A stretch of DNA of 64,000 nt, taken from Psychroserpens damuponensis. GTDB lineage: Bacteria > Bacteroidota > Bacteroidia > Flavobacteriales > Flavobacteriaceae. The position numbers were made by a program, and so were the translations under genes. The DNA is taken from NCBI RefSeq assembly GCF_000826655.1, contig NZ_JXJO01000004.1, positions 62,001 through 126,000 on the forward strand. Direction: 5' to 3'. Shown here one piece after another: positions 1 to 64,000 of this stretch. The notes under the pieces are model-generated. The model did not search any database. It saw only the letters and a list, made by a program, of their open reading frames with translations, and was not told the DNA's origin. Each line of letters starts with the position of its first letter. The first letter of the stretch is position 1.

Positions 1-306
1 TCAAATGTGCAAAGCAATGTCATTCATTTCTTTAGAGATGGCTGCGATGAATCAACAATTAGTGACGTTTTAACTATCACCAACAGTACCTTCACTGATT
101 GTGGTGAAGACGAAAAAAGTGATATCTTAATTAAAACAAGAGGTATTATAAATGCATATATTGAAAACACTACTTTTAAATATAATCCTGTAGAATTTAT
201 TGTAATATTATAGGGAGAAAAAAACAATCATCATATTGACAATACACTTATAAATACTGGAAATATCAAAGTTGAAGCGCAACAAAAACTTAAGATATTA
301 TATTGA
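1..306 (+). pseudogene. 3' end of a beta-helix polysaccharide lyase-like gene, interrupted by an in-frame TAG
   Basis: Partial gene entering from the left edge. The frame beginning at base 1 encodes short repeats typical of right-handed beta-helices (ITNSTFTDCG, later AYIENTTFKYNP). It stops at TAG 211-213 but stays open in the same frame for 30 codons to TGA 304-306. The extra peptide (starting GEKNNHHIDNT, ending QQKLKILY) reads like the natural C-terminus, so the TAG is probably a one-base change from TGG (Trp). The best family guess is the chondroitinase B / alginate lyase (PL6) group of secreted lyases. Catalytic residues lie outside the window, so function is inferred from the repeat pattern only. 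A functional protein truncated by about 30 residues remains possible, as does a sequencing error. Confidence 0.5.
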
Positions 307-400
307 GAATAATGAGCAACAATAAAGTCCTAATCTCAAAACAATATTGAGCTACTGCAACTTAATAAACCTTCTTAATTAGCCATTTCAGTATATAAAC

Positions 401-408
401 TATTTTTG
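401..408 (+). promoter_or_regulatory. candidate -7 box (TATTTTTG) for the aldose epimerase gene
   Basis: TATTTTTG matches the Bacteroidota -7 consensus TAnnTTTG and lies 57 bases upstream of the ATG at 466. No TTG-type -33 element is seen at the expected distance, so this is a weak prediction. Confidence 0.3.
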
Positions 409-465
409 TTTACCTTTTACATTTCAATTAAGCTGGATTTTTATATATACAATAACAATTAAATT

Positions 466-1344
466 ATGCTTCATACTATCGAAAACGAACATCTCATTTG
501 TAACATTACCTCCAATGGTGCAGAGATTAGGTCTTTAAAAAATAAGAGTAGTAATGAGGAATATATTTGGCAAATAGACAACTCCATTTGGGGAAGCAGT
601 TCTCCTGTATTGTTTCCTGCTATTGGAAAAATAAAAGACGATAAATTACGCTATGATGGTAAAGAATACACAATGCCAAAACATGGAATTATAAGACACA
701 ACAACGCACTTAGTTTTGAGCAGCAAGGCACTTCTAAGTGTGTTTTTAACCTTACAAACTCTAATGAAACGCTTAAACAATATCCTTTTAAGTTTTCATT
801 CTCAATTGTATATACCCTTTTTGAGCACCGCTTAATTATGAACTATTTGATTGAAAATAGAGATACGAAGCCAATGTATTTTTCTTGTGGAGGACATACC
901 GCTTATGCGTGCCCCTTAAATGCCTCTACAAAGTTATCTGACTATGTTATTGAGTTTCCTACTCATCAAGAGCTTAAAGCAAATACATTAGGAGCCTCTG
1001 GATTACTCACACATCACCAACGAGATATAGAAACTATAAATGGTGTACTTCCGCTTTCAAATACGCTATTTAATGAAGACGCATTAATATTTACTAACAT
1101 TGACTATAATTGGGTGAGACTGCGTAAAAAAAATAAGACAAAAGGAATTATTGTTAGCTTTAAAAACTATCCGCACTTAGCATTATGGTCAAAACCAGGT
1201 GCAGATTATGTATGTATCGAACCATGGTTAGGACTTCCTGATTTAGAAAATGAATCACTAGATATCACACAAAAATCAAGCTATAAAAGGATTGATCCAG
1301 GTGTTCAATTTTCGATCGCTATTGAAACAGAAATTGAGTTGTAA
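466..1344 (+). CDS. aldose 1-epimerase family protein (galactose mutarotase fold, LacX-like)
   Basis: A 292-residue cytoplasmic protein without a signal peptide. It probably interconverts alpha and beta anomers of a hexose or hexose phosphate. Family signatures are visible: the substrate-pocket run SPVLFPAIGK near residue 46, the MPKHGI His near residue 76, the GGHTAY His in the middle and the catalytic Glu in CIEPWLG near residue 261. The length and the KHG...GGH...EPW order fit the LacX-like branch rather than GalM. It is read alone on the plus strand, converging on the DDAH-family gene. The physiological sugar cannot be told from sequence. Confidence 0.85.
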   Translation: MLHTIENEHLICNITSNGAEIRSLKNKSSNEEYIWQIDNSIWGSSSPVLFPAIGKIKDDKLRYDGKEYTMPKHGIIRHNNALSFEQQGTSKCVFNLTNSNETLKQYPFKFSFSIVYTLFEHRLIMNYLIENRDTKPMYFSCGGHTAYACPLNASTKLSDYVIEFPTHQELKANTLGASGLLTHHQRDIETINGVLPLSNTLFNEDALIFTNIDYNWVRLRKKNKTKGIIVSFKNYPHLALWSKPGADYVCIEPWLGLPDLENESLDITQKSSYKRIDPGVQFSIAIETEIEL

Positions 1345-1389
1345 TATAAACCCTAAAATGATTTCAGTAAAAAAGTAAGTTTTAAAATA

Positions 1390-2304
1390 CTAATCTCTAA
1401 TCAATGGCAAGGTACTACATCTTAATAATCCTTCTTGTTTAGCAATTTCAGCATAAGGCACTTCTTCAACTGTGAAGCCTTGCGCTCTTAACCAGGTGTT
1501 TAATCTCGTAAAATTTTGTTCAGAAATAACTACCTCTTCTGAAATTGAAAAAACGTTGCTATTCATATTATACATTTCATCTTTCGAGATGATAAAGCAA
1601 TTCTCTTTTCCGAAGAAATTAAGCAACCATTCATACTCTTCTTCTTCTAGAAAACCTTCTTTATGCAAAATCGCTTTGTTTTTGCCTATAGGTTGAAAGC
1701 AACAATCTAAATGCAACGCATTATCTTTTGGATTCACTTGTGATTTACGCAAATTAAAGCTCTTAATTGTTTTATGAGGAAACTGTTTAGCGATATAATC
1801 TACTCCTTCTACATTTGTTCGTGCCACAATATAATTGGCATAATCTGGCTCACGATAAGTGCCAATAAATATATGATCATTCCAAACGAGAACGTCTCCA
1901 CCTTCTATATGAACGTCTTCTGGAGGACGAATCACTTTCTCAGGATGCATTTGCTCTATAATATATTGTATGGCATCTAACTCTTCTTCTCGATCTGGTA
2001 AAATATTGGCTTTTACAAAAACATCATCTATCACAAAACCAATATCTCTACTAAAAATTTGATTACAATTTTCTATGATTTTTGGTCTATAAACGGTAAC
2101 ATCATATTTTTTAAAAACGTGTGCAACAGCTTCCATTTCTTTAATCATATCTTCCTCTACAGGATAAGTGCCTGCTTTAATATGTTCTAAAGATTTAGGG
2201 TCGTAAGCTTGAGCAACAGTTGGTGTTGGACCATTACTTTTTGCTGTGCCTAGAACAACCGCTCGTAAACGAGAAGTTTCATTTTTTACATGGAGTTTTA
2301 TCAT
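1390..2304 (-). CDS. arginine deiminase / DDAH-family hydrolase (amidinotransferase fold)
   Basis: A 304-residue enzyme of the guanidino-group modifying superfamily (arginine deiminase, dimethylargininase, amidinotransferase). Visible residues of the thiol active site are the HIEGGD motif, a His in ALHLDCC and the nucleophilic Cys296 in LLRCSTLP close to the C-terminus. FSRDIG near residue 87 fits the substrate-binding loop. It would hydrolyse or transfer the guanidine group of arginine or a derivative, releasing citrulline, ammonia or a methylamine; the exact substrate is not predictable. It lies downstream of gltA on the same strand, separated by a terminator, so it is probably its own unit. 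TATATTTG ends 4 bases before the ATG. Confidence 0.8.
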   Translation of the reverse strand: MIKLHVKNETSRLRAVVLGTAKSNGPTPTVAQAYDPKSLEHIKAGTYPVEEDMIKEMEAVAHVFKKYDVTVYRPKIIENCNQIFSRDIGFVIDDVFVKANILPDREEELDAIQYIIEQMHPEKVIRPPEDVHIEGGDVLVWNDHIFIGTYREPDYANYIVARTNVEGVDYIAKQFPHKTIKSFNLRKSQVNPKDNALHLDCCFQPIGKNKAILHKEGFLEEEEYEWLLNFFGKENCFIISKDEMYNMNSNVFSISEEVVISEQNFTRLNTWLRAQGFTVEEVPYAEIAKQEGLLRCSTLPLIRD

Positions 2305-2308
2305 AGTA

Positions 2309-2316
2309 CAAATATA
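2309..2316 (-). promoter_or_regulatory. candidate -7 box (TATATTTG) directly upstream of the DDAH-family gene
   Basis: Read on the minus strand, TATATTTG matches TAnnTTTG exactly and ends only 4 bases before the ATG at 2304. If used, the transcript would start at or next to the start codon (leaderless). No clear -33 element is visible; the upstream region is occupied by the gltA terminator. Confidence 0.3.
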
Positions 2317-2319
2317 AAA

Positions 2320-2347
2320 AAAGCTCCACTAAAATGAGTGGAGCTTT
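2320..2347 (-). terminator. gltA terminator hairpin
   Basis: Perfect 11-base stem (AAAGCTCCACT / AGTGGAGCTTT) with a 6-base loop, 20 bases past the gltA stop. On the minus strand the stem is followed by a T-rich run. It separates gltA from the DDAH-family gene. Confidence 0.8.
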
Positions 2348-2367
2348 GTATTACAATTTTGCAAAAT

Positions 2368-3654
2368 TTATCTTTCGCTTATATCTTTAAATGGTCTGTA
2401 TGTTTCACCAACATATAATTGACGTGGACGTCCAATTGGTTCTTTTCTCATACGCATTTCTTTCCACTGTGCAATCCAACCTGGTAAACGACCTAAAGCA
2501 AACATTACTGTAAACATCTCTACAGGAATTCCCATAGCTCTATAAATAATACCAGAGTAGAAATCTACGTTTGGATATAATTTTCTATCTACAAAATATG
2601 GATCTTTTAAAGCCTCTTCAGATAGTCCTTTGGCAATATCTAAAATTGGATCCTCAACACCTAAGTCTCCTAAAACTTCCTCTGCAGCAACTTTAATAAT
2701 TTTTGCTCTTGGGTCAAAGTTTTTATACACACGATGCCCAAAGCCCATTAATCTAAAAGGATCACTTTTATCTTTAGCTTTAGCCATATATTTTTTAGTA
2801 TCGCCTCCATCCTCTTTAATGTCTTCTAACATTTCTAAAACGGCTTGGTTGGCTCCACCATGTAATGGTCCCCAAAGTGCAGATATTCCTGCTGACAATG
2901 ATACAAACAATCCTGCATGAGAAGATCCTGTAATTCTTACTGTAGATGTAGAACAATTTTGCTCATGATCTGCATGAAGAATTAATAATTTATCTAACGC
3001 ATTAACCAATATAGGGTTTTGCTTATACTCTTCATCTGGACGCTTAAACATCATTTGTAAAATGTTCTCTACGTACCCTAATGATGAGCTACCATAATCT
3101 AGAGGCATACCTTGCTTTTTACGCATTGTCCAAGCCACTAAAATTGGAAACTTTCCTAAAATTCTTACAATAGCATTGTACATTTCTTCTTCAGAATCTA
3201 CATTTACCGATGTAGGATTAAAAGCTGTTAAAGCACTTGTTAGTGAAGCTAAAACTCCCATTGGGTGAGCCGACTTAGGAAATGCATCTAATATCTTTTT
3301 AATATCATCATCTACAACAGCATGCTTTTTGATATCTGAATGAAATTTTTCAAGCTCTTCAGTATTTGGTAATTCACCAAAGATTAAAAGGTAAGCAACT
3401 TCAAGAAAATCTGCTTTTTCTGCCAACTCTTCAATAGAGTAACCTCTATATCTTAAAATTCCTTTTTCTCCATCTAAAAAGGTTATAGCACTTTCACAAG
3501 ATCCAGTGTTTTTATATCCAGGATCAATTGTAGTTACACCTCCTGTGACACCTCTTAACGTTTTGATATCTATTGCGACTTCATTTTCTGTACCTGTAAC
3601 TAATGGAAAATCATATTTATTTCCATTAATTTCTAGTGTAGCTTTATCTGACAT
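2368..3654 (-). CDS. gltA: citrate synthase
   Basis: A 428-residue type II (hexameric type) citrate synthase, condensing oxaloacetate and acetyl-CoA at the entry of the TCA cycle. Visible landmarks are the GEKGILRYRGY N-terminal region, the catalytic His in GPLHGGANQAV, the oxaloacetate-binding GFGHRVYKNFDPR with a second His, and the DFYSG Asp. Full length and intact. It has its own hairpin terminator downstream and lies beyond eno with the divergent DUF481 gene in between, so it is not part of the ribosomal superoperon. No convincing promoter is visible upstream of the ATG at 3654. Confidence 0.98.
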   Translation of the reverse strand: MSDKATLEINGNKYDFPLVTGTENEVAIDIKTLRGVTGGVTTIDPGYKNTGSCESAITFLDGEKGILRYRGYSIEELAEKADFLEVAYLLIFGELPNTEELEKFHSDIKKHAVVDDDIKKILDAFPKSAHPMGVLASLTSALTAFNPTSVNVDSEEEMYNAIVRILGKFPILVAWTMRKKQGMPLDYGSSSLGYVENILQMMFKRPDEEYKQNPILVNALDKLLILHADHEQNCSTSTVRITGSSHAGLFVSLSAGISALWGPLHGGANQAVLEMLEDIKEDGGDTKKYMAKAKDKSDPFRLMGFGHRVYKNFDPRAKIIKVAAEEVLGDLGVEDPILDIAKGLSEEALKDPYFVDRKLYPNVDFYSGIIYRAMGIPVEMFTVMFALGRLPGWIAQWKEMRMRKEPIGRPRQLYVGETYRPFKDISER

Positions 3655-3845
3655 TTATTATAAGATTTTATTAAAATTTAATTTTTTATGCGGAATGCTA
3701 ATTTACGAAATATCTTATGATTTACGAAGTACATTTACAATGCTTTTAACAATTATTGTATTGATAAAATATATAATTCTTTTCTTCGGAAATATGCTAT
3801 AATCATATTTGTCATGCTTCATTATAGCAACTCCTTGTGATTATT

Positions 3846-3853
3846 TATTTTTG
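3846..3853 (+). promoter_or_regulatory. candidate -7 box (TATTTTTG) for the DUF481 gene
   Basis: TATTTTTG fits TAnnTTTG and ends 19 bases before the ATG at 3873. It lies downstream of the alternative GTG at 3837, so it supports the shorter ATG start. No clear -33 element. Confidence 0.35.
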
Positions 3854-3872
3854 TCGTAAAATTTATATTGGT

Positions 3873-4625
3873 ATGTCTAAAATTTCCTATTTAATATTCT
3901 TTTTGAGCATTTCAAGTTTTTCTCAAGTTGTCAACGTTGAAACCTTACGAAAAGCTTCAGATTCTGCGAAATGGACTGGCTCTGTAGGTCTAGATGTTTC
4001 GCTCATAAAAAACAAGAATGATCTTTTCAGAATTGCCAATAAGGCTCATGTGCAATATAACGATCAAATTAATTTATGGCTATTTGTTAATGATTTAAAG
4101 TTTGAAAAAATAGAAGATAACGATTTAATAAATCGTGGCACGCAGCATTTACGTTATAACAGAAAAATTTCTGAGCGTGTAAAATGGGAAGTATTTGCGC
4201 AGGCTCAATACGATGCCATTTCTCAAATTAATTTTAGAGGTTTGATTGGTACTGGACCACGTTTTAAACTCACAAAAAGTGATAATTATAGATTTTATTT
4301 AGGAACCTTAATTATGTACGAATATGAAAAAGCTGCTGATGTGATTACCAATAGCGTACAAAATGACATTAGAGCAAGTACCTATTTATCATTTAGTTTA
4401 TACCCTACCAATACGATAAGCATTATTAGTACGAGCTATTATCAGCCTAAAATAGATGTATTTAGTGACTATAGGTTCTCTAGTAATACGGCTTTACTTT
4501 TCGAAATCTATAAAAACTTGGCCTTTAAGACTAATTTTAATTATTTCTATGACGCTATTCCTGTGAGTTCTGATATTCCTAAGACTCAGTTTGAATTAAC
4601 TAATGGATTGGTTTATAGTTTTTGA
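3873..4625 (+). CDS. DUF481 family outer-membrane beta-barrel protein
   Basis: About 250 residues beginning with a Sec signal peptide (hydrophobic ISYLIFFLSISSFSQ). I chose the ATG at 3873 over an upstream GTG at 3837, because the longer form would put a charged extension before the signal peptide and would start upstream of the likely -7 box. The mature part alternates hydrophobic and polar residues in short strands with internal aromatic residues (YRFYLGTLIMYEYE), as in the DUF481/YdiY barrel family. It ends in VYSF with the terminal Phe typical of outer-membrane proteins. It sits alone between the divergent gltA and the convergent eno. Function within the family is unknown. Confidence 0.75.
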   Translation: MSKISYLIFFLSISSFSQVVNVETLRKASDSAKWTGSVGLDVSLIKNKNDLFRIANKAHVQYNDQINLWLFVNDLKFEKIEDNDLINRGTQHLRYNRKISERVKWEVFAQAQYDAISQINFRGLIGTGPRFKLTKSDNYRFYLGTLIMYEYEKAADVITNSVQNDIRASTYLSFSLYPTNTISIISTSYYQPKIDVFSDYRFSSNTALLFEIYKNLAFKTNFNYFYDAIPVSSDIPKTQFELTNGLVYSF

Positions 4626-4680
4626 TTAATCAACCCATAAAGTACTTAAATTATACCTGTCATTTAAAAGGAGTTTTTTA

Positions 4681-4728
4681 TGACTGAAGAATTTCTAGCT
4701 CAAAGATTCTTCGCTTTGCTCTGAATAA
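4681..4728 (-). repeat. interspersed intergenic repeat with an internal hairpin
   Basis: Read on the minus strand, this contains TTCAGAGCAAAGCGAAGAAT followed by CT and an inverted arm (GAAGAAT / ATTCTTC, 4685-4691 with 4706-4712). A near-identical core occurs at 59562-59586 inside the alpha-2-macroglobulin gene, with two mismatches over about 24 bases. It resembles the short dispersed repeats often seen between flavobacterial genes. Confidence 0.55.
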
Positions 4729-4730
4729 CA

Positions 4731-4760
4731 AAAACCTACTTGAGATAACAAGTAGGTTTT
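4731..4760 (-). terminator. eno terminator hairpin (possibly bidirectional)
   Basis: Perfect 12-base stem AAAACCTACTTG / CAAGTAGGTTTT with a 6-base loop, 22 bases past the eno stop. The A/T-rich flanks allow it to serve the convergent DUF481 gene as well. Confidence 0.8.
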
Positions 4761-4781
4761 GTATTTATTTTTAAAATGTTA

Positions 4782-6104
<1,323 letters not shown>

Positions 6105-6192
6105 TTAAATAAAACTGAAACTGTCAGTTCTAGCGATGCCGAGAACTCATTTTTAAAATTTCAATAGTTAAAAATATTTTCCGACTTTTAAA

Positions 6193-6222
6193 ATACCTAC
6201 AGGGTTTTTGACGCCTTACAGG
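6193..6222 (-). repeat. small palindromic repeat, copy 1 (eno-carA gap)
   Basis: ATACCTACAGGGTTTTT followed by GACGCCTTACAGG resembles the reverse complement of 7596-7623 on the other side of carA, where the sequence is ATACCTACAAGGTTTTT followed by AAACCTTGCAG. The two copies are inverted relative to each other and flank carA. Confidence 0.45.
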
Positions 6223-6316
6223 ATGTTAGAAACAAATTTACGAAATAGTTAGCCTATTTGGAATTAACAGAACTGAGAATTACAATAAATCTTAACTACA
6301 ATGTTTTCGTATAATA

Positions 6317-6352
6317 AAAAAAGCAATGATTTTCATATTTCATTGCTTTTTT
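6317..6352 (-). terminator. carA terminator hairpin
   Basis: Perfect 13-base stem (AAAAAAGCAATGA / TCATTGCTTTTTT) with a 10-base loop, starting a few bases past the carA stop. On the minus strand it ends in a run of six Ts. Confidence 0.85.
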
Positions 6353-6356
6353 AGTA

Positions 6357-7460
6357 TTAATTCTTTTTCATATTTTCAATAAACTGGTCAAATAAATAGA
6401 CAGCATCATTTGGTCCAGGACTTGCTTCGGGATGATATTGTACTGAAAAACAGTTTTTGTTTTTCATTTTAATTCCAGCAACTGTGTTGTCATTAAGGTG
6501 TACGTGAGTAATTTCAATATCTGGATGATTCTCAGTTTCTTCTCTGTTTATGGCAAATCCATGGTTTTGAGACGTGATTTCACCTTTTGTGGTCACTAGG
6601 TTTTTTACAGGATGATTAATTCCTCTATGACCATTGTGCATTTTGTATGTTGAAATCCCGTTTGCCAAAGCAATAATTTGATGACCTAAACAAATACCAA
6701 ATAAGGGTAAATCTCTTTTTATGATTTCTTTAGCAACCGCTTGAGCTTCTACTAAAGGTTCTGGATCACCTGGTCCATTAGACAAAAAGTAACCATCTGG
6801 TTTAAAAGCTTCTAAATCTTCAAATTTTGAATTGTATGGAAACACCTTAATGTATGCGTCTCGTTTTGCAAGATTACGTAGAATATTCTTTTTAATCCCA
6901 ATATCTAATGCTGCGATTTTATAGGTAGCATTCTCATTTCCGAAGACATAAGGCTCTTTGGTAGACACTTTTGATGCTAATTCTAGACCTTCCATACTTG
7001 GTACTTCGGAAAGTTGCTTCTTCAAGCCTTCAACATGTTCAACATCTGTAGAGATTACTGCATTCATAGCACCATGATCTCTAATATGACTTACTAATGC
7101 TCTTGTATCTACATTAGAAATTGCTAGAAGATTATTATCTTCTAAAAATTGTTCTAATGATTTATCACCATCTGGACGTGAGTAGTTAAAACTGAAGTTT
7201 TTACAAATTAATCCTGCAATTTTAGTAGCATCAGACTCAGATTCTTCATCTTTTGTACCATAATTACCAATATGTGCATTGGTTGTTACCATTAACTGAC
7301 CATAATACGATGGGTCTGTAAAGATTTCTTGGTAACCAGTGGTTCCTGTGTTGAAACAAACTTCACCAAAAGCTGTTCCTTCTTTGCCTATTGATTTACC
7401 GTGAAAAATTGTTCCGTCTGCGAGTAGGATTAAAGCCTTTTTACGTTTTTGGTATTTCAT
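6357..7460 (-). CDS. carA: carbamoyl-phosphate synthase small (glutaminase) subunit
   Basis: A 367-residue protein supplying ammonia from glutamine to CarB for carbamoyl phosphate (arginine and pyrimidine synthesis). The N-terminal CarA domain contains NTGTTGYQEIFTDPSY. The class I glutamine amidotransferase domain carries the nucleophile Cys in FGICLGHQI and the His-Glu pair in YHPEASPGP. Full length. carB is not in the window, so the two subunits are unlinked here. It is read downstream of rplQ but behind rplQ's terminator and a 261-base gap, so it is probably transcribed separately. The flanking gaps on both sides carry the same inverted palindromic repeat. Confidence 0.97.
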   Translation of the reverse strand: MKYQKRKKALILLADGTIFHGKSIGKEGTAFGEVCFNTGTTGYQEIFTDPSYYGQLMVTTNAHIGNYGTKDEESESDATKIAGLICKNFSFNYSRPDGDKSLEQFLEDNNLLAISNVDTRALVSHIRDHGAMNAVISTDVEHVEGLKKQLSEVPSMEGLELASKVSTKEPYVFGNENATYKIAALDIGIKKNILRNLAKRDAYIKVFPYNSKFEDLEAFKPDGYFLSNGPGDPEPLVEAQAVAKEIIKRDLPLFGICLGHQIIALANGISTYKMHNGHRGINHPVKNLVTTKGEITSQNHGFAINREETENHPDIEITHVHLNDNTVAGIKMKNKNCFSVQYHPEASPGPNDAVYLFDQFIENMKKN

Positions 7461-7595
7461 TGTTGCGTATGTTGTAATGTTGTTGTTTGTTTAGTTGTTA
7501 CTAATATGATATAATTTTCTCCTGCGTTAAGGATTGAGGCATTTGTTGGAGCTCCTCAAAGAGAGCGACTGCCGAAAGCCTGACTTTTTGCGATA

Positions 7596-7623
7596 CTGCA
7601 AGGTTTAAAAACCTTGTAGGTAT
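7596..7623 (+). repeat. small palindromic repeat, copy 2 (carA-rplQ gap)
   Basis: Contains a perfect hairpin CAAGGTTT-AA-AAACCTTG (7599-7616) followed by TAGGTAT. It is the inverted counterpart of the copy at 6193-6222. No terminator-like T run on the carA side. Confidence 0.5.
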
Positions 7624-7669
7624 GCGTAAAAAGTAACGCCCAAAATAGTTTCACAAAAATCTATAAAAA

Positions 7670-7698
7670 AAAGGATAACCTAAAATAGATTATCCTTT
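7670..7698 (-). terminator. rplQ terminator, end of the ribosomal superoperon
   Basis: Stem AAAGGATAA / TTATCCTTT, 9 bases perfect, extendable past one mismatch by CTA/TAG, 23 bases beyond the rplQ stop. The minus-strand read-out ends in a run of Ts. It marks the 3' end of the rpsL-rplQ superoperon. Confidence 0.8.
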
Positions 7699-7721
7699 AT
7701 ATATTAAATGCTTATTAACAT

Positions 7722-8195
7722 TTATTCTTCTTCTTCGTTAGTTGCTTTAGTTTCAACAGGAGCAGCTGCTGGTTTAGAGCCTCCTCGACGACTTCTTCTC
7801 GTTGTCTTCTTCTCTACTTTACCTGCATTGTAGATTTCGTTGTAATCTACTAACTCAATCATTGCCATATCAGCGTTATCACCAAGTCTGTTTCCTAATT
7901 TGATGATTCTTGTATAACCACCTGGACGATCTCCAATTTTAACGGCTACATCTCTGAATAATTCAGTTACGACGTCTTTTTGTCTTAATTTAGCCATAAC
8001 AATACGTCTGTTATGTGTTGTATCAGATTTTGATTTAGTAATCATTGGTTCAACAAATTGCTTTAAAGCTTTTGCTTTTGCAACTGTTGTGTTGATACGT
8101 TTGTGCTCAATTAATGAACATGCCATATTGGCTAACATTGCTTTTCTATGCGCTGTTTGTCTTCCTAAATGGTTAAATTTCTTTCCGTGTCTCAT
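7722..8195 (-). CDS. rplQ: 50S ribosomal protein L17
   Basis: 157 residues. The core (1 to about 115) starts [12 protein letters not shown] as in all L17, which sits on the large subunit near the exit tunnel. It is followed by a ~40-residue extension: a basic stretch TTRRSRRGG, then Ala/Pro-rich and ending EEEE. E. coli L17 stops near 127 residues; such charged tails are common in Bacteroidota L17. Last gene of the superoperon, 65 bases after rpoA and before a strong terminator. Confidence 0.98.
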
Positions 8196-8260
8196 GACGT
8201 TTGTTTTATCATCTTGCTACCAAACTCGTAAATCGAGGAGCAAAATATGATTGTTAAAAA

Positions 8261-9253
8261 TTAATCTTTGTCTAATTTATATTTTGCTAAGTCCATTCCG
8301 AAATTAAGACCTTTAACATTTACTAGTTCTTCTAGCTCTGTTAAAGATTTCTTACCAAAGTTACGGAACTTCATTAAGTCATTCTTATTGAAAGATACTA
8401 AGTCTCCTAAAGTATCTACTTCTGCAGCTTTTAAACAGTTTAATGCACGTACAGAGAGATCCATATCAACTAACTTAGTTTTCAATAGTTGTCTCATGTG
8501 AAGAGATTCTTCATCATAAGTTTCTGTTTGAGCAATTTCATCGGCTTCTAATGTGATACGCTCATCAGAGAATAACATGAAGTGGTGAATTAATATTTTT
8601 GCTGCTTCTGTTAAAGCATCTTTTGGTGCTATAGAACCATCTGTTTGAATTTCAAAAACTAATTTTTCGTAATCGGTTTTTTGCTCAACACGAAAGTTTT
8701 CTATGCTATACTTAACATTTGTAATAGGCGTATAAATTGAATCTGTGAAGATTGTTCCAATTGGTGCAGAAGCTTTTTTGTTTTCTTCAGCAGGAACATA
8801 TCCTCTACCTTTTTCAATAGTGATTTCCATATTAATATTAACTTTAGGATCTAAGTTACAAATCACTAAGTCTTTATTTAATACTTGAAATCCTGAGATA
8901 AATTTTTGAAAATCACCTGCAGTAATTTGATTTTGTCCAGAGATTGAAATTGAAACAGATTCGTTATCAACTTCATCAATTTGACGCTTAAAGTTAACTT
9001 GCTTTAAGTTCAAAATCATTTCTGTAACATCTTCAACTACACCTGTAATTGTAGAAAATTCGTGATCTACACCTTCTATTCTAATAGAAGTAATTGCAAA
9101 CCCTTCTAAAGAAGATAATAAAACTCTTCTAAGTGCGTTACCTACTGTTAATCCGTATCCTGGTTCTAATGGTCTAAACTCGAATTTCCCTTCGAATTCA
9201 GTAGAATCAATCATGATTACTTTGTCAGGCTTTTGAAAATTTAATATTGCCAT
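8261..9253 (-). CDS. rpoA: DNA-directed RNA polymerase alpha subunit
   Basis: 330 residues. The N-terminal assembly domain (about 1-235) has the [17 protein letters not shown] signature that contacts beta and the second alpha. A flexible linker follows, then the C-terminal domain (about 250-320) with the helix-hairpin-helix part [15 protein letters not shown] that binds UP-element DNA and activators. It occupies the usual place between rpsD and rplQ, so polymerase and ribosome synthesis are co-transcribed. Gaps of 92 (to rpsD) and 65 bases (to rplQ) hold no strong terminator. Confidence 0.99.
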
Positions 9254-9345
9254 AATGTTCTTCGTTTTAATTGTTATTTAGTTGCGCGATTTAAAAGTAT
9301 GAAGAAGACTAATAAATCCTTTGGCTAAATACCAATGGTTAATTA

Positions 9346-9951
9346 TTATTTAGAGTACAATTCAACGATGTATTGTTCGTTGATGTTTTCTGGTATTTGA
9401 ATTCTTTCTGGAATAGACACGTAAGTTCCTTGCTTGGTATCATTATTCCAAGTAATCCATTCATATACATTGCTAGAATTAGCTAATGACGATTGGATTG
9501 CTTCTAATGATTTAGACTTTTCTCTTACAGCTACAACATCACCTGCTTTTAATTGGTAAGAAGGAATGTTTACGATTTCACCATTTACAGTGATATGTCT
9601 GTGAGACACTAATTGTCTTGCTCCACTTCTAGAAGGAGATAATCCCATTCTAAATGCTACATTATCTAAACGAGATTCACAAAGTTGTAATAAAACTTGA
9701 CCTGTGATTCCTTGAGCAGCTGTTGCTTTTTTGAACATGTTTCTGAATTGCTTTTCTAAGATACCATAAGTATACTTTGCTTTTTGCTTTTCCATTAATT
9801 GGATTGCATATTCAGATTTTTTTCCACGACGCTTTGCGTTACCGTGTTGACCTGGAGGATAATTTCTTTTTTCGAAATTTTTATCATCTCCAAAAATAGC
9901 TTCACCGAATTTTCGGGCTATTTTAGTTTTAGGACCAGTATATCTTGCCAT
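9346..9951 (-). CDS. rpsD: 30S ribosomal protein S4
   Basis: 201 residues. A primary 16S rRNA binder and assembly nucleator of the small-subunit body. The S4 RNA-binding module is in [16 protein letters not shown] followed by [10 protein letters not shown]. The N-terminal region lacks the four-Cys zinc site of some S4 proteins (C-minus form). Preceded by an unusually long gap of 213 bases that holds a perfect 14-base inverted repeat and a possible -7 box. That may allow separate expression or autogenous control of the rpsD-rpoA-rplQ segment. Confidence 0.99.
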
Positions 9952-10052
9952 TTTAAAATTTGTTATGAGAGTGTTAATGAATTAAGGTCTTAATCTTATC
10001 CTTCGAATAACGTTGATCTCTCGTTGATACTTGTTTATTATTTTTCAGTTTG

Positions 10053-10060
10053 CAAATTTA
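10053..10060 (-). promoter_or_regulatory. candidate internal -7 box (TAAATTTG) upstream of rpsD
   Basis: On the minus strand TAAATTTG matches TAnnTTTG and lies about 100 bases before the rpsD start, just after the inverted repeat at 10065-10109. No TTG -33 element at the proper spacing, so it could be a chance match in AT-rich DNA. Confidence 0.25.
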
Positions 10061-10064
10061 AACA

Positions 10065-10109
10065 AAATAAACTAATATCATGCATAAATACATTAATATT
10101 AGTTTATTT
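10065..10109 (-). promoter_or_regulatory. 14-base perfect inverted repeat in the rpsK-rpsD gap
   Basis: Arms 10065-10078 and 10096-10109 are exact reverse complements (AAATAAACTAATAT on the plus strand) around a 17-base loop. It lies inside the superoperon, 55 bases past rpsK and 113 before rpsD. The stem is almost all A/T with no GC-rich core, so it is not a standard terminator. An attenuator, processing site or S4 autoregulatory leader are the alternatives. Confidence 0.4.
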
Positions 10110-10164
10110 GTTAAGTTGAGATTGCATAATAACATATTATGCAGTATCTGGATGTGAACTCAGA

Positions 10165-10548
10165 TTAAACTCTTCTTCTTTTAGGAGGACGACAACCGTT
10201 ATGTGGTAATGGAGTAACATCGATAATTTCTGTTACTTCAATTCCAGCATTATGAAGAGATCTTATTGCAGATTCTCTACCGTTACCAGGTCCTTTTACG
10301 TATACTTTCACTTTTTTCAAACCAGCTTCTTTTGCTACTCCTGCACAATCTTCTGCAGCTAATTGAGCAGCGTATGGTGTGTTCTTTTTAGAACCTCTAA
10401 ATCCCATTTTACCAGCTGATGACCATGAAATAACGTCACCTTTTTTATTTGTTAAAGAAATAAGGATGTTGTTAAAAGAGGCAGCGATATGCGCTTCTCC
10501 TACAGCATCAACTATAACTTTACGTTTTTTAGTACTTGACTTTGCCAT
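10165..10548 (-). CDS. rpsK: 30S ribosomal protein S11
   Basis: 127 residues, forming part of the platform of the small subunit next to the E site and the anti-Shine-Dalgarno region. Signature segments include [22 protein letters not shown] and the basic C-terminal [11 protein letters not shown]. Full length. It follows rpsM after 99 bases. Confidence 0.99.
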
Positions 10549-10647
10549 ATTATTTTAGTTTTTAGTATTAGTTTATAGTCGCTAGAATCCTAAACCGTTA
10601 AATTTCAAACAGATTCTTTCCAACGTCTAAAGACTAAAGACTATTTA

Positions 10648-11022
10648 TTATTTAGTTGCTTTTTTCTTGTTAGCAACAGTTTTTCTTCTACCTTTTCTAG
10701 TTCTAGAGTTGTTTTTAGTTCTTTGACCTCTTAATGGAAGTCCAGCTCTATGACGAATACCTCTGTAACATCCAATATCCATTAATCGCTTAATGTTCAA
10801 TTGTGTTTCAGAACGTAATTCACCTTCAATAGTAAAAGTACCGACAGCGTCACGGATTGCTCCAATTTGCTCATCTGTCCAATCTTGTACCTTGATGCTT
10901 TCGTCTACTTTAGCCGCTGCTAAAATTTCTACTGCTCTACTTCTACCTACTCCGTAGATATAAGTTAAAGAGATTACTCCTCTTTTCTGTTTTGGTATGT
11001 CTACACCTGCAATTCTTGCCAT
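10648..11022 (-). CDS. rpsM: 30S ribosomal protein S13
   Basis: 124 residues, in the head of the small subunit, contacting the 50S subunit and the P-site tRNA. The N-terminal [15 protein letters not shown] and the helix-two-turn-helix region [10 protein letters not shown] are typical. The C-terminal tail ([15 protein letters not shown] and a Lys-rich end) reaches toward tRNA. Its start is 2 bases after the rpmJ stop, so the two are translationally close. Confidence 0.99.
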
Positions 11023-11024
11023 AA

Positions 11025-11141
11025 TTACCCTTGTCTTTGTTTGAATCTAGGATTCTTTTTGTTAATGACGTAAAGTCTACCTTTTCTGCGGACTAATTTA
11101 CAGTCAGCACTTCTTTTTTTAACTGATGCTCTTACTTTCAT
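11025..11141 (-). CDS. rpmJ: 50S ribosomal protein L36 (38 residues, zinc ligands lost)
   Basis: A short gene found by reading between infA and rpsM. It starts ATG at 11141 with [15 protein letters not shown] and ends NPRFKQRQG before TAA at 11025-11027. The length of 38 residues and the ends match L36 exactly. The zinc-ribbon ligands of the classic form (Cys11, Cys14, Cys27, His33) are here Ser, Cys, Asn and Phe, so only one ligand remains and the protein is a C-minus type. It sits 56 bases after infA and 2 bases before rpsM, the usual infA-rpmJ-rpsM order. Confidence 0.97.
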
Positions 11142-11197
11142 CTTTGATTATTAATTATTTACTGAAGTAAAATAAACCAATAGGTTTCATCTTACAA

Positions 11198-11413
11198 TTA
11201 GTATCTATAAGTTATTCGAGCCTTAGTTAAATCATAAGGACTCATTTCTAATTTCACCTTATCTCCAGGTAATAATTTAATATAATGCATTCGCATTTTA
11301 CCTGAGATATGTGCTGTCACAATGTGACCATTTTCTAGTTCAACACGAAACATCGCATTTGATAATGCTTCAATGATTGATCCGTCTTGTTCTATTGCTG
11401 CTTGTTTTGCCAT
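11198..11413 (-). CDS. infA: translation initiation factor IF-1
   Basis: 71 residues with an OB fold, binding the A site of the 30S subunit during initiation. I took the ATG at 11413 ([12 protein letters not shown]), because the 12 residues before it in the longer frame are not conserved in IF-1. Diagnostic parts are [20 protein letters not shown] and the C-terminal KARITYRY. It lies 85 bases after secY; there is no map or adk gene between them. Confidence 0.98.
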
Positions 11414-11498
11414 ATTAAATATATTAGTGTTTAACCTTAAGGTTAGCAAATACCTTGCCTAAATTTCCTGTGGATAAACCTCTAAATTTGTATTACAT

Positions 11499-12854
11499 TT
11501 AAGCTACTGCTTTTCTGTTTTTACCAGTCTTCATCAAACCATCATAATGTTTATTCAACAAGTATGAATTAATTTGCTGCATCGTGTCTATTGCAACTCC
11601 AACCATAATTAGTAGCGATGTGCCACCAAAGAATAATGCCCAACCACCTTGAACACCCATAATTTGAACTATGATAGCTGGGAACACAGCAATAAGAGCC
11701 AAAAATATGGAACCTGGTAATGTAATTTGAGACATTATTTTATCTAAATACTCTGATGTTTCTGTACCTGGTCTAATACCTGGAATGAAACCACCACTTC
11801 TTTTTAAATCATCTGCCATTTTGTTAGTTGGAACAGTAATCGCAGTATAGAAATATGTAAACACAATAATTAGAAATGCGAATAATACGTTATACCATAA
11901 TCCAAAAGGATCATTAAACTGAGACTGCATCCATTGACCAACTTCACTTGACGATCCCATTGATTTTCCAATTAAACTAGGCACAAACATAATTGCTTGA
12001 GCGAAGATAATTGGCATTACACCTGATGCATTAAGTTTTAAAGGTAAAAACTGTCTGTTTCCTCCAAATACATTTTTCTCATATCCACCTGAAGCAGTAC
12101 GTCTAGCATATTGAACTGCTATTTTACGAACAGCCATAACTAACATAATACATGCTAATATAATCACAAACCAAACTACAAGTTCAATTAAGATCATCAT
12201 TAACCCACCGTTTCCACCACCATCTAAACGAGATGCTGCATTTTGGATAAAAGATGAAGGTAATGTCGCAATAATACCAACCATAATTAATAATGAAATT
12301 CCATTACCAATCCCTTTATCTGTTATTTTCTCTCCTAACCACATTGCGAAGATACAACCTGTAACTAAAATGATCACAGAGGAAATATAAAATTGAGGAC
12401 CTGTTCCTAACAAAAATGCCGAAGAAGGAATCCCAAAGGCTGGCTGTAAACTAGCCAAATAACCTGGTGCTTGAAATAAACAAATGATGATAGTCAACCA
12501 ACGTGTGATTTGAGTAATTTTCTTTTGTCCACTTGCTCCTTCTTTTTGTAATTTTTGTAAATATGGAATTGCAATTCCCATTAATTGAACTACAATAGAA
12601 GCCGAAATGTAAGGCATTATACCAAGTGCAAAAACAGAAGCATTTGCAAAAGCTCCTCCAGTAAACATATTAAGAATTCCTAATATACCACCATCAGTAC
12701 CAGTTGCTAAACCTCCTAGTTGATTTGCATCAATACCTGGTAACACAACCTGAGCACCAAAACGGTACACTAAAAGTAAACCAATCGTTAGAATGATCCT
12801 GTCTTTTAGCTCGGTTATCTTCCAAACATTTTTTAAAGTATCTATTATTTTCAT
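11499..12854 (-). CDS. secY: preprotein translocase subunit SecY
   Basis: 451 residues with ten hydrophobic membrane segments; the protein-conducting channel of the Sec pathway in the inner membrane. Visible parts are the first helix after KDRIILTIGLLLVYR, the plug-region GGILGILNMFTGG, YISASIVVQLMG (SecY signature 1) and the cytoplasmic loop RRTASGGYEKNVFGG. Partner genes secE and secG are elsewhere. Directly after rplO with a 13-base gap, as in most bacteria. Confidence 0.99.
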   Translation of the reverse strand: MKIIDTLKNVWKITELKDRIILTIGLLLVYRFGAQVVLPGIDANQLGGLATGTDGGILGILNMFTGGAFANASVFALGIMPYISASIVVQLMGIAIPYLQKLQKEGASGQKKITQITRWLTIIICLFQAPGYLASLQPAFGIPSSAFLLGTGPQFYISSVIILVTGCIFAMWLGEKITDKGIGNGISLLIMVGIIATLPSSFIQNAASRLDGGGNGGLMMILIELVVWFVIILACIMLVMAVRKIAVQYARRTASGGYEKNVFGGNRQFLPLKLNASGVMPIIFAQAIMFVPSLIGKSMGSSSEVGQWMQSQFNDPFGLWYNVLFAFLIIVFTYFYTAITVPTNKMADDLKRSGGFIPGIRPGTETSEYLDKIMSQITLPGSIFLALIAVFPAIIVQIMGVQGGWALFFGGTSLLIMVGVAIDTMQQINSYLLNKHYDGLMKTGKNRKAVA

Positions 12855-12867
12855 ATTAAAAGTGTTC

Positions 12868-13320
12868 TTATAAAGTTACAGCTTCTCCACCTGCAGCTTC
12901 AATTGCAGCCTTTGCCGTCGCCGTAAATTTATGAGCAGTTACTGTTAATTTTGATTTTAATTCACCACGACCAAGAATTTTAACTACTTCATTCTTTCCG
13001 GCCAAACCTAATTCAACTAGAGTTTGGAAATCAACTGCATCTTTAATTTTCTTGTCATCTACTAAACCTTGAAGCGTATCTAAGTTTACACCTTGATATG
13101 CCACACGATTAATATTTGTGAATCCAAATTTAGGAACTCGTCTTTGAAGAGGCATTTGACCACCTTCAAATCCTAATTTCTTAGAATAACCAGAACGAGA
13201 TTTTGCTCCTTTGTGACCACGAGTTGCCGTACCACCTTTTCCAGAACCTTGTCCTCTACCTATTCGTTTACCTTGATTCTTTGTAGAACCTTCTGCTGGT
13301 TTTAAATTACTTAAGTTCAT
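12868..13320 (-). CDS. rplO: 50S ribosomal protein L15
   Basis: 150 residues. Starts MNLSNLKPAEGSTK, then the Gly/Arg/Lys-rich extended arm (RIGRGQGSGKGGTATRGHKG) that threads into 23S rRNA, and a globular C-terminal domain ending in AAGGEAVTL. Late-assembly protein of the large subunit. 9 bases after rpmD. Confidence 0.98.
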   Translation of the reverse strand: MNLSNLKPAEGSTKNQGKRIGRGQGSGKGGTATRGHKGAKSRSGYSKKLGFEGGQMPLQRRVPKFGFTNINRVAYQGVNLDTLQGLVDDKKIKDAVDFQTLVELGLAGKNEVVKILGRGELKSKLTVTAHKFTATAKAAIEAAGGEAVTL

Positions 13321-13329
13321 TGTATCTTA

Positions 13330-13512
13330 TTATTTTGTTTCTTCAACAGAAACTAAATGTGAAACTTTACTTACCATTCCAAGTATACTTGGAGACGCAT
13401 CGTGCAATTTGGTTTGACCAATTTTGTTTAAACCAAGAGACTCTAAGATTCTCTTTTGGTTTTGCGTACGATTTATTGCGCTTTTTACTTTTGTTACTTT
13501 AATCTTTGCCAT
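13330..13512 (-). CDS. rpmD: 50S ribosomal protein L30
   Basis: 60 residues, a small alpha-beta protein of the large subunit. Recognised by the KVTKVKSAINRTQNQKRIL start region, the following GLNKIGQT segment and its fixed place between rpsE and rplO. rpmD is absent in some bacteria but retained here. Confidence 0.96.
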   Translation of the reverse strand: MAKIKVTKVKSAINRTQNQKRILESLGLNKIGQTKLHDASPSILGMVSKVSHLVSVEETK

Positions 13513-13523
13513 CGTCCTATTGA

Positions 13524-14048
13524 TTAACCGTTAAATACTTTATCAAGAGAAATACCTCTTTCCTTTGCAATTGTTCTTGCATCTCTTAATTGTAATAAGG
13601 CATCAAAAGTTGCTTTTACTACATTATGAGGGTTAGAAGATCCTTGAGATTTAGATAATACATCATGAATACCAACTGCTTCTAAAACTGTTCTCACAGC
13701 TCCACCAGCAATTACACCTGTACCAGGAGCAGCAGGAATAATATTTACTCTTGCTCCACCAAACTTACCTTTTTGTTCGTGAGGTAAAGTTCCTTTTATA
13801 ATAGGAATTCTTACTAAGTTCTTCTTAGCATCTTCAACAGCTTTGGCTATTGCAGTTGCAACATCTTTAGATTTTCCTAAACCGTGACCAACAACTCCAG
13901 CTTCATCACCAACCACTACGATCGCTGAAAAACCAAAAGCTCTACCACCTTTTGTTACTTTAGTAACTCTTTGAACACCAACTAAACGATCTTTAAGATC
14001 TATTCCACTTGGTTTTACTAGTTCTGCGTTTTTATATTTTTGATACAT
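13524..14048 (-). CDS. rpsE: 30S ribosomal protein S5
   Basis: 174 residues; helps decoding fidelity and mRNA helicase activity at the entry channel. The N-terminal double-stranded RNA-binding fold contains [17 protein letters not shown] and the basic loop [14 protein letters not shown]. The C-terminal domain has [20 protein letters not shown]. Its position between rplR and rpmD is standard. Confidence 0.99.
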
Positions 14049-14054
14049 AGTGTC

Positions 14055-14411
14055 TTAAAATTTAAGTCCGCCTTCTCTTGCGCCTTCAGCTAATGATTTT
14101 ACTCTTCCGTGATATTGGTATCCACCTCTATCAAAAGATATAGTGTTTATACCAGCCTTAATTGCTTTTTCAGCTACAGCTTTACCAACTAGGGTTGCTT
14201 TTTCTGATTTAGTTCCTTTTGCCGAAACTACATCCTTATCTCTAGAAGATGCTGCAGCTAAAGTTTTACCTGTTACATCATCTACAACTTGAGCATAGAT
14301 TTCTTTATTACTTCTAAAAACAGCTAATCTAGGTCTTGCTTCTGTACCAGAAACAACCTTACGGATTCTGCTTTTTATTCTTAGTCTTTTTTCGTTCTTT
14401 GTTAATGCCAT
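14055..14411 (-). CDS. rplR: 50S ribosomal protein L18
   Basis: 118 residues, one of the 5S rRNA-binding proteins of the central protuberance with L5. Basic N-terminus ([15 protein letters not shown]), then [17 protein letters not shown], and the C-terminal [23 protein letters not shown] split by short loops. Full length. Confidence 0.98.
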
Positions 14412-14421
14412 AACTAATTTT

Positions 14422-14964
14422 TTAAGCTGATTTACCTGCTTTTCTTCTTAATTCTTCACCAACAAACTTAACACCTTTACCTTTATAAGGCTCTGGTGGT
14501 CTAAATCCGCGAATCTTCGCAGCGACTTGTCCAACTAATTGTTTATCGTGAGATGTTAATTTTATTATTGGGTTTTTACCTTTTTCTGAGATAGTCTCAA
14601 TTTTCACTTCTGGAGCAATATCTAAAACGATATTGTGAGAGAAACCTAAAGCCAAATCTAATTTTTGACCTTGGTTAGATGCTCTATAACCTACACCAAC
14701 AAGTTCTAATTCTTTAGTCCATCCTTTAGATACACCTTCTATCATGTTGTTTAATAAAGATCTGTACAAACCATGTTTAGATTTTTGATCTTTATTGTCT
14801 GCTGATCTTGTTACAAGTACGTTTCCGTCTTCAACTTTAATTTCAACAGTATCATATGATTGTGTTAATTCACCTAATTTACCTTTTACTGTAACTGAGC
14901 TATCTTTAACATCAACTGTAACACCTTCTACTATTGCTACTGGATTATTTCCTATTCTTGACAT
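14422..14964 (-). CDS. rplF: 50S ribosomal protein L6
   Basis: 180 residues made of two repeated L6 folds, near the GTPase centre and the sarcin-ricin loop. The signature [19 protein letters not shown] is present near the C-terminus and the start [11 protein letters not shown] is typical. Between rpsH (18 bases) and rplR (10 bases). Confidence 0.99.
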
Positions 14965-14982
14965 GTTCTTTCTGCTTTATTA

Positions 14983-15381
14983 TTAGTAAACGTAACACAA
15001 TACTTCACCGCCTACATTATCTCTATGCGCTTGCTTCCCTGTAATTACACCTTTTGATGTAGAAACAATTGCAATCCCTAATCCGTTAAGGATTCTTGGC
15101 ATTTCATTTGCTCCAGCATACTGACGTAAACCTGGTGTACTGATTCTTTGAATTTTTCTGATAACTGACTCTTTAGTTTCTTTATTGTACTTCAAAGCAA
15201 TTTTAATTGTTCCTTGTACACTAGAGTCATCAAATTTATAACTTAAAATATATCCTTGATCGAATAATATTTTAGTCATTTCCTTTTTAAGGTTTGATGC
15301 AGGGATTTCAACAACTCTATGGTTGGCTTTCACTGCATTTCTGATTCTTGTTAAGTAATCAGCAATTGGATCTGTATTCAT
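14983..15381 (-). CDS. rpsH: 30S ribosomal protein S8
   Basis: 132 residues, primary binder of 16S helix 21. The C-terminal signature region STSKGVITGKQAHRDNVGGE is followed by the end LCYVY, and the N-terminus DPIADYLTRIRNAVKANH is typical. In E. coli S8 also represses its own operon at the mRNA level. Here the gene is preceded by a 99-base gap with hairpin-forming sequence, which could host a similar control site, but that is inference. Confidence 0.99.
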   Translation of the reverse strand: MNTDPIADYLTRIRNAVKANHRVVEIPASNLKKEMTKILFDQGYILSYKFDDSSVQGTIKIALKYNKETKESVIRKIQRISTPGLRQYAGANEMPRILNGLGIAIVSTSKGVITGKQAHRDNVGGEVLCYVY

Positions 15382-15457
15382 TGATATTAATTTGCGGTAA
15401 TGGTTTTCGATATTCCAATTTCAGAATCGAACCTAAAACCAATTTATAATTATTTTT

Positions 15458-15477
15458 AAATCGTTATAAAACGATTT
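15458..15477 (-). promoter_or_regulatory. hairpin in the rpsN-rpsH gap
   Basis: Perfect 8-base stem AAATCGTT / AACGATTT with loop ATAA, 3 bases past the rpsN stop. No T run follows on the minus strand, so it is not a standard terminator. A second weaker inverted pair (GGTTTTCGATATTC with GAATCGA...AAAACC) lies closer to rpsH. Together they could form an mRNA structure before rpsH. Confidence 0.35.
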
Positions 15478-15480
15478 TAT

Positions 15481-15750
15481 TTACCAAGATGCTTTTCTAA
15501 CACCAGGTATTAACCCTTGGTTTGCCATTTCACGAAACGTAACACGTGAAATACCAAAAGTTCTCATGTAGCCTTTAGGTCTTCCTGTTAACTTACAACG
15601 GTTATGTTGACGTATAGGAGAAGCATTTTTTGGTAACTTTTGTAACGCTTCGTAATCGCCAGCTTCTTTTAAAGCTTTACGTTTCTCAGCATATTTTGCT
15701 ACTGTTTTTGCTCTTTTTACCTCACGGGCTTTCATTGATTCTTTAGCCAT
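15481..15750 (-). CDS. rpsN: 30S ribosomal protein S14
   Basis: 89 residues, the long zinc-independent (C-minus) form: the CxxC pairs of the short type are absent. It ends in the conserved [18 protein letters not shown]. Head of the small subunit. 3 bases after rplE, then an unusual 99-base gap to rpsH. Confidence 0.98.
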
Positions 15751-15753
15751 ATC

Positions 15754-16305
15754 TTAGTTCTTTTGAAAAGGTAATCCCATTTCAGTTAATAACGATTTTG
15801 CTTCTTTATCTGTATTAGCAGATGTTACAAAAGTAATATCCATACCAGAGATTTTATTGATTTTATCAATATTTATTTCTGGGAAGATAATTTGTTCAAC
15901 AACACCTAAGTTATAATTCCCTCTACCATCAAAACCTTTAGCTTTGATACCGTTGAAATCTCTAACACGAGGTAACGCAGACGTTACTAAACGATCTAAA
16001 AACTCATACATTTGCTCTCCTCTTAACGTAACTCTTACACCAATTGGCATACCCTTACGTAATTTGAAGGTTGCAACATCCTTTTTAGATAATGTAGCAA
16101 CAGCTTTTTGACCAGATATCATTGTTAATTCATCAATTGCATGATCAATTAATTTTTTATCAGCAACTGCAGCTCCAACTCCTTTAGATATTACTATCTT
16201 AGTAAGTTTAGGAACTTGCATTACGTTTTTATATCCGAATTCTTCTGTAAGAGCAGAAACTACTTTGTCCTTGTACTCTTGTTTTAATCTTGGAATATAA
16301 GTCAT
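15754..16305 (-). CDS. rplE: 50S ribosomal protein L5
   Basis: 183 residues; binds 5S rRNA and contacts the P-site tRNA and S13. Signature [11 protein letters not shown] appears near residue 35, with [18 protein letters not shown] and the C-terminal half [10 protein letters not shown]. 2 bases after rplX. Confidence 0.99.
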
Positions 16306-16307
16306 AA

Positions 16308-16619
16308 CTATATTACTTCATTTGATTTTGTTGAAAATCTTACTTTCTTATCACCTTCCATTTTATAACCTACTCTTGTTGTTTCACCTTTTGATGTTAA
16401 CAATGATAAATTAGAAATATGCATTGGTGCTTCTTTTTCTACAATTCCACCTTGAGGGTTTTGAGCACTTGGTTTAGTATGTTTCTTAACCATGTTCACG
16501 CCTTCTACTATGGCTTTGTTTTTATCTTTTAATACTTTAAGTACATTACCTTCGGTACCTTTATGGTCTCCAGCTATTACTTTAACGGTATCTCCTGATT
16601 TAATTTTAAACTTTGTCAT
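16308..16619 (-). CDS. rplX: 50S ribosomal protein L24
   Basis: 103 residues from the ATG at 16619 ([21 protein letters not shown], with the KOW motif). An ATG at 16631 overlapping the rplN stop would add MTNK. I prefer the shorter start because L24 of related bacteria begins at this point and 103 residues is the usual length, but the longer start is possible. Assembly initiator of the large subunit at the exit tunnel. Confidence 0.96.
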
Positions 16620-16630
16620 CTTATTAGTCA

Positions 16631-16999
16631 TTAAAGCACTTCTGGTGCTAATGATACAATTTTCATGAATTGTCTATCACGAAGTTCTCTAGCTACTGGT
16701 CCAAATACACGTGTTCCTCTCATTTCACCCGTTGGGTTTAAAAGCACACAGGCATTATCATCAAATCTAATATAAGATCCATCTGGACGTCTCACTTCTT
16801 TTTTAGTACGAACAACTACTGCTGTTGACACTGCTCCTTTTTTAATGTTTCCATTAGGAGTAGCATCTTTTACTGAGACAACAATTTTATCTCCAATAGA
16901 TGCGTATCTTCTTTTTGTACCACCTAGAACACGGATCGTTAAAACTTCCTTTGCTCCAGTGTTATCAGCTACTTTTAATCTTGATTCTTGTTGTACCAT
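16631..16999 (-). CDS. rplN: 50S ribosomal protein L14
   Basis: 122 residues beginning [19 protein letters not shown], with the signature [22 protein letters not shown] split across the middle. It forms an intersubunit bridge to 16S helix 14. 2 bases after rpsQ; its TAA may overlap an alternative rplX start. Confidence 0.99.
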
Positions 17000-17001
17000 A
17001 A

Positions 17002-17259
17002 TTACTTCGCTCTTTCAATTATTTCTACTAATCTCCAACATTTAGATTTACTTAAAGGTCTTGTTTCCATGATCTTTACTGTATCTCCAATATTGCAATC
17101 GTTTGTTTCGTCATGAGCAACATATTTCTTTGTTTTCAAAACGAACTTTCCGTACATAGGGTGTTTTACTTTTTTAACTTCAGCAACCACAATTGATTTC
17201 TGCATTTTGTTACTAGTAACAATTCCTATACGTTCTTTTCTTAAATGTCTTTTTTCCAT
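17002..17259 (-). CDS. rpsQ: 30S ribosomal protein S17
   Basis: 85 residues with an OB fold; a primary assembly protein of the small-subunit body. Recognised by [19 protein letters not shown] and [20 protein letters not shown]. Gap of 18 bases to rpmC upstream and 2 to rplN downstream. Confidence 0.98.
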
Positions 17260-17277
17260 CTTTCAGCCAGAATACAA

Positions 17278-17469
17278 TTATTGTATTTCTCTTTTAGTTA
17301 ATTCTGTTGCAATTCGTGCTACTGAACGTCTAACGTTTCGTAACTGAATTGGATTATCTAATGGAGAGATTGCATGAGCCATTTTAAGGTCTGCATAACT
17401 CTTTTTAGTTTCACCAAGTTTCTCTTGTAACTCAGCTACTGATAATTCTTTAATTTCTGATTGTTTCAT
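17278..17469 (-). CDS. rpmC: 50S ribosomal protein L29
   Basis: 63 residues, two long helices. MKQSEIKELSVAELQEKL and the C-terminal RNVRRSVARIATELTKR are typical. It lies at the exit tunnel next to L23, near the binding site of trigger factor and SRP. Confidence 0.98.
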   Translation of the reverse strand: MKQSEIKELSVAELQEKLGETKKSYADLKMAHAISPLDNPIQLRNVRRSVARIATELTKREIQ

Positions 17470-17482
17470 AATATCAAATAAA

Positions 17483-17902
17483 TTAAGCTTCGTAATCTCG
17501 AGCCATTAAAAACTTTGTTTTCACAGGTAACTTTTGTGCAGCTAATCTTAAGGCTTCTTTTGCAATTTCCATTGGTACTCCACCAATTTCAAATATAATT
17601 CTTCCTGGTTTAACTACAGCTACCCAATATTCTACAGCACCTTTACCTTTACCCATACGTACTTCTAATGGCTTTTTAGTAATTGGCTTGTCCGGAAAAA
17701 CTTTGATCCATAATTGGCCTTCTCTCTTCATGTAACGAGTTGCGGCAATACGCGCAGCCTCAATTTGACGAGAAGTCAAAAAATTAGCATCCATTGATTT
17801 TATACCAAACATACCATTGGAAAGTGTGTAACCTCTTCCGGTATTTCCTTTCATACGTCCTTTTTGGACTTTACGAAATTTTGTTCTTTTCGGTTGTAAC
17901 AT
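17483..17902 (-). CDS. rplP: 50S ribosomal protein L16
   Basis: 139 residues beginning [19 protein letters not shown]. It carries the basic [20 protein letters not shown] region and [11 protein letters not shown]. It helps form the A-site tRNA pocket of the large subunit. 19 bases after rpsC. Confidence 0.99.
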
Positions 17903-17921
17903 TTTTACTTTTCTTTAAAAA

Positions 17922-18641
17922 TTACTTTCTACGACGAGATTTGTTATCACGACCGCGTCCTCCTGATTTACCACCTTGTTTCTTAGACAAGCCAACTAAT
18001 GGAGAAAGTTCTCTTTTTCCGTATACTTCACCTTTCATAATCCACACTTTAACACCTAACCTACCGTAAGTAGTATGTGCCTCAACTAAAGCGTAATCTA
18101 TGTCAGCTCTAAAAGTAGACAAAGGAATACGTCCTTCTTTATAATGTTCGCTACGTGCCATTTCAGCTCCATTTAAACGACCACTAATTTGAATTTTAAT
18201 TCCTTCTGCATTCATTCGAATTGCTGCTGCAATTGCCATCTTAATCGCACGTCTGTAAGAAATACGATTTTCAATTTGGCGAGCAACACTTGATCCTACC
18301 AAGAATGCATCAAGTTCAGGTCTCTTAATTTCAAAGATATTCAACTGAACTTCTTTTCCAGTAATTTTCTTAAGCTCTTCTTTTAACTTGTCTACCTCTT
18401 GTCCACCTTTTCCAATAATAATACCAGGTCTAGCAGTAGTGATAGTAACGGTTACAAGTTTAAGCGTACGCTCAATAATAACTCTAGATACACTAGCTTT
18501 TGATAAACGAGCATGAATATACTTTCTGATTTTATCGTCTTCAGCAAGTTTATCACCATAATCATTTCCACCATACCAGTTAGATTCCCATCCTCTGATA
18601 ATTCCTAAACGATTTCCGATTGGATTTGTCTTTTGTCCCAT
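17922..18641 (-). CDS. rpsC: 30S ribosomal protein S3
   Basis: 239 residues; KH domain in the first half with the GxxG-type loop in [13 protein letters not shown], then the C-terminal domain with [16 protein letters not shown]. The basic Gly/Arg/Lys tail ([17 protein letters not shown]) is typical of this phylum. It lines the mRNA entry channel with S4 and S5. Confidence 0.99.
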
Positions 18642-18649
18642 ATCTCTAT

Positions 18650-19057
18650 TTAAGCTTGTGTGTTATTTTTAGCTCCAATCACAACAGTTACGTGATTCGA
18701 TCTTTTTCTAATTCTGTGTGCACGACCTTGAGGTGCTGGGCGCAATCTTTTTAACATAGATCCTCCATCAACTCTAATCTCTTGAACAAATAAATCTGCC
18801 TCTTCCATATCAGCATCTTCATTTTTAGCTTGCCAGTTAGCAATTGCTGATAACAACAATTTCTCTAAACGTCTTGACGCCTCTTTAGAGCTAAATCTCA
18901 AGATTTGTAATGCTTTCTCAGCTTCTTTACCTCTTACCAAGTCTGCAACTAAACGCATTTTTCTTGGTGAAGTAGGACAGTTATTTAGTTTTGCAAATGC
19001 AACTTTCTTTCTGTCTTCCTTAATAGCATCTGCCATTTGTTTTTTACGACTTCCCAT
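18650..19057 (-). CDS. rplV: 50S ribosomal protein L22
   Basis: 135 residues. The start [15 protein letters not shown] is the usual one in flavobacteria. The family core begins at [20 protein letters not shown] and the C-terminal hairpin (RRPAP-like [16 protein letters not shown]) extends down the exit tunnel, where macrolide-resistance changes occur in other species. 5 bases after rpsS. Confidence 0.98.
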
Positions 19058-19062
19058 AGCTA

Positions 19063-19341
19063 CTATTTTTTACCTTTATTTTTTGCACCTGCATGACCTC
19101 TAAAAGATCTTGTTGGTGAAAATTCTCCTAATTTGTGACCTACCATATTCTCAGTTACGTAAACTGGTACAAATTGACGTCCGTTATGAACTGCAATAGT
19201 TTGTCCAACAAAATCTGGAGAAATCATAGAGGCTCTAGACCACGTTTTGATTACTGTCTTTTTGTTAGATGCGATATTAGCATCAACTTTTTTACTCAAT
19301 TTATAATGGATGTAAGGTCCTTTTTTTAATGAACGTGCCAT
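19063..19341 (-). CDS. rpsS: 30S ribosomal protein S19
   Basis: 92 residues, [15 protein letters not shown] start and the signature [20 protein letters not shown], in the head of the small subunit in complex with S13. Ends GAKNKGKK. 10 bases after rplB. Confidence 0.99.
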
Positions 19342-19351
19342 ATTATCTCAA

Positions 19352-20179
19352 TTATTTCTTTCTACGTTCTACAATATATTTATTACTCGCTTTAGTTTTA
19401 GAACGTGTTCTAAATCCTTTAGCAGGAATACCATTTCTAGATCTTGGGTGTCCTCCTGAAGATTTACCTTCACCACCACCCATTGGGTGATCAACTGGAT
19501 TCATTACCACTGGTCTTACTCTTGGCCTTCTACCTAACCATCTTGTTCTACCTGCTTTACCAGATACTGTTAATTGATGGTCAGAGTTAGAAACTACTCC
19601 AATTGTAGCTAAACAATCAGAAAGAATCATTCTAGTTTCTCCCGATGGTAATTTTACTGTAGCAAACTTACCATCTCTAGCCATTAATTGAGCAAATGCT
19701 CCTGCACTTCTTGCCATTACCGCTCCTTGACCAGGACGTAATTCAATACAAGAAATAATTGTACCTAAAGGTATTTCACTTAACGGCATCGCATTTCCAA
19801 TTTCTGGCGCTACTCCTTCTCTTCCAGAAACTACATTTTGCCCAACTTGTAAACCATTTTGTGCTATAATGTAACGCTTTTCACCATCTTGATAATTCAA
19901 TAATGCTATAAACGCAGTTCTGTTTGGATCGTATTGAATAGAAGCAACTTCACCAGGAACTCCAGCTTTGTCTCTTTTAAAATCGATAATACGATACTTT
20001 CTTTTATGACCTCCACCAATTTGGCGCATCGTCATTTTTCCTCGATTGTTTCTACCACCAGATCTTTTGTTCGGAACGAGTAAACTCTTTTCCGGCTTAT
20101 CAGTAGTTATGGCATCGAATCCATTTACTACTCTAAATCGCTGAGCTGATGTGATTGGTTTTAATTTTCTTACTGACAT
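19352..20179 (-). CDS. rplB: 50S ribosomal protein L2
   Basis: 275 residues; needed for subunit association and peptidyl-transferase activity. Contains the OB and SH3-like folds. The C-terminal [10 protein letters not shown]-type loop reads [19 protein letters not shown] with the invariant His that points to the active centre. Full length. Confidence 0.99.
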
Positions 20180-20189
20180 TCTTGTCTAA

Positions 20190-20480
20190 TTACATGTTAG
20201 TGTATAAATCAATTACTTCACCTTCCGCCAGTTGTACAATTGCTTTTTTAACAGCATTTGTTTTACCATGTTGAATACCAGTTTTTGTAAACTTAGTACT
20301 ACGATCTGGACGGACATTAATAGTACGAACTTTTTCTACAGAGACACCATAAGCAGCTTCAACTGCTTTTTTGATTTCTACCTTGTTCGCCTTGGTGTTC
20401 ACTTGAAATGTAAAGCAGTTATTCAACTCACTATTGGTTGTCGCTTTTTCAGTGATAATAGGTTTAATTAAGATACTCAT
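20190..20480 (-). CDS. rplW: 50S ribosomal protein L23
   Basis: 96 residues; docking site for trigger factor and SRP at the exit tunnel. MSILIKPIITEKATT start, VNTKANKVEIKKAVEAAYGV and the rRNA-binding loop of basic residues. 7 bases after rplD. Confidence 0.98.
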   Translation of the reverse strand: MSILIKPIITEKATTNSELNNCFTFQVNTKANKVEIKKAVEAAYGVSVEKVRTINVRPDRSTKFTKTGIQHGKTNAVKKAIVQLAEGEVIDLYTNM

Positions 20481-20487
20481 TTGTCTT

Positions 20488-21117
20488 CTATTTACTTAAA
20501 TTCGATTCAATTCCTTCTAAAGAACTCTCTAAAAGAATTATTTTATTTGCATTCAAAATTTTATAAGTGCTTAATTCTGAGCTTGTTACAACTTCAGAGT
20601 CTTTAAAATTTCGTGATGACAAATATACATTATTATTTGACGCACCCAACACAAACAACGATTTTTTGTTTTGAATATCAAGTGCTTTCAATATAGCTGT
20701 AAAGTTTTTCGTTTTTGGAGCATCAAAATTAAAGTCCTCCATTATAACGATTTCCTTATCATTAACCTTCATTGTTAGCGCTGATTTACGTGCTAAACGT
20801 TTCAGGTTTTTGTTCAGTTTAATGCTGTAATTTCTTGGTCTTGGTCCGAACATACGTCCACCACCTCTAAATACACCAGATTTAATACTACCTGCTCTTG
20901 CAGTACCTGTACCTTTCTGTTTTTTAATCTTACGTGTACTTCCAGAAATTTCAGCTCTCTCTTTAGCCTTATGCGTTCCTTGACGTTGATTAGCAAGATA
21001 TTGCTTTACATCTAAGTAAATTGCATGATTATTAGGCTCTATAGCGAACACATCCTTAGAAAGGTCTACCTTTCTACCTGTGTCTTTTCCGTTTATATCT
21101 AAAACTGCTACTTTCAT
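20488..21117 (-). CDS. rplD: 50S ribosomal protein L4
   Basis: 209 residues from the ATG at 21117 ([17 protein letters not shown]). The longer frame upstream only repeats rplC coding sequence. The ATG overlaps the rplC TAA by one base (TAATG), implying translational coupling. The extended tunnel loop contains KQKGTGTARAGSIKSGVFRGG. In E. coli L4 also represses the S10 operon; no such leader is evident here. Confidence 0.98.
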   Translation of the reverse strand: MKVAVLDINGKDTGRKVDLSKDVFAIEPNNHAIYLDVKQYLANQRQGTHKAKERAEISGSTRKIKKQKGTGTARAGSIKSGVFRGGGRMFGPRPRNYSIKLNKNLKRLARKSALTMKVNDKEIVIMEDFNFDAPKTKNFTAILKALDIQNKKSLFVLGASNNNVYLSSRNFKDSEVVTSSELSTYKILNANKIILLESSLEGIESNLSK

Positions 21118-21734
21118 TACTTCTGAATAATTACATAAGAGTTTTTGTGTCCTGGAACACATCCTTTAACTACAAGTAAGTTCTTTTCAGCAACCACTTT
21201 GTAGACTCTTAAATTTTCAACATTCACTCTTTCGCCGCCCATACGACCAGCCATTTTCATACCTTTAAATACTCTTGCAGGATATGAAGCCGCACCAATA
21301 GAACCAGGAGCTCTTAAACGGTTGTGTTGACCATGCGTTGCTTGACCAACTCCACCAAATCCATGACGTTTTACAACACCTTGAAAACCTTTTCCTTTAG
21401 AAGTTCCTGCAATATCAACAAACTCACCTTCTATAAAGTGCTCTACTGTTATTGCATCTCCTAATTTGTAATCTCCTTCAAATCCTTGAAATTCCGCGAC
21501 TTTTCTTTTAACAGAAGTACCAGCTTTCTTGGCATGACCAATTTCAGCTTTAGTAGCACTTTTCTCTGTCTTGTCATCGAAACCAAGTTGAAGGGCACTG
21601 TACCCGTCTACCTCTTCGGTTCTGACTTGGGTAACGATACATGGTCCAGCTTCGATAACTGTACAAGGAATATTCTTCCCGTTTTCATCGAAAATGCTGG
21701 TCATACCGATCTTTTTTCCTATTAACCCAGACAT
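21117..21734 (-). CDS. rplC: 50S ribosomal protein L3
   Basis: 205 residues beginning [19 protein letters not shown]. The loop near the peptidyl-transferase centre ([16 protein letters not shown], then [14 protein letters not shown]) is intact. One of the two assembly initiators of the large subunit. It is preceded by a 142-base gap after rpsJ in which I see no clear promoter. Confidence 0.99.
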
Positions 21735-21876
21735 AATTATTAATTTATTTATTATTACTATTTATTAAAATTAAAGGCCGAAAATACATTCGACCTTGAA
21801 TTGTATTTTTACCGTTTTTCCTTTGCTCGCAGCTCAGGACATGTACTTTGCTAACTTAAATCTAGCAATAGATGAC

Positions 21877-22182
21877 TTACACCTTAATCTCTACTTCAAC
21901 TCCACTTGGTAATTCAAGTTTCATTAAAGCATCAATTGTTTTAGAAGATGAAGAGTAAATATCAAGTAATCGCTTATAAGAGCTTAATTGAAATTGTTCT
22001 CTAGACTTCTTGTTTACGTGTGGTGAACGTAATACAGTGAAAATCTTTTTGTGCGTTGGTAATGGAATTGGTCCAGTTACAACAGCACCAGTACTTTTTA
22101 CTGTTTTTACAATCTTATCAGCAGACTTATCCACTAAGTTGTGATCGTAAGATTTTAATTTTATTCTGATTTTTTGACTCAT
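21877..22182 (-). CDS. rpsJ: 30S ribosomal protein S10 (NusE)
   Basis: 101 residues; small-subunit head protein and, as NusE, a transcription antitermination partner of NusB and NusG. Signature [28 protein letters not shown] is split around residue 45-60. It directly follows fusA with 11 bases; the tuf gene that separates the str and S10 operons in many bacteria is missing here. Confidence 0.99.
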
Positions 22183-22193
22183 TTTATTAAGAT

Positions 22194-24320
22194 TTACGAT
22201 TCAACTCCTTTAGCAGCCGCAATTACTTCCTCAGATATATTCTTAGGTGTTTCTGCATAGTGTGAAAATTCCATTGTAGATGTTGCACGACCTGAAGATA
22301 ATGTTCTTAATGTGGTAACATAACCAAACATTTCAGATAATGGCACAGTAGCTTTCACAGTTTTTGCTCCAGCTCTATCTCCCATATCACTAACTTGACC
22401 TCTTCTTCTATTTAAATCTCCAACTATATCTCCCATATTTTCTTCAGGAGTAATAACTTCAAGCTTCATAATTGGCTCCATAATTACGGCTTTAGCTGCT
22501 TTAGCAACATTTTTAAACCCTAATTTGGCAGCTAATTCAAAAGATAGTTGATCTGAATCGACATCATGATAAGAACCATCTTTTAAAGTAATTTTCATAG
22601 CATCCACTTCGAAACCTGCTAATGGTCCATTTACCATTGCCATTTTAAATCCTTTTTCAATTGAAGGTATAAATTCCTTAGGAACGTTACCACCTTTAAT
22701 TACAGATTCAAATTGAAGTCCTACTTGTCCTTCTTCTGCTGGTTCAATCGTAAACACGATATCTGCGAATTTACCACGACCACCAGATTGTTTTTTATAA
22801 ACCTCTCTGTGATCTGCAGAAGCTGTAATTGCTTCTTTATACTCTACTTGAGGTTGACCTTGATTAACTTCAACTTTAAATTCTCTCTTTAAACGATCTA
22901 CAATTACATCTAAGTGTAATTCTCCCATTCCAGAAATAATTGTTTGTCCTGAAGCTTCATCTGAACGTACTGTAAACGTTGGATCTTCTTCTGCTAATTT
23001 AGCTAATCCGATACCTAATTTATCTACATCAGCTTTAGTCTTAGGCTCAACCGCAATACCAATTACTGGATCTGGGAAGTCCATAGACTCTAAAATGATA
23101 GGATGTTCTTGATCTGAAAGCGTATCTCCTGTTTTTATAGATTTAAATCCAACAGCAGCTCCAATATCTCCAGCTTCAATAAAATCAATTGCGTTTTGCT
23201 TATTAGCATGCATTTGATAAATTCTAGAAATACGTTCTTTCTTACCTGAACGATTATTCAAAACATAAGATCCTGCGTCTAAACGACCAGAATATGCTCT
23301 AAAGAAAGCTAAACGCCCTACAAAAGGATCTGTAGCAATCTTAAATGCTAATGCTGCGAAAGGCTCCTTTACATCAGGCTTACGTAATTCTTCTTTTTCT
23401 GTATCTGGATTCATTCCTGTAATACCTTCTTTATCTGTAGGAGAAGGCAAATAACGACATACAGCATCTAATAAAAACTGTACACCTTTATTTTTAAAGG
23501 CAGAACCACAAATCATAGGAATAATTGCCATATCCATTACAGCAGCTCTCAGTGCAGCATGCACTTCGTCTTCAGTAATAGAATCTTCATCTTCCATAAA
23601 TTTTTCTAAAAGATTCTCATCATAACTTGCTACTTCTTCAATTAAAAGTGCACGATATTTACGAGCTTCTTCTTTCATATCCTCAGGAATATCGATCACA
23701 TCGAACGTTGCTCCTTGAGTTGCATCATGCCATACAATAGCACGGTTTTTTACTAAATCAATTACACCTTTAAAATCTTCTTCATCACCAATATTTAAAA
23801 CGATTGGCACAGCGTTAGATTTCAACATGTCTTTTACTTGTTGACAAACACCTAAAAAGTCAGATCCTTGACGGTCCATTTTATTAACAAAACCTATTCT
23901 TGGTACTTTATAGTTATCTGCAAGTCTCCAGTTAGTTTCAGATTGTGGCTCAACACCATCTACTGCACTAAATAAGAATACTAACCCATCAAGCACACGT
24001 AAAGATCTATTTACCTCTACTGTAAAATCAACGTGACCTGGAGTATCAATAATATTAAAATGATAATCTTTAGTTGTAGGAGTTGGCTCAGCATTTTCCA
24101 ATGGAAACTTCCAAGTACAAGTTGTAGCAGCAGATGTAATTGTAATACCTCTTTCCTGCTCTTGCTCCATCCAGTCCATTGTTGCAGCACCATCATGTAC
24201 TTCTCCAATTTTATGAGAAACACCTGTATAATAAAGAACACGTTCTGTAGTTGTAGTTTTTCCTGCATCAATATGAGCAGCAATTCCTATATTTCTTGTA
24301 TATTTTAAATCTCTTGCCAT
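22194..24320 (-). CDS. fusA: elongation factor G
   Basis: 708 residues; GTPase that drives translocation on the ribosome and, with RRF, recycling. GTP-binding motifs are intact: P-loop [13 protein letters not shown] near residue 17, switch [10 protein letters not shown] and the base-recognition NKMD. Domains II to V follow, with the domain IV loop and C-terminal [13 protein letters not shown]. It is the EF-G of the str operon, 6 bases after rpsG. Confidence 0.99.
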
Positions 24321-24326
24321 ATCTAA

Positions 24327-24803
24327 TTAAAATCTAAAGTGAGAGAATGCCTTATTAGCTTCTGCCATCTTGTGAGTATCAACTCTCTTTTTAACAGCCG
24401 CTCCTTCTTCTTTAGCCGCTGCTAAAACTTCTGCAGCTAATTTTTGAGGCATAGATTTTTCATTTCTTTTTCTTGAGTAACTAATCAACCATTTCATAGC
24501 TGTAGATACTTTACGATCTGGACGAATTTGCATTGGAATTTGAAACGTTGCTCCACCTACTCTACGACTACGCACTTCTACGTGAGGCATAACATTAGAT
24601 AATGCATCTTTCCAGATTTCTAAAGCTGTTTTTTCTTCGTCAGTTTTCTTTGCTTCTACAATATCAATTGCATCATAGAATACTTTAAAAGCGACAGACT
24701 TCTTACCATCCCACATCATCATATTAACGAAACGAGTTACTAACTGGTCGTTAAATTTTGGATCTGGTAAAAGCGGTCTCTTTTTTGCTGCTCTTTTTCT
24801 CAT
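24327..24803 (-). CDS. rpsG: 30S ribosomal protein S7
   Basis: 158 residues; primary assembly protein of the small-subunit head near the E site. Contains [22 protein letters not shown] and the beta-hairpin [21 protein letters not shown] split by a bend. 22 bases after rpsL. Confidence 0.99.
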
Positions 24804-24825
24804 GTCTTCTTCTTAAAGTTTTAAA

Positions 24826-25200
24826 TTACTTCTTAGGGCGTTTTGCACCATACTTAGATCTACGTTGCGTTCTACCTGCAACACCTGCTGTGTCTAAGGC
24901 ACCACGAACGATGTGATATCTAACTCCTGGTAAATCTTTTACCCTTCCACCTCTAACCAATACTATCGAGTGCTCTTGCAGATTATGTCCTTCTCCACCG
25001 ATGTATGCATTAACCTCTTTTCCGTTTGTTAAACGAACCCTTGCTACCTTACGCATTGCTGAGTTTGGTTTTTTAGGTGTCGTTGTATAAACACGAGTAC
25101 ACACACCACGTCTTTGTGGACACGAATCTAAAGCAGCCGATTTACTCTTCTTGGTTATTTTGGCTCTTCCTTTTCGTACTAATTGTGAAATTGTTGGCAT
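24826..25200 (-). CDS. rpsL: 30S ribosomal protein S12
   Basis: 124 residues; decoding-centre protein. The loops where streptomycin-resistance changes arise carry the wild-type residues: Lys43 in [10 protein letters not shown] and the KDLPGVRYH loop. The latter also holds the Asp that is methylthiolated in other bacteria. First gene of the superoperon, with a well-formed Bacteroidota promoter about 45 bases upstream. Confidence 0.99.
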
Positions 25201-25244
25201 ATATTTCTATATAATTTTTATTAAATCCTCTCTTTAGAGGGCTG

Positions 25245-25275
25245 CAAAGGTAGAAATAATTATTAACTATTCAAA
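25245..25275 (-). promoter_or_regulatory. promoter of the str-S10-spc-alpha superoperon
   Basis: Read on the minus strand: TTTG at 25275-25272, 19 bases, then TACCTTTG at 25252-25245, an exact match to the Bacteroidota -33 / -7 pattern. The predicted transcript starts near 25238, giving a leader of about 38 bases before rpsL. Confidence 0.7.
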
Positions 25276-25491
25276 CACCAGCTAGTTAATTTTAGAAAGT
25301 TTTTTAATCTACACTAAGAACACTGTATTTTAAATCATAAATTACCCACAATAAAACGCTGCTTTTTACTATATAATATTAGAGATATAAATTTTATTAA
25401 ATCTTGTAATATGATTTACCAATAAACCATAAACTAACATTTTCTTTGTAGCAAATTCTTCATTTATATAGTAATGCTAAAAATTTTGCGT

Positions 25492-25499
25492 TAGATTTG
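25492..25499 (+). promoter_or_regulatory. candidate -7 box (TAGATTTG) for the Omp85-like gene
   Basis: TAGATTTG fits TAnnTTTG and ends 16 bases before the ATG at 25516. No clear -33 element at 19-21 bases upstream. Confidence 0.35.
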
Positions 25500-25515
25500 A
25501 ACAATAGAATCTTTG

Positions 25516-27204
25516 ATGCCAAAAATAAAACATCTTTTTACTACACTCCTATTTTTAACATGTTTTACATATTGCATTGGTCAAAACTTAAACCTGACCT
25601 GCATTGGGTCTTCAGAACATGAAACAACACTTATAGATTCTTTGGGCTACAAAAAAACATTTCAGGATTTCAAATCTTTAGAAACCGAAGTTGCCAATCT
25701 AAGAAATAAACTAATCACAATAGGCTACTTAGAAACCGATCAACTAAGGCTAACAAAGAAGACGGATTCTTCGTACCAGGCACATTTCAGTATAAAAAAT
25801 AAATACAAGTCGATCAGAATTTCTCATAATGAACTAGTGAGCATGCCTATCTTGAAATTGACAGGGTTTTTAGATAATTCAAATACTCTACTTATTCCTA
25901 TTGAAAAGATTGAAGAGACATTGAATTTCATAAATACTCAAATGGCTAATGAAGGCAACCCATTTAGCTCCTTAATTATAACGAATATCCAAAAAATTGA
26001 TAATTTAAACTTAAAGGGATCTTTATCTGTGTCTAAATTAAATGCTAGAACTCTTGATAAATTTATATTAAAGGGTTACGAAAAATTCCCAAAATCTTAC
26101 ATTAAGCGTTATTTAAAAATAAAAAACGGACAAACTTTTAGCTTAGATCATATTAAAAAGAAAACCAAATTATTAAACAATTTACCTTTTGCAAACCAAA
26201 TTAGAGAACCAGAAGTTTTATTCTCTCAAGACTCTACCATACTATATATGTATCTAGAAAAATCTAGAAGCAACACTTTTGACGGCTTTTTGGGTTTTGG
26301 CACAAATGAAACCACTAATAAGATTGAGTTTGATGGCTATTTAGATTTAAATTTGACTAATAATTTAAATTACGGTGAATCATTAAAACTATTATATAAG
26401 AGTGATGAAAACGAACAACAAACTTTTGACTTAAAATTACAAACACCATATATATTTAACTCTCCAATAGGTGTTGATTTAAATTTGAATATTTTTAAAA
26501 GAGATTCATCTTTTGTAACGGTAACACAAGCGGCTAAGTTAAATTACCAAATTAATAGTAATCATATTATTTCAGCCGGAATTTCCTCAGTACAATCTAC
26601 AGACCTTCTAGATACACCTTCTCCATTAATTACAGATTATAATTCAAATCAATATGTCATAAATTACACATTTACAAACCGACAAAACTTCGACCCTCTG
26701 TTTCCAATAAATCTTTTATTTGATATCTCCACTGGTTTTGGCAATAGGACTTATGAGAACATGGATGAAAAACAATCTAGCTTTTATATTAATACATTTA
26801 AAATATTTAACCTTAATGATAAAAATAGTATCTACGGAAGGGTTAGCTCTAACTACCTAGTCTCTAACACTTATTTAGAAAACGAACTACCTCGATTTGG
26901 TGGCATAAATTCTATTAGAGGGTTTGAAGAAAATAGTTTGATCGCAAATTTATATGCTGCTTTAAATACCGAATATAGATATAAACTGAATAACTCTATT
27001 TACGTTCACTCAGTTATTGATGCTGCTTATTTTGAAAACCAATTAGCTAATCAAAAAGAAAAGCTATTTGGTTTCGGATTTGGGTTTGGTTTAATTACCA
27101 AAGCTGGTTTATTTAGATTCAATTACACGAGTGGAAAAACCGAAAATCAAAAATTCAAATTATCTGATTCTAAAATTCACCTAAGCTTAACAACAACATT
27201 TTAA
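25516..27204 (+). CDS. Omp85 / BamA-superfamily outer-membrane protein
   Basis: 562 residues from the ATG at 25516 (an upstream TTG at 25513 is less likely). A signal peptide ends near residue 22 (FLTCFTYCIG). Residues about 30-230 look like degenerate POTRA-type repeats (KFILKGYEKFPKSYIKRYLKIKNGQ is one, about 175-200). The C-terminal ~330 residues form a 16-strand-type barrel with the family motif GGINSIRGF, where IRG corresponds to the VRGF/Y lid-lock motif, and a terminal Phe. Omp85 proteins insert or translocate proteins or lipids at the outer membrane. This one is smaller than BamA, so an accessory role is more likely. It stands 118 bases upstream of the SusC gene. Confidence 0.75.
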   Translation: MPKIKHLFTTLLFLTCFTYCIGQNLNLTCIGSSEHETTLIDSLGYKKTFQDFKSLETEVANLRNKLITIGYLETDQLRLTKKTDSSYQAHFSIKNKYKSIRISHNELVSMPILKLTGFLDNSNTLLIPIEKIEETLNFINTQMANEGNPFSSLIITNIQKIDNLNLKGSLSVSKLNARTLDKFILKGYEKFPKSYIKRYLKIKNGQTFSLDHIKKKTKLLNNLPFANQIREPEVLFSQDSTILYMYLEKSRSNTFDGFLGFGTNETTNKIEFDGYLDLNLTNNLNYGESLKLLYKSDENEQQTFDLKLQTPYIFNSPIGVDLNLNIFKRDSSFVTVTQAAKLNYQINSNHIISAGISSVQSTDLLDTPSPLITDYNSNQYVINYTFTNRQNFDPLFPINLLFDISTGFGNRTYENMDEKQSSFYINTFKIFNLNDKNSIYGRVSSNYLVSNTYLENELPRFGGINSIRGFEENSLIANLYAALNTEYRYKLNNSIYVHSVIDAAYFENQLANQKEKLFGFGFGFGLITKAGLFRFNYTSGKTENQKFKLSDSKIHLSLTTTF

Positions 27205-27322
27205 TTATTAAGGCTACAAAAATGAATTATTCGTTAATTTAACAAAAAACATAAGGGTTTTATTGTTTTTTTAACTTTTTATTAAGAAATTTGAGAGTGA
27301 ACCACCAAAATCTTTCTCAAAT

Positions 27323-30300
27323 ATGAAAAAAACCCTTAATAAAGGGCTAACACTATTTTTATTGTTAGCTGTGCAACTCACGCTTGCGCAAGAAAAAACA
27401 ATTACTGGTACTGTATCAGATCAGACCCCTTTACCGTTACCTGGCGTCAATATTTTAGTTAAAGGCACCACAACAGGTACGCAAACTGATTTTGATGGCA
27501 TCTATATTATTAAAGCAAATGTAGGAGACATTTTAGTATTTTCTTACATTGGCTTAAAAACTCAAGAAGTCAAAGTAGGTGAATCAAACACGCTTGATAT
27601 TACCATGCTTGAAGATGCAGATGCTTTAGACGAAGTCATTGTAACAGCTGTTGGAATTAAAAGAAAACCTGATGAGATCACTACTGCTTATGAAAATCTT
27701 AAAGCTGAAGAAATCACATCTGCCAACAACCCAGATGCTGTTCAATCTTTAGCGGGTAAAGTTTCTGGCCTACAAATTAACACAACCAATACTGGAGTAA
27801 ATCCCTCTACGTCTATTAGATTGAGAGGAACACGATCGTTATCAGGCTCAAACTCTGCCCTAATTGTTATTGATAATGTTATTTCTTCGGCAACAATACT
27901 ATCAGATTTGGATCCCGAAATCATAGAATCAATCAACATCATAAAAGGACCAAATGGAGCCGCTCTCTATGGGTCTCGCGGAGGAAATGGAGTTATCATT
28001 GTCACTACAAAAAAGGGCACCAAAAATAAAGGAAAGCTTAATATTTCCTACTCGTCTACGCTTACTTTAGAGAAGATTGGATTTTTACCTCAACTCCAAG
28101 ACAGATATGGCAAAGGATATTGGGGAGAAATTGATGCTTTTGACCAAGGGTCTTGGGGACCAGAATATGATGGTTCAATACAGCCAATAGGTATACCATA
28201 TCCTACAGTAAATGATTATACATATAGCACCTATGAATTCAAAAAGGATAATATGAAAGACTTTTTTAATACAGGTACCACTATACAAAATACGGTAACA
28301 CTTTCAGGAGGTGATAGTGAAGGCTTTTATTCTCTAACAGCCAATAGAAGAAACACTGATGGCATAATACCTGACGACACTTATAAAAAAGACTTCTTTG
28401 CATTAAGCGCAGGTAAAACATTTGGTAAATTTTCAATCTCAGGTAATGCACGTTTTACAAGTGAGGATCAAAATGTGTCGAGTACTATATTTGATAATAA
28501 TGGAAATGTACGTTTAAGTGGTGTTTATACCGAATTGGCTCAATTACCAAGTGATATAAACGTAACAGATTTTAATTCGGGAAGTAATAGCGATCACTGG
28601 ACAGCTTTTGGAAATAGCCCATATTGGGTTAAAGACAATCAACGATCAATTTCAGAAAATACAAGATCAGATTTATCAGCAGAACTATCCTACCAATTTA
28701 ATGACAATATTAGTGCAGTGCTGAGAAGCAACGTCGTTACCAATAGCGGAAAGAGCTTTTCATATGCAAACGAGTATGTATCCGAATACACAGTTACAGG
28801 TGATAGCAGAGACATCCAGTCATCATTAAGTGTCACGAGTAATAGCAGCAGAACACTATACACAGATCTAATCGCAAATTTTAATTATCGATTAACTGAA
28901 GACATCGAACTAAAATCCTTAATAGGTTTTAATAGTACAGAAAGTAGAGGGTTTTCATTAACAACAGCTGGAGATCTTTTAACACTTCCTGGATTATACA
29001 CTGTTGAAAACATCTCAAGTGGTGTTTCCGTTTCAGACTATAGCTCTTTAAGTAGGCAACAAGGTGTTTTTGCTAATATAGATTTAAGTTATAAAGATTA
29101 TTTATTTTTAAACTTAACTGGACGCCAAGAATGGGATTCTAGATTACAATCTGCAGGTAGAAAAATTGGTGATATAGGGTTTTTCTATTATTCAGTTGGA
29201 GCATCATTTATACCAACAAAAGCATTTCCAAATATAAAATCAGACTTTCTACATAAAATAAAAATCTCCGGTGGTTATGTAAAGACGGCAAACATTTCAG
29301 CTCTAGATTCACATGATCTTTTTGATACAGGATTTAGACCTTCTGCATTTCCATATTCTGGTGGAGTTAACTCATTTATTATTCCGTCATCTACATTTGA
29401 CAACGCCATCGAGCCCGAATTTATTAACACCTTAGAAGCTAATTTAAATTTAGAGTTACTAAAACGTAATGGTATACCTAGAATTACACTAGATGGAAGT
29501 TACTCTTTTTACACCAATGACAATCAAATACTGAGTGCATCGGTATCATCAGCAACAAGTGTATTTAGTGCAGGTATTAATGTAGGTGAAACCCAAACAA
29601 ATGCATATGAGATTGACCTAGGCTTAACACCTATTAAAACAGATAATTTAAGATGGAACCTTAATTTTGGTTATGCAGCACAAGAAACTATTGCAACAAA
29701 AATCACTGATGATGCAGATATACTTGGTAGCGGTTCTCCAGGAATATATGCAATCCAAGGTCAAGAATTTCCTTTAATAAGAGGTAGTGCTTATGAACGA
29801 GACGACGAAGGTAGAGTTGTTTTAAATCCTGATGGCTCACCAAGAACAGCCTCTGGATTAAAAGTATTAGGTAAAACAACACCAGACTATATTTTAAATT
29901 TCGGAACAGATATAACTTACAAAGGATTTAGATTAAGTGCTGTCGCTGATTTTAGAACAGGCCACGTTTTCTATTCTGGCATATATAATAATTTATCAGG
30001 ACAAGGTCGTAGTTTTATTACTGCGGAAAATGGAAGGGGACACTTTATTTTTCCTAACTCCACAGTTCTTGGCTCTGGAGAAACAAACACAACCGTACTT
30101 ACTGGTCCATCATATGGAGGGCCAACGGCATATGCACAATATCAATCATTTATTCAAAGTGGAGATTTCACAGGTGTAGATGAAAATTTTGTTCTTGATG
30201 CAACTGCATTAAAACTAAGAGAAGTTGCTCTAAGTTATACGCTACCAAGTAACGTTTTAGAAAATACTTTTATTCAAGGTTTATCTATTGGAGTTAGCGG

Positions 30301-30433
30301 AAGAAATTTACTTGTTATACTACCAAAAGAAAACAGAGGATACAATGATCCTGAGATAGGATCAGGAATTGGTGGTTACGGTCAAACACCTCCTACCAAA
30401 TTTTACTCAATGAACGTCAAACTTAACTTTTAA
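27323..30433 (+). CDS. SusC/RagA-family TonB-linked outer-membrane transporter
   Basis: 1036 residues. Signal peptide (1 to about 22), CarboxypepD_reg-like domain (about 24-110; GTVSDQTPLPLPGVNILVKG), TonB-interaction strand LDEVIVTAVGIKRKPDE, plug domain (about 120-230, with PNGAALYGSRGGNGVIIVTTKKG split by turns), then a 22-strand barrel ending MNVKLNF. It imports a bulky nutrient using TonB energy and is paired with the SusD-like lipoprotein 4 bases downstream. No glycosidase, protease or sigma/anti-sigma genes lie nearby, so the substrate is unknown. Confidence 0.95.
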   Translation: MKKTLNKGLTLFLLLAVQLTLAQEKTITGTVSDQTPLPLPGVNILVKGTTTGTQTDFDGIYIIKANVGDILVFSYIGLKTQEVKVGESNTLDITMLEDADALDEVIVTAVGIKRKPDEITTAYENLKAEEITSANNPDAVQSLAGKVSGLQINTTNTGVNPSTSIRLRGTRSLSGSNSALIVIDNVISSATILSDLDPEIIESINIIKGPNGAALYGSRGGNGVIIVTTKKGTKNKGKLNISYSSTLTLEKIGFLPQLQDRYGKGYWGEIDAFDQGSWGPEYDGSIQPIGIPYPTVNDYTYSTYEFKKDNMKDFFNTGTTIQNTVTLSGGDSEGFYSLTANRRNTDGIIPDDTYKKDFFALSAGKTFGKFSISGNARFTSEDQNVSSTIFDNNGNVRLSGVYTELAQLPSDINVTDFNSGSNSDHWTAFGNSPYWVKDNQRSISENTRSDLSAELSYQFNDNISAVLRSNVVTNSGKSFSYANEYVSEYTVTGDSRDIQSSLSVTSNSSRTLYTDLIANFNYRLTEDIELKSLIGFNSTESRGFSLTTAGDLLTLPGLYTVENISSGVSVSDYSSLSRQQGVFANIDLSYKDYLFLNLTGRQEWDSRLQSAGRKIGDIGFFYYSVGASFIPTKAFPNIKSDFLHKIKISGGYVKTANISALDSHDLFDTGFRPSAFPYSGGVNSFIIPSSTFDNAIEPEFINTLEANLNLELLKRNGIPRITLDGSYSFYTNDNQILSASVSSATSVFSAGINVGETQTNAYEIDLGLTPIKTDNLRWNLNFGYAAQETIATKITDDADILGSGSPGIYAIQGQEFPLIRGSAYERDDEGRVVLNPDGSPRTASGLKVLGKTTPDYILNFGTDITYKGFRLSAVADFRTGHVFYSGIYNNLSGQGRSFITAENGRGHFIFPNSTVLGSGETNTTVLTGPSYGGPTAYAQYQSFIQSGDFTGVDENFVLDATALKLREVALSYTLPSNVLENTFIQGLSIGVSGRNLLVILPKENRGYNDPEIGSGIGGYGQTPPTKFYSMNVKLNF

Positions 30434-30437
30434 GAAA

Positions 30438-31955
30438 ATGAAAAAATCATATACTATAAAATACACACTGTCATTGACACTGCTATTTCTTACATTTTCT
30501 TGTAATGATGTACTTGTTAATGAAGATCCAAATGGAGTAGTCATAGATCAATTACCTCCAGAGGTTATTCTGCCAGGTGCATTTACCGTTCCTTCGGAAA
30601 CATTAATGTCAAGCATGAATGAGCTAGGTAATACAATGTTAGCCACTTGGTCTGGTAATGCACAACAAGTTCAAGCCCCTTATTTTGAAGAATTCCAATA
30701 TCAATTAACTACAGATTTCTATGATGATATTTGGGACAACCTAATGGCAAGAACAGGCAACTTAACACAAATTATCAATAATGACTATAATGATAACTAT
30801 GATTATTTTAAAGGTGCATCTAAAATTTACAGAACATTCTATTTTCAGTATTTAGTAGATATTTATGGAGACATTCCTTTTACAGACATTCATCAAAGAG
30901 GAGACTTATTGTTTCCTGAATATGATAACCAAATAGATGTATATGTGGCGCTCATTAATGATGTGAATGATGCTATAGATCAAATTCAAAATACAAATAC
31001 AAGCACTGCCATACCAATGGGATCTAATGATGTTATTATGAATGGAAACATGAACATGTGGATTAAATTCGGAAACACCTTAAAGCTAAGAATATTATTA
31101 CGTATGTCTGATGCTGCACAATCTACTCCAGATTTACAAGCCATACTCAATACCGAGTTTGCATCACTTAATAATGTTGAATTTTTAGGTTTAGGTGACA
31201 ACGTCACAATTAATCCTGGTTATTCAGATGAAGTCGATCGTATGAATCCTTTTGCCGAAACTTTTGGCTATGCAGCCGGACAATTTGGAAATACAGCTAA
31301 TGAAACATTCTCTAACCTTAGAGCTGGCCCAACAACTTATTTAGTTGAACTGTTAAATGGAACAACCAATGGTGTTTCAGATTCAAGGCTGCAACGATTA
31401 TATACCGTAAGGGCTGGTCAAAGTTCGATACAAGGAAATACTCAAGGAGGAGAAGACCAGCCATCAAGAATTGGACCTGGTTTGTTAAGCTCTCCTCAGC
31501 AAGATGGTTATATCATGACTGCTTCCGAATCCCTTTTCTTACAATCTGAAGCCGTCTTTAAAGGCTTATTAACCTCAGGAAACGCTAAAGATCTTTTTGA
31601 AAGCGCTATCCAATCCTCACATAACAGATTAGGCGCTTCAATTGATAATTACCTTACTCTAGCCAATGATGTCAATGGTATTGGTTGGGATGGTACCGCA
31701 GATAAACTGGAAGCAATCATTACTCAAAAGTGGATTGATTTAGGAGGCACTAATGGTGCCGAAACTTGGATTGAATATACTAGAACAGGCTACCCAAGCA
31801 ATATGCCTTTACCTGATATCACAAACAGACCCAATAGACCCATACGATTATTGTATCCAACCTCAGAATATACAGGGAATTCGGCAAATGTTAGTGAGTA
31901 CAATCAAAATGTAGATTCAGCATTCAATACTTCAATTTTTTGGGACGTTAATTAA
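30438..31955 (+). CDS. SusD/RagB-like surface lipoprotein (SusD-like 2 type)
   Basis: 505 residues with a lipoprotein signal whose acceptor is Cys22 (FLTFSCND). The helical SusD fold shows in TPR-like segments: YDDIWDNLMARTGNLTQII near residue 95 and a C-terminal tail with WIEYTRTGYPSNMPLP typical of the family. It caps the SusC barrel and binds the incoming ligand at the cell surface. Start 4 bases after the SusC stop, so co-translated. Confidence 0.9.
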   Translation: MKKSYTIKYTLSLTLLFLTFSCNDVLVNEDPNGVVIDQLPPEVILPGAFTVPSETLMSSMNELGNTMLATWSGNAQQVQAPYFEEFQYQLTTDFYDDIWDNLMARTGNLTQIINNDYNDNYDYFKGASKIYRTFYFQYLVDIYGDIPFTDIHQRGDLLFPEYDNQIDVYVALINDVNDAIDQIQNTNTSTAIPMGSNDVIMNGNMNMWIKFGNTLKLRILLRMSDAAQSTPDLQAILNTEFASLNNVEFLGLGDNVTINPGYSDEVDRMNPFAETFGYAAGQFGNTANETFSNLRAGPTTYLVELLNGTTNGVSDSRLQRLYTVRAGQSSIQGNTQGGEDQPSRIGPGLLSSPQQDGYIMTASESLFLQSEAVFKGLLTSGNAKDLFESAIQSSHNRLGASIDNYLTLANDVNGIGWDGTADKLEAIITQKWIDLGGTNGAETWIEYTRTGYPSNMPLPDITNRPNRPIRLLYPTSEYTGNSANVSEYNQNVDSAFNTSIFWDVN

Positions 31956-31965
31956 AAAAAAGACA

Positions 31966-32829
31966 ATGAAAACAATAAAATATATACTTATAACAATTCT
32001 AAGTACTGGGCTTATGGTCTCGTGTAACATAGATGATGATCCTCAACAATTAGAAGCTGATTTAGCTGCAACTCCTTTCGTTGTAGGTTTTAATAATAGC
32101 GAAGCAGCTCCTGCTTTCCTTACAGATGGAGCCGTAAACACATTCAGTGAAAATATTGTTTTACTAGGTGGAAATGATTTTTCGAACAATCCAAACATCA
32201 CAGTAAACTTTGAGGTTGACCCAAATTCAACAGCAATCGCTGGTACCGATTTTGATTTCGTGAACAGCACACAATCTATCACGATAGAAGAAAACAGAGA
32301 ATATGCAGCACTCGATATTAATTTTTATTCTGAAAACATAAATATCGACAACCCTAAGGTTTTAATATTAAATATTACATCTGCAGATAACAACGCGGCT
32401 GTTGGCACTCAATTTCAAACCCTTACAATTACTATAAATGGTATTTGTTTTTCTGACATAGGAGGCCTTTACAGTGTAACTACAACTTATGGCTATCACG
32501 ATTTTCTGCCAGACTTTAGCACACACACTATGGATGTAGAAATTGAAGACTTAGGAGACGGTTTATATAACGTTACAGATTTTTCGGGAGGTCTTTACAC
32601 TGTAGGACCATATGTTGCAGCTTATGGAACTGGACCCACAAGCTTTGATGTCGAGTTTATAGAAAATTGTGGAGACATCTCTTGGACTGGTCAAACCGAT
32701 CAATGGGGAACAGTAATCCCTTTATCTGGAGGAGTCAATTCAGTAAATCCTAATACAGGTGTGATTACAATCTCATGGTTTTGTGAAGCATATACCGAAA
32801 ATGGAGTTTCAGTTTACACACCTCTTTAA
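31966..32829 (+). CDS. surface lipoprotein with a Calx-beta-like domain, SusCD-linked
   Basis: 287 residues. Lipobox ends at Cys20; the following NIDDDPQ resembles the acidic lipoprotein export signal that sends Bacteroidota lipoproteins to the cell surface. Residues about 60-150 have the spacing of a Calx-beta / DUF1735-type immunoglobulin-like domain (AIAGTDFDFVNSTQSITIEE). The C-terminal half, with GGLYSVTTTYGYHDF, is not recognised. 10 bases after the SusD-like gene, same operon; probably helps bind the substrate of the transporter. Confidence 0.65.
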   Translation: MKTIKYILITILSTGLMVSCNIDDDPQQLEADLAATPFVVGFNNSEAAPAFLTDGAVNTFSENIVLLGGNDFSNNPNITVNFEVDPNSTAIAGTDFDFVNSTQSITIEENREYAALDINFYSENINIDNPKVLILNITSADNNAAVGTQFQTLTITINGICFSDIGGLYSVTTTYGYHDFLPDFSTHTMDVEIEDLGDGLYNVTDFSGGLYTVGPYVAAYGTGPTSFDVEFIENCGDISWTGQTDQWGTVIPLSGGVNSVNPNTGVITISWFCEAYTENGVSVYTPL

Positions 32830-32841
32830 TAAAGAAATAAT

Positions 32842-33885
32842 ATGAAAAATATAAACAAAAAAATCAGTTACCCGTTAATTATAGTATTCATGTTAAGTCT
32901 CTGTACTTTTTCATGTGAAGATGATGATTCAATTGCTAGACGCGGCAAACCAGCATTAACAATTTTAAATAATTCTGTTACTGTTACTGAAGGAGAAATT
33001 GCTGTATTTACATTAGATGTAGAATATGGTGTTTCTGAAAAAATAGATATTAGGATTGATATTCTAGATACAGACGGAAATCCCGTTGTTACAGCAAATC
33101 CAACCAATGGAGATGCCACAACAGGTGATGGATTCTATGATAGAGTTCTATTTGATGCTATTGAAGTGCCTTACCCAACATGGTTTGAATCTGGATATTT
33201 TGAATATGGATATCAAGGAGGATCAGGTTATATAGCCTCTTTCCCTGCATTTACCGAAACCATTGAACTAAATATTGAAACACTTCAAGATTTTATACAG
33301 GAAGGAACCGAAACTATCAACTTAAGGTTATCGGCTACATCTTTAATGGAAGCAACCATACAGGAAGACATTAGCATAATCATTAATGACTATGTTGGTA
33401 ATGATTTGATAGCAAATTTAAATTGGGCTGGTGATTATTTAGATAGTGGTGCAGACCCTTGTGATATTGATGCTGGTTTAGATTTAGATTTAGAGCTAAT
33501 ATATGATGGTAACTACATACAAACTAGTTATAACAATTGCCCAGAACAACTCATAATTTTAAGTTCAGATGCTGATGGCACATATACCATCGATGCAAGT
33601 TTTTGGACAGCAAACGGAAATACATCAATAGACAGCAACAATATACCTGTGTCTATAGAGTTTATGAAGGATGGTGTGTTTTTTGAATCTGTTGATTTAT
33701 CTTCACTTTTCCCTTTAAATGATGGTGGACTCAATGATGGAAACGGAAACGCAATAACATCTTTTTCCGTAGAAAAAAATGGCAACACGTATACCATTAC
33801 AGATAGTAATAATGCTCAAATTGCACAAGGTCGATTTTCAGACTATAGATTATCATTAGAAGAAAAGAGATTAATAAAAAATTAA
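32842..33885 (+). CDS. surface lipoprotein with a Calx-beta-like domain, SusCD-linked
   Basis: 347 residues. Lipobox with the likely acceptor Cys25 followed by EDDDS, an acidic surface-export signal. An Ig/Calx-beta-like segment covers about residues 35-185 (SVTVTEGEIAVFTLDVEYG ... EGTETINLRLS). The C-terminal ~150 residues are unrecognised, contain two Cys and end in a basic stretch. Last gene of the SusC operon, 12 bases after its neighbour and followed by a terminator. Function as ligand-binding partner is inferred from context. Confidence 0.65.
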   Translation: MKNINKKISYPLIIVFMLSLCTFSCEDDDSIARRGKPALTILNNSVTVTEGEIAVFTLDVEYGVSEKIDIRIDILDTDGNPVVTANPTNGDATTGDGFYDRVLFDAIEVPYPTWFESGYFEYGYQGGSGYIASFPAFTETIELNIETLQDFIQEGTETINLRLSATSLMEATIQEDISIIINDYVGNDLIANLNWAGDYLDSGADPCDIDAGLDLDLELIYDGNYIQTSYNNCPEQLIILSSDADGTYTIDASFWTANGNTSIDSNNIPVSIEFMKDGVFFESVDLSSLFPLNDGGLNDGNGNAITSFSVEKNGNTYTITDSNNAQIAQGRFSDYRLSLEEKRLIKN

Positions 33886-33906
33886 ATATCTAATATTATT
33901 TACATT

Positions 33907-33937
33907 AAAACCATTCTACTTTTAGGATGGTTTTTTT
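33907..33937 (+). terminator. terminator of the SusCD operon
   Basis: Stem AAAACCATTCTA / TAGGATGGTTTT (12 bases with one G-T pair), 4-base loop, then a run of seven Ts. It lies 14 bases before the rlmB ATG. Confidence 0.8.
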
Positions 33938-33950
33938 ATACCTTTGGCCC

Positions 33951-34685
33951 ATGGAAAAGGAAACAACTATCTTTGGTATTAGAGCGGTTATTGAAGCTAT
34001 TAAATCTGGTGAAAATATCGATAAAATATTTTTACAAAAAGGTCTACGTGGCGAGCTATTTACTGAGCTAGAACAGTTACTAAAAAAAGAACGTTTAAAT
34101 AGTTCATATGTACCTGTAGAAAAGTTAAACCGATTAACAAAAGGAAATCACCAAGGTGCAATAGCTCAAATTGCGCCAATTACATTTCATGATATTGAAG
34201 ATTTAGTTTCGAAGGTTATGGAATCTGGCAAAACACCATTATTTCTATTATTGGATCAATTAAGTGATGTTCGTAATTTTGGAGCCATTGTTCGTACTGC
34301 AGAATGCACAGGTGTTTCTGGTATTATTATCCAAAAAAAAGGTGGTGCTCCTGTAAATGGTGATGCTATAAAAACGAGTGCAGGCGCTATTTTTAAAATT
34401 CCTATTTGTAAAGTTGACCATATTAAAGATGCTGTTTTTTATATGCAAGCCAGCGGAATAAAAGTTATCGCAGCTACCGAAAAAACAGATAATACGGTTT
34501 ATGATGTTTCGTTTACAGAACCATGTGCTATCATTATGGGATCAGAAGGAAAAGGTATTAATCCTTCAGTTTTAAAAGTTTCTGATGAAAGAGCAAAGCT
34601 ACCTATTTTAGGAGATATTGAGTCGCTAAATGTATCTGTAGCTTGTGGTGCATTTTTATATGAAGCAGTTAGACAGCGTCGTTAA
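33951..34685 (+). CDS. rlmB: 23S rRNA (guanosine-2'-O-)-methyltransferase RlmB (SpoU/TrmH family)
   Basis: 244 residues from the ATG at 33951; the eight residues before it in the longer frame overlap the terminator. N-terminal substrate-binding domain (IFGIRAVIEAIKSG), then the SPOUT knot with NFGAIVRTAE (motif 1), IMGSEGKGI (motif 2) and NVSVACGAFLYE (motif 3). It methylates a guanosine of 23S rRNA (G2251 in E. coli) using SAM. Its stop shares a TTAA palindrome with the convergent rhomboid gene. Confidence 0.93.
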   Translation: MEKETTIFGIRAVIEAIKSGENIDKIFLQKGLRGELFTELEQLLKKERLNSSYVPVEKLNRLTKGNHQGAIAQIAPITFHDIEDLVSKVMESGKTPLFLLLDQLSDVRNFGAIVRTAECTGVSGIIIQKKGGAPVNGDAIKTSAGAIFKIPICKVDHIKDAVFYMQASGIKVIAATEKTDNTVYDVSFTEPCAIIMGSEGKGINPSVLKVSDERAKLPILGDIESLNVSVACGAFLYEAVRQRR

Positions 34686-35443
34686 TCAACATCGTCAACA
34701 TTTTTATTCTCTTTAAAAGTATAAGTAATATGAGGTTTGATTTCTTCGGAAATGTGCTCCTCCTCCACTTCAGGCGTTTCAAGTTCAAAAAAGTTACCGT
34801 TTTCATCAAATTGCCTTAAAAAAGGATCGTCTTCTTCATTATATTCGGGTTGCTGCCAAATATAACGTTCAGGTTTTGCAATGGCTTTTCTAAAAATAAT
34901 AGCAAATAATAATCCTGAGAGTAATCCTCCAAGATGCCCTTCCCAAGACATGCCTTCTTTAATTGGAAATGCGTACCATATCATACTTCCGTAGAGAAAA
35001 ATAACAATTAATGATAACGCAATTAATCTAAAATGTTTTGCAAATATCCCTTTAAAAAAGATAAAACTAACCAACACATAAACCAACCCGCTAGCACCAA
35101 TATGGTTTGCTGGTCTACCAATAACCCAAGTAAATAAGCCTGAAAGTAAAATACCAAAGAACAAAACCTTCCATGAGATTTTTCGGTAAAAATAAAAAAG
35201 CGCTACAGATAATATAAATAGTGGAATACTGTTATGGTACAAATGCTCAAAATCTGCGTGAATAAACGGGCTCGTAAAAATACCTAACAATCCTTCAACC
35301 TCCTGCGGATAAACACCTAATCGTTTTATCTTAGGAAAAAATCGTACTTGCATCCAAAACACGATCCAAATGGATAGTACAAAAATCAAAGGATACACAA
35401 TGACACTTGTTGAATACTTAAATTGTTCTTGATTATTGCTCAT
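34682..35443 (-). CDS. rhomboid-family intramembrane serine protease
   Basis: 253 residues with six hydrophobic segments. The catalytic dyad is visible: Ser in IGASGLVYV and His in WEGHLGGLLSG. HADFEHLYHN fits the oxyanion-related HxxxN part of helix 2. The C-terminal ~55 residues are an acidic cytoplasmic tail (PEYNEEDDPF ... EEEHISEE). It would cleave membrane proteins within the bilayer; substrates unknown. Overlaps the rlmB stop by 4 bases on the opposite strand. Confidence 0.92.
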   Translation of the reverse strand: MSNNQEQFKYSTSVIVYPLIFVLSIWIVFWMQVRFFPKIKRLGVYPQEVEGLLGIFTSPFIHADFEHLYHNSIPLFILSVALFYFYRKISWKVLFFGILLSGLFTWVIGRPANHIGASGLVYVLVSFIFFKGIFAKHFRLIALSLIVIFLYGSMIWYAFPIKEGMSWEGHLGGLLSGLLFAIIFRKAIAKPERYIWQQPEYNEEDDPFLRQFDENGNFFELETPEVEEEHISEEIKPHITYTFKENKNVDDVD

Positions 35444-35524
35444 ATTAAAAAGTAATTAGCAAAATGCTCTCCATTTAACAAAACTATGAAATATTGTCAC
35501 ATTGGTTTTTTGTAATTTTACATT

Positions 35525-36805
35525 ATGAATGAACCATTAGCTGAACGATTACGCCCACAATCACTCAATGATTATATTAGTCAGTCGCATTTAGTTGGCG
35601 AAACTGGCGTTTTGACACAACAATTACATCAAGGTGTCATTGCATCTATGATATTTTGGGGACCACCTGGTACCGGAAAAACAACATTAGCAAATATTGT
35701 AGCTAATGAATCTAAACGTCCGTTTTATACGCTAAGTGCTATAAATAGTGGAGTAAAAGATATTAGAGACGTTATAGACAAAGCAAAACAAAGTGGAGGC
35801 TTGTTTACTACCAAAAATCCTATTTTATTTATTGATGAGATTCATAGATTTAGTAAATCACAACAAGACTCTTTACTTCAAGCGGTTGAAAAAGGTTGGG
35901 TAACCTTAATTGGTGCCACTACAGAAAATCCAAGTTTTGAGGTGATACCTGCACTCCTATCGCGTTGTCAGGTGTATGTTTTAAAATCATTTTCAAAAGA
36001 TGACCTAGAAGCACTTTTAAATCGTGCGCTAAAAGAAGATGCACTATTTAAAGAACGTAACATTAAACTCAAAGAAACCGAAGCACTCATTAGATTGTCT
36101 GGAGGTGATGGACGAAAGCTTCTCAATCTATTTGAACTCATAATCACTTCCTTTGATAAAAAAGACAATATTGTAATTACAAACGATATCGTTTCTCAAC
36201 GCGTACAAAATAACATGGTGCGTTATGACAAAACTGGAGAACAACATTATGATATTATTTCGGCTTTTATTAAATCTATTCGCGGCAGTGATCCCAATGC
36301 AGCTGTATATTGGTTAGCTAGAATGATTGAAGGTGGTGAAGATGTAAAGTTTATAGCACGACGTTTATTAATTTTAGCAAGTGAAGATATTGGCAACGCC
36401 AACCCTACAGCTTTAGTTATTGCAAATAATGCGTTTCAAGCTGTATCTGTAATTGGTTATCCTGAATCTCGAATAATTTTAAGTCAATGTACAACGTATT
36501 TAGCGACCTCTCCAAAAAGTAATGCTGCTTATGAGGCTATTGGCAAAGCACAACAATTGGTTAAAGAAACCGGAGATTTATCTGTACCGCTTTCGGTTAG
36601 AAATGCACCAACCAAACTTATGAGAGAGTTAGGTTATGGTGACAATTACCAATATGCTCACAATTATGAAAATAACTTTGTACCACATGAATTTTTACCA
36701 GAAGACATTAAAAATACCAAGCTGTATAATCCAGGAAATAATGCAAGAGAGCATGCGCAACGAGAGTTTTTAAAAACCCGTTGGAAAGACAAATACGGTT
36801 ATTAA
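35525..36805 (+). CDS. rarA: replication-associated recombination protein A (RarA/MgsA, AAA+ ATPase)
   Basis: 426 residues. Walker A GPPGTGKTT near residue 45, Walker B FIDEIHRF, sensor region ATTENPSFEV, then the clamp-loader-like C-terminal and tetramerisation domains (DIGNANPTALVIAN, APTKLMRELGYG). It acts at stalled replication forks together with SSB and RecA. Intact. It shares a TTAA stop overlap with the convergent gene on its right. Confidence 0.95.
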   Translation: MNEPLAERLRPQSLNDYISQSHLVGETGVLTQQLHQGVIASMIFWGPPGTGKTTLANIVANESKRPFYTLSAINSGVKDIRDVIDKAKQSGGLFTTKNPILFIDEIHRFSKSQQDSLLQAVEKGWVTLIGATTENPSFEVIPALLSRCQVYVLKSFSKDDLEALLNRALKEDALFKERNIKLKETEALIRLSGGDGRKLLNLFELIITSFDKKDNIVITNDIVSQRVQNNMVRYDKTGEQHYDIISAFIKSIRGSDPNAAVYWLARMIEGGEDVKFIARRLLILASEDIGNANPTALVIANNAFQAVSVIGYPESRIILSQCTTYLATSPKSNAAYEAIGKAQQLVKETGDLSVPLSVRNAPTKLMRELGYGDNYQYAHNYENNFVPHEFLPEDIKNTKLYNPGNNAREHAQREFLKTRWKDKYGY

Positions 36806-37677
36806 AACTTGAGATTTAGCTGAGTTAACTTTGCAATTTCTCCGTTGTATTTTGATAGGTACCAAAAACCGTCTTCTTTATAAACTATTGCATTTTCATC
36901 TTTTACAATAAACACATTTGCTTTAGAGGTTTCTAATAAAATCATGACCACTTTAGGTGTCATATCTACCACTTGGTAACCGTTTTGAGTTGGCTGAGCG
37001 TATAATATAGCTGTTTTTTGAGTAGATTTAGGATCAAGCTCAACTACCTCTTCAATGACTTCTTTCACCGCTATTGTAGAGGTTTTTACTTTAGGTTTTT
37101 GGTCGTGAACTTGTGCTTCGGAAACTTCAACTTCATCATTTTTTTTAGCTTTTAAAGCCTCTACTTCTTTTTTAAGTTTTTCTATTTCTTTAGCTTCAGA
37201 AGTCACTTCATTACTCACACTTTTAGCTGCTGTATTTTCATTAGCAACATATTTATAGTTATAAAATTGAAAAGTTACAAATGCTTCTCTAATGGCCACA
37301 TTATAGGCTTTTTTATATTCCTTTACTTTGGTAGCACCTTCAACAGAAGTCATCACAATATTCCCATTACAGTCTTTCAAATTAAATTGAACTTTAGTTG
37401 CTAAAAATCCTTTGTTTTTTTGAATCTCAGATCGTAATGCTAAACATCTATTTTTACTTAAATCTTCGGGCAAATCTTCATCTTCAAAAAAAGCGGTATA
37501 GCCATACTTATTAAACAAAAATTTAGTTAGTGAACTGGTTTCGTATTGATCTGGATATTTCAAAAACTCCAATTGTTTCGGAATAATTATGTATTTGTAA
37601 TCATTTATAGTGGCTTGAGCACTTAATTGTGTTTGAAAACCGATAAAAAATAGTAATATATAAAGTAATCTATTCAT
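36802..37677 (-). CDS. secreted or periplasmic protein of unknown function with a coiled coil
   Basis: 291 residues, signal peptide (LLYILLFFIGFQTQLSA, cleavage near residue 21). A conserved-looking N-terminal domain (about 22-130; DYKYIIIPKQLEFLK ... LKDCNGNIVM) is followed by a Lys/Glu coiled coil (about 160-185, EIEKLKKEVEALKAKK), a Val-rich linker and a small C-terminal beta domain with YKEDGFWYLSKYNG. I recognise no family with certainty. Stop shared with rarA (TTAA). Confidence 0.7.
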   Translation of the reverse strand: MNRLLYILLFFIGFQTQLSAQATINDYKYIIIPKQLEFLKYPDQYETSSLTKFLFNKYGYTAFFEDEDLPEDLSKNRCLALRSEIQKNKGFLATKVQFNLKDCNGNIVMTSVEGATKVKEYKKAYNVAIREAFVTFQFYNYKYVANENTAAKSVSNEVTSEAKEIEKLKKEVEALKAKKNDEVEVSEAQVHDQKPKVKTSTIAVKEVIEEVVELDPKSTQKTAILYAQPTQNGYQVVDMTPKVVMILLETSKANVFIVKDENAIVYKEDGFWYLSKYNGEIAKLTQLNLKF

Positions 37678-37892
37678 TTGTATTAAAAATTAGGTTCATC
37701 CTGAATTGTAAAGATACACTTTGCGAATTAGAAATATTTTGCAATTTGAACAAATAATGAAGTAGTAAGTGTTATTCATTACATTTCATGAGATGTATCT
37801 AAACATTTTAATCTTACAATATATGCTTAATCGTGTTCATTTCCGAAGTTATAAAAATGTATATCATGGTGATCTCAACCATTATCATCCTG

Positions 37893-38582
37893 CTAAAAAT
37901 ACTTTTTTAAATCTACAAGTTGTCTAACTTGCTTAATGTGAGATGCTGCATTATAGTTATGATAATTAAACAAAATAACATCCAAACCTACATCAATTGC
38001 GCCTAAAATATCTGCTTCGTAATTATCTCCAATCATAATACTGTTGCTTGGTTTGGCATTGGAAGCTTGTAACGCGTGATTAAAAATTATAGGATTTGGT
38101 TTCTTAACTCCAGCTGTTTCAGAGTTTGTTATGGTTTTGAAATATTTAGAAATATTAGCATTATCCATTTTTCGTTGTTGCGCTTCTTCAAATCCGTTGG
38201 TTATGATATGAAGCTCATAATTGTTATGTAAATAATTTAAAAGATCTATTGTACCATCAAAAAGGTGATTAAATGTCGATAAATATGTGATATAATCGAT
38301 AGCTAATTGATTGATAGTAGCATCTGAAACCGTGTAGCCAACAGCATCAAAAGCATCTTTTAATCGTTTATACCTTAAACTTTCTTTATCAATTTTTTCT
38401 TCTCTATAAAGTTTCCAATAGTTTAAATTTATAGGCTCGTAAGCTTTTAAAAAATCAAAAGTATTGACACCTAAAGCATGAACCTCAAAAATTTTTTCAA
38501 AGGTTAATGCAGAGTTCTTATCAAAATCCCAAAGGGTGTGATCTAAGTCAAAAAACACATGTTTAATTCCGTTTAATTTCAT
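37893..38582 (-). CDS. YjjG-family noncanonical pyrimidine nucleotidase (HAD superfamily)
   Basis: 229 residues from the ATG at 38582 (a TTG two codons upstream is less likely). HAD motifs are complete: FFDLDHTLWDF (catalytic Asp pair), ITNGFEEAQ (motif II Thr), GVKKPNPIIF (motif III Lys) and IGDNYEADI (motif IV). The WDFDKNS insert after motif I and the long alpha-helical cap fit YjjG, which dephosphorylates dUMP, dTMP and modified pyrimidine monophosphates. Runs in the same direction as the deacetylase gene upstream (33 bases). Confidence 0.85.
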   Translation of the reverse strand: MKLNGIKHVFFDLDHTLWDFDKNSALTFEKIFEVHALGVNTFDFLKAYEPINLNYWKLYREEKIDKESLRYKRLKDAFDAVGYTVSDATINQLAIDYITYLSTFNHLFDGTIDLLNYLHNNYELHIITNGFEEAQQRKMDNANISKYFKTITNSETAGVKKPNPIIFNHALQASNAKPSNSIMIGDNYEADILGAIDVGLDVILFNYHNYNAASHIKQVRQLVDLKKYF

Positions 38583-38615
38583 GTTCAATATATTTTGAAA
38601 CCTAATAGTTTAATT

Positions 38616-39926
38616 TTAAATTTTAGACTGTTGATCTACCGATTCTAAAATTTGCGTAAATAATTGTTTAAACCCTTTCCAACTAGGATCTTTTCCAAAC
38701 GAATAATTATGAAATACTGGTGTAAACGTTCCATCTACTTGTTTTACCGCATTTATTAAGCGTTGTAACGCTTCTTGCTTATCTAATTGCGAATGCAGTT
38801 TTAACAAGGCGTGATCAATACAATGGAATGAATTTATGAGCAATGGCGTTTGTATTTCATAATCTAAATCATAGAACAAAAACGGTGTACAGGTTCCTGC
38901 TCTAAACCCGAAATAATCTAAATAACCCATTGTAAAATCCTTTTTTACTTCCAACTCGATCAAATTACGATATGAGGACGGCAGATTTATTTTTGAAAAT
39001 GAATTTCTCGTAGACTCCAACTCATAGTTGGTGATATACTCCATTTTCTTCTTTTCCTTTTTTAGAATCGCGATGTCATCCAATGCAAAATAAGATGCCT
39101 TTAAGCCTACTTTGCTATAATCGCCTACAGATTTAATAAGGGATACAAATTTCTTTTTATTGATGTTTATATTTTTATCATAGGTAGAAAAATCACCAAT
39201 TAAAAAGAAAAATATAAACTTAAACTTATACTGCTTTTGCTTATTAATAATCCATTTAAAGGTATCATATGGATCTCGCTCAAACCCAAATAATACTAGA
39301 AAACGTTGATATAATCGTTTCAATTTAAAACGAAACAAATCGGTTAATCCACCTCCTATGGTTCGCAATAATCCTTTTTGTTTATAATAATAAGCCATTG
39401 GTACATCAATGACGGGTTGTATGTTATAGGTTCGCTTCGGAAATGTAAAATCTTCAAATCTCTCTTCTAAAATAGCTTTGAGATTATAAGCCCAAATATC
39501 AACAACGGGTTGTTTTAAGAAATTAGCTTTGTAGGCTAAACTTTCGGTCGCTGTAAAACGTCCATAATCATCTTTTACATGCGGAAGATATTCTTCATAA
39601 CGACTTAATAAATAAAACGAAGCCGCAAAAATATCAAAAGGCAAAGCGCTTTTGTCACCTGTTGGAAAAAAGCATTTTGTACCATTCCAATCTTGCACGT
39701 TTATATCGAGATCTGATAAGCCTTGTTCATACAGTAAATCATGATTTCTAATAAACAACTCATTACTTAAGGGTTGCCTGGTATATGACATTTTAATACT
39801 ATCGTGTGCAATAAACTCTTCTACAGTTGTGGTAAAAGACACGGGAACACCAAGAATTCTAGTACATAAATGTTTAAAAGCATAACGTACTCTAGGTGTA
39901 ATTTTATGTGTGTAGACTAATAGCAA
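38616..39926 (-). CDS. polysaccharide deacetylase-family protein (DUF7033 N-terminal domain)
   Basis: 436 residues. The N-terminal DUF7033-like part (LVYTHKITPRVRYAFKHL ... FPTGDKSALPFDIFAASF) is followed by a NodB-like carbohydrate esterase region (PVIDVPMAYYY; LKASYFALDDIAI; GYLDYFGFRAGT). Some metal-binding Asp/His positions seem changed, so activity is uncertain. The only start that keeps the conserved LVYTHKITPR segment is TTG at 39926: no in-frame ATG lies upstream, and an eight-unit heptanucleotide array ends 4 bases before this TTG. Likely acts on surface polysaccharide or cell wall. Confidence 0.78.
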   Translation of the reverse strand: MLLVYTHKITPRVRYAFKHLCTRILGVPVSFTTTVEEFIAHDSIKMSYTRQPLSNELFIRNHDLLYEQGLSDLDINVQDWNGTKCFFPTGDKSALPFDIFAASFYLLSRYEEYLPHVKDDYGRFTATESLAYKANFLKQPVVDIWAYNLKAILEERFEDFTFPKRTYNIQPVIDVPMAYYYKQKGLLRTIGGGLTDLFRFKLKRLYQRFLVLFGFERDPYDTFKWIINKQKQYKFKFIFFFLIGDFSTYDKNININKKKFVSLIKSVGDYSKVGLKASYFALDDIAILKKEKKKMEYITNYELESTRNSFSKINLPSSYRNLIELEVKKDFTMGYLDYFGFRAGTCTPFLFYDLDYEIQTPLLINSFHCIDHALLKLHSQLDKQEALQRLINAVKQVDGTFTPVFHNYSFGKDPSWKGFKQLFTQILESVDQQSKI

Positions 39927-39930
39927 TATG

Positions 39931-39986
39931 GTGTTTGGTGTTTGGTGTTTGGTGTTTGGTGTTTGGTGTTTGGTGTTTGGTGTTTG
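39931..39986 (-). repeat. heptanucleotide tandem repeat (GTGTTTG)x8 next to a start codon
   Basis: Eight perfect 7-base units, plus a partial ninth, fill the gap between the radC stop and the TTG start of the deacetylase gene. The same unit occurs 20 kb away at 60374-60408. The unit length of 7 is not a multiple of 3. Confidence 0.95.
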
Positions 39987-39992
39987 GTAAAA

Positions 39993-40691
39993 TTACAATA
40001 TGTTTTCGTCAGCAAAACTAAAATATGCTTTTTCGGTGATAATTAAATGATCTAGAACTTTAATATCTAAACTTTGAGCTGCAACTTTTAATTTTTGAGT
40101 AAGTTGCTTATCAGCTTCACTAGGTTTCAATGTACCTGACGGATGATTATGTGCCAAAATCAAACCTACTGCTCCAACTTCTAAAGCTGTTTTGAGCACT
40201 AATCTCACATCTACCAAAGTACCAGTGATACCACCTTTACTTTGTTGGTTTTTTTGAAGCACCTTATTAGAGTTATTGAGATATATAATCCAGAATTCCT
40301 CGTGAGGTAACTCTCCAATGATAGGTTGCATAAATTCAAAAACAGATGCGCTAGAGGTGATTTTCTTTTGTTGCAGTGCTTCTTCACCTCTTCGTCGTCT
40401 GCCTAACTCCATAGCTGCAGCAATAGAAATCGCCTTAGCTTCTCCTATACCTTTAAAAGTCATGAGTTGTTTTAATGACTGTTTTCCAAGCGCATTAAGG
40501 TTATTATCAACACTTGCCAAAATACGTTTGCTTAGTGCTACTGCGCTCTCTTCTCTATTGCCTGAGCCTAATAGAATTGCAACCAGCTCTGCATCACTCA
40601 ACGTAGATTTTCCTTTATCTCTAAGTTTTTCTCTTGGTTGATCGTCTTGCGACCAATTTTTTATCGAAAACGATTCCGATTTTTCTGTCAT
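39993..40691 (-). CDS. radC: RadC-family JAB1/MPN domain protein
   Basis: 232 residues. N-terminal UPF0758 helix-hairpin-helix part (TFKGIGEAKAISIAAAMELG) and C-terminal JAB/MPN metalloprotease-like domain with the metal motif HNHPSGTLKPSEAD. Named for DNA repair, but the repair role in E. coli has been withdrawn and the true function is unclear. The stop is 6 bases from the heptanucleotide array that leads into the deacetylase gene. Confidence 0.93.
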   Translation of the reverse strand: MTEKSESFSIKNWSQDDQPREKLRDKGKSTLSDAELVAILLGSGNREESAVALSKRILASVDNNLNALGKQSLKQLMTFKGIGEAKAISIAAAMELGRRRRGEEALQQKKITSSASVFEFMQPIIGELPHEEFWIIYLNNSNKVLQKNQQSKGGITGTLVDVRLVLKTALEVGAVGLILAHNHPSGTLKPSEADKQLTQKLKVAAQSLDIKVLDHLIITEKAYFSFADENIL

Positions 40692-40745
40692 GTTCTAAAG
40701 ATATATATTGTAACTTTCTAGTGCAAATAAAAAAAGCTTGATCAC

Positions 40746-40773
40746 TGAATACCGAATACTGAATACTGAATAC
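40746..40773 (+). repeat. heptanucleotide tandem repeat (TGAATAC)x4 next to a start codon
   Basis: Four 7-base units (one carries C for T in the first position) end 4 bases before the ATG at 40778. Different sequence but the same period and the same position relative to the start codon as the array at 39931-39986. Confidence 0.9.
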
Positions 40774-40777
40774 TAAA

Positions 40778-41368
40778 ATGAACTATCCACCAAAGCATCA
40801 CCAAGACGATGACAAAGCGCATCTAATAGAAGTTATAAAGACGTATCCTCTGGCAACGCTCATTTCCGTAGAAAACAATACGCCTTTAATTACACATTTA
40901 CCGTTAATTTTAGATGGTGATAAATTGATTGGTCATATTGATATTTATAATCCGCAAGCACAACTTTTAAAAAACAATAAGGATATTACCATTTTGTTCT
41001 CTGGACCACAATGTTATATTTCACCAAGCATTTATAGTACCACTCAATTACCAACCTGGAACTACGTTAAAGTCCATCTCAAAGGCAAAGTGAACACTAT
41101 TCAAAGTAAAGCTGCATTGAAACAATCTTTAATTACAATGACCGAGTTTTTAGAAGCTCCAGAACATAAATATGTGCTAGAAGCAGATAATCCTAGACTT
41201 GACCGAAACCTCGATTACATTGCAATGTTTGAAATTAACATCACCTCTTGGGAAGGTAAATTTAAACTCTCTCAAGATAAAAAACCTAGGGATATTGAAA
41301 ATGCACGTGCTGAATTAATTCGTGCAAATCAAGACCGTGTGCAACAGTTTTTAGATCAGATTTTATAA
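40778..41368 (+). CDS. FMN-binding split-barrel protein (PaiB family)
   Basis: 196 residues. PaiB signatures are visible: NYPPKHHQDD at the start, FSGPQCYISPSIYS, PTWNYVKVHLKGKV, and the WEGKFKLSQDK C-terminal region. PaiB in Bacillus affects sporulation and protease genes together with PaiA. Here the likely role is flavin or haem binding, possibly detoxification. TAATG overlap with the MFS gene shows the two form an operon. Confidence 0.87.
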   Translation: MNYPPKHHQDDDKAHLIEVIKTYPLATLISVENNTPLITHLPLILDGDKLIGHIDIYNPQAQLLKNNKDITILFSGPQCYISPSIYSTTQLPTWNYVKVHLKGKVNTIQSKAALKQSLITMTEFLEAPEHKYVLEADNPRLDRNLDYIAMFEINITSWEGKFKLSQDKKPRDIENARAELIRANQDRVQQFLDQIL

Positions 41369-42546
41369 TGCCAAATGCATTCGTAGTTAGAAAAAAAGCA
41401 ATCTTACCTATCATTGTTTTAGCACAATTTTGTTGTACATCAATTTGGTTTGCTAGCAATGCCGTTATTGGAAATCTTGTAACTGTATTTCATCTAGATC
41501 ACGCTGCTATTGGCTATATCACATCATCTGTTCAATTTGGATTCATTATTGGCACATTACTATTTGCGATGCTCACAATTGCAGATCGATTTTCGCCATC
41601 TAAAGTATTCTTTATCTCTGCAATTTTTGGCGCTTTGTGTAATTATGCTATCGTTTGGGACGCAAATACGTTGAGTAGTTTATTAATTTTTAGATTTTTA
41701 ACAGGTTTTTTTCTTGCAGGTATTTATCCTGTTGGGATGAAAATTGCTTCAGATTATTTTCAAGAAGGTCTTGGTAAATCTTTAAGTTATTTGGTTGGCG
41801 CTTTAGTTCTAGGTACAGCATTTCCGCATATACTAAAAGGAGTTTTTGAGGTTTCTATCTGGAAACCAATTGTTATAGCAACTTCTGTGAATGCGGTAGC
41901 TGGCGGATTTTTAATCATGTTTTTTATTCCTGATGGACCATATAGAGTCGCAGCAAAACGTTTTAACTTATCATCGTTTTTTAAAATCTTTAAAAACCGT
42001 AAATTTAGAGCAGCTTCATTTGGATATTTTGGTCACATGTGGGAACTCTACGCATTTTGGGCATTCGTACCCATTTTACTTAAAACCTACAGCAACATAC
42101 ATCAACAGGTAGCGTTCAACATCCCTTTACTCTCGTTTTTTATAATAGCTATTGGAGCCCTAGGCTGTATTATTGGTGGTTTATTGTCAAATCGATTAGG
42201 AGTAAGAAACATAGCATTTAAAGCACTTTTACTTTCATGCATATGCTGTTTTATATCTCCTCTAATGTTTTATATCTCTTCGGAAATCGTCTTTATTGGA
42301 TACCTCGTCTTTTGGGGAATTGTTGTGATTGCAGATTCGCCTTTATTTTCTACTTTGGTTGCACAAAATTCAGAACCACAAATCAAAGGTACAGCACTTA
42401 CTATTGTAAATTGTATAGGATATTCTATTACAATCGTTAGTATTTTACTTTTAAACACTTTGGTAAGCGCTGTAGACTCTTTAATGGTTTATATGGTTTT
42501 AGGCATTGGACCTTTGCTTGGCTTAATAGGGTTTAGTAGAAACTAA
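41368..42546 (+). CDS. MFS transporter (cyanate / nitroimidazole-type, 12 membrane segments)
   Basis: 392 residues with about twelve hydrophobic helices in two halves. Typical inter-helix loop LTIADRFSPSKVFFIS and the helix-rich RFLTGFFLAGIYPVGMKI between helices 4 and 5 match the CynX/NimT-like MFS branch. Start ATG shares one base with the stop of the PaiB-like gene. The substrate is unknown; coupling to a PaiB-like gene suggests export of a toxic compound. Followed by a strong bidirectional terminator. Confidence 0.85.
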   Translation: MPNAFVVRKKAILPIIVLAQFCCTSIWFASNAVIGNLVTVFHLDHAAIGYITSSVQFGFIIGTLLFAMLTIADRFSPSKVFFISAIFGALCNYAIVWDANTLSSLLIFRFLTGFFLAGIYPVGMKIASDYFQEGLGKSLSYLVGALVLGTAFPHILKGVFEVSIWKPIVIATSVNAVAGGFLIMFFIPDGPYRVAAKRFNLSSFFKIFKNRKFRAASFGYFGHMWELYAFWAFVPILLKTYSNIHQQVAFNIPLLSFFIIAIGALGCIIGGLLSNRLGVRNIAFKALLLSCICCFISPLMFYISSEIVFIGYLVFWGIVVIADSPLFSTLVAQNSEPQIKGTALTIVNCIGYSITIVSILLLNTLVSAVDSLMVYMVLGIGPLLGLIGFSRN

Positions 42547-42575
42547 AAAGCCTTCAGTGAACACTGAAGGCTTTT
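42546..42575. terminator. bidirectional terminator between convergent genes
   Basis: Perfect 14-base stem AAAAGCCTTCAGTG / CACTGAAGGCTTTT with a 2-base loop. It begins at the last base of the MFS stop codon and lies 18 bases from the stop of the convergent lipoprotein gene. Confidence 0.9.
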
Positions 42576-42592
42576 GTGATTTTAGTTTATAA

Positions 42593-43231
42593 TTATTGTA
42601 TGTTATAAGAATCTAGTCGCCTAATAACTACTGGTATATCGTTAGATACAAATGATGATGTATCGTAAATTAAGCCAAAACCATCAGCGTAATAAAATCT
42701 GTCTAATCCAGGTGCTTGTTCTCCATCTGGTAACATAACATAACGTTCAGAATTGATACAATTAAAAGTTCCTGCTTCTACATTAAGTGTTGTTGTATTT
42801 GCAGTTAATTGCTCGACTATATTTCCCCAATCATTTTCATCAAGCGTTCTTACAGTATAATCATTATTTGTAAATTTTACAGTACCATCACTAAATATCA
42901 AATTGCCTTGATCTTCTCTTAAATATTCAAAATGTTCACCATTAGGATTGCAATACGTAATTTGTGCTTCATTTCCTGTGGTGAGCGTTTTAAACTTATA
43001 ATAGGTGTTACCGTCAATAGCTTCCGAAGACATAATACTTATGGCATCCACAACGCCTGTATCTTCATACGCTTGAGAGTTTTGATTGTATTTATAATTT
43101 TTATATACCCAAGAATTCCCAACGGTTAAGGCATAAAAATTGGACGTTGGTGTTTCTGGTGTTTGAGCATCATCGCTTGAGCATGACATTAAACAAGCAA
43201 CTAAGCATACAGTGATAAGAATACGTAACAT
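42593..43231 (-). CDS. lipoprotein of unknown function
   Basis: 212 residues from the ATG at 43231 (MLRILITVCLVACLMSCSS); a longer frame upstream adds an unlikely 30-residue extension. Lipobox Cys17 followed by SSDDAQTPE suggests surface export. The mature part is beta-rich (FYALTVGNSWVYKNY at the start, as in DUF6265-like or similar secreted beta proteins). I do not recognise the family. Transcribed alone toward the terminator at 42546. Confidence 0.7.
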   Translation of the reverse strand: MLRILITVCLVACLMSCSSDDAQTPETPTSNFYALTVGNSWVYKNYKYNQNSQAYEDTGVVDAISIMSSEAIDGNTYYKFKTLTTGNEAQITYCNPNGEHFEYLREDQGNLIFSDGTVKFTNNDYTVRTLDENDWGNIVEQLTANTTTLNVEAGTFNCINSERYVMLPDGEQAPGLDRFYYADGFGLIYDTSSFVSNDIPVVIRRLDSYNIQ

Positions 43232-43409
43232 AATAAAGGTTGATTTTAAATTGATTAATAAACGTAATTGTGTAGAATATAGTTGTTGGTTTGGTTGATT
43301 AACAAGTTTAACGCGAGGCAATTATATTTATTGTAAAAAAACTTAAAAATGAATATTGCTTTCAATTATAAACACTTAAATTGTTATCCTCTACAAAGTA
43401 TTTTTAACA

Positions 43410-43874
43410 ATGGAATTTACAACTAAAGACAGAAAAAAAGTAGTTGACACTCTTTTTAAAAATAAAATTGTGCCGCTTTTTAATCAACACGGCTTTAAAA
43501 GACATACAAAAACGTCAAAACGTTTATTTAAAACCTTAGAAAAAGAACTCTCAGTTTTCGTTTTTTTTGAATATAAAAGTCGTTTTGGGTCTTATGATAT
43601 TACTATTGTCTATTTTGATGATGACTACGGAAATGTCTATGATGACAATTATCTAGCCATGGCCAATTGTAAAAAACCAAGTTTTAGAGGTGATAGCTCT
43701 GAAGCGCTTAACCTGTCTATAGATCAATGGATGCTGGATATGGAGTCTGTCGTATTTCCATTTATAGAGCAACACGCTACATACAAGTCTATATTAGCAT
43801 CTAATGATTTTTATATATCTAAAGCACGAGAGCGTGAGATTAAAGCATTGATGAAAAGGAAATCTGAGTCTTAA
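43410..43874 (+). CDS. DUF4304 domain protein
   Basis: 154 residues, cytoplasmic. The pattern FKNKIVPLFNQHGFKRHTKTSKRLFK near the start and the following aromatic-rich strand VFFEYKSRFGSY identify DUF4304. The family is found near other variable small proteins and polymorphic-toxin immunity genes in several bacteria, but a role here is inference. Paired with the next gene, 12 bases downstream. Confidence 0.75.
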   Translation: MEFTTKDRKKVVDTLFKNKIVPLFNQHGFKRHTKTSKRLFKTLEKELSVFVFFEYKSRFGSYDITIVYFDDDYGNVYDDNYLAMANCKKPSFRGDSSEALNLSIDQWMLDMESVVFPFIEQHATYKSILASNDFYISKAREREIKALMKRKSES

Positions 43875-43886
43875 AAAAGTAAGTTT

Positions 43887-44441
43887 ATGAGTACAAATCC
43901 TTTAATGAAGTTAATTCCAGAACTGCAAGCGTTTTTAGAAACTGTAAAGTTGTCTATGATTCATGATTTAGAATTTTTCATAGAAAGAGAAATTATTAAT
44001 CCAAAACTACGAATGTTTAGTTTTATATATTCATATGAAGATTTTAAAACTGTTGTGTATTCATTAGATCATACAGGAGAAACCATTACAGATGTTGTTG
44101 GTTTACCTATTATAAATTACAAAAATCTTTATGCCACAGAAAATTACGAACGATTTGTACCATATGCTATAGAAGATAAAGAACATGACATATGTAACCA
44201 CTATGATGCATTTAATAATGATAAAAAAATGGATGAGTATTGGGATTTTCATGATGCCTATTACACAAAAAAAACTAACATCTTTAAGATTTGGTTTATG
44301 GAGTGTTGGCATATAGCCAGTAAAAACACAAATACTAATGTTTTAGCGTTGTTTGCCATACATGATTCTTCAGGTGGAGTAGATTTAAAAACTGGCACAT
44401 ATTTAAGTGATGATGAGATTAATACCCTCTTTGAAAACTGA
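43887..44441 (+). CDS. hypothetical cytoplasmic protein, partner of the DUF4304 gene
   Basis: 184 residues without signal peptide or membrane helix, rich in Asp, Asn, Tyr and Trp. Visible are a helical start (LIPELQAFLETVKLSMI), a central aromatic region (YWDFHDAYYTKKTN, WFMECWHIAS) and an end ALFAIHDSSGGVDLKTG. I do not recognise the family; the composition and pairing resemble immunity-type proteins. It ends 14 bases before the first copy of the conserved cassette leader. Confidence 0.6.
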   Translation: MSTNPLMKLIPELQAFLETVKLSMIHDLEFFIEREIINPKLRMFSFIYSYEDFKTVVYSLDHTGETITDVVGLPIINYKNLYATENYERFVPYAIEDKEHDICNHYDAFNNDKKMDEYWDFHDAYYTKKTNIFKIWFMECWHIASKNTNTNVLALFAIHDSSGGVDLKTGTYLSDDEINTLFEN

Positions 44442-44454
44442 ATACATTAAGTAA

Positions 44455-44550
44455 ATATATAATACTTGACTTTCACAAAAAAATTGTCAAACTTCGTTTA
44501 ACTGCGGATATCCACAATTAAAACTATCAATATCCAAACGCATTGTGTGT
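44455..44550 (+). repeat. cassette leader copy E (left edge of the array)
   Basis: Shares AACTTCGTTTAACTGCG followed by ATATC, and further downstream ATACGCATTG-like sequence (here AAACGCATTG), with the leaders at 46671, 47986 and 50307. Only the right third of the repeated block is present; neither the mpl relic nor the hairpin element lies to its left, where gene 43887-44441 ends. Confidence 0.7.
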
Positions 44551-44580
44551 CATGCAAAAAAGGAAAGAAACTTAAAGAAA

Positions 44581-44607
44581 TCATTCTATCAAAAAATGAT
44601 AGAATGA
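44581..44607 (-). terminator. SDR gene terminator hairpin
   Basis: Perfect 11-base stem TCATTCTATCA / TGATAGAATGA with a loop of five bases, 19 bases past the SDR stop, followed on the minus strand by a T-rich stretch. Confidence 0.65.
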
Positions 44608-44626
44608 CTCTACATAATGTTAAGTA

Positions 44627-45358
44627 TTACGCATCTTGCTTGGTATCGGTAATCATAATTTCGCGTAAAGAAACTGCTTGAGGGAGTTCGTAAGCATATT
44701 TTATGGTTTGGGCAACATCAGTCGCTGTGATGTTAACTGCTCCAACTGATTCTTTCCAATCATTATAACCATCGATAATACTTTGGTCTGTGGTATGGCC
44801 TAAAAGTTCTGTTTTAACGGCTCCAGGCATTATTGACAATACTCGAACATTAAAAGGAGACATTTGTCCGCGCACTACTTTGGTTAATCCTGTTACTCCA
44901 AATTTACTGGCACAATATGCTGCATGATTGTCAAATGGTATAACGCCTGCAATTGAAGAAATGTTGATAATTGTTCCGGTTTTTCTCAATTTCATATCAT
45001 TCATAACGATTTGCATTCCATTCATTACGCCCATCACATTTACATCTAACATAGTTTTCCACTCTTTGGCATCTTGTGTTGCAATATCACCTAAGAGCAT
45101 AACACCTGCATTGTTAACAATTAAATCTGTTTTGCCAAATTTAGCTTCAGCTTCACGAACTGCAGCCTCGAATTCATCTTTATGGGTAACATCTACTTTT
45201 CTACACATTGTGTTTGGAAGTTTTAATGCTTCCATTTTTTCAATTCTTCGTGCCAATAAAAGTAATGAATAACCATCTTTTGCAAATTCTTTTGCCATTT
45301 CTATACCAAATCCTGAACTCGCTCCAGTGATTACAATTAATTTGTTATTAGTTTTCAT
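44627..45358 (-). CDS. short-chain dehydrogenase/reductase (classical SDR)
   Basis: 243 residues. Rossmann nucleotide-binding motif TGASSGFG near residue 11, NNAGVM, catalytic Ser in NISSIAGV and the YxxxK pair in YCASK, followed by PGAVKTE. The Arg-rich stretch LLARRIEK after strand 2 favours NADP. Substrate unknown; YdfG-like SDRs act on small hydroxy acids or aldehydes. Divergent from a LysR regulator that probably controls it, with a well-formed promoter. Confidence 0.9.
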   Translation of the reverse strand: MKTNNKLIVITGASSGFGIEMAKEFAKDGYSLLLLARRIEKMEALKLPNTMCRKVDVTHKDEFEAAVREAEAKFGKTDLIVNNAGVMLLGDIATQDAKEWKTMLDVNVMGVMNGMQIVMNDMKLRKTGTIINISSIAGVIPFDNHAAYCASKFGVTGLTKVVRGQMSPFNVRVLSIMPGAVKTELLGHTTDQSIIDGYNDWKESVGAVNITATDVAQTIKYAYELPQAVSLREIMITDTKQDA

Positions 45359-45414
45359 GATGATAAATATTTTTAGATTTTTACTACCTCTAAGGGTTAT
45401 TATTATTGATATTG

Positions 45415-45445
45415 CAAAAATAGGCTGTATATTTATATCGCCAAA
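45415..45445 (-). promoter_or_regulatory. promoter of the SDR gene
   Basis: On the minus strand TTTG at 45445-45442, 19 bases, TATTTTTG at 45422-45415; the same layout as the rpsL promoter. Predicted leader about 50 bases. A perfect palindrome AATAGCTATT (45458-45467) lies between this and the LysR ATG and could be a regulator site. Confidence 0.6.
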
Positions 45446-45480
45446 ATACTAATTTTAAATAGCTATTATAACAATTACTT

Positions 45481-46338
45481 ATGGATGAGAGATTACTAAG
45501 ATTTTTTGTTGCTGTTTACGAAGAAAAAAACCTAACAAGAGCTGCTGAAAAGTGCTTTGTATCGCAACCTAATATATCAAATGGATTAAAACAATTAGAA
45601 GAAATAATTGGAAAACGACTATTTTTAAGAAACAAAAGAGGTGTAGAAATAAAAGAGGATGCGCATTATTTATACCCAATTGCTAAAAGAATATTGGGAG
45701 AATTAAACGCAATACCCGAAATGTTTAAAGATGAAAATTTTAAACCTAAAATAATAATTGGAATAGCAGATAGTCTCCCTCAACAACTTAAAAACGAGTT
45801 TTTTAAAACAACTTCTAAAGTGCTAGGTAACATTGAATGGGATATTAGACCAATTGGTCATGATTGCGAAATAAATTTACTAATTAGAGAGTGGAAATTT
45901 GAAGAACATTTATTCTTACCACTTATTAGAGAAAACTACGTGCTTTGTGTTCCCGAAAACCATCCATTGGCTAAAAAAGACATCGTGGAGATAAAGGATT
46001 TAAATGGCGAACCATTTATCCATTGTCCTCCTTGTGAGGCACACCAACAAAGCCTTTCCATATTGAATAACTCAGGCCTAAAATGGAATTCGATTGCTAA
46101 TTGTCAAAGTAAAAACGAAGTATTAACCATACTTATGTCTGGACTAGGAATAACTTTTTTACCAGAATTTTTTGTAAGTGACTGGACAGGTTTTAAAATA
46201 AAAAAACATGATGGACCAACAAATTTTAGAGAAATAGGATTATCGTATGCTCCTAAAAGTCTAGAAAATTCCAAAATTTCAGAATTGATTGATTATTTTT
46301 CTAAAAACAAGCACATTTTTTTTAATGGAACTAAGTAA
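45481..46338 (+). CDS. LysR-family transcriptional regulator
   Basis: 285 residues. N-terminal winged helix-turn-helix (LLRFFVAVYEEKNLTRAAEK, CFVSQPNISNGLKQLEE) and the effector-binding domain from about residue 88, with VLCVPENHPLAK and GLGITFLPEFF typical of the fold. It is of the CysB/OxyR-like type. Two Cys close together (HCPPCEA) could be a redox or metal sensor, which is speculation. Divergent to the SDR gene, 122 bases between the starts. Its stop is 12 bases before block A. Confidence 0.92.
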   Translation: MDERLLRFFVAVYEEKNLTRAAEKCFVSQPNISNGLKQLEEIIGKRLFLRNKRGVEIKEDAHYLYPIAKRILGELNAIPEMFKDENFKPKIIIGIADSLPQQLKNEFFKTTSKVLGNIEWDIRPIGHDCEINLLIREWKFEEHLFLPLIRENYVLCVPENHPLAKKDIVEIKDLNGEPFIHCPPCEAHQQSLSILNNSGLKWNSIANCQSKNEVLTILMSGLGITFLPEFFVSDWTGFKIKKHDGPTNFREIGLSYAPKSLENSKISELIDYFSKNKHIFFNGTK

Positions 46339-46349
46339 GAAAGCACGAG

Positions 46350-46727
46350 CACACAACACCGTATATAATTCATTGCTAGTACTCGCCTAATTACGAAAGT
46401 CCTCACGGACTTTCTATCTGTGATTTTTGCTAACTTTACAGCTGAAACACGTTAGAAATCATACACAAAACCGTTAAACGAGACCTTCAAAAACCCCAAA
46501 ATTTCCTATTTCCGAAGGAATTCAATTAACAACTCAAAATCCAAACCATCATAATGACCACTACACAGTAACCAGCGATGCTTTTTCATTAAAATTTTGA
46601 GAACATAAAAACGACCTAACTAGCAAAAACAAGACTACTAATTAACTTGATGTCCTCAAAAAAATAGCCGAACTTTGTTCTACTGTGAATATCGACATAT
46701 ACAATTATCAACATCCATCTCTAAATG
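46350..46727 (+). repeat. repeated cassette-junction block A
   Basis: Hairpin element 46350-46481 with inner stem GAAAGTCC-TCAC-GGACTTTC (46395-46414) and the end ATACAC, one base, AAACCGTTAAACGA (46461-46481), identical at 20 of 21 positions to block C. Then the conserved TTTCCTATTTCCG, the mpl relic (46533-46614) and the leader with AACTTTG and ATATCGAC (46671-46696). It fills the 424-base gap between LysR and the T9SS cargo gene; apart from this block I see nothing in the gap. Confidence 0.8.
46533..46614 (-). pseudogene. relic of the mpl 3' end, copy A
   Basis: Aligns by eye to 51289-51370 of mpl at roughly 80% identity with a one-base indel, so the reading frame is broken. Same strand as mpl. 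It covers the codons for the C-terminal segment of Mpl (the LLMSSGNYGG region) only. Confidence 0.75.
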
Positions 46728-46762
46728 GTAACTATTTAAACAAAAACCCTAAAACATAAAAC

Positions 46763-47659
46763 ATGAAAAAAAATTACACTTTTAAATTTATTGGATTTAC
46801 AATTTTATTAATCTTATTATCAAATTCTGTTTTAGCACAAGTAAACGACGAAAACTTTGATGCTTTGACTCCAGCTTTAAGAGGTCTTGACTTTACGACA
46901 AACGGAATTAGATTTCAGCAGATATCTCCAAATTCTATTAGCCAAATGGCTTCTCTATCTGAAAGTTCAGATTTTATCATTACGCCATCTACTAATGATT
47001 TAGGCTTATTATACAACATTGATAATTCAGGAACAGTAAGTGGTCCAAATATAGGAGTATTTGATTATAGACTAGGAAGCGCTGATGGTTCTGAATTTAA
47101 AATTGTATCGATGGAAGCTGATATGTCGGCTAAGCCTTCTGCAAATGGTTATGTATTTATCGCAACTATTACTGGTTACCGAAATGGTGCCAGTATCATT
47201 AGTGATAATATAGATTTTACTATAAGTGACACTAGTAATTCTGTGACATATACAAAAGATGCTAATCCAGCCGCAAATGGTGGTACTTTAACTTTTTCTT
47301 CCGCTTGGGAGAATATTGATGAAATTCGTTTCACAGGAGGTACTCCAACTGGCTCTATATCACTTTTAATGATTGATGAGTTAGATTTTTCAATACCTGT
47401 GTTAAGTGCTTCAGAAAATGCTTTTGATGAAAACATTGCTATTTATCCAAATCCAACTCAAGATGTTATTAATATGAATTTTGGGAATATAAAAAATATC
47501 GATCTTAAAATATTTAATGTTTTAGGTGAAATCGTTTACGAAAAAAGAAATATTACTGAAGCTTTGTATCAGTTGAAATTAAACCAGCCGTCTGGAATCT
47601 ATTTTGTTCAATTGAATACTATAGATAAACAACGACAAATTAAAATTATTAAAAAATAA
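46763..47659 (+). CDS. secreted protein with a T9SS type A sorting domain
   Basis: 298 residues. Signal peptide (FTILLILLSNSVLAQ, cleavage near residue 26), a mature beta-rich domain (about 27-210; unrecognised, with DFTTNGIRFQQ and DLGLLYNIDNSGTVSG), then the type IX secretion C-terminal domain (about 225-298) with IAIYPNPTQDVI, GEIVYEKRN and ending RQIKIIKK. So it is exported across the outer membrane and probably anchored. No enzymatic motif seen. It is the only gene of its cassette unit, bounded by blocks A and B. Confidence 0.82.
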   Translation: MKKNYTFKFIGFTILLILLSNSVLAQVNDENFDALTPALRGLDFTTNGIRFQQISPNSISQMASLSESSDFIITPSTNDLGLLYNIDNSGTVSGPNIGVFDYRLGSADGSEFKIVSMEADMSAKPSANGYVFIATITGYRNGASIISDNIDFTISDTSNSVTYTKDANPAANGGTLTFSSAWENIDEIRFTGGTPTGSISLLMIDELDFSIPVLSASENAFDENIAIYPNPTQDVINMNFGNIKNIDLKIFNVLGEIVYEKRNITEALYQLKLNQPSGIYFVQLNTIDKQRQIKIIKK

Positions 47660-47664
47660 CAATC

Positions 47665-48045
47665 TGCCAACAACCTGCACTACCAATTACTTGGTTTGCG
47701 TGTACTCGGAAATTCCTAACGGAATTTCCGGTTGGTTAGGTTTCCATTGTTCTATTACTTCTCGTCAACGCAACAAACCGTAAACAAGACCCTGTATTAA
47801 ATTATCAAAAAACCCTAAGATTCCTATTTCTGTAGAACTGCAATTAAACCTTCAAAATCCTAACCAGGATAAATAATGCAATAAATTAATAACAAAGCTA
47901 GATCATTAAAATTTTGAGCGCATAAAAATAATGCCACCAGCAAAAATAGGACTGATGAATAACTTTCCTTTCTCAAAAATAATCAAACTTTGTTTAATTG
48001 CGAATATCAACAATTACAATTATTAATAGTCGTGCGCATTGGCAA
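47665..48045 (+). repeat. repeated cassette-junction block B (most diverged)
   Basis: The hairpin element has a perfect 10-base stem CGGAAATTCC-TAAC-GGAATTTCCG (47707-47730) and an AAACCGTAAAC end (47775-47785). Then TTCCTATTTC, TGTAGAA, the mpl relic (47851-47932) and the leader with AACTTTGTTTAATTGCG (47987 on) and GCGCATTGG. Compared with A and C, the sequence of the stem differs but the stem-loop geometry and order are kept. The remaining bases of the 465-base gap to the TetR start hold its operator and -7 box. Confidence 0.75.
47851..47932 (-). pseudogene. relic of the mpl 3' end, copy B
   Basis: Aligns without gaps to 82 bases of mpl (51289-51370); by hand count 22 mismatches, about 73% identity. 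The run AAATTTTGAGCG (11-12 bases) is identical. Same strand as mpl. Confidence 0.72.
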
Positions 48046-48091
48046 ACATTGAACATCATCATAGATGGATAAATTTTTTTTCACAAAACAG

Positions 48092-48105
48092 ACAGAATGT
48101 TCTGT
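48092..48105. promoter_or_regulatory. palindromic operator candidate upstream of the TetR gene
   Basis: ACAGAA-TG-TTCTGT, a perfect inverted repeat of 6-base arms, ends 19 bases before the ATG at 48125 and 8 bases before the TATATTTG box. Its position fits autorepression by the TetR-family protein. Confidence 0.6.
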
Positions 48106-48112
48106 TTTTGAT

Positions 48113-48120
48113 TATATTTG
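48113..48120 (+). promoter_or_regulatory. -7 box (TATATTTG) of the tetR-HPP operon
   Basis: Matches TAnnTTTG exactly and ends 4 bases before the ATG at 48125, implying a leaderless or nearly leaderless mRNA. The palindrome sits where the -33 to -7 spacer would be. Confidence 0.45.
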
Positions 48121-48124
48121 CAAT

Positions 48125-48658
48125 ATGAATAAGTTAAAACCGAAAGAAAGAGTTATGGAAGTATCCTCAAAACTTTTTCGAGAACAGGGATTTAATTCTA
48201 CTGGAATTAACCAAATAGTACAAGAAGCAAATGTAGCTAAATCAAGTTTTTACGACCACTTCAAATCTAAAGATTTCTTAGCCATAGAATACCTGAATAA
48301 TCGACATATGCAATGGTTTCAAGGACTAAAAAACCATATAAATGGATATAGGACTTCAAAAGAAAAAATATTGAAATCATTTGATTATTTGAAATCTATG
48401 AATGAAAAAGAAAATTTTGGTGGTTGTGTATTTCTCAATATGATGTCTGAATTAAAACACGGGAATAAAGAATCATATGAGATTATTAAAAATCATAAAA
48501 TTGATTTACAAAATTTCTTTAAAGACATTATAAAAGATGACGACAAGTCCTTCATTATTTATATGCTTTTTGAATCTTGCTTCATAGAAAGTCAAGCTTT
48601 TAGAAGTCAAGAAATAATCAATAGAACTATTAATTATCTAAATTCAGAAATATTATGA
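48125..48658 (+). CDS. TetR/AcrR-family transcriptional regulator
   Basis: 177 residues from the ATG at 48125 (MNKLKPKERVMEVSSKLF). The longer frame from 48065 would include the operator palindrome and -7 box, so I reject it. N-terminal helix-turn-helix GFNSTGINQIVQEANVAKSSFYDHF split over helices 2-3, then a helical ligand domain with CVFLNMMSELKHGN. It overlaps the HPP gene by 4 bases (ATGA), so the pair is one operon and the regulator probably represses both through ACAGAATGTTCTGT. Confidence 0.9.
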   Translation: MNKLKPKERVMEVSSKLFREQGFNSTGINQIVQEANVAKSSFYDHFKSKDFLAIEYLNNRHMQWFQGLKNHINGYRTSKEKILKSFDYLKSMNEKENFGGCVFLNMMSELKHGNKESYEIIKNHKIDLQNFFKDIIKDDDKSFIIYMLFESCFIESQAFRSQEIINRTINYLNSEIL

Positions 48659-49164
48659 CAAAATTTTTTTCCAAACTTAAAACAAAGGAATCAAGTCCTA
48701 ACCCTTTAGGGTTTCAGTTTTCAGGGTTTTCAGGTCTTGGTGGCTTTTTAGCAATATCAGCTGTTGCCTTATTGACAACATACACAGGTAATCCCTTTTT
48801 AATGGCACCATTTGGCGCAACCTGTGTTTTAGCTTTTGGAGTGCCTAATAGCCCTTTAGCACAGCCTCGAAATATCATAGGTGGGCATATAGTAGCCACT
48901 TTAGTAGGTTTAATTTGCCTTTATTTATTAGGTAATGAATGGTACTCTTTAGCTTTAGGAGTTGGATTAGCAATAAGTATTATGCAACTTACAGGAACAA
49001 CACATCCGCCAGCTGGAGCCGACCCAATTGTTGTTATTTTAGGAGCAAAAACGTTAATTTTTGTAGTAAACCCAGTATTGGTTGGAGCTCTTGTGATTAC
49101 TATTATAGCGCTCATATTTAATAATATTAGTACAAAACGAAAATATCCTGTGTATTGGAAATAA
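48655..49164 (+). CDS. HPP-family integral membrane protein
   Basis: 169 residues with four or five hydrophobic segments and the eponymous His-Pro-Pro in GTTHPPAGADPI near residue 120. FLMAPFGATCVLAFGVPNSPLAQPRN is a second conserved block. Some HPP proteins of cyanobacteria and plastids transport nitrite; the substrate of this one is unknown. Co-transcribed with, and probably regulated by, the TetR protein. Confidence 0.88.
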   Translation: MTKFFSKLKTKESSPNPLGFQFSGFSGLGGFLAISAVALLTTYTGNPFLMAPFGATCVLAFGVPNSPLAQPRNIIGGHIVATLVGLICLYLLGNEWYSLALGVGLAISIMQLTGTTHPPAGADPIVVILGAKTLIFVVNPVLVGALVITIIALIFNNISTKRKYPVYWK

Positions 49165-49290
49165 AAACGGGTTTTGATCTTTAAATCAAAGTTTGTGTAT
49201 ATTTATAAAATCTGACATTTTTTTTGATTTGGCCAAATACTAGTCTGAAAGATTAATTAACTTTAACCCTGTACTAGCCATAAACTAACT

Positions 49291-49300
49291 GTTAGCTAAC
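49291..49300. repeat. palindrome GTTAGCTAAC before the SUFU gene
   Basis: A perfect 10-base palindrome followed by GTTA, ending 10 bases before the ATG at 49311. It resembles the TAAC / GTTA ends of the hairpin elements, and may mark a former unit boundary between the HPP and SUFU genes. Confidence 0.3.
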
Positions 49301-49310
49301 GTTAAAAAAT

Positions 49311-49988
49311 ATGATGAGAATTCACATCAAATTTATATTGCTCGTAATCTTTTCAATAAACTTTATGAACGGACAAACTTCTGAAAATCCCGAATCTATT
49401 GAATGGGACGCCATAGATGGGATTTTGAAAAAAGAATATGGAGAGCAAGTTCCTCAACATTATGCACCAAAAGTTTATTATTCACTCGGTGGAAATGAGC
49501 CACTCGATGGAATTAGTATTTACGTAGACAAGGAAAACAAATGTTATCACTACGTAACTTATGGGTTTTCGGAAATCTATGAAAAAGAAACTGACCAGAA
49601 AGATATCAGCGGATTTGGATTTGAATTGACTTTTAGACTTAAATACACTAAATTATTAGAAAAATATCCAACTTGGCCCATCAATTTATTGCAAAACATA
49701 GCTAAAGCAACCTTCTCGAAAGGGTTGACATTTAAAGCGTATCAAACTCTTTCTTCTGGACCAATTCGATTAGAACCCTCAACTGAAATTAAAGGAATAA
49801 TCTTCACATTTGACCCAACGCTCAAGGAAATGAAAACTGAAAATGGAAATGTCGAATTTTTGCAGATTTTTGGATTGACATCAAGTGAATATCAAAACAT
49901 AATAGATAAGAAAATCGACAGACGAGAATTTATAAGTCAAGTACAGACTAAAAACCAACTATTAATAACCGATGCCGAAAGAAAATAA
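49311..49988 (+). CDS. exported suppressor-of-fused (SUFU) domain protein
   Basis: 225 residues. Signal peptide (KFILLVIFSINFMNGQ, cleavage near residue 21), then a SUFU-like fold. The visible SUFU pattern is DAIDGILKKEYGEQVPQHY, YSLGGNEPLDGISIY, FELTFRLKY and a WPINLLQNIAKATF segment. Bacterial SUFU proteins are usually cytoplasmic and many are immunity proteins of polymorphic toxins; an exported one is unusual. MM at the start allows the second ATG (49314) as well. Bounded on the right by block C. Confidence 0.8.
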   Translation: MMRIHIKFILLVIFSINFMNGQTSENPESIEWDAIDGILKKEYGEQVPQHYAPKVYYSLGGNEPLDGISIYVDKENKCYHYVTYGFSEIYEKETDQKDISGFGFELTFRLKYTKLLEKYPTWPINLLQNIAKATFSKGLTFKAYQTLSSGPIRLEPSTEIKGIIFTFDPTLKEMKTENGNVEFLQIFGLTSSEYQNIIDKKIDRREFISQVQTKNQLLITDAERK

Positions 49989-49992
49989 TATT

Positions 49993-50370
49993 GGCTAACA
50001 ATGCGTGTATTTTATTGCAAGTTCTAGCCTACTTTAGGAAATCCTAATGAATTTTCTATTCGGTATTTATTTGTTAACTTAGTCACTTAACAAAGCATAC
50101 ACTAAACCGTTAAACGAATCCTCAAAAAATCATAAGTTTCCTATTTCCGTAGAAAAACCATGAACTCATCAAATCCCAAATCACCAAAATTACCACTACT
50201 CATTAGCAGCAATGCTTTATCATTAAAATTTTTTGAGAATATAAAAATGATGCAACTGGTAACAATAGAACTTATGATTAACTTGATGTTTTCAAAAAAA
50301 AAGTAGAACTTCGTTTAACTGCGTATATCGACAAATATAACTATGAATAGCCATACGCATTGACAATAAA
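49993..50370 (+). repeat. repeated cassette-junction block C
   Basis: Hairpin element 49993-50117 (start GCTAACAATGCGTGTAT, end ATACAC, one base, AAACCGTTAAACGA), imperfect inner stem around AGGAAATCC and GAATTTTCT, then TTTCCTATTTCCGTAGAA, the mpl relic (50163-50251) and the leader with AACTTCGTTTAACTGCG and ATATCGAC (50307-50332). It fills the 417-base gap to the next gene; I see no other feature in it. Confidence 0.8.
50163..50251 (-). pseudogene. relic of the mpl 3' end, copy C (closest to intact mpl)
   Basis: Shares ATTACCACTACTCATTA with mpl without change and aligns over about 85 bases at roughly 85% by eye. A one-base deletion and a two-base insertion break the frame. Same strand as mpl. 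The best-preserved copy is also the one nearest to the intact gene. Confidence 0.8.
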
Positions 50371-50405
50371 TTAAACCAAACTAGAGAAATCTTAGATTGA
50401 ATATT

Positions 50406-51083
50406 ATGACATTGAAAAACTTCATCACTTCATTAATTTTATGTGTTTATTGTATTAATGCATTTTCACAGAACGAAATTCCTACAATTGACAAAATTGT
50501 ATTTAATGACGGAACTATTAGGGAAGGTAAACTAAAACTTAATAAGTCCCAAGGAATAGAATTTAATGGTAACGTAAAATTATGTAATGGAAAAAAGAAT
50601 AAAGATTGTATTTCTTATCAAATATCTGATATTGCTAATATAACCCAAGCACCACCTGAGTTAATTGTTAATCAACTTAAAGAGTTAAAAACATCAAAAG
50701 CGTATCACAATATTCTTGAAAAAAGTGACAATCCTGATGAATTTAAAATTGAAACTTATATCAATCATTATAAAGTAATTTATAATGATAATGAAGAAAA
50801 TGGTGGTTTAGCAAAATTAAAATATTCAGGAAAAAATGCCGATTTCTATTATTATTCTAAACCTGGAAAAAATGGAGGAAAAACTTGTTTAACGAAACCA
50901 AATTCTAATTCTATAATATTTAGCTATAACAGTACAGGCACCTCTGATAAATTTAGTCTCAAACAATTATCAGAGTATTTTAAAAATTGTGAAATTTTCA
51001 CTAAAAAAAGTACTGAAAAAAATGCTCATAAAACGTATAAAATTAAATATTTCTATAAGCTCTCAGATAAGTGTTCTATTTAG
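50406..51083 (+). CDS. secreted protein of unknown function
   Basis: 225 residues from the ATG at 50406 (a TTG at 50397 is less likely). Signal peptide ITSLILCVYCINAFSQ, cleavage near residue 22. The mature part starts with a short beta unit (IDKIVFNDGTIREGKLKL) of the kind seen in many small flavobacterial secreted proteins. It has paired Cys (LCNGKKNKDC) and a Lys/Asn-rich C-terminus. Family not recognised. It is the last unit of the cassette array, between leader C and hairpin element D. Confidence 0.65.
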   Translation: MTLKNFITSLILCVYCINAFSQNEIPTIDKIVFNDGTIREGKLKLNKSQGIEFNGNVKLCNGKKNKDCISYQISDIANITQAPPELIVNQLKELKTSKAYHNILEKSDNPDEFKIETYINHYKVIYNDNEENGGLAKLKYSGKNADFYYYSKPGKNGGKTCLTKPNSNSIIFSYNSTGTSDKFSLKQLSEYFKNCEIFTKKSTEKNAHKTYKIKYFYKLSDKCSI

Positions 51084-51106
51084 AGTCGAATAAGAACGAA
51101 ACGAGT

Positions 51107-51205
51107 GATTAACACCATGTTTAATTAATGGCATAGTCACTCCCGATTTATAAAAATTCCTCTAGAATATTCTATATGAGTTTAATTTGCTCAGGATAAT
51201 AGCCA
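51107..51205 (+). repeat. hairpin element D (right edge of the array)
   Basis: TAACACCATGTTTAATTAAT, then GGCATAGTCACTC and later TTCTATATGAG and TTTGCTC follow the same order as hairpin element A (TAACACC-like start, TTTCTAT, GCTAACTT). The ATACAC...CCGTTAAACGA end is lost. It is followed directly by the mpl terminator and mpl, so here the left half of the block is joined to the intact gene instead of a relic. Confidence 0.6.
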
Positions 51206-51235
51206 TTTTATTTAGAGTAATTAATAATGAATGAG

Positions 51236-51256
51236 ATCCTAAAACAAGTTTAGGAT
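51236..51256 (-). terminator. mpl terminator hairpin
   Basis: Perfect 8-base stem ATCCTAAA / TTTAGGAT with a 5-base loop, 8 bases past the mpl stop. Confidence 0.6.
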
Positions 51257-51264
51257 GACTATTC

Positions 51265-52620
51265 TCATTTAAAAAGATGTGTGACCTCATCAAAATCTAA
51301 ACCACCATAATTACCACTACTCATTAATAATAGGGCTTTATCGTCAAAATTTTGAGCGAATAAAAATGATTTAAAATCTTCTGGATTGGTATATATAATT
51401 AAATCGTCACGCTCAAAAGCCGTTGCAATTTGCTCGTGAGTCACCTCGTCTAATTTTTTGATTTCTACTGCATGAGGTGAATAGAAAACTACGGCAACAT
51501 CTGCTGCATCAAGAGCACCTTTATATTCTTTTAAAAACTCGGCATTTAAACTACTGTAGGTATGTAATTCTAAACAAGCCACGAGCGTTCTATTGTCGTA
51601 TTGTTCTTTTACTGCTTTTGTTGTCGCTTCAACCTTAGATGGCGAATGTGCAAAATCTTTATAAGCTACGCTTTTAGAGGTTTCGGCAATTTTCTCTAGT
51701 CGTTTGCTGGCACCTTTAAATGTAGAAATAGCTTCATAAAAATCATCCTCATCAATTCCCATATGCTGACAAATCCATTTGGCACCAGCGAGATTATTGA
51801 GGTTATGTTTTCCGAAGACTTCAATAGGCAAATCACCTTCAGGCGTTGCGAGTAAAGTTTGTCCGTTCTCAACCTTATAATCAGGTGTTTGATAGGCTAG
51901 CTTTCTAATTTGATTCTCACTCGCCTCGACAACACGTTTGACCTCGAGATCTTCTTCATTATAATTGATACTTCCACCTTGTACAATACTATCCACGAAT
52001 ATAGAAAACTGCTCCACATAATTCTCATACGTAGGAAACACATTAATATGATCCCAAGCAATACCACTCAGTAATGCAATATTGGGTTTATATAAGTGAA
52101 ATTTTGGTCGCCTGTCTATTGGAGAACTCAAATACTCGTCACCTTCTAACACAATAAAATCATTATCTTCAGTAAGTTTTACCATCACATCAAAACCTTC
52201 TAATTGTGCACCAACCATATAATCAACATCACGATCGTGATAATGCATGACATGTAAAATCATGGATGTTATTGTTGTTTTACCGTGACTTCCACCAATG
52301 ACTACACGTGTTTTGTGTTTGGATTGCTCGTATAAAAACTCTGGATAACTATAAATTTTAAGATTGAGTTCTTGAGCTTTTAATAGCTCTGGATTGTTTG
52401 CTTTGGCGTGCATTCCTAAAACGATAGCATCTACATTTGAGTTTACTTTTTCTGGGAACCAGCCAAATGCTTCTGGCAATAATCCCTTGGCTTCTAACCT
52501 AGATTTTGAAGGTTCAAAAATAGTATCGTCACTACCTGTAACTTGATATCCTTTATTGTGAAGTGCTAAGGCGAGATTGTGCATAGCGCTTCCACCAATA
52601 GCTATAAAATGTACGTTCAT
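51265..52620 (-). CDS. mpl: UDP-N-acetylmuramate:L-alanyl-gamma-D-glutamyl-meso-diaminopimelate ligase (Mur ligase family)
   Basis: 451 residues. Mur-ligase features: N-terminal UDP-binding domain (IGGSAMHNLALAL), ATP-binding GGSHGKTTITSM, the central LEGDEYLSSP and HNLNNLAGA segments, and the C-terminal domain with DFAHSPSKVEATTKAV. Mpl recycles cell-wall tripeptide onto UDP-MurNAc. The C-terminal LLMSSGNYGGLDFDEV is the region whose DNA is copied as relics at 46533, 47851 and 50163. Complete and apparently functional, transcribed leftward toward the array with its own terminator. Confidence 0.92.
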   Translation of the reverse strand: MNVHFIAIGGSAMHNLALALHNKGYQVTGSDDTIFEPSKSRLEAKGLLPEAFGWFPEKVNSNVDAIVLGMHAKANNPELLKAQELNLKIYSYPEFLYEQSKHKTRVVIGGSHGKTTITSMILHVMHYHDRDVDYMVGAQLEGFDVMVKLTEDNDFIVLEGDEYLSSPIDRRPKFHLYKPNIALLSGIAWDHINVFPTYENYVEQFSIFVDSIVQGGSINYNEEDLEVKRVVEASENQIRKLAYQTPDYKVENGQTLLATPEGDLPIEVFGKHNLNNLAGAKWICQHMGIDEDDFYEAISTFKGASKRLEKIAETSKSVAYKDFAHSPSKVEATTKAVKEQYDNRTLVACLELHTYSSLNAEFLKEYKGALDAADVAVVFYSPHAVEIKKLDEVTHEQIATAFERDDLIIYTNPEDFKSFLFAQNFDDKALLLMSSGNYGGLDFDEVTHLFK

Positions 52621-52641
52621 GTGTTGAGTTTTCTAGACGTT

Positions 52642-52649
52642 CAAATATA
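52642..52649 (-). promoter_or_regulatory. candidate -7 box (TATATTTG) of mpl
   Basis: Minus-strand TATATTTG matches TAnnTTTG, 21 bases before the mpl ATG. No clear -33 partner. Confidence 0.4.
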
Positions 52650-52701
52650 CTAATTGAAGCGTGAAGTATAAAGTGTAAATCGATAAGTTTTAATGAGAAG
52701 T

Positions 52702-53655
52702 TTACAAGGTTTGGATAGTTGATTTTTCGGTTTTAAAAACATCAATATCTGGTAAATCTGTAATTGCTTTATTGATCCATTCTAAAGCATCTTCTTTATT
52801 GTTTTTGTATTTATAAATCTGAGCCAATCTATAATAAGCCCAAGCCTTAGGAACACCATCTTTGGCCGAGTAATTTTCAATATAAACCAGCAAACACTGC
52901 TCACCTTTTTCTAATTCAATATTATACTCTGCACACACTTTTCCTATTTGATAATGCATCGCATTTCGTTGGTGCTTTTCTCCCGAAGCTTCTAAATTAC
53001 CTATGGCTTTAGTGGGCTGTTTTTCTTTTTCGTATAAGTTGGTCAATTTATCGTAACAGGTTAATGAACCACCAGTTTCTATGGCTAATTTATAATATTT
53101 CTCGGCTAATTCTGGTTCATCATCATATTCATAAATGTAGCCTTTTGCCAAATAGCCATCAACTTTTGAGAGTGCTTCTAATTCATTGGCATATTTAAAC
53201 GATTTACTTTTACTGCCGCCAACAATGCCTGGCAATTGCATATATAGTTCTACCAAAGCCCATCGTGTATCAATATGTTTAGGATCTAATTCGGCAGCTT
53301 TTAAAAAAGCGTCTTTTACATCTCCAATAATACCAAGTGCTTTAAATTTACTTACACTTAAGGCTTTCATCCCTAAAGCGCCTCCATATTTGTAATGAAA
53401 ATTAGCATGGTTAGGCTTCCATTCTACTAATTTTTCATACTGAACAATAGCTTCATCCCATTTTTTTTGATGACCATAAGCATCGCCAAACAGCTCCACA
53501 CCTTCTATATCATTTGGATGATTTGTAACGTATTTTGAAAGTACTTGTTCTGCCTTTTTAAACTCTTTAGTATCTATGAGTTTTTTGGCATCATCTAATG
53601 AGGTTTGTCCTAATGCTAAAACAGGAATTAGAAATAGAAAAATAAAATATTTCAT
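52702..53655 (-). CDS. exported tetratricopeptide-repeat protein
   Basis: 317 residues. Signal peptide FIFLFLIPVLALGQ, cleavage near residue 16. Then about six TPR-like helical pairs (GDAYGHQKKWDEAIVQYEKL, YKLAIETGGSL, YYRLAQIYKYKNNKEDALEW). A periplasmic scaffold is likely, partner unknown. It is read in the same direction as mpl with an 81-base gap. Confidence 0.85.
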   Translation of the reverse strand: MKYFIFLFLIPVLALGQTSLDDAKKLIDTKEFKKAEQVLSKYVTNHPNDIEGVELFGDAYGHQKKWDEAIVQYEKLVEWKPNHANFHYKYGGALGMKALSVSKFKALGIIGDVKDAFLKAAELDPKHIDTRWALVELYMQLPGIVGGSKSKSFKYANELEALSKVDGYLAKGYIYEYDDEPELAEKYYKLAIETGGSLTCYDKLTNLYEKEKQPTKAIGNLEASGEKHQRNAMHYQIGKVCAEYNIELEKGEQCLLVYIENYSAKDGVPKAWAYYRLAQIYKYKNNKEDALEWINKAITDLPDIDVFKTEKSTIQTL

Positions 53656-53938
53656 GTGTCTTTAATAATTGTTTTTTTTTAAAATTATACAAGCTATTTA
53701 GCAATACTCAAATATTAATCGATTGCTATTTAAAGCACGCTTGTGCTGTAAACCTACTTACGCAAAAAAGATACCAAAAGATTTTAAATTTTAAAATGGT
53801 ATTGTTTTTGATTTTCAAAACGTAAAGATAACTCGTTTACTATTAAAATTGTTAACTTCACTCAACCAAACAAAACAATCACTCAATTATTGTTTTCTGC
53901 GGAAGAATAAAGGAATAATTTTCCAAAAATTTTAAATT

Positions 53939-56900
53939 ATGAAGCCAATTATAAGCGCACTAATGATATTATTATTTGCAAATTTCTCTAATGCACAACC
54001 TGATGACTATGCCAAATTATGGCAAGAAGTTGAAGCATTTGAACAACAAGGTTTACCAAAATCTGCATTGAAAATTGTAAAGGCTATTGAGAAAAAAGCA
54101 AAAGCGAGCAATAATGCTCCTCAGGAAGTTAAGACGTTACTTTTCCGAAGTAAATATGCGCTCATACTTGAAGATGAGGCGCAATTTAAAATTATTAGTG
54201 AGTTTAAAGATGCAATTGCCAAGAGTGAATCACCAACAAAAAATGTATTACAAAACATGCTAGCCACTTTATATTGGCAGTATTTTACACGAAATAGATG
54301 GAAATTTTATAATCGCACTAAAATAAGTGCTTCAGAAATTTCAAACAAAGACGTAGATTTTAGAACTTGGGATTTACAAACCTTGTTTGAGGAAATCCAC
54401 AAAAACTATAAGCAGTCGCTACAAAACGGACTCATACTACAGCAAACAAAATTAGATGATTTTGAAGCGATTATCTCCTCGCAAACCGATTCTAAAATTT
54501 ACCGACCTACACTTTTTGATCTCTTATCACATCACGCTTTAAATTTCTATAAAACCTCTGAAACAAACATCACGAGGCCTGCTTATAAATTTGAAATTGA
54601 CAACCCAAAACTTATTGGAAACGCAAGTGATTTTGCTTTGATGCAGTTGACATCTAAAGACACTTTGTCATTACAATTTAATGCTTTAAAAATATATCAA
54701 AATTTAATAAAATTTCATTTAAAAGACGAATCTCCACAGGCTCTTGCAGATGTCAATCTAGACCGTTTAACATTTATTACGCAACATGCTATTTTTGACA
54801 ATAAAGAAGAATTATTACTAGAAACCTTAAACCAAGAAAGTAAAAAATGGAATGCTGCCAATAACAATGTTGCAGCTTTATACGATTACGAAATTGCTAA
54901 AGTCTACCAAGCACAAGGACAAACCTACCAACCAAAAACTAACGAAACTCATCGTTGGAAACTTAAAGAAGCTATGACACTCTGTGATGCTGTTTTAGCA
55001 AAATACCCAAAGAGTAAAGGTGCGCAAAAATGTGCTATTTTAAAATCTCAAATTTTAGCACAATCCCTTCAAATATTTACTGAAGACGTATTACCAATTA
55101 ATGAGCATGCCTTGTCTTTAATTACCTATAAAAATAGCAATGACATTAATTTTAAAATTGGAACGGTTAGCGATGCTGATTTAAAAACCCTTCGCACCTA
55201 CAATCAAACAGATGAAAAATTGGAGATTTTAAATAACATGAAAGCCATAGAAAGCTGGACATCTCATTTAAAAGACGACAATGATTACCAACAACATCGT
55301 ACAGAGATTGCACTCCCAAAATTAAAAAACGGACGCTATATTATTTATGGTCAAGTACAAAACGAGAATAAAACCTTTGCGTTTAAGGAAATTCAGGTAT
55401 CTAACTTAGCCTATATTCAAAAAGAACACAAAGGAAATGTTATTTATCAAATTATAGATCGAACAAACGGTAAGCCAATTTCTGATGCTAAAATCACTTT
55501 AGAATACATCAAAAATTATAACGACAATTACAAAACAGATCATTATACAACTAATAATAATGGAGAATTTGTTGTAAAAAGAGCTAACTACAATCGATCT
55601 AAAATGATCCTCAAAATTAAAGCAAACAACGATACTGCTTATTTTGACAATTTATATCTTAACCGTTATTATAACTACGGAAATGATAAAACTAACTATC
55701 CGTTAAATAAAGGATTTATTTTTACCGACAGAAGTATTTACAGACCAGGACAACCCTTATATTTTAAAGGCATTGTCATGACTACAAGTGAGAACAAAAC
55801 CGAGATCCTCACCAATACAAAAGTTGACGTTACATTATACAATACAAATGGTGAAGACGTTAAATCTTTAGAACTAACTACAAATGAATTTGGATCTGTA
55901 TCGGGAGAATTTATCATCCCAAATAATGGTTTAACAGGTAATTTCTCAATAAGGCTTAAAGGCGATAATAATTTAAATGCCTATCAATCTATTTCGGTAG
56001 AAGAATATAAGCGACCAAAGTTTGAAGCCAAATTTACACCTGTCACAAAGACCTATAAAGTTAACGATACAGTGACTGTTAACGGAAATGCGCTCGCCTA
56101 TGCTGGCAGTAATATTACAGATGCTAAAGTTGTATATCGTGTACACCGAAATGTGCAATATCCAAGATGGTACTATTGGTACAGACCACATTTTAATATA
56201 GAACCTCAAGAAATAACACATGGTGAAACGACTACTGATGCAGATGGCAAATTTAAAATCGATTTTAAAGCCATTCCAGATGCAGCGCAAGACAAATCGG
56301 CCTTACCTACATTTAGTTATGACATCACAGCAGATATCACAGATATTAATGGAGAGACAAGAAGCGCAACCACAACAGTAAATGTAGGCTACCATGCCTT
56401 AACTGCACAAATTATAATTGCTAATCAATTAGATAAAGAAGATAATAAGCAGACGTTTTCCGTAGATACAAGAAATCTAAATGGTGAGTTTGTTCCTGCA
56501 AAAGGAAACATTAAAATTTATAAATTGAATGCACCAAATACCGTTTTGAGAAGGCGTCCTTGGACAGCTCCAGATTATCAAGAATTTACAAAAGAACAGT
56601 TTAAAACGCTGTTTCTAAATGAAGCCTACACCAATGAACATGACAGTAAAAACTGGGACAAAGGTGCACTTGTTTATGATGAAGATTTTAATACTGAAAC
56701 TTCTAAAGAACTCCAACTAGGCAAAATTAAACGTTGGGAATCTGGCGCATACATTGTGGTTTTAAAAAGCAAGGATCGTTTTGGTCAAACGGTTAAAGAT
56801 GAAGCTCAAACTATCGTATATAGTGACAATGATAAGACTTTAGCAGATAATCAATTGTTTAATATTACTACTAATAAGAGTTCTTACGGAATTAATGATA

Positions 56901-59900
56901 CTGTAGAACTTGTTATAGGTTCTTCTGCGGAAGGGTTATTTCTTACGCTAGAAATTGAAAAAAATCATGAGATAATTAGCAAGCAAATAATTGAGCTCAA
57001 TAACGACAAAAAAACGATAAAAATCCCAGTATCTGAAAACGATTTAGGTGGTTTTGCTGTGCATTACAGTTATGCATTTAAAAACAGTTTTAAAAGCGGA
57101 AGACTCAATATCAACGTGCCATATCCAAAAACAGATTTAGACATAGAAACACAAACGTTTAGAGATAAATTACAACCAGGAACCGATGAAACTTGGCGTT
57201 TTAAAATCAAAGGACCTAAAGGAGATAAAGTTGCTGCAGAATTGCTAGCAAGCATGTATGATGCCTCTTTAGATCAGTTTAAATCTCATAATTGGTCGTT
57301 TGAGCCTATCTCACAACCATCTTACTATTCGTCATATCGATTAAACTCTGGGAGAAGTTTTATGATGAATCAGTTTGTTGTTGATAATCTTCTAAGACAA
57401 TCTCGTAACTATAGTGTTCAAAAATATGATGCACTAAATTTCTTTCAGGTTAATTTTAATGATTATTACTACGGAAGACAACAATACCTTTGGAGAGTTA
57501 GGAATTCATCACCATCAACATTTACAAGTAAATACATAAAATCACAAAAAACAGGTATTGTTAAAGGACTAATTAAGGGTTCTGATGGAATACCTGTACC
57601 TGGAGTTTCTTTAATTGTTAACGACAATGGTGATACCGCTTATTCTGATTTTGATGGCGAATTTTCTATAAATGTGAAAAAAGGAGATATCATCAAACTT
57701 AGCTTTGTTGGTCTTAAAGGTTTAGAAATAAAAATCTCAAATGACAATTACTTTGATATCATTCTTTATGAAGATCTAAATTCTTTGGAACCAGTGAGAC
57801 TTTCATCGTATCATGGATTAGGAAATCAAAGAAATGTTGCGAGTGCTTTGGTTTCACATTCTCCAGAATCTATAGTACTCGATGAAAATGAAGATTATCT
57901 TAGAACAAATTTCGATAAAGCTGATGATAGAAATTTCAGAGATGGAGACTCTCGTTCACAAAAAGAAAATGTAGAACAAGCCAAAGAAAAACAAAACTTC
58001 GACGACGTCAAAATCCGTAAGAACCTTCAAGAGACTGCTTTCTTTTTTCCGCAGTTACAAACAGATAAAGATGGCAATGTAAGTTTTAGTTTCACCACAC
58101 CTGAGGCGTTGACTAAATGGAAATTACAACTTTTAGCACATACAAAAACCTTAGAAAGTGCAACTACTACTTTAGAGACTGTAACTCAAAAAGAGTTGAT
58201 GGTCATCCCAAATGCACCTCGATTTTTACGAGAAGGTGATAATATTAGCATCAGTACTAAAATTGCAAATCTTACTGAAACAGAACTTAATGGTGTAGCA
58301 GTGCTTCAGTTATTTGATGCGATTACTGGTGAGTCTATTGACCAGAAATTGTCTAACAGCGACAATGAATTAGATTTTAATGTTTCAGCAAAAGGAAATA
58401 CAAACATTACTTGGAATCTTGATATTCCATACGATGTAGATGCAGTACAATACAAAATCATAGCAAAAGCAGGTAATTTTAGTGATGGTGAGCAAAATGC
58501 ATTGCCTGTGTTAAGCAATCGCATGTTAGTGACCGAAACCATACCAATGTGGATTAAGAGTAACGAAACACGAACGTTTACTTTAGATAAGTTGGCAACA
58601 ACAACATCAACAACATTGAAGCATCATAAGTTAACTCTAGAAATGACTTCAAATCCTGCTTGGTATGCTGTACAAGCCTTGCCTTATTTGATGGAATATC
58701 CTTATGAGTGTAATGAGCAAACGTTTAGTCGTTACTATGCCAATGCCTTGGCAAGTCATATTGCAAATAGCAACCCTAGAATTCAAGAGGTGTTTAATCA
58801 ATGGCGAAATACAGATGCATTATTGTCTAATCTAGAAAAAAATCAAGACTTAAAATCTATTCTCATACAAGAGACACCTTGGTTGCGTGATGCGCAAAGC
58901 GAAACGGAACAGAAAAAACGTATCGCACTCTTATTCGATTTAAACAAAATGAATAATGAATTAGAGGCTACAATGCGTAAACTTAAAAACGGACAAATGA
59001 GTAATGGTGCTTGGTCTTGGTTTAATGGTGGACGACCAAACCGTTACATCACGCAGCATATTATTACTGGGTTTGGACATTTAGATAAGCTCAATGTTAC
59101 TCAGAGCTATAGCGAATCCGCTATGATTGAAAAAGCAATCTCATATCTAGATGCTGAGTTCGTTCAAGAATATAAAGACATTAAAAAGTATAATCCGGAA
59201 GCCGATTTAAACAAAGATCACCTTAGCTACACCCAACTGCACTATTTGTATATGCGCAGCTTTTTTCCGCAGATAAAAAAATCGAAAGAGGTAGAAGCTA
59301 TCACAGATTATTACCAAACACAAATTCAAAAATACTGGTCGAGCAGGTCGTTATACGCAAAAGGATTAATGACTTTAGTGCTTCATAGAATGGATGACAA
59401 AAGTACATCTGCCAAAATTTTAGAATCGTTAAAAGAAACGAGTATTACTTCGGAAGAATTAGGTATGTATTGGAAATCAAACACAAATTCATGGTATTGG
59501 TACCAAGCTCCTATTGAAACGCAAGCTTTGTTGATAGAGACGTTTAGTGAGGCAGGAAGTATCATTCAGAGCGAAGCGAAGAATCTCGAAGATATAGATA
59601 ACCTCAAAATCTGGTTACTCAAAAACAAGCAAACCAACCGTTGGAAAACAACCAAAGCCACAACCGAAGCTGTGTATGCATTATTACTTCAAGGTAGCGA
59701 TTGGCTGAGCGTTACAGATATGGTCGATATTGTGTTGGGAAGCCAACACATTGACGCTTCAAAATTAGAAGATGTCAAGGTTGAAGCTGGAACAGGATAT
59801 TTTAAAACGAGTTGGAGTTCTTCGGAAATTGAACCAGACATGGCAACCGTTAAACTCACCAAAAAAGGTGATGGCATTGCTTGGGGAAGTTTATACTGGC

Positions 59901-60370
59901 AATATTTTGAGAATCTAGATAAAATAACGTCTGCAGAAACGCCTTTAAAATTGAGTAAGACACTCTTTAAGAAAACAAATACAGATACTGGTGAGCAAAT
60001 CACAGAAATCACTGCAAACACCAATTTAAACGTTGGAGATTTAGTGCGTGTTCGTATAGAATTACGTAGTGATCGTGCTATGGAATTTGTGCATATGAAA
60101 GATATGCGAGCTGCAGGATTAGAACCAGTTAATGTAATGTCGCAATACAAATACCAAGATGGTTTGGGCTATTATGAAGCTACCAAAGATGCCTCAACAA
60201 ACTTCTTTTTTGACTATTTACCAAAAGGCGTTTATGTGTTTGAATATGATTTAAGAGTGAATAATGCTGGAGACATGAGTAATGGGATTACGACGATCCA
60301 GAGCATGTATGCACCAGAATTTAGTAGTCATAGTGAAGGTGTGAGAATTTCAGTAGACAGTGAGAAATAG
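53939..60370 (+). CDS. alpha-2-macroglobulin family protein with an embedded carboxypeptidase-regulatory-like domain
   Basis: 2143 residues, signal peptide (ALMILLFANFSNA, cleavage near residue 19). Order: helical N-terminal region to about 450; MG domains with the MG2 signature FIFTDRSIYRPGQPLYFKG near 593; a CarboxypepD_reg-like domain (about 1203-1285; GLIKGSDGIPVPGVSLIVN) followed by a SusC-like TonB-box segment (LSSYHGLGNQRNVASALV); the A2M/bait-following domain (about 1365-1460); the thioester motif CNEQ at Cys1591-Gln1594; a C-terminal receptor-type domain. A protease-trapping role at the cell envelope fits the family. No lipobox, so it is probably periplasmic or exported. A dispersed-repeat sequence lies in frame at codons 1875-1883. 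Confidence 0.92.
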   Translation: MKPIISALMILLFANFSNAQPDDYAKLWQEVEAFEQQGLPKSALKIVKAIEKKAKASNNAPQEVKTLLFRSKYALILEDEAQFKIISEFKDAIAKSESPTKNVLQNMLATLYWQYFTRNRWKFYNRTKISASEISNKDVDFRTWDLQTLFEEIHKNYKQSLQNGLILQQTKLDDFEAIISSQTDSKIYRPTLFDLLSHHALNFYKTSETNITRPAYKFEIDNPKLIGNASDFALMQLTSKDTLSLQFNALKIYQNLIKFHLKDESPQALADVNLDRLTFITQHAIFDNKEELLLETLNQESKKWNAANNNVAALYDYEIAKVYQAQGQTYQPKTNETHRWKLKEAMTLCDAVLAKYPKSKGAQKCAILKSQILAQSLQIFTEDVLPINEHALSLITYKNSNDINFKIGTVSDADLKTLRTYNQTDEKLEILNNMKAIESWTSHLKDDNDYQQHRTEIALPKLKNGRYIIYGQVQNENKTFAFKEIQVSNLAYIQKEHKGNVIYQIIDRTNGKPISDAKITLEYIKNYNDNYKTDHYTTNNNGEFVVKRANYNRSKMILKIKANNDTAYFDNLYLNRYYNYGNDKTNYPLNKGFIFTDRSIYRPGQPLYFKGIVMTTSENKTEILTNTKVDVTLYNTNGEDVKSLELTTNEFGSVSGEFIIPNNGLTGNFSIRLKGDNNLNAYQSISVEEYKRPKFEAKFTPVTKTYKVNDTVTVNGNALAYAGSNITDAKVVYRVHRNVQYPRWYYWYRPHFNIEPQEITHGETTTDADGKFKIDFKAIPDAAQDKSALPTFSYDITADITDINGETRSATTTVNVGYHALTAQIIIANQLDKEDNKQTFSVDTRNLNGEFVPAKGNIKIYKLNAPNTVLRRRPWTAPDYQEFTKEQFKTLFLNEAYTNEHDSKNWDKGALVYDEDFNTETSKELQLGKIKRWESGAYIVVLKSKDRFGQTVKDEAQTIVYSDNDKTLADNQLFNITTNKSSYGINDTVELVIGSSAEGLFLTLEIEKNHEIISKQIIELNNDKKTIKIPVSENDLGGFAVHYSYAFKNSFKSGRLNINVPYPKTDLDIETQTFRDKLQPGTDETWRFKIKGPKGDKVAAELLASMYDASLDQFKSHNWSFEPISQPSYYSSYRLNSGRSFMMNQFVVDNLLRQSRNYSVQKYDALNFFQVNFNDYYYGRQQYLWRVRNSSPSTFTSKYIKSQKTGIVKGLIKGSDGIPVPGVSLIVNDNGDTAYSDFDGEFSINVKKGDIIKLSFVGLKGLEIKISNDNYFDIILYEDLNSLEPVRLSSYHGLGNQRNVASALVSHSPESIVLDENEDYLRTNFDKADDRNFRDGDSRSQKENVEQAKEKQNFDDVKIRKNLQETAFFFPQLQTDKDGNVSFSFTTPEALTKWKLQLLAHTKTLESATTTLETVTQKELMVIPNAPRFLREGDNISISTKIANLTETELNGVAVLQLFDAITGESIDQKLSNSDNELDFNVSAKGNTNITWNLDIPYDVDAVQYKIIAKAGNFSDGEQNALPVLSNRMLVTETIPMWIKSNETRTFTLDKLATTTSTTLKHHKLTLEMTSNPAWYAVQALPYLMEYPYECNEQTFSRYYANALASHIANSNPRIQEVFNQWRNTDALLSNLEKNQDLKSILIQETPWLRDAQSETEQKKRIALLFDLNKMNNELEATMRKLKNGQMSNGAWSWFNGGRPNRYITQHIITGFGHLDKLNVTQSYSESAMIEKAISYLDAEFVQEYKDIKKYNPEADLNKDHLSYTQLHYLYMRSFFPQIKKSKEVEAITDYYQTQIQKYWSSRSLYAKGLMTLVLHRMDDKSTSAKILESLKETSITSEELGMYWKSNTNSWYWYQAPIETQALLIETFSEAGSIIQSEAKNLEDIDNLKIWLLKNKQTNRWKTTKATTEAVYALLLQGSDWLSVTDMVDIVLGSQHIDASKLEDVKVEAGTGYFKTSWSSSEIEPDMATVKLTKKGDGIAWGSLYWQYFENLDKITSAETPLKLSKTLFKKTNTDTGEQITEITANTNLNVGDLVRVRIELRSDRAMEFVHMKDMRAAGLEPVNVMSQYKYQDGLGYYEATKDASTNFFFDYLPKGVYVFEYDLRVNNAGDMSNGITTIQSMYAPEFSSHSEGVRISVDSEK
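59562..59586 (+). repeat. interspersed repeat inside the macroglobulin reading frame
   Basis: TTCAGAGCGAAGCGAAGAAT and flanking bases match the minus strand of the intergenic repeat at 4704-4728 with two mismatches in about 24 bases. It is read in frame as IIQSEAKNL. Confidence 0.6.
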
Positions 60371-60373
60371 ACT

Positions 60374-60408
60374 ATGTTTGGTGTTTGGTGTTTGGTGTTT
60401 GGTGTTTG
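60374..60408 (+). repeat. heptanucleotide tandem repeat (GTGTTTG)x5
   Basis: Four perfect units and one with A for G, 3 bases after the macroglobulin stop. Same unit as the array at 39931-39986. In the gap between two convergent genes. Confidence 0.9.
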
Positions 60409-60471
60409 GTTAATAAATGATATCAATATAGCATTTGACTAAAATTAAAACATTTTTGAAAACTACTTGAA

Positions 60472-61215
60472 TTAAAAACTCAGCTGCTCTTTAAATAGAT
60501 AAGATTGTCGTCTGGAGATTTCAATTTCTTCTCCAGATTGCATTTCTATTTTTAATTTTCCGTTGAACCAAGACACCACTTTTTTAACGTGATGAATGTT
60601 TATGATTTGTTGACGGTTGGCTCTAAAAAACACATCTGATGGCAACTTCTCTTCAATTTGAGCCAACGACTTATAAATTAAAGGTGTATTGTTATCAAAA
60701 AAGACACGTGTATAATTGCCAACAATTTCAAAAAGAGTAATATTTTGAACTTTAACCAACCAGCACTTTTCACCATCCTTAATAAAAATTTGCTTATCGA
60801 GATTTAAGACATCTACTTTTGTTTCGACTTCGGAAATTTTAGGTGTTACATTTTTTATTGCATTTTCAATTACCTTTTCTATGCTCTTTGAAAATCGTTT
60901 TTGATTAATTGGTTTTAATAAATAATCAAAGGCATTATACTCAAAAGATTTTATAGCGTATTCATCAAAAGCCGTAGTAAAAATGGTAATTGGGACCTCA
61001 TCTAGCATTTCTAAGAGTTCAAATCCGTTCTTTTCTGGCATATTAATATCTAAAAACAACAAATCTGGTTGAGTTTCATTGATAAGCATGAAACCGTCAT
61101 CTACATTTTCTGCTTCACCTAACAACTCAATTTCCTTATGTGTTTTTATCAATTCCTTTAACTCATTACGAGCCAAACGAGAATCTTCAACAATTACAGC
61201 TTTTAAAGTGATCAT
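60472..61215 (-). CDS. LytTR-family response regulator
   Basis: 247 residues. Receiver domain (1 to about 120) with the acidic pair at residues 10-11, phospho-acceptor Asp56 in LLFLDINMPEKNG, and conserved Thr and Lys in TTAFDEYA and YLLKPIN. LytTR DNA-binding domain (about 145-247) with VQNITLFEIVGNYTRVF and FFRANRQQIINIHHV. The start overlaps the kinase stop by 4 bases (ATGA), so the pair forms an operon in which kinase is made first. Targets unknown. Confidence 0.95.
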   Translation of the reverse strand: MITLKAVIVEDSRLARNELKELIKTHKEIELLGEAENVDDGFMLINETQPDLLFLDINMPEKNGFELLEMLDEVPITIFTTAFDEYAIKSFEYNAFDYLLKPINQKRFSKSIEKVIENAIKNVTPKISEVETKVDVLNLDKQIFIKDGEKCWLVKVQNITLFEIVGNYTRVFFDNNTPLIYKSLAQIEEKLPSDVFFRANRQQIINIHHVKKVVSWFNGKLKIEMQSGEEIEISRRQSYLFKEQLSF

Positions 61216-62276
61216 GATAATGGGATTTTTATAGTCGCAATGACTTGATTCTCTATTTCTGTTAAACTAAATGTGGCTCGCTTTAGATATAATAAATCTA
61301 AGCGTTGTTCGATGTTTTTTAATCCTAATTGAGTGGAGTTTTCAGGTTTGTTAATAACTCCAGTATTTATGACTTCTATTATTAAAAATTCTGAAACTAC
61401 CTTAGTCGTTAAAACAACGTTACCACCACTTTTTAATTTTGATATACCATGCTTAATCGCATTTTCCACTAACATTTGGATAATCATAGGTGGAATTTGC
61501 TTGGTCAGTGACTCGTCATCAATATGAGTTTCAAAATGCAAACGATCTTCAAACTGAATTTTAGAAATCTCGATATAATTATCAATCATTTCTAGCTCGT
61601 CTTCAAGCGCTATAGAACTCACATCATTTTTTGTAAGTGAATACCGTAACGTTTCAGATAGACTAGTAAGCATATTTCTTGCCTTGTCAACATCTTCTAG
61701 CATTAATCCTCTAATATTATTTAAGCTATTAAACATAAAATGTGGATTAATTTGCCCTTTTAGTGTATTAAGCTGAGACTCTTTTAAACTCGTCTCCAAC
61801 TTAAGCCTTGTCTCTCTACTAACATTAAGTTGAATAAGCCCTTTTATAGCAACATAAAACACAGTCCAAATCATAAAATAAATACCATAATTTAAGAAAA
61901 AAATGACATGATTTTGTAAACTTTGAGACTCGTGTTGCAGCGCATCTGCTCTTTCATAAATATAGGTGTAGGTTATATGATTATAACTTAAAAAAGCTAT
62001 AAAGAAAAAAGTGGTAAAAAGTAATAACAGCCAGATAATATTAAAACCGTCAATCAATTTTAAATTATCGAATTTTATAAACTTAGTTAAAAAGAATTTC
62101 AATACATGCGTAATGAGTATAGAGAGCAGTGTGATGACACAAAAATCAAGCACTATTTGCCATATTTCTAATTTTAGTAAATTCCCTCCATACCAATATG
62201 AAAATGCAGAAACAATACTAAAGAAAGACCACACTACAATTTGAATGATCCAATAATATATTGTTTTTTTTGGCAT
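61212..62276 (-). CDS. LytS/YehU-type sensor histidine kinase
   Basis: 354 residues. Four hydrophobic helices in the first ~145 residues, then the His_kinase (PF06580-type) domain with the phosphorylated His179 in LKGQINPHFMFNSLNNI and the ATPase-type N box QMLVENAIKHGI followed by STQLGLKNIEQRL. No separate sensory domain is visible, so the membrane helices probably sense the signal. Pairs with the LytTR regulator. Confidence 0.95.
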   Translation of the reverse strand: MPKKTIYYWIIQIVVWSFFSIVSAFSYWYGGNLLKLEIWQIVLDFCVITLLSILITHVLKFFLTKFIKFDNLKLIDGFNIIWLLLLFTTFFFIAFLSYNHITYTYIYERADALQHESQSLQNHVIFFLNYGIYFMIWTVFYVAIKGLIQLNVSRETRLKLETSLKESQLNTLKGQINPHFMFNSLNNIRGLMLEDVDKARNMLTSLSETLRYSLTKNDVSSIALEDELEMIDNYIEISKIQFEDRLHFETHIDDESLTKQIPPMIIQMLVENAIKHGISKLKSGGNVVLTTKVVSEFLIIEVINTGVINKPENSTQLGLKNIEQRLDLLYLKRATFSLTEIENQVIATIKIPLS

Positions 62277-62313
62277 TTGCTTTATTTATAAGTTGATGTT
62301 GCTAAATTTAAAT

Positions 62314-62865
62314 TTAGAATTTAAGCTTTTTGTGACGATTAAATTCTGTTTGTAATAACTGTTCGAGTTCTCCTATATTATATTTCAAAGTGGTAGCAGT
62401 TATAGCAATTGGAGTTCCGCATAATTTCAAATTAGACCTCATTAATTTTGCTTTCATTTTAGATTCTGCTCTTTTAATATAGGTCTCAGGATTTAAAACA
62501 TTAATGAGAATAAATTTAGTAGACGTCACTTGTTTAAGTTCAATTTCAGAAATATCATTCCAGTTAATAAAACCAATACTTGAGGCATTAGTATTACCTG
62601 TTACGCCTTGTGAATCAATAATTAAACCTAATTTTTCATCATATATTTTTCGTATGGCATAAATCCCTATTGCACCAAAAAACAGAATACAAATCACACC
62701 TATTCCTTGAATAACTAAAGGGTTTCTAAGAAACTTAATTGAAAAATCTTTATAAAGATCTGAAAACACAATTAGAAAACAACCAGCCAGAACAAATATA
62801 GCGACTCCTATAGTTTTAATGATTAATTTATTTTTACTCAGTGGTATTTTAATTGGATTATTCAT
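62314..62865 (-). CDS. STM3941-family small membrane protein
   Basis: 183 residues. Two N-terminal membrane helices (IIKTIGVAIFVLAGCFLIVF and VIQGIGVICILFFGAIGIYAI split by a loop), then a cytoplasmic PH-like domain (GFINWNDISEIELKQV ... RSNLKLCGTPIAI). The layout matches the STM3941 family, whose function is unknown. Read in the same direction as the kinase, 37 bases away. Confidence 0.75.
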   Translation of the reverse strand: MNNPIKIPLSKNKLIIKTIGVAIFVLAGCFLIVFSDLYKDFSIKFLRNPLVIQGIGVICILFFGAIGIYAIRKIYDEKLGLIIDSQGVTGNTNASSIGFINWNDISEIELKQVTSTKFILINVLNPETYIKRAESKMKAKLMRSNLKLCGTPIAITATTLKYNIGELEQLLQTEFNRHKKLKF

Positions 62866-62937
62866 AATTTAAAGATTGTGTTAGGCATTAAGTAACTTTT
62901 CACAACGTAACTGTAAATGTATTCTTTGCTGTTTTTA

Positions 62938-63453
62938 TTATGAAATATCAACTAGTTCTTTTTCTATATCGTCTTCTAAAGACATAATCAGTTTATCTAC
63001 TTTTTTAAATGCTAACTCTCCTAATAGACCAACTAATCCTAAACCTAAGAATACCACAACAATCCCTAAAATATTAGAATCAAAATAGATTGCTGCATAA
63101 GGTACTAAAGTTAATGCCCAAAAAGACATAAAATACATTTCGTATTTCTTGCGTTTTGCAATATAGCTTTTAAATTTTGAGACACTTGATATTAAAGAGG
63201 TGTGCGTATATGACTTTTGCTTAAAATGTTTTATAGATAAAAAATTATTAAGAAAAAATAGTAACGCTAAAGCCCCAACCAAGAGCGACATGACAACCAC
63301 AATATTTTCTTTAAAATTATATACATGCGCAAGCGAAAAACCGATTAAAAGTGCCGACGAAAATTGTGCCATTTTAGCTCCTGTTAATAAGCTATTAAAT
63401 TTAACTATTTGATTTTGAAATGTATCCTTTGATTTTGTTTTTGAACTCTTCAT
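62938..63453 (-). CDS. hypothetical integral membrane protein
   Basis: 171 residues with four hydrophobic segments (SSALLIGFSLAHVYNF, VVVMSLLVGALALLFF, MSFWALTLVPYAAIYF, VVVFLGLGLVGLLGE) between basic ends, and an acidic C-terminus (SLEDDIEKELVDIS). I recognise no family. It may form a unit with the STM3941-like gene 72 bases downstream. Confidence 0.7.
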   Translation of the reverse strand: MKSSKTKSKDTFQNQIVKFNSLLTGAKMAQFSSALLIGFSLAHVYNFKENIVVVMSLLVGALALLFFLNNFLSIKHFKQKSYTHTSLISSVSKFKSYIAKRKKYEMYFMSFWALTLVPYAAIYFDSNILGIVVVFLGLGLVGLLGELAFKKVDKLIMSLEDDIEKELVDIS

Positions 63454-64000
63454 AATTGTTGTTTTTTTTAATTGTTATTTAGATTTAACTTAATATAATG
63501 TCAACAATAAGTTGAACTACTACTTTCACTAAATTGATCATGATCTTTATGTTTTTTTTATGTGTTAATGAGTCATCTCTATTAATTGACATGATAAAGA
63601 TATACTGTAAATAGACCTTAAAAGCTAAAAATATGACGAGTGGTAAATAGAATATGCTAAGCGGAAAACAAGTATATCAATTGTATTAGGTGTTATGTTT
63701 TAAACCACAAATTGACAAAACAACATGTAGAGTAAATCAATTTGTTTAATAACATTACGCATCAATTACCCAAATGTATTTATGGTTCTAAGAATTTCAC
63801 TCTGACTATTCGTTTTGGTCTTTGAACTAAATAAATTAGTTGTATTTACACTAGCACCAGAAGGTATAAGTGATGAAGATATGGCTTATTTAGAGCCCTT
63901 TTATCATTAATTGCAATGAGTGTATCTGCAATCGTCGTTTTTTTTATGTCGTTTTAGATCAAGCATACATTGCAAGATCAAAAGTACAATTAGCTCTCAA
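63454..64000. other. gene-poor right end with a possible coding remnant
   Basis: No complete ORF over about 60 codons. At 63809-63910 a plus-strand frame reads LVFELNKLVVFTLAPEGISD and then EDMAYLEPFYH before TAA; one base out of frame a second stretch reads SLIAMSVSAIVVFFMSF, which looks like a membrane helix. Together they could be the decayed end of a gene. The rest (63454-63800) is AT-rich and I see nothing in it. Confidence 0.25.

Follow-up and report, generated by a model that had tools for sequence, protein, structure and literature searches.

A gene cluster with attC-like sites beside a Mur ligase gene

The 64,000-nucleotide window, i.e., the whole stretch of Psychroserpens damuponensis DNA that was analyzed, contains a cluster of genes that is bordered on the right by an intact Mur ligase gene, which we take to be mpl. 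The cluster includes three attC-like sites, A, B, and C, and behind each of them come a decayed mpl 3'-end copy and a stretch of ~100 bp that all three have in common. The features recognized in the cluster are as follows.

44458-44562, + strand: U1, left half of the putative hairpin insertion target, preceding the SDR/LysR cassette (HMM built from all four U copies)
44627-45358, - strand: short-chain dehydrogenase gene of cassette A (Pfam PF00106)
45481-46338, + strand: LysR regulator gene of cassette A (Pfam)
46355-46475, + strand: attC-like site A, 3' of the LysR gene, with R'' AAC and R' GTTAAAC (R1 E 6e-21; nhmmer 73.6 bits; 8-bp stem)
46473-46637, + strand: right target half (GTTAAACGA) and decayed mpl 3'-end copy (mpl alignment; tblastn 53 and 56% identity in two pieces, E 0.021)
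46638-46743, + strand: U2, decayed left target half, before the T9SS-cargo gene (HMM of the four U copies)
46763-47659, + strand: T9SS cargo gene of cassette B (Pfam PF18962)
47669-47796, + strand: attC-like site B, 3' of the T9SS-cargo gene, with a decayed R' core, GTAAAC (R1 E 9.6e-9; 10-bp stem, z -3.4)
47791-47953, + strand: second decayed mpl 3'-end copy (alignment; tblastn 57% identity, E 0.005)
47954-48057, + strand: U3, decayed left target half, before the TetR-HPP-SUFU genes (HMM of the four U copies)
48065-49988, + strand: TetR, HPP membrane protein, and SUFU genes of cassette C (Pfam)
49997-50111, + strand: attC-like site C, 3' of the SUFU gene (R1 E 2.5e-19, being itself an R1 training row)
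50109-50272, + strand: third mpl 3'-end copy, the least decayed (tblastn 74% identity over 27 aa, E 7e-10)
50273-50378, + strand: U4, left target half, before the last gene (HMM of the four U copies)
50397-51083, + strand: gene of the last cassette, with no Pfam match
51107-51205, + strand: D, possible remnant of a fourth site, unconfirmed (alignment only)
51265-52620, - strand: intact mpl-like Mur ligase gene, right border of the cluster (Pfam Mur ligase domains)

R1 is a covariance model of the element family; because C is among its training rows, only the matches to A and B in the window are independent of it. A reading made earlier from the sequence only had placed a hairpin element after each of four genes: A and C are clear and B is degenerate, but D was unrecovered, its best R1 score with filters off (5.0 bits, E 0.24) leaving it unsupported as a site. 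The strong stem-loop that was then described is real in A (a perfect stem of 8 bp) and B (10 bp), each with a 4-base loop, but broken in C. The shared end of A and C, AAACCGTTAAACGA, is confirmed by direct reading of the letters. In the folding check that had been proposed, the bottom strand of B, as a single strand, clearly beats its shuffles (0 of 200 as good); no such advantage was seen for A, where z is -1.2 and 21 of 200 shuffles do as well (top strand, z -1.6), or for C, with z -1.6 and 16 of 200. The suggested fit to GTTRRRY, the usual mark of attC, applies to A and C, which read GTTAAAC, but not to the family, since only 28 of 438 cassette junctions have RRRY, which is why the sites are named attC-like; the GTTAAAC of A and C is a trait of the hairpin target and not of the site family. 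An Rfam scan of the cluster returned four matches with E values up to 5, all far under the family cut-offs, that were taken as chance. We read the elements in the window as worn remnants of sites at which a gene-capture system similar to integrons would recombine.

The cassettes, whose sites have decayed since, would have entered a hairpin target adjoining mpl, away from the arrays, and this target would now be present in tandem copies, each together with the mpl end. The cluster is absent at mpl in all four relatives that were compared. The same hairpin target, there containing one cassette with a good match between its start and R'' and with a right half that reads GTTAAACGAAC, is found elsewhere in the same genome (locus L083) and in another genome (locus L211 of G018). 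When the target flanks of L083 are joined, they fold into a hairpin whose arms read GTTTAAC/GTTAAAC, and none of 200 shuffles is as stable; for the joined flanks of target C, 32 of 200 shuffles were at least as stable, and a stringent pattern of the empty hairpin target had no match in 29 genomes. For the window alone, repeated site-specific insertion has a competitor, which we regard as rather unlikely: tandem duplication of one mpl-flanking unit, followed by gene replacement through homologous recombination. The identical mpl-to-U junction in three copies agrees with such a duplication, as do the start/R'' matches of B, C, and D, which are no better than those of random stretches; against it stand the match retained by cassette A, equaled by only 5 of 2,000 random stretches, and the single-cassette targets in L083 and L211.

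The site family and its cassette arrays

The elements belong to an attC-like family of ~125 bp, and the further genomic copies sought after the first reading are plentiful, with 80 R1 matches in the same genome at E 0.01 and matches in 127 of the 149 sampled genomes of Flavobacteriaceae. The sites have the R''/L''/L'/R' layout of an imperfect palindrome with AAC/GTT ends, GTT being present in all 36 rows of a 36-site alignment and GTT plus a purine constant in 435 of 438 cassette junctions. In the alignment, the R and L stems are separated by 3 columns on one side and 6 on the other with no clear extrahelical bases, and at two L-stem column pairs the top strand shows A.C and the bottom strand G.T, in 36 and 35 of the 36 rows, respectively. 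On A2, 25 cells are changed on both sides of a pair, compared with 5.3 in shuffles. The bottom strand is the better folder in 392 of 401 distinct sites (245 of them from a single relative, G002) versus 124 of 401 control stretches and, judging by these predicted folds, is probably the strand in which attC-like sites fold.

In G002, 277 full-length sites are spread over ~263 kb, all on one strand. Overall, among 476 full-length sites in stretches that were picked for holding sites, 473 are on the strand that prevails in their stretch. Open reading frames of at least 80 aa are present in 343 of 441 cassettes and point toward the site in 335 of these 343, with a median distance of 12 nt from the stop codon to the site. 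The start of a cassette is mostly the reverse complement of its own R'' box. Among 266 cassettes of G002, the match between a cassette's start and the six bases outside its own R'' is 0.85 to 0.99 per position; for the junction in the array it is only 0.32 to 0.54, the same as in shuffles. The corresponding start/R'' match is 0.88 to 1.0 in 24 cassettes of the P. damuponensis genome and 0.73 to 0.86 in 63 cassettes of other genomes.

Cassette borders were compared in 123 cassette pairs at 97% identity or higher, 96 of them within G002. Identity drops beyond CGTT: directly to the right of GTT it is 0.47 and 0.31, and directly to the left of CG, 0.37 and 0.36; three positions inside the cassette end are common to the pairs at only 0.76 to 0.92, making that border less sharp. 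Just four cassette pairs are common to two genomes, at 91.2 to 93.6% identity. This pattern indicates that cassettes are exchanged as whole units, apparently cut at CGTT. The interpretation of the elements as attC-like recombination sites, put forward in the sequence-only reading, is backed for the family by layout, covariation, one-strand arrays, CGTT junctions, bottom-strand folding, and recombinases with attI-like sites. We consider it likely, from comparisons of sequence, that Bacteroidota have an integron-like cassette system, most evident in Flavobacteriaceae, to which these attC-like sites belong, and that those at mpl are decayed off-array insertions.

The array-linked recombinase

In one set, 16 of 18 distinct recombinases have, past the stop codon, an attI-like sequence that ends at GTT (judged by eye); in a second set, such a sequence was seen, also by eye, for 11 of 27, the other 16 having no clear attI within 110 nt. 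The attI-like region consists of a common sequence up to GTT and is variable beyond it. The 80 recombinase loci surveyed contain 37 sites, of which 35 are downstream and on the recombinase strand; R1 sites are found in only 9 of the 23 loci of the recombinase clade that have at least 1.5 kb downstream. Sites near a recombinase of 355 to 366 aa have the opposite orientation. None of 57 relatives has an IntI above the family cut-off. The defining insertion of IntI, ~40 residues long, is missing from the array-linked enzymes, with 64 to 67 residues between motifs versus 107 in 11 measured IntI proteins. By the usual definition, the predicted array-linked recombinase is not IntI. In a tree from a quick search with no bootstrap, from which 8 of 110 rows (fragments, near-copies, and second hits) were left out, the IntI rows form one clade (support 100) and the array-linked enzymes are in a separate 56-row clade (SH-aLRT 91); the Xer-labeled group in this tree was chosen by a motif distance of 72 to 73, so that distance is no test for the group. 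When plasmids were searched with the P. damuponensis recombinase, at least five records matched over at least 80% of its length, one of them, from Persicobacter, at 42% identity; in many other plasmid records among the matches listed, class 1 integrase genes included, the match is confined to the C-terminal part.

At their N-terminus, the array-linked recombinases have an additional domain that weakly resembles HARP and XPB domains, which are kin. The Pfam domain PF07443 scored 19.2 bits in the N-terminus of one protein and 13.5 in that of another of the 10, both below the cut-off of 25. In fold comparisons, this region gave Z 6.3 to 7.0 with UvsW/XPB, 6.1 with eIF1-like folds, and 4.2 with HARP (4o66). 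Foldseek with the N-terminal domain found nothing at E 0.001, and a PDB sequence search with the N-terminal profile gave no relevant match. Weak Pfam names in this region, DTC (E 0.0031), YutD-like, and DUF7397, were taken as unrelated.

Judging by its position, its orientation, and the attI-like site, the Xer-like recombinase probably drives the system. A locus would comprise a tyrosine recombinase gene with an attI-like site next to it and cassettes arrayed on one strand; a cassette would begin with a short start, in most cases followed by a gene, and end in an attC-like site. A cassette would be excised as a circle, its site would fold into a bottom-strand hairpin, and the recombinase would join the folded site at GTT to attI or another site. 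Alternatively, these could be CALIN-like arrays, built and moved by a true IntI elsewhere in the phylum, next to which the Xer-like recombinase is incidental. A true IntI above the family cut-off is indeed encoded in 84 of 296 genomes of the phylum, and one R1 site lies ~1 kb from a true IntI in genome G255, though on the other strand. Such an origin is nevertheless improbable, given the lack of an above-cut-off IntI in the 57 relatives against sites in most genomes of the family, the absence of R1 matches from 12 loci surrounding the top-scoring true IntI genes (~1.5 kb on each side only), and the position of the attI-like sites, which begin close to where the Xer-like gene stops and are followed by sites on its strand. 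If the elements were instead structured repeats between genes, or terminators, that travel along with genes, the central stem and its short distance from the ORF could be accounted for, but a start/R'' match across a whole gene, CGTT junctions, and a bottom-strand bias would not be expected, and we give this explanation very little credence. Equally remote is the movement of cassettes by an HUH-type single-strand transposase (IS200/IS605-like) reading one-strand hairpins, which would suit their strand bias but neither the tyrosine recombinase and attI-like site at array heads nor the start/R'' match with CGTT cut points, which suits integrons.

Relation to known integrons

Integrons are a major gene-capture device of bacteria and are recognized by IntI; the Vibrio-type superintegrons are sedentary chromosomal integrons. 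The system described here resembles the latter in its long one-strand cassette arrays with an attI-like site at the head, its R''/L''/L'/R' sites, the junction within GTT, and the preference for bottom-strand folding. Unlike in Vibrio-type integrons, the recombinase has an N-terminal domain and no IntI insertion, the attI-like site is past the stop codon with the array running in the direction of the gene, RRRY is not conserved after GTT, the start/R'' match extends past seven bases, and the strand bias is accompanied by G.T/A.C positions. The enzyme shares with IntI (structure 2a3v) the tyrosine recombinase fold (Z 21.3, rmsd 3.2 over 257 residues, 32% identity) but scores only 190 to 217 bits against the IntI family TIGR02249 (cut-off 265), with the match split around the missing insertion. 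Its best NCBIfam match is the archaeal XerA-type family NF040815 (201 to 239 bits; the cut-off of 220 was passed by 3 of 7 proteins), and the structural match to archaeal XerA has Z 23.7 but an rmsd of 14.5; unlike XerA-type proteins, it has ~75 to 100 extra N-terminal residues and is tied to cassette arrays. In archaeal integrons, according to portions of the paper describing them, attI is directly downstream of the integrase gene, as is the attI-like site here, but their integrases retain the IntI-specific domain that is missing here (PMC9668308).

A search of published open-licence papers found no description of integrons of this kind in Flavobacteriaceae. According to the IntegronFinder 2.0 paper, the RefSeq complete genomes of Bacteroidetes proper yielded a single complete integron, that of Salinibacter ruber, where the study before it had found only integrases lacking cassettes in this group (PMC9024848). 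We tentatively propose, as an idea with somewhat less than even chances, that Bacteroidota contain a second integron lineage, present in most genera of Flavobacteriaceae, that would be missed when finders rely on the IntI-specific domain. Its Xer-family recombinase would act on folded attC-like hairpins without the IntI insertion; the HARP/XPB-like N-terminus would instead recognize the hairpin or junction, and the bottom strand would be selected through G.T pairs, not extrahelical bases. A system with sites spread this widely through the family, and with 277 of them in the array of one genome, would add a large and little noticed reservoir of mobile genes. Its existence would further imply, as a suggestion, that there are routes other than the IntI insertion to recombining folded single-stranded sites, and recombination of such sites without that insertion would make the origin of integrons directly testable.

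Structured sites and the cassette unit

The hairpin elements behind the cassette genes of the window (G000:C41:62001-126000, from a draft genome of 3.95 Mb in 106 contigs) probably belong to an integron-like cassette system. The sequence-only reading had described four attC-like elements, of which A, B, and C proved real, while D lacks support from R1, a covariance model of attC-like sites of ∼125 bp (R''/L''/L'/R' layout) built from 36 sites of this and related genomes, with C among the training rows and A and B outside them. In this 36-site alignment, the cells that change on both sides of a pair amount to 25 versus 5.3 after shuffling, and the covariation score is 0.113 versus 0.062, each observed value being reached by 0 of 500 shuffles; the count of further pair types is unexceptional (82 of 500 shuffles). 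A weak R1 match (E = 0.013) lies at window positions 32860-32966.

Among 401 distinct sites joined with their own starts (245 of them from a single genome, G002), the mean fold energy is −26.2 kcal/mol for the bottom strand versus −22.3 kcal/mol for the top, and in 392 sites the bottom strand gives the lower value. Controls taken from cassette bodies show the reverse, with the bottom strand lower in just 124 of 401 stretches. One visible cause of the better bottom-strand fold is that A.C mismatches of the top strand become G.T on the bottom, as seen in two L-stem column pairs (36 and 35 of the 36 rows) and at position 8 outside R'' (316 of 401 sites, the opposite arrangement in none). According to PMC8946536, the bottom strand of attC is by far the better recombination substrate, owing to extrahelical bases, the spacer, and terminal structure.

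If a cassette were cut at GTT and then circularized, its R'' would be expected to pair with the start of that cassette rather than with the next one along. For 266 cassettes of G002, the six positions directly outside AAC agree with the own start at frequencies of 0.99, 0.85, 0.88, 0.90, 0.98, and 0.94, versus 0.54, 0.36, 0.36, 0.32, 0.38, and 0.37 for the actual array neighbor, approximately the level of shuffled pairings. Own-start matching is 0.88 to 1.0 in the window's genome (24 cassettes) and 0.73 to 0.86, versus 0.35 to 0.48, in other genomes (63 cassettes). In 123 within-genome pairs of near-identical cassettes (≥97% identity), which are not independent (96 come from G002 and 24 from G059, and a few multicopy cassettes contribute many), identity is kept up to CGTT and drops outside, and three positions inside the end border are common at just 0.76 to 0.92. 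A purine follows GTT in 435 of 438 cassette junctions; RRRY, as in the usual attC core GTTRRRY, follows in only 28, which slightly lowers our confidence in the integron-like reading.

The cluster beside mpl

Behind each of the elements A, B, and C come GTTAAACGA or a decayed form of it, a 3'-end remnant of the Mur ligase gene mpl (identities of 53 and 56% at A, 57% at B, and 74% at C), and U, a common stretch of ∼100 bp. Single cassettes in the same genome (contig C1:19916, locus L083) and in genome G018 (L211) are likewise bordered by U, there with GTTAAACGAAC as the right half. The match between cassette start and R'' was equaled by 1 and 4 of 2000 random stretches at L083 and L211, respectively, and by 5 at window A; B, C, and D show no such match (1831, 764, and 1928 of 2000 as good). 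When the two flanks are joined, those of L083, L211, and window A give a more stable fold than any of 200 shuffles; for window C, 32 of 200 shuffles are as stable. On these grounds, the insertion target resembles a short hairpin whose arms read GTTTAAC and GTTAAAC. Beside mpl, this target would have been duplicated in tandem with the mpl end, each copy then presumably receiving its own cassette. All four relatives compared at mpl (G014, G005, G010, and G015) lack such a cluster there. The left part of U also occurs elsewhere in the genome, alone or with decayed partners:

L208:8178-8226, left part of U
L083:16584-16630, left part of U
L084:10418-10457, left part of U

Array-linked recombinases

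The integron integrase IntI (TIGR02249) was found over the cut-off in none of 57 relatives; sub-cut-off matches are widespread (56 of 57 relatives, 14 of 14 control genomes) because the profile also detects other tyrosine recombinases. Among named organisms, Winogradskyella ursingii carries the closest relative (70% identity) of the array-linked recombinase of the window's genome. In seven proteins (five array-linked, two of a 355-aa kind), TIGR02249 scores 190 to 217 bits, split in two pieces. Array-linked recombinases mostly have 370 to 404 aa, two aligned ones being shorter (305 and 312 aa); the gene at L070 is interrupted. In an alignment of 18, R235, K260, H324, R327, H350, and Y359 (own-protein numbering), which we take to be the catalytic residues, are invariant. 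The KGxKDR-to-HxLRH distance in array-linked proteins is 64 to 67 residues, versus 107 in true IntI (from 11 of 12 IntI loci). In a quick tree of 102 rows, the array-linked proteins fall within a clade of 56 rows (SH-aLRT, 91) that come almost entirely from Bacteroidota, and IntI forms a separate clade; no branch sets the outgroup rows apart from all others, and the tree does not fix the relation between the two clades. A group of 355- to 366-aa recombinases adjoins sites of the opposite strand, as in the classical integron orientation:

L112:16317-17384, recombinase near opposite-strand sites
L074:9654-10721, recombinase near opposite-strand sites
L151:2925-4025, recombinase near opposite-strand sites

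As modeled by AlphaFold (mean pLDDT, 85.9), the W. ursingii protein has structural matches in XerA and in 2a3v, an integron integrase, and its first ∼75 residues form an extra small domain. When this N-terminal part is modeled alone (pLDDT, 79.6), its top eight structural matches are XPB/UvsW domains (Z, 6.3 to 7.0), followed by eIF1-like folds (Z, 6.1) and HARP (Z, 4.2), all in a range where chance matches are common; PF07443 (HARP) was detected below its curated cut-off in two of ten proteins (E, 0.0009 and 0.053). This domain might read branched or hairpin DNA.

By eye, 16 of 18 distinct recombinases have, 3' of the stop codon, a sequence that is shared or forms an inverted repeat and that ends at GTT, beyond which the sequence is cassette-specific; the other two are the 355-aa ones. 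In a second set, such a sequence lies within 110 nt of the stop in 11 of 27. R1 sites are found downstream in 10 of 37 named loci of the array-linked clade (9 of 23 when the downstream stretch covers 1.5 kb or more); the remaining 43 of 80 recombinase loci, outside the clade or unplaced, have no site. On G255:C116, a true IntI gene and an R1-type site are ∼1 kb apart (L216:6148-6265 and 7305-8246), which suggests that sites of this type may be common to IntI and the Xer-like enzyme.

Distribution and cargo

Reviews list Bacteroidota among integron-bearing phyla (PMC8618304), and IntegronFinder 2.0 gives Salinibacter ruber as the complete integron of Bacteroidetes. That program recognizes integrases by an IntI-specific domain (as described in PMC9668308), and an older survey (PMC2426708) demanded it too; the array-linked recombinases lack it. 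Bacteroidota are not represented in the 11 attC models of Ghaly et al., and we found no description of Flavobacteriaceae integrons in the open-licence papers searched. True IntI is over the cut-off in 84 of 296 phylum genomes; at E = 1e-60, TIGR02249 matches 85 genomes of the phylum sample, none from the window's family.

Of 150 candidates scored in the window's genome, 80 match R1 at E = 0.01, many of them on contigs of 3 to 6 kb that look like arrays split by assembly. At E = 1e-5, R1 matches 127 of the 149 family genomes (126 of 148 genera) and, across the phylum, 44 of 296; only the best candidates per genome were scored, making per-genome counts lower bounds. In G002, 277 full-length sites, all on one strand, span ∼263 kb (1,838,279-2,101,559), followed by one weak partial match, up to 2,104,529, and no sites in the next 40 kb. 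Its 273 delimited cassettes form 209 clusters; one of 595 bp without a long ORF has 29 copies, and others have 10 and 6. Four cassette pairs are common to different genomes (91.2 to 93.6%), three linking G002 to other genera and one linking Algibacter onchidii to G157. A cassette protein of the window's genome (contig C35, L087:5947-7225) looks AbiH-like, so defense genes may be among the cassette cargo.
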